NCBI GenBank assembly: GCA_003136335.1 | Contig: PLEA01000653.1 | Location: forward strand, 1 to 9,172 | DNA: 9,172 nt | Direction: 5' to 3' | Origin: Acidobacteriaceae bacterium | GTDB taxonomy: Bacteria; Acidobacteriota; Terriglobia; Terriglobales; SbA1 | Shown here: piece by piece, positions 1 through 9,172 of the stretch | Layout: every line of letters begins with the position of its first letter | Position numbering within the stretch: position 1 is the stretch's first letter | Notes under the pieces: generated by a model | What the model saw: only the letters and a program-made list of their open reading frames with translations | The model's database searches: none | What the model was told of the DNA's origin: nothing | Program-made: the position numbers and the translations under genes

Positions 1-725
1 TCATTCGCCAGTCGCTCGATGCCATGCGCAAGCAGGCCTCGGGCGTGGAGAAACCGCTGCGCGAAGCCGCAGCCTGGTCCACCGGCAAGCATCGCGTGGC
101 GTTTCGCCACCAGGGCCGACTGCTCGAGCCCATTGCGGGCCAGTTCCTGATGGATTTTTCCGAGCGCGAGAACGTGCTGACCAGCACGCCGGTCCCAAAA
201 TCTGAGCCCAGTCCGCGCGAAAACGAAGTCGCGGTGTGGTTTGCCCGCGGCATCGCGCTGGAAGAAGATCCCAACACCCAGCCCGACGCGATTTCCGCCT
301 ATCACCAAGTGCTCGCCATCGAACCCGCGCACGCTGCCGCACACATCAACCTAGGCACGCTCTACTACAACCGCCAGGATTTCGCTCTCGCCGAGAAGCA
401 TTACCGCCACGCCATTGAAGCCGATCCGCGCTACTCGCTCGCTTACTTCGATCTGGGCAATGTGCTCGACGAGACCGGCCGCGTGCAGGAAGCCATTTCT
501 ACTTACAAGACGGCCTTGCAGCTCGCTCCTACCTACGCCGACGCCCACTACAATCTGGCGCTGGCCTACGAAAAAATCCGCGAACCACGCAAGGCACTCA
601 AACACTGGCAGGCCTATACCAGGCTCGACACCGCCGGCGCGTGGTCAGTGCATGCCCGCAGCCAGATAAAGCGCATCCTGCAGGCGGACACGCTGAAGCT
701 GGTTCATTCCCGTCCTCGCGCCTAG
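1..725 (+). CDS. TPR protein, C-terminal part (probable MerR-type HTH/TPR regulator), 5' end outside window
   Basis: The frame is open from base 3 with no upstream stop, so the Met codon at 24 is probably internal and the gene starts outside the window. Numbering from that Met, residues 69-103, 104-137, 138-171 and 172-205 form four consecutive tetratricopeptide repeats, with the usual pattern of small and aromatic residues (for example AHINLGTLYYNRQDFALAEKHY) and Pro near the end of each unit. TPRs make a helical scaffold for protein-protein contacts. The preceding segment (about residues 1-48, with RLLEPIAGQFLMDF) resembles, from memory, the linker of acidobacterial proteins that join an N-terminal MerR-like helix-turn-helix to TPRs, which suggests a cytoplasmic regulator. 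The HTH itself would lie outside the window, so that part is inference. No signal peptide or membrane segment is visible. It converges on the SDR gene 33 bp downstream. Confidence 0.8.
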   Translation, partial: IRQSLDAMRKQASGVEKPLREAAAWSTGKHRVAFRHQGRLLEPIAGQFLMDFSERENVLTSTPVPKSEPSPRENEVAVWFARGIALEEDPNTQPDAISAYHQVLAIEPAHAAAHINLGTLYYNRQDFALAEKHYRHAIEADPRYSLAYFDLGNVLDETGRVQEAISTYKTALQLAPTYADAHYNLALAYEKIREPRKALKHWQAYTRLDTAGAWSVHARSQIKRILQADTLKLVHSRPRA

Positions 726-758
726 GCGCAACGTTCCTGTCACATCACCACGCGACAT

Positions 759-1658
759 TTACGCTACGCGCACTTCATGGGCACGGAGTTGCGCTGCGTA
801 TTCCGCGACGGAACCTAATGCGATACCATACTCCTCAGCGAGCGCACGCGCGCCGCTGATGGGGTCTCCTTTGGCGCAGGCGAGCACCAGCGCTGCGAAG
901 GTCTTCTGCAACGGATCGGTCGAACCATGTTGTTCCTGGATTGCTTGTTCAGGCAGAAAATTCAGCTGTACCTGCTTGCCCAGCGCCTGCTCGAAGATGT
1001 GCACCGCATCCAGTTGCGACAGCGCTTCTGGCCCGCCCATTTCCAGGATGGTGTTCTTGTCTCGGTACGGTTTGGTCGCGGCTGCCACCGCGAAGTCCGC
1101 CACGTCAAATGCCGAGATATAGCTGATCTTGGCCTCGCCTGATCCGTAGACGCGTGCCGAGCCATTTCCGGGATCAAATCCGAGCATAGGGCTCAGCCAA
1201 ACCTCCATGAAACAGGACGGACGTAGAATCACGGCCTGCAAGGGCCCTTGCAGCAGTCGGTTCTCGCAGGCGCGTTTGGCGGTCTCGAGCGGGGAATCCG
1301 CACGGATGTTGCCGGAATAAGAAACATACACAAATCGTTTCACGCCGGCACTCTCGGCGGCCGCGATCAGCGCCAGCGTACCGTCATGGTCGACTCGCCG
1401 CAGGCCGTCGTTGGCTCCCGAGGGCATGGAGGTGGCCGTAGAGACGACTGTTTCAACTCCTTGGCAAGCCGAGGCCAGCGTTTCGGGCACGGTCAGGTCC
1501 CCGTTCACAATTTCAATTCCCGCATCTTGCAAGCGCTTTGCCTTGGGATGTGCAGCGCCGCCGCGAACCAGCGCGCGAACTTGCAGTTTGCGTTGCGCGA
1601 GCCGCAGCGCAATTTCACCACCTACAAAACCGGTCGAACCGGCCACTAGAGTGGGCAT
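759..1658 (-). CDS. NmrA-like NAD(P)-binding atypical SDR
   Basis: A 299-residue cytoplasmic Rossmann-fold protein. The N-terminus carries the dinucleotide motif GSTGFVG at residues 7-13, followed by RALVR (28-32), whose arginines commonly contact the NADP phosphate in this family, and NGDL at 52-55, typical of NmrA/atypical SDRs. YVSYSG (111-116) and AK (127-128) occupy the places of the classical Tyr and Lys but without a strict YxxxK, and ILRPSCFME (145-153) is the family's usual substrate-side strand. Length fits the NmrA/YtfG group (about 280-320). Members include quinone reductases and redox-sensing regulators; the substrate cannot be read from the sequence. The ATG start is supported by a strong Shine-Dalgarno (GAGGAGG, plus-strand 1664-1670) and a good promoter at 1706-1734. 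It is divergent from the acyl-CoA dehydrogenase gene and appears monocistronic. Confidence 0.9.
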   Translation of the reverse strand: MPTLVAGSTGFVGGEIALRLAQRKLQVRALVRGGAAHPKAKRLQDAGIEIVNGDLTVPETLASACQGVETVVSTATSMPSGANDGLRRVDHDGTLALIAAAESAGVKRFVYVSYSGNIRADSPLETAKRACENRLLQGPLQAVILRPSCFMEVWLSPMLGFDPGNGSARVYGSGEAKISYISAFDVADFAVAAATKPYRDKNTILEMGGPEALSQLDAVHIFEQALGKQVQLNFLPEQAIQEQHGSTDPLQKTFAALVLACAKGDPISGARALAEEYGIALGSVAEYAAQLRAHEVRVA

Positions 1659-1705
1659 GGGATCCTCCTCAAGATATCTGAGTAAAAGCGGCGAACCTTA
1701 CGCGG

Positions 1706-1734
1706 AATGTAGGCCCACCCCACGGCCGTGTCAA
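1706..1734 (-). promoter_or_regulatory. Sigma-70-type promoter for the NmrA-like gene
   Basis: On the minus strand a perfect -35 hexamer TTGACA (plus-strand 1729-1734) is followed after exactly 17 bp by TACATT (1706-1711), a 4/6 match to the -10 consensus. Transcription would start near 1699, giving a leader of about 40 nt that includes the GAGGAGG ribosome site. This is the best promoter match I see in the window. Confidence 0.65.
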
Positions 1735-1770
1735 GAGGAGTTTGTCGCGTGAATTGTCCACAGTGCGACG

Positions 1771-1798
1771 CTGCCAAGTCGCGGGGGAGTGCTAAAAT
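1771..1798 (+). promoter_or_regulatory. Possible promoter for the acyl-CoA dehydrogenase gene
   Basis: CTGCCA (1771-1776) and TAAAAT (1793-1798) are separated by 16 bp and lie 38 bp upstream of the chosen ATG at 1836. The -10 is good (5/6) and the -35 is weak. A start of transcription near 1805 excludes the longer reading frame beginning at 1728, which supports the shorter protein. Confidence 0.4.
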
Positions 1799-1835
1799 TA
1801 CCGGTTTGCCATCTCCAGGATTTGAAGGTATTCCC

Positions 1836-3011
1836 ATGCCCGAAACCACGTTGCAAGCCGCCGCTCCCGCCCCTCTCACCACGCTCACCGTGGACGAAAT
1901 TCTTTTCCGCGACAACATCCGCCAGTTCGCCGACGAGAAGATTCGTCCTCTAGTGAAGGAGATGGATGAGAAAGGCGTCTTCGACAAAGACCTCATCCAC
2001 GATTTCTTCCAACTGGGCCTGATGGGCATCGAGATTCCCGAGCAATACGGCGGAGGCGGAGCCAAGTTTTTCGAAGCGATTCTGGCCGTCGAGGAACTGT
2101 CGCGCGTGGACGCTTCCTCCGGCGTCATCGTCGACGTGCAGAACACGCTGGTCAACAACGCCCTGCTACGCTGGGGCAACGAAGAGCAGAAGAATCGCTT
2201 CCTGCCCAAGATGGCCACCGAGACGGTGGGCGCTTATGCCCTCAGCGAAGCGGGATCAGGCTCTGACGCTTTTGCGCTGCAAACCCGCGCACTGCTCAAA
2301 GGCGGCGAGTACGTGCTCAACGGCCGCAAGTTGTGGATCACCAACGCCAAAGAAGCGGGACTGTTCGTGCTCTTCGCTTCGATCGATCCCAGTGCCGGGT
2401 ACAAAGGGATTACCGCCTTCCTGGTCGAGAAAAATTTCCCCGGATTCACCGTGGGCAAGAAGGAAGACAAGCTCGGCATTCGTGCGTCGTCCACCTGCGA
2501 GTTGATTCTGGAGGACTGCCGCGTGCCCAAGGAGAGCGTGCTGGGCGAGCCTGGCAAAGGCTACAAGATCGCCATCGAGACCTTGAACGAAGGCCGCATC
2601 GGCATTGGCGCGCAGATGATTGGCTTGGCCCGCGGCGCCTGGGAATTTGCCTGCAAGTACGCCGTGGAGCGCAAGCAGTTCGGCAAAGCCATCGCCGAGT
2701 TCCAGGGCATTCAGTTCCAGATCGCGCAAATGGCCACGGAGATTGAAGCCGCACGCCTCATGGTCTACAACTGCGCGCGCATGAAGGACGCAGGCGTGAA
2801 CTTCGTGAAGGAAGCCGCCATGACCAAGCTCTTCGCCTCGCAGGTCGCCGAGCGCGTGACCTCGTTAGCGATTGAAATCTACGGCGGGTATGGATTCACC
2901 AAAGACTATCCCGTGGAGAAATACTGGCGCGACGCCAAGATCGGCAAGATCTACGAAGGCACGTCGAACATGCAGCTGGCGACCATCGCCAAGCTGGTGC
3001 TGGGGAAATAG
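1836..3011 (+). CDS. Acyl-CoA dehydrogenase, short/branched-chain type
   Basis: A 391-residue FAD enzyme that makes the alpha,beta-double bond in an acyl-CoA and passes electrons to electron-transfer flavoprotein, in beta-oxidation or branched-chain amino-acid breakdown. Domains in order are an N-terminal helical domain (about 18-130), a middle beta domain (134-228) and a C-terminal helical domain (240-388). Both family signatures are present: ALSEAGSGSD (135-144) and EIYGGYGFTKDYPVEKYWRD (347-366). The catalytic base is E374 in KIYEGTSN. Segments such as QNTLVNN, SEAGSGSDAFALQTRA and SLNEGRIGI-like ETLNEGRIGIGAQ closely recall mammalian short/branched-chain dehydrogenase (ACADSB), so 2-methylbutyryl-CoA or isobutyryl-CoA are plausible substrates; this is inference. 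The frame extends up to 1728, but the ATG at 1836 has GAAGG 7 nt upstream and gives the usual family length. No ETF or enoyl-CoA hydratase gene adjoins it. Confidence 0.95.
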   Translation: MPETTLQAAAPAPLTTLTVDEILFRDNIRQFADEKIRPLVKEMDEKGVFDKDLIHDFFQLGLMGIEIPEQYGGGGAKFFEAILAVEELSRVDASSGVIVDVQNTLVNNALLRWGNEEQKNRFLPKMATETVGAYALSEAGSGSDAFALQTRALLKGGEYVLNGRKLWITNAKEAGLFVLFASIDPSAGYKGITAFLVEKNFPGFTVGKKEDKLGIRASSTCELILEDCRVPKESVLGEPGKGYKIAIETLNEGRIGIGAQMIGLARGAWEFACKYAVERKQFGKAIAEFQGIQFQIAQMATEIEAARLMVYNCARMKDAGVNFVKEAAMTKLFASQVAERVTSLAIEIYGGYGFTKDYPVEKYWRDAKIGKIYEGTSNMQLATIAKLVLGK

Positions 3012-3050
3012 AGATAGAGTTGCAGTTTGGTCCGCCTTTACGGAGGCGTC

Positions 3051-3086
3051 ATCCCGATCTCGGCGCACTTCAGCCGGGAGAGGGAT
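3051..3086. terminator. Imperfect hairpin between convergent genes, possible bidirectional terminator
   Basis: ATCCCGATCTCGGC (3051-3064) pairs with GCCGGGAGAGGGAT (3073-3086) across an 8-nt loop, with two mismatches and one G-U pair. It lies in the 100-bp gap between the ends of the convergent dehydrogenase and TonB-domain genes, where a shared terminator is expected. No U-tract follows on either strand, so intrinsic termination is uncertain. A smaller hairpin, CGCCT/AGGCG, precedes it at about 3033-3048. Confidence 0.35.
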
Positions 3087-3111
3087 CCCGCGTAGACAAC
3101 CAGCGACCCAG

Positions 3112-3444
3112 CTACGGAGCGAAACGGACTTCGATGATCTCTCTGGATTCGCCGCCGGAGGCGAACTTCCATTTCGCCACGGCATCTTCCGCCGCTTTGA
3201 GCAGGATCGGACTGCCGCCCGTAGGTTCAACGGACTTCACCTCTCCGTCCGCGGCCACCACCGCCACCACCTTCACGGTGCCCCCAAGCTTGATCCTTTT
3301 TGCGACCTCGGGATATAAGGGAACCGTTTTTCGCAGGATCCGGCGTGCGCTTTCCGTGGAAGTTTGTTGGCTCTGTGCCATTCCGGCAGGTCCAAAGCAG
3401 TCTGAGGAAAGAAGCAACAGTAGCAGAACGTACCGCCTATGCAT
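3112..3444 (-). CDS. Small exported TonB C-terminal-domain protein
   Basis: A 110-residue protein. Residues 1-23 form a signal peptide (MHRRY, then a run of leucines), with a likely cleavage site after GMA. The mature part is a compact TonB C-terminal domain: VPLYPEVAKR (41-50), GGTVKVVAVVAADGEVKSVEPTGG (54-77), then AAEDAVAKWKF (84-94) and a final strand EIIEVRF. This is the pattern of energy-transducer TonB C-termini. A true TonB also needs an N-terminal membrane anchor and a long Pro-rich spacer, both absent here, so it is unlikely to energise outer-membrane receptors by itself. Such stand-alone periplasmic domains are frequent in acidobacteria and their role is unknown. A weak AGGG lies 9 nt before the ATG, and a fair -10 (TAATAT on the minus strand, 3496-3501) lies upstream. 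The gene converges on the acyl-CoA dehydrogenase gene. Confidence 0.85.
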   Translation of the reverse strand: MHRRYVLLLLLLSSDCFGPAGMAQSQQTSTESARRILRKTVPLYPEVAKRIKLGGTVKVVAVVAADGEVKSVEPTGGSPILLKAAEDAVAKWKFASGGESREIIEVRFAP

Positions 3445-3831
3445 GATGTCGATCCCTGAGAAAGAGGAGTTATGTTTCTAAACTTCGATCAACGGATATT
3501 AGGAGATCGAGGCCCTCTCAGAAGAGTGACCCAAGTAATCAGCGTCAGTGTGAGTGTCAGGGCTGCGGCTTCGCCGGCCTCTCAACCTAGTAAGAGGCGT
3601 CATTCGCGCGTCCGAAGGTTTACCCGACTGTCACGGCCTCCTGCGCAGCGGATGCTCTTTAACGGCCTGCCTAGTCACGCCCTTGCCCGTGGATAGCCGG
3701 GTCTCCAGCCAAGGCTGCTTACTCATAATGTGCATTGAGTTGCACACCGTGGGTCGCTGGCCCTCGATTCGAAGACAGATAAACACCTTGATTTCATCCT
3801 CTTAACCAAAGTTCCACTATTGGCTTCCGGG
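3445..3831. other. Gene-free region between two divergent small genes
   Basis: About 390 bases without a convincing gene. The short open frames here lack family resemblance and usable ribosome sites. The region should hold the promoters of the minus-strand TonB-domain gene and of the plus-strand membrane-protein gene. The clearest single feature is the palindrome at 3729-3746, listed separately. Confidence 0.5.
3729..3746. promoter_or_regulatory. Operator-like palindrome TGTGCA-N6-TGCACA
   Basis: A perfect inverted repeat with 6-bp arms (TGTGCA at 3729-3734, TGCACA at 3741-3746) and a 6-bp spacer, 18 bp in total. Its geometry resembles the sites of dimeric regulators such as the CRP/FNR family (TGTGA-N6-TCACA for CRP). 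It lies 86 bp before the ATG at 3832 and overlaps a CATAAT hexamer (3724-3729). No regulator gene is adjacent, so an operator role is only suggested. Confidence 0.3.
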
Positions 3832-4329
3832 ATGCAATCCGTTAAGGTGCCTGAGCGTTTGGGGCGAGGACCGGGGTACCACTTGACGACTTTATTCGGG
3901 AACCATGCTATATCGATCGTATCTGCAACAGACACTACCGCTGTTCCCAAGAAGCACAGCTTGTTGCCCCTGCTGACCGTGCTGTTTCTGATCTCCTACG
4001 GTCTGATGACCATGTTGATCGTGGAGCAAGGCCGCACCATCGACTCGCAACGCGCCCTGATTCGTGAACTTTTCCGCGACAGCACAGAACTCTCCGCCCT
4101 AAAGATGAGGGGCCAGCGGCAGCTGGCCCAGTTGCCGTCGGCCAAGACCGACGCCCCGTCAACCCAGATTCCGTCAACCCAGGCTCCAACAAACCAAGCC
4201 CCGTCTTCCCAGGCAGGACTGCAACATGGCGCGCAGAACCAGGCAGCGAAGCAGAAACCGCAGTTCCGGATGCCGTCCAAGCCAGCGTCAGACTTGGTGG
4301 ACGACGTCCGAACCCTAATCACGATATGA
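3832..4329 (+). CDS. Small single-pass membrane protein with charged helix and PSTQ repeats
   Basis: No named family is recognised, but the core resembles conserved acidobacterial hypothetical proteins I remember. Numbering from the ATG at 3832 (165 residues): PKKHS (39-43) leads into one hydrophobic segment, residues 44-64 (LLPLLTVLFLISYGLMTMLIV). A charged, probably helical stretch follows (EQGRTIDSQRALIRELFRDSTELSALK, 65-91 in two parts: EQGRTIDSQRALIREL and FRDSTELSALK), then a low-complexity Ala/Pro/Ser/Gln linker with four pentapeptide repeats (108-127), and a conserved-looking end, DLVDDVRTLITI. KK before the segment suggests the N-terminus is inside and the linker outside. The start is uncertain: ATG 3832 and TTG 3820 lack a good ribosome site, TTG 3883 has only GGGG nearby, and ATDTTAVPKK would be a natural N-terminus. 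A small secreted-protein gene follows 124 bp downstream on the same strand. Confidence 0.65.
   Translation: MQSVKVPERLGRGPGYHLTTLFGNHAISIVSATDTTAVPKKHSLLPLLTVLFLISYGLMTMLIVEQGRTIDSQRALIRELFRDSTELSALKMRGQRQLAQLPSAKTDAPSTQIPSTQAPTNQAPSSQAGLQHGAQNQAAKQKPQFRMPSKPASDLVDDVRTLITI
4153..4212 (+). repeat. 15-bp tandem repeat, four copies, coding for a pentapeptide
   Basis: Four imperfect copies (4153-4167, 4168-4182, 4183-4197, 4198-4212) of a GCCCCGTCAACCCAG-like unit inside the small membrane protein gene, translating as APSTQ, IPSTQ, APTNQ, APSSQ. The unit is a multiple of three, so copy-number change would lengthen or shorten the linker without a frameshift. Confidence 0.75.
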
Positions 4330-4453
4330 AGATCGCGATGTAGAAACACGATTCAAGAGCAAGATGGAAGACCCTGAACACTGCAGCACTTCAGTTCTGT
4401 GGACACGCAATAGGAGCAAGAAGTTGTAAATAGAAAATTTCGAGAGCGAAGCA

Positions 4454-4702
4454 ATGAAGGTCCTGACCCTAGCCTTGTTGTTCAGTCTGCCCGTTGCCCC
4501 ATGGGCGCCGCAAAAGCCCCTGCGCCAGCCAACCAGCCACATCACCCGACACTCCAACGGCGGGCGCTGGTACTTTGCCGCTTCCGGCCACGCCGTCTAT
4601 TGCTACGGCCCCGTGATGACCCTGCCCCGCGCCAACGGCGACCTGCAGCGAGTCGCGACGCTATGCCGCGACGGCAGCGCGGTGGTCCCGCTGAAAGACT
4701 AG
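4454..4702 (+). CDS. Small secreted two-cysteine protein of unknown function
   Basis: An 82-residue protein. It begins with a short signal peptide (MKVLTLALLFSLPVAPWA, cleavage probably after about residue 18). The mature part of about 64 residues contains GRWYFAASGHAVYCYGPV (37-54) and LQRVATLCRDGSAVVPLKD (64-82). Cys50 and Cys71 are the only cysteines and could form one disulfide after export. The short length, the signal peptide and the compact Trp/Tyr/Gly-rich core argue for a real gene rather than a chance frame; a similar core is remembered from acidobacterial hypothetical proteins. The ribosome site is weak (GAGAG or GCGAAG just before the ATG). It follows the membrane-protein gene on the same strand and ends 37 bp before the convergent permease gene. 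Function unknown. Confidence 0.65.
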   Translation: MKVLTLALLFSLPVAPWAPQKPLRQPTSHITRHSNGGRWYFAASGHAVYCYGPVMTLPRANGDLQRVATLCRDGSAVVPLKD

Positions 4703-4739
4703 AATTACGAACTGGAGTCGGTTTCTGGAACCACGACCG

Positions 4740-7217
4740 CTACTCTGACCGCAACGCTGTCAGCGGGTCGACGCCCGCTGCCCGGCGCGCCGGAAGCACG
4801 CTTGCGGCAATCGCCACCGCCGCCACTGCCATCGCCGCGAATAGATAAATCGCTCCATCGTACGGCTCCACTCCATAGAGAGTGGAGGTCAGCGCTTTTG
4901 CCACCAGAAGGGCCAGCGGAATGCCAATCGCTATGCCCACCGCCGTCAAAATCAGACTGTCGCGGAGGACCATCCACACCACCTGGCCTCTCTGAGCACC
5001 TACGGCTATGCGCACGCCAATCTCAAGCGTGCGGTTGCTCACGCGATAGGAAAGCATTCCATACAGCCCGGTGGCCACGAGCACGACCGCCAGGAAGCCG
5101 AAGAAGCCGGCCAGCCGGGCAAAGAGGCTTTGCCGCGAAATCGTCAAATCGTACTGCGAGCGTTGGGTCATTGGCCGTATGAGCGGCAGGTTCGGATCCA
5201 TCTGCTGCACCACTTTCCGTGCCGATGGCAGAATCGCCAGGGGTTCGCCGTGAACGCGCATTTCGATGTTCATTTCGCCGATGATCGGAATTTGAGCGTA
5301 CATGTACCAGGCCATCGGAATCGGTGTTTCGTCAATACTGCGGTATTTGTGGTTCTTTACCACGCCGACGACAGTCATCTGATATTTTCCGTCCTCAGTG
5401 CCAATGAGGTGGCCCAAGGGGTTTTGATTCGGCAGGAAGCGCTGCGCAAACTCCTGGTTGATGAGGCCGACGTGGGGCGATGAGGAAGTGTCGGAATCCG
5501 TAAAATCGCGGCCCGCCAGCACCGGCACTTCCAAAGTGCGGAAGAAGTCCGGTCCCACCACGTTGCTGCGCACGGTTCTCGACGTGCCGTTTGATACCTC
5601 GGGCAACTTGCCGTCCACAGTCATATCACTGTTGTCCGACCACCACGATCCAATACGCTCTTCCATGATGGTCACGGATTGCACGCCGGGCAGGGCGCGC
5701 AGCCGGTTCATTAGTTCCTGATAAAAAGCGACTCCTTGGGGAACTGACTGGATGTTTGGCTTCACTCCAAAGACGACAAGGCCTTCGACCCGCATTCCCA
5801 GAGGAGTATTTTCCAGATTTCGCAGCGTGCGCACCAGCAACCCTCCGCCCACCAGCAGCACCACGCACAGGGTCATCTGCAAGGCGACGATGATCTTGCC
5901 GGTGCGCGACTTGCCGGCGTCCGTATGGGATGTCGCTGAGGAGGTCTTCAGCGCCAAAGCAGGGCCAGCCTCGAGCGCAACCTGCAGCGGGGCCAGGCCG
6001 AAAAGGAGCGCGGCCAGCACCATCAAGCTCAGTGTGAAAAACAGAACCGTACGATCCGGCGCCAGACTGGACTCGATCTGCGCCCAGGCTCCCAGGGCCC
6101 TGGTTGCCGAAGTTGCCGAGAACCAAGCCAGTAGGCCTCCTGCCGTTACCAGCAACAGACTCTCAGTCAGGAGCTGTCGAAATAACTCCCACCGCTTCGC
6201 TCCCAGCGCCAGCCGCAGCGAGAACTCGCGCGTTCGCGTGGCATTGCGCGCCAGCAGCAGCATGACGATGTTGCTCAAAGCGATCAGCAGCACGAGCCCC
6301 ACCATCAGCATCATCATGCGCAGCGGTTTGCCATACTCTTGGTCATATCCGGGAAAGCTCTTTGCATCCAGCAAGCTAAGTGTGGGGCGCTTCTCGCCTG
6401 GTTGAGGATTGCTGAGGCCGAGGTAGGCCGCTGTCTGGAACGAGGACTGTAATTGCGCCAGCGCCTGAGCCGTGTTCACGCCAGGAGCAAGCCGGCCAAC
6501 GAGCCTTAGGCACCACCATGTGGAGTTTGTAAGGTAGGTTTTGCCATCGTCCAGAGGATTCCCCCACGCGTTCAATTCCGGGCGGCTTTGCAATGGAATC
6601 CAGAAATCAGTCGAAGCGCCGCCCTCGATGCCTTCAAATCCCTCGGCGGCAACTCCCACAATGGTGAAGGCGTCGCCGTTCACATACAGCGTCTTTCCCA
6701 AAATATCCGGATCTCGCGCGAAGCGGCTCGTCCAATAGTTGTAGCTGATCACGGCAATGGGTGAGTGGTCGCTCTCGTCCTGCTCGGTAAAGCCGTGCCC
6801 GCGCGCAAGCCTTATACCCAGTCCAGAGAAAAAAGTGCCGCTCACCATGTCGCCTTCCGCTTCCTCCGGCTGTATGCCATATCGGACTGCGACCTTGCCG
6901 GTAGACAGAGGCACGTAGGCAATTAGCGACGACAGCCCACGATCTTGCCGTCGCAGGGCGTCGTACACCGCGTAGGAGAATGTTTCCTGCGAATCGATCG
7001 TGCCGGTCCTGCGCGGCGGGTTGGAAGTCCTCAGATAGACCACCCGGTTTGGATCGCTTACGGGAAGCGATCGCAGGAGCACGGCATTCATCACGCTAAA
7101 CACAGCCGTGTTCGCTCCAATGCCCAGTGCCAGGGTCAGCACGCAAACCAGCGTGAATCCGGGCGTCTTTTTCAGCTGGCGGGTCGCATATCGTAGATCC
7201 TTGAAAAGTGCCTGCAT
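4740..7217 (-). CDS. ADOP-type MacB/FtsX orphan ABC permease
   Basis: An 825-residue inner-membrane protein built as two MacB-type permease halves. The N-terminus has the family hallmark PGFTLVCVLTLALGIGANTA (19-38), giving TM1. A periplasmic MacB core domain (about 50-295) is followed by TM2-4 (about 300-323, 346-375, 389-414). A second unit has TM5 (441-464), a second periplasmic domain (about 470-690) and TM6-8 (698-724, 746-776, 788-808), ending PARRAAGVDPLTALRSE. The paired FtsX motifs EFSLRLALGAKR (331-342) and LEIGVRIAVGAQR (731-743) show the internal duplication. MacB-like permeases are mechanotransmitters that need an ATPase; none is encoded here, the defining orphan trait of the class. 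Cargo is unknown. The frame opens at a TTG (7223), but GAGGG (plus-strand 7224-7228) abuts that TTG and sits 6 nt before the ATG at 7217, so the ATG is chosen. It converges on the small secreted-protein gene. Confidence 0.93.
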   Translation of the reverse strand: MQALFKDLRYATRQLKKTPGFTLVCVLTLALGIGANTAVFSVMNAVLLRSLPVSDPNRVVYLRTSNPPRRTGTIDSQETFSYAVYDALRRQDRGLSSLIAYVPLSTGKVAVRYGIQPEEAEGDMVSGTFFSGLGIRLARGHGFTEQDESDHSPIAVISYNYWTSRFARDPDILGKTLYVNGDAFTIVGVAAEGFEGIEGGASTDFWIPLQSRPELNAWGNPLDDGKTYLTNSTWWCLRLVGRLAPGVNTAQALAQLQSSFQTAAYLGLSNPQPGEKRPTLSLLDAKSFPGYDQEYGKPLRMMMLMVGLVLLIALSNIVMLLLARNATRTREFSLRLALGAKRWELFRQLLTESLLLVTAGGLLAWFSATSATRALGAWAQIESSLAPDRTVLFFTLSLMVLAALLFGLAPLQVALEAGPALALKTSSATSHTDAGKSRTGKIIVALQMTLCVVLLVGGGLLVRTLRNLENTPLGMRVEGLVVFGVKPNIQSVPQGVAFYQELMNRLRALPGVQSVTIMEERIGSWWSDNSDMTVDGKLPEVSNGTSRTVRSNVVGPDFFRTLEVPVLAGRDFTDSDTSSSPHVGLINQEFAQRFLPNQNPLGHLIGTEDGKYQMTVVGVVKNHKYRSIDETPIPMAWYMYAQIPIIGEMNIEMRVHGEPLAILPSARKVVQQMDPNLPLIRPMTQRSQYDLTISRQSLFARLAGFFGFLAVVLVATGLYGMLSYRVSNRTLEIGVRIAVGAQRGQVVWMVLRDSLILTAVGIAIGIPLALLVAKALTSTLYGVEPYDGAIYLFAAMAVAAVAIAASVLPARRAAGVDPLTALRSE

Positions 7218-7518
7218 GGACAACCCTCAGTTCCTGAAAGAAGTTACAGCCGCCGTGCCCGAATCACGGAAACAGAACAGCACGCATGAGTCCAACCCAG
7301 CTCGTTGAATTATGGATGTTTCCGCTAAGTTTCGAAATTTCTTCTCATCAAAACCGAACACCACCGTTCACAACCGGACAGTCCAATTTCCATACTGCGG
7401 GAAGAACGAGCGCACATATGGCGGACAGTGCGTCTGCGTCCTGCACAGGGCTAAGCGCATCCAATCTCCAAGCGTATTAGACCTCCGCACCAGCGAACTT
7501 CCGGCATTGGAGATCAGC
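7218..7518. other. Gene-free divergent region between permease and pirin genes
   Basis: About 300 bases that should hold both promoters. Visible are a small inverted repeat, CCGTG-N7-CACGG (7253-7269), 36 bp upstream of the permease ATG, and a CATAAT -10-like hexamer on the minus strand (7309-7314) without a good -35. The pirin reading frame stays open back to 7312, but that extension looks non-coding (rich in Arg, Ser and Cys, with no family match). No RNA gene was recognised. Confidence 0.45.
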
Positions 7519-8433
7519 ATGTCCATTCGACCCGTCAAACGCCTCATCAAGTCCAAGCCCACGCTCGAGGGCGCAGGAGTGCATCTTCGCCGCGCCTTCG
7601 GCTTCGGCAACACTCACGACTTCGACCCGTTCCTCCTCCTCGACGACTTTCGCAATGACATCCCTGAGGACTACCTGGCCGGATTTCCCTGGCACCCGCA
7701 CCGCGGCATCGAGACCATCACTTACGTTCTGGCCGGAACCGTCGAACATGGCGACAGCATGGGCAACCACGGCGCCATCGCCGCCGGCGACGTGCAGTGG
7801 ATGACCGCCGGCAGCGGCATCATTCACCAGGAGATGCCCAAGGGCGACGCTACCGGACGCATGCACGGCTTCCAGTTATGGGCGAATCTTCCGTCGGCGC
7901 TGAAGATGACCACGCCGCGTTATCAGGAGGTGAAGACCGCCGACATCCCGCAAGTCACCGACGACGACGGCACTCACGTTCGCATCGTCTGCGGAAACTT
8001 CTGGGGCAAGTCTGGCCCCGTCGACGGAATCGCCGCCGACCCAATCTATCTCGACGTGTCGGTGCCTCCGAGAAAAAGAAAAACGCTCCCCGTCGAGACC
8101 ACTCGCCACGCCTTCGCCTACGTTTTCGCGGGCGCCGGAAAATTCTGCAACGCCTCCGGTCCGCTCGCCGTGCCCACCGAAGGCGTCGGCTGGGCCGATA
8201 CCAAACCTCCCGCGGAAGCCGAGAATCGTTCCCTGGTGGTCTTCGATCGCGGCGATGAAGTCGCCGTGCAGGCGGGCGAGGACGGTATCCGTTTCCTCCT
8301 CGTGTCCGGCAAACCGCTAGAAGAGCCAGTCGCGTGGTACGGCCCAATCGTCATGAACACGCAGCAGCAACTTCAGCAGGCGTTCCAGGAACTCGAACAG
8401 GGAACGTTCTTAAAAAAAGAAACGCTAAAGTAG
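7519..8433 (+). CDS. Pirin family protein (YhhW-like bicupin)
   Basis: A 304-residue cytoplasmic bicupin. The N-terminal pirin domain has the complete metal site: H59 and H61 in FPWHPHRGIET (56-66), and H103 and E105 in TAGSGIIHQE (96-105), matching the two-His plus His-Glu set that binds iron in human pirin and E. coli YhhW. RMHGFQLWANLP (113-124) is also typical. The C-terminal cupin (about 175-280) includes PIYLDVSVPP and HAFAYVFAGAGKF and ends with GPIVMNTQQQLQQAFQEL. Characterised relatives oxidise quercetin (2,3-dioxygenase activity) or act as redox-sensing partners of other proteins; the true role is usually unknown. The frame opens at 7312, but the ATG at 7519 has GGAG 6 nt upstream and begins the normal pirin N-terminus (MSIRPVKRLI). 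A hairpin-rich repeat and mutM follow on the same strand, 170 bp from stop to start. Confidence 0.95.
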   Translation: MSIRPVKRLIKSKPTLEGAGVHLRRAFGFGNTHDFDPFLLLDDFRNDIPEDYLAGFPWHPHRGIETITYVLAGTVEHGDSMGNHGAIAAGDVQWMTAGSGIIHQEMPKGDATGRMHGFQLWANLPSALKMTTPRYQEVKTADIPQVTDDDGTHVRIVCGNFWGKSGPVDGIAADPIYLDVSVPPRKRKTLPVETTRHAFAYVFAGAGKFCNASGPLAVPTEGVGWADTKPPAEAENRSLVVFDRGDEVAVQAGEDGIRFLLVSGKPLEEPVAWYGPIVMNTQQQLQQAFQELEQGTFLKKETLK

Positions 8434-8480
8434 AACCATCTTGGACAGAGAAACGCAATAGTAGGAGCCGTCAGACTCCA

Positions 8481-8559
8481 GCCGCGAAGCGGCGGCATGT
8501 GAAAGCCCGGCACGGAAGTGCCGGATAGAATAGAAAAACTCAACGAGTCCCGCAGGGAC
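8481..8559 (+). repeat. Tandem three-hairpin repeat-like element upstream of mutM
   Basis: Three perfect short stem-loops lie in a row: GCCGC-gaa-GCGGC (8481-8493), CCGGCAC-ggaa-GTGCCGG (8507-8524, a GNRA-type tetraloop if transcribed) and GTCCC-gca-GGGAC (8547-8559). I recall similar strings (AAGCCCGGCACGGAAGTGCCGG, in shorter pieces) as dispersed intergenic repeats in acidobacterial genomes, but this was not checked. The true ends are unknown and are probably somewhat wider, about 8470-8565. It could also end pirin transcription or act in the mutM leader. No transposase gene is nearby. Confidence 0.6.
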
Positions 8560-8603
8560 GGCACCGTTTCGGCGGCATTCTCGTCGAAATCTTTCAGCAC
8601 CTC

Positions 8604-9172
8604 ATGCCCGAACTCCCCGAAGTCGAAACCATCGCGCGCGGCCTCGCCAAACGAGTCACCGGAGATGTCGTGGAATCCGTCTGGCTCGGCCAGAAGAAGG
8701 AGCCGCTGAAATCCCCGGCATCTGAGATTGCGGCGACGCTCGAACGCAGCCGCATCGCGGCGGTGCGCCGCATGGGCAAGCACATCGTCTTCGATCTTGA
8801 GCGAATTGATGGTGTGGGGCGGACACTCCTGTCCGCCAAAGGCCGGAAATCAAATCGCAAGCCTGAGGGAAGGGCAGTCGCGTCAACACCGGTTTCATCA
8901 ATCAGGCAAGCAGGGACGGACAAGAGTGTCCGCCCCACAGAAGCTCCAAATCCTAAAGCTCAGTGGATCGTCCACCTCGGCATGACGGGCCGCCTCCAGG
9001 TCTGCGAGCCGCAAGCCGAGGTCGCGAAGCACACTCATGCCATCCTCCGATTGTCCTCGGGAAGAGAACTGCGCTTCGTCGATCCCCGCCGCTTCGGCCG
9101 TCTGAGCGTCGCGCAGGCGGGAGACTTCGCCGCCGCCGGCATCGAGCCGCTGGAAGTCGATCTCGACCGTTT
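8604..9172 (+). CDS. mutM: Formamidopyrimidine-DNA glycosylase (Fpg/MutM), 3' end outside window, with in-frame repeat insertion
   Basis: The first 189 residues of the bifunctional base-excision repair glycosylase/AP lyase that removes 8-oxoguanine and formamidopyrimidines. The start is fixed by MPELPEVET: after Met removal Pro is the nucleophile and the next Glu is catalytic. There is no clear Shine-Dalgarno. K59 in RRMGKHIVF matches the conserved lysine near residue 57, HLGMTGRL (124-131) carries the void-filling Met, and DPRRFGRL (160-167) the void-filling Arg and Phe. The zinc finger and H2TH region lie beyond the window. Unusual: between IVFDLERIDG (61-70) and WIVHLGM (121-127) there are 50 residues, where E. 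coli MutM has only a few. Residues 71-112 are encoded by the palindromic element at 8813-8939, and the frame stays open through it. The extra segment falls in a turn of the N-terminal beta-sandwich. Whether the enzyme works is unknown. Confidence 0.93.
   Translation, partial: MPELPEVETIARGLAKRVTGDVVESVWLGQKKEPLKSPASEIAATLERSRIAAVRRMGKHIVFDLERIDGVGRTLLSAKGRKSNRKPEGRAVASTPVSSIRQAGTDKSVRPTEAPNPKAQWIVHLGMTGRLQVCEPQAEVAKHTHAILRLSSGRELRFVDPRRFGRLSVAQAGDFAAAGIEPLEVDLDR
8813..8939. mobile_element. REPIN/MITE-like palindromic element inserted in mutM
   Basis: A 127-bp element with terminal inverted repeats at 8813-8837 and 8915-8939, 23 of 25 positions identical. Each end is itself a hairpin: GGCGGACA-ctcc-TGTCCGCC (8818-8837, perfect) and GACGGACA-agag-TGTCCGCC (8915-8934, 7 of 8 pairs). 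Two inverted REP-like hairpins around a spacer of about 80 bp is the REPIN layout, a non-autonomous element mobilised by RAYT (TnpA-REP) transposases in other bacteria. I recall TGTGGGGCGGACACTC-type strings as common in acidobacterial genomes (often mistranslated as WGGHSCPP or GRTLLS), but did not check. No clear target duplication is visible at the edges, and no transposase is encoded in the window. Confidence 0.75.

Follow-up and report, generated by a model that had tools for sequence, protein, structure and literature searches.

A REP-like palindromic dimer lies in frame within a loop of the DNA glycosylase MutM in a probable member of the Acidobacteriota

The formamidopyrimidine-DNA glycosylase gene mutM occupies the end of the window, the 9,172-nucleotide stretch of DNA analysed here, whose source is assigned to the Acidobacteriota by inference from its nearest relatives in sequence. 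The reading frame begins with MPELPEVE and stays open to the window end, and it contains a 127-bp palindromic element that encodes about 42 residues, from V71 to T112 (Table 1). The PF01149 match covers residues 1–167 and thus spans the insert, which bears out the preliminary description in its claim that the frame continues on both sides with a gain of some 42 residues. As 127 is not divisible by three, the net gain must involve altered flanking bases. About 80 bp before the mutM start the window also contains a match to the Acido-Lenti-1 RNA (RF01687; positions 8480–8525, minus strand; 47.1 bits against a gathering threshold of 37).

Table 1. Positions of the gene, the element and the neighbouring strands in the window
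Feature	Position	Strand	Basis or remark
mutM (formamidopyrimidine-DNA glycosylase) CDS, 3' end outside window	8604..9172	+	PF01149, 1.3e-30
Beta strand, residues 60-67, before insert	8781..8804	+	DSSP, AlphaFold2 model of P0002
REP-like dimer, in frame, 127 bp, codes V71-T112	8813..8939	+	Arm complementarity, fold, hairpin search
Left arm TGTGGGGCGGACACTCCTGTCCGCC, translated as VGRTLLSA; head GTGG, stem 8 bp, loop 4 nt	8813..8837	+	
Spacer, 77 nt	8838..8914	+	L091 and L092 spacers likewise 77 nt; identity to window 50/77, 45/76 aligned
Right arm, inverted copy, head outward; + strand reads TDKSVRPT	8915..8939	-	
Beta strand, residues 119-124, after insert, into HLGM	8958..8975	+	DSSP, AlphaFold2 model of P0002

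The element has inverted ends of 25 bp (23/25 identical), each of which forms a hairpin with an 8-bp stem, just as had first been described. Positions 8813–8835 and 8917–8939 are complementary at 22 of 23 nucleotides (96%) and lie 81 nt apart. Each arm comprises an unpaired GTGG head, the stem and a 4-nt loop, and the two arms are arranged heads outward around the 77-nt spacer. The predicted DNA fold of the 127-mer is −32 kcal/mol, compared to a shuffle mean of −17.71 (sd 2.61, n = 200; z −5.48), and none of the 200 shuffles is as stable. The hairpin pattern GGCGGACANNNNTGTCCGCC, with up to three mismatches, occurs in the window at 8818–8837 and 8915–8934 only (0.10 hits expected; two hits in 0/200 shuffles). 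Two GTGG-headed, REP-like repeats thus arranged form a dimer of REPIN-like layout.

Complete insert-bearing frames are found on other contigs, so more than one assembly shows an in-frame insert; P0003, for example, encodes 312 residues that are 84% identical to the window protein. P0002, of 316 residues and 99% identical, also carries the insert and may represent the window's own cluster. Its residue numbering at the strand before the insert is identical to that of the window protein, and its AlphaFold2 model, built from 84 alignment rows, reaches a mean pLDDT of 86.9. Superimposed onto 1r2y the model scores a TM of 0.91 by target length and 0.79 by query length, and the MutM core is kept. Residues 71–110 are modelled at a pLDDT of about 45–53 between strands 60–67 and 119–124, a low-confidence loop on an intact core that fits a flexible loop and is no proof of disorder or neutrality. 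The original placement of a REP- or REPIN-like repeat in frame, in the loop that joins the Lys59 strand to the HLGM strand, is upheld, and the repeat is tolerated and retained in relatives.

The same hairpin occurs elsewhere in related genomes. Thirty genomes were surveyed, chosen from the order to which G001 belongs and from the G074 family; 17 of them contain it at least once, and a reversed-pattern control gives zero in all 30. The hairpin is found at 43 places in G074, 34 in G091 and 57 in G317, and at 0–9 in the other 27; mutM itself accounts for two of the places in G074 and likewise two in G091. In G074, 16 of the 43 hairpins make up eight strict heads-outward pairs, one of which is the mutM pair. 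Outside mutM the inner repeat of the copies is often longer, for example GCCTTTGACTTT, and a GTAG-headed copy is present at L187. A second hairpin, type B (GCGGGCG/CGCCCGC), is found in 28 of the 30 genomes at up to 102 places (control 0–3), with a few genomes in which it does not exceed the control (in G001, 2 of each). The family to which the insert belongs is multi-copy, and its hosts appear to be Acidobacteriota. Searches of plasmids with the 127-bp element and of viral contigs with the left-arm 22-mer gave no match.

REP elements are associated with Y1 transposases, and Y1 loci were examined in G074 (4/4), G317 (6/8) and G091 (10/18), 20 in total, together with the best locus of each of the 30 genomes. 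The window hairpin flanks no Y1 transposase gene among these loci. One copy lies about 2 kb away (L264) and a near match is present in L265; a GTC variant lies about 365 bp from the gene in L215, and type B hairpins occur in L208, L209 and L265. Other GTRG-headed hairpins are located on both sides of the Y1 gene in L249, L254, L257 and L214, which are candidate REP-transposase units.

The loop that holds the insert is highly variable. From 101 mutM sources 98 loops were taken (none from L084, L131 or L154; G039 supplies two rows), with lengths of 10 to 84 residues and palindromes that are intact, decayed, nested or absent. A perfect hairpin of at least 7 bp is present in 22 of the 98 loops, compared to 30 of 980 windows of matching length from other parts of these genes; among the 22, those of L129, L139, L166 and L177 do not look REP-like by eye. 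Judged likewise by eye, the ends are of type A in the window, L091 and L092, of type B in L094, L104 and L108, and mixed in L093 and L121, whereas L097, L098 and L128 have decayed palindromes. Relatives with these residues and no repeat structure, which the preliminary description took to speak against a mobile element, exist in the form of decayed palindromes, and they look like products of decay given the intact copies in other relatives. An insert is present in all of the best 120 of 8000 scored homologues. The arms of these 120 are classed as AA in 65, BB in 23, BA in 16, AB in three and unclear in 13, all in one reading frame. As types A and B occur with common spacer residues and a common frame, one ancestral insertion with later changes to the arms is suggested. 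Outside the loop L104 and L105 are identical at 169/186 and 512/573 bases. Their loops, 144 nt and 117 nt long, match at 86/112 aligned bases and need 37 gap columns, so that the loop appears to evolve more rapidly than the rest of the gene. The mutM tree leaves 40 of its 94 inner branches open and is too weak for gains and losses to be counted.

Repeats of other kinds are also found in this loop. In L120, L130 and L167 it is filled with tandem repeats and not palindromes. L096, L099 and L109 have inserts nested within an arm, as judged by eye; a small repeat, CTTCGRCAAGCTCAGG, and its kin are nested in frame inside REP arms in these three and in L367, where the small repeat sits within the hairpin loop of a panC copy. 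The 16-mer CTTCGRCAAGCTCAGG is found in 22 of the 30 genomes. As to whether it targets hairpin loops, a flanking stem of at least 8 bp is present in three of 30 sampled copies, with a mean of 5.3 compared to 4.5 in the control.

Hairpins are likewise located in frame in MnmE, MoeA, ParB and PanC, at the N terminus of Dus, before a glycosyltransferase domain and between two domains of a 3-hydroxyacyl-CoA dehydrogenase-like protein. The MnmE loop before IDEVV contains several repeat families, and a hairpin of at least 7 bp is present in 10 of 22 loops against 12 of 220 control windows; the 22 derive from 30 search loci, and no loop was identified in the remaining eight, of which two are weak matches to GTPases other than MnmE. 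Short, hairpin-free MnmE loops occur in L353, L354, L355, L358 and L359. In PanC (24 of 28 loci counted, with L370, L376 and L387 outside the count) the insert is present in G074 and lacking in 23 rows; G256 has an insert at the same place as G074, with a repeat nested in the hairpin loop. Five of the 43 G074 hairpins were placed in conserved genes, with 12 of the covering frames scanned: two in mutM and one each in panC, the glycosyltransferase gene and the 3-hydroxyacyl-CoA dehydrogenase-like gene. The glycosyltransferase gene of L286 (G074) and L298 (G091) has a single hairpin directly before PPVS[MI]LKPLKG in opposite orientations (CGADTPVR and ADRSVRPT), which suggests separate insertions at one place. 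The tolerance of such an element inside a repair enzyme, at first considered unusual, is not exceptional: many relatives carry it, the same loop holds other repeats and other genes carry related hairpins.

The mutM loop carries the host's own repeat family in two cases, G001 and G317, the variants having been counted in both after they were noticed in those genomes. The G001 loop contains an unrelated palindrome, GTAGAGACGCAGCATGCTGCGTCTCTAC, the 25-base form of which is matched in G001 91 times forward and 80 times in reverse (for the most part identical places read on both strands), once in G076 and not at all in the 28 others. GTAGAGACGCAGCATGCTGCGTCTCTAC is also found about 670 bp from a G001 Y1 transposase gene that has one internal stop. 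In G317 the left arm is a variant, GTCGGACA/TGTCCGAC, that occurs at 126 places in G317 including mutM and at no more than 18 in any other of the 30 genomes, and the right arm is type B, with 102 places in that genome. G091 is a counter-case: its mutM arms are type A, the less common type in that genome (34 places, against 64 for type B).

Taken as a whole, the insert is most likely a REP-like dimer of a multi-copy family that lies in frame in a tolerant turn of MutM and whose arms track the repeats of the host. It is proposed that the beta-hairpin turn of MutM can accommodate extra residues and that the insert, in frame at this turn, would be close to neutral. In the clade of the window the insertion is probably old and single, judging from the common frame, arm layout and parts of the spacer. 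The arms would keep changing in step with the host repeats, most simply via gene conversion or recombination between genomic copies, and the G001 lineage probably gained its unrelated palindrome separately in the same loop. Movement of the elements would presumably depend on some Y1 transposase.

An alternative is that a single ancient insertion was inherited vertically and that selection acts on the hairpin at the DNA or mRNA level, for instance through pausing, mRNA stability or protein binding. Both arms show compensatory changes in the stem that agree with this: 139 of 152 left-arm stem pairs are standard pairs against 120.6 (sd 2.7) in shuffles, and 110 of 120 in the right arm against 98.0 (sd 2.0), each reached by 0 of 2000 shuffles, in a sample of 22 left arms (19 distinct) and 15 right arms that was picked by eye from related rows with nested or badly decayed arms excluded and so favours intact stems. 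Pairing from arm to arm is less striking in the 11 genes with both arms (187/220; shuffling the partners gives 176.9, sd 4.5, and the observed value is reached in 28 of 2000 cases). Agreement of the arms at third positions is also complete, 8/8 for each arm in every pair of the window, L091 and L092; over whole arms the pairs agree at 25/25 on the left and 23–24/25 on the right, where the differences are at one or two non-third bases. This compares to 40/62 and 42/66, 26/62 and 43/66, and 26/62 and 45/70 flanking third positions and to 50/77, 45/76 and 49/72 spacer bases in the three pairs. The stem pairing and the agreement between arms equally favour the host-tracking dimer proposed above, but such conservation of the arms could also reflect purifying selection. 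However, vertical inheritance does not sit well with a loop that takes the form of the host's own repeats in two genomes, nor with the many relatives whose arms are decayed or lost while the mutM frame is still open, and this explanation is considered unlikely. Less likely still is selection on the protein loop itself, by which it would alter DNA search, repair activity or the partners of MutM. The presence of the insert in the best 120 of 8000 homologues is in its favour, but the query against which these were ranked itself contained the insert; furthermore, the range of 10–84 residues in 98 genes, the tandem repeats or unrelated palindromes in some of them and the low confidence of the structural model for this region all argue against it. 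A chance palindrome in a GC-rich, non-mobile linker would suit a hypervariable loop and is rejected as barely credible on the basis of the shuffles (fold z as above) and the copy number, the identical hairpin being present at other sites in relatives' genomes where control counts are zero.

The arms resemble repeats of the GTAG superfamily, which have stems of 5–13 bp, loops of 2–20 nt and an unpaired GTAG/GTRG-type head, form dimers and are in some cases intragenic (PMC3733652): the window arms too have an unpaired tetranucleotide head, stem and loop within this range, and many copies in relatives. GTGG heads are recorded for Pseudomonas REPs (PMC2817692) and listed for most O. terrae GTAG-20. 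The arms differ from the superfamily in that the window hairpin does not flank a RAYT/Y1 gene at the loci examined, and in the host-specific filling of one loop and the turnover of arms, which are not found in the available portion of PMC3733652. According to the same portion, many hosts of intragenic REPs are repair genes (uvrA, recB, dnaE2), recB has been hit at about the same site in two Xanthomonas species, and the idea that intragenic REPs in repair genes may create mutators has already been published; its passages on Acidobacteria concern transposase genes and their terminal repeats, and a word search of its main text returns neither mutM nor glycosylase. With REPINs the insert shares two inverted REPs and a spacer, the replicating unit of the REPIN, but REPINs as described in the part of PMC3116915 available are nearly all extragenic and near RAYT genes, whereas the mutM copy is coding and no RAYT linkage was found at the loci examined. 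Rickettsia palindromic elements are mobile palindromes of about 150 bp that insert in frame into unrelated protein genes (PMC10969869, in part), as is seen here in mutM, mnmE, panC, moeA and parB; they belong to other organisms, and the copies here have a REP layout. PARCELs are also palindromic coding repeats that spread between genes, but are tandem 25-residue amphipathic repeats, many of them in proteins with membrane-targeting sequences (PMC2996958, in part). REPs of Acidobacteriota genomes are tabulated in PMC12306157, and REP insertions in some transposase proteins are mentioned in PMC6006769, as far as the available portions of both extend. Among the matches listed for the open-licence PMC literature there is no report of in-frame palindromes in Acidobacteria or in mutM. 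What looks new is that host-specific families repeatedly fill the same protein loops and turn over within them.

The groups with protein-coding palindromes now include what appears to be the Acidobacteriota, and in many species a single gene documents how such elements insert, nest within one another, exchange their arms and decay. Whether coding REP copies evolve in concert with the remaining copies becomes testable, as does the way in which repeats shape the loops of proteins. More tentatively, and with the scales tipped slightly against it, certain loops of Acidobacteriota proteins (MutM, MnmE and perhaps more) may serve as landing places that the palindrome family active in a given host refills and rewrites. 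If so, stretches of housekeeping proteins would change together with a mobile DNA population and not by point mutation alone.
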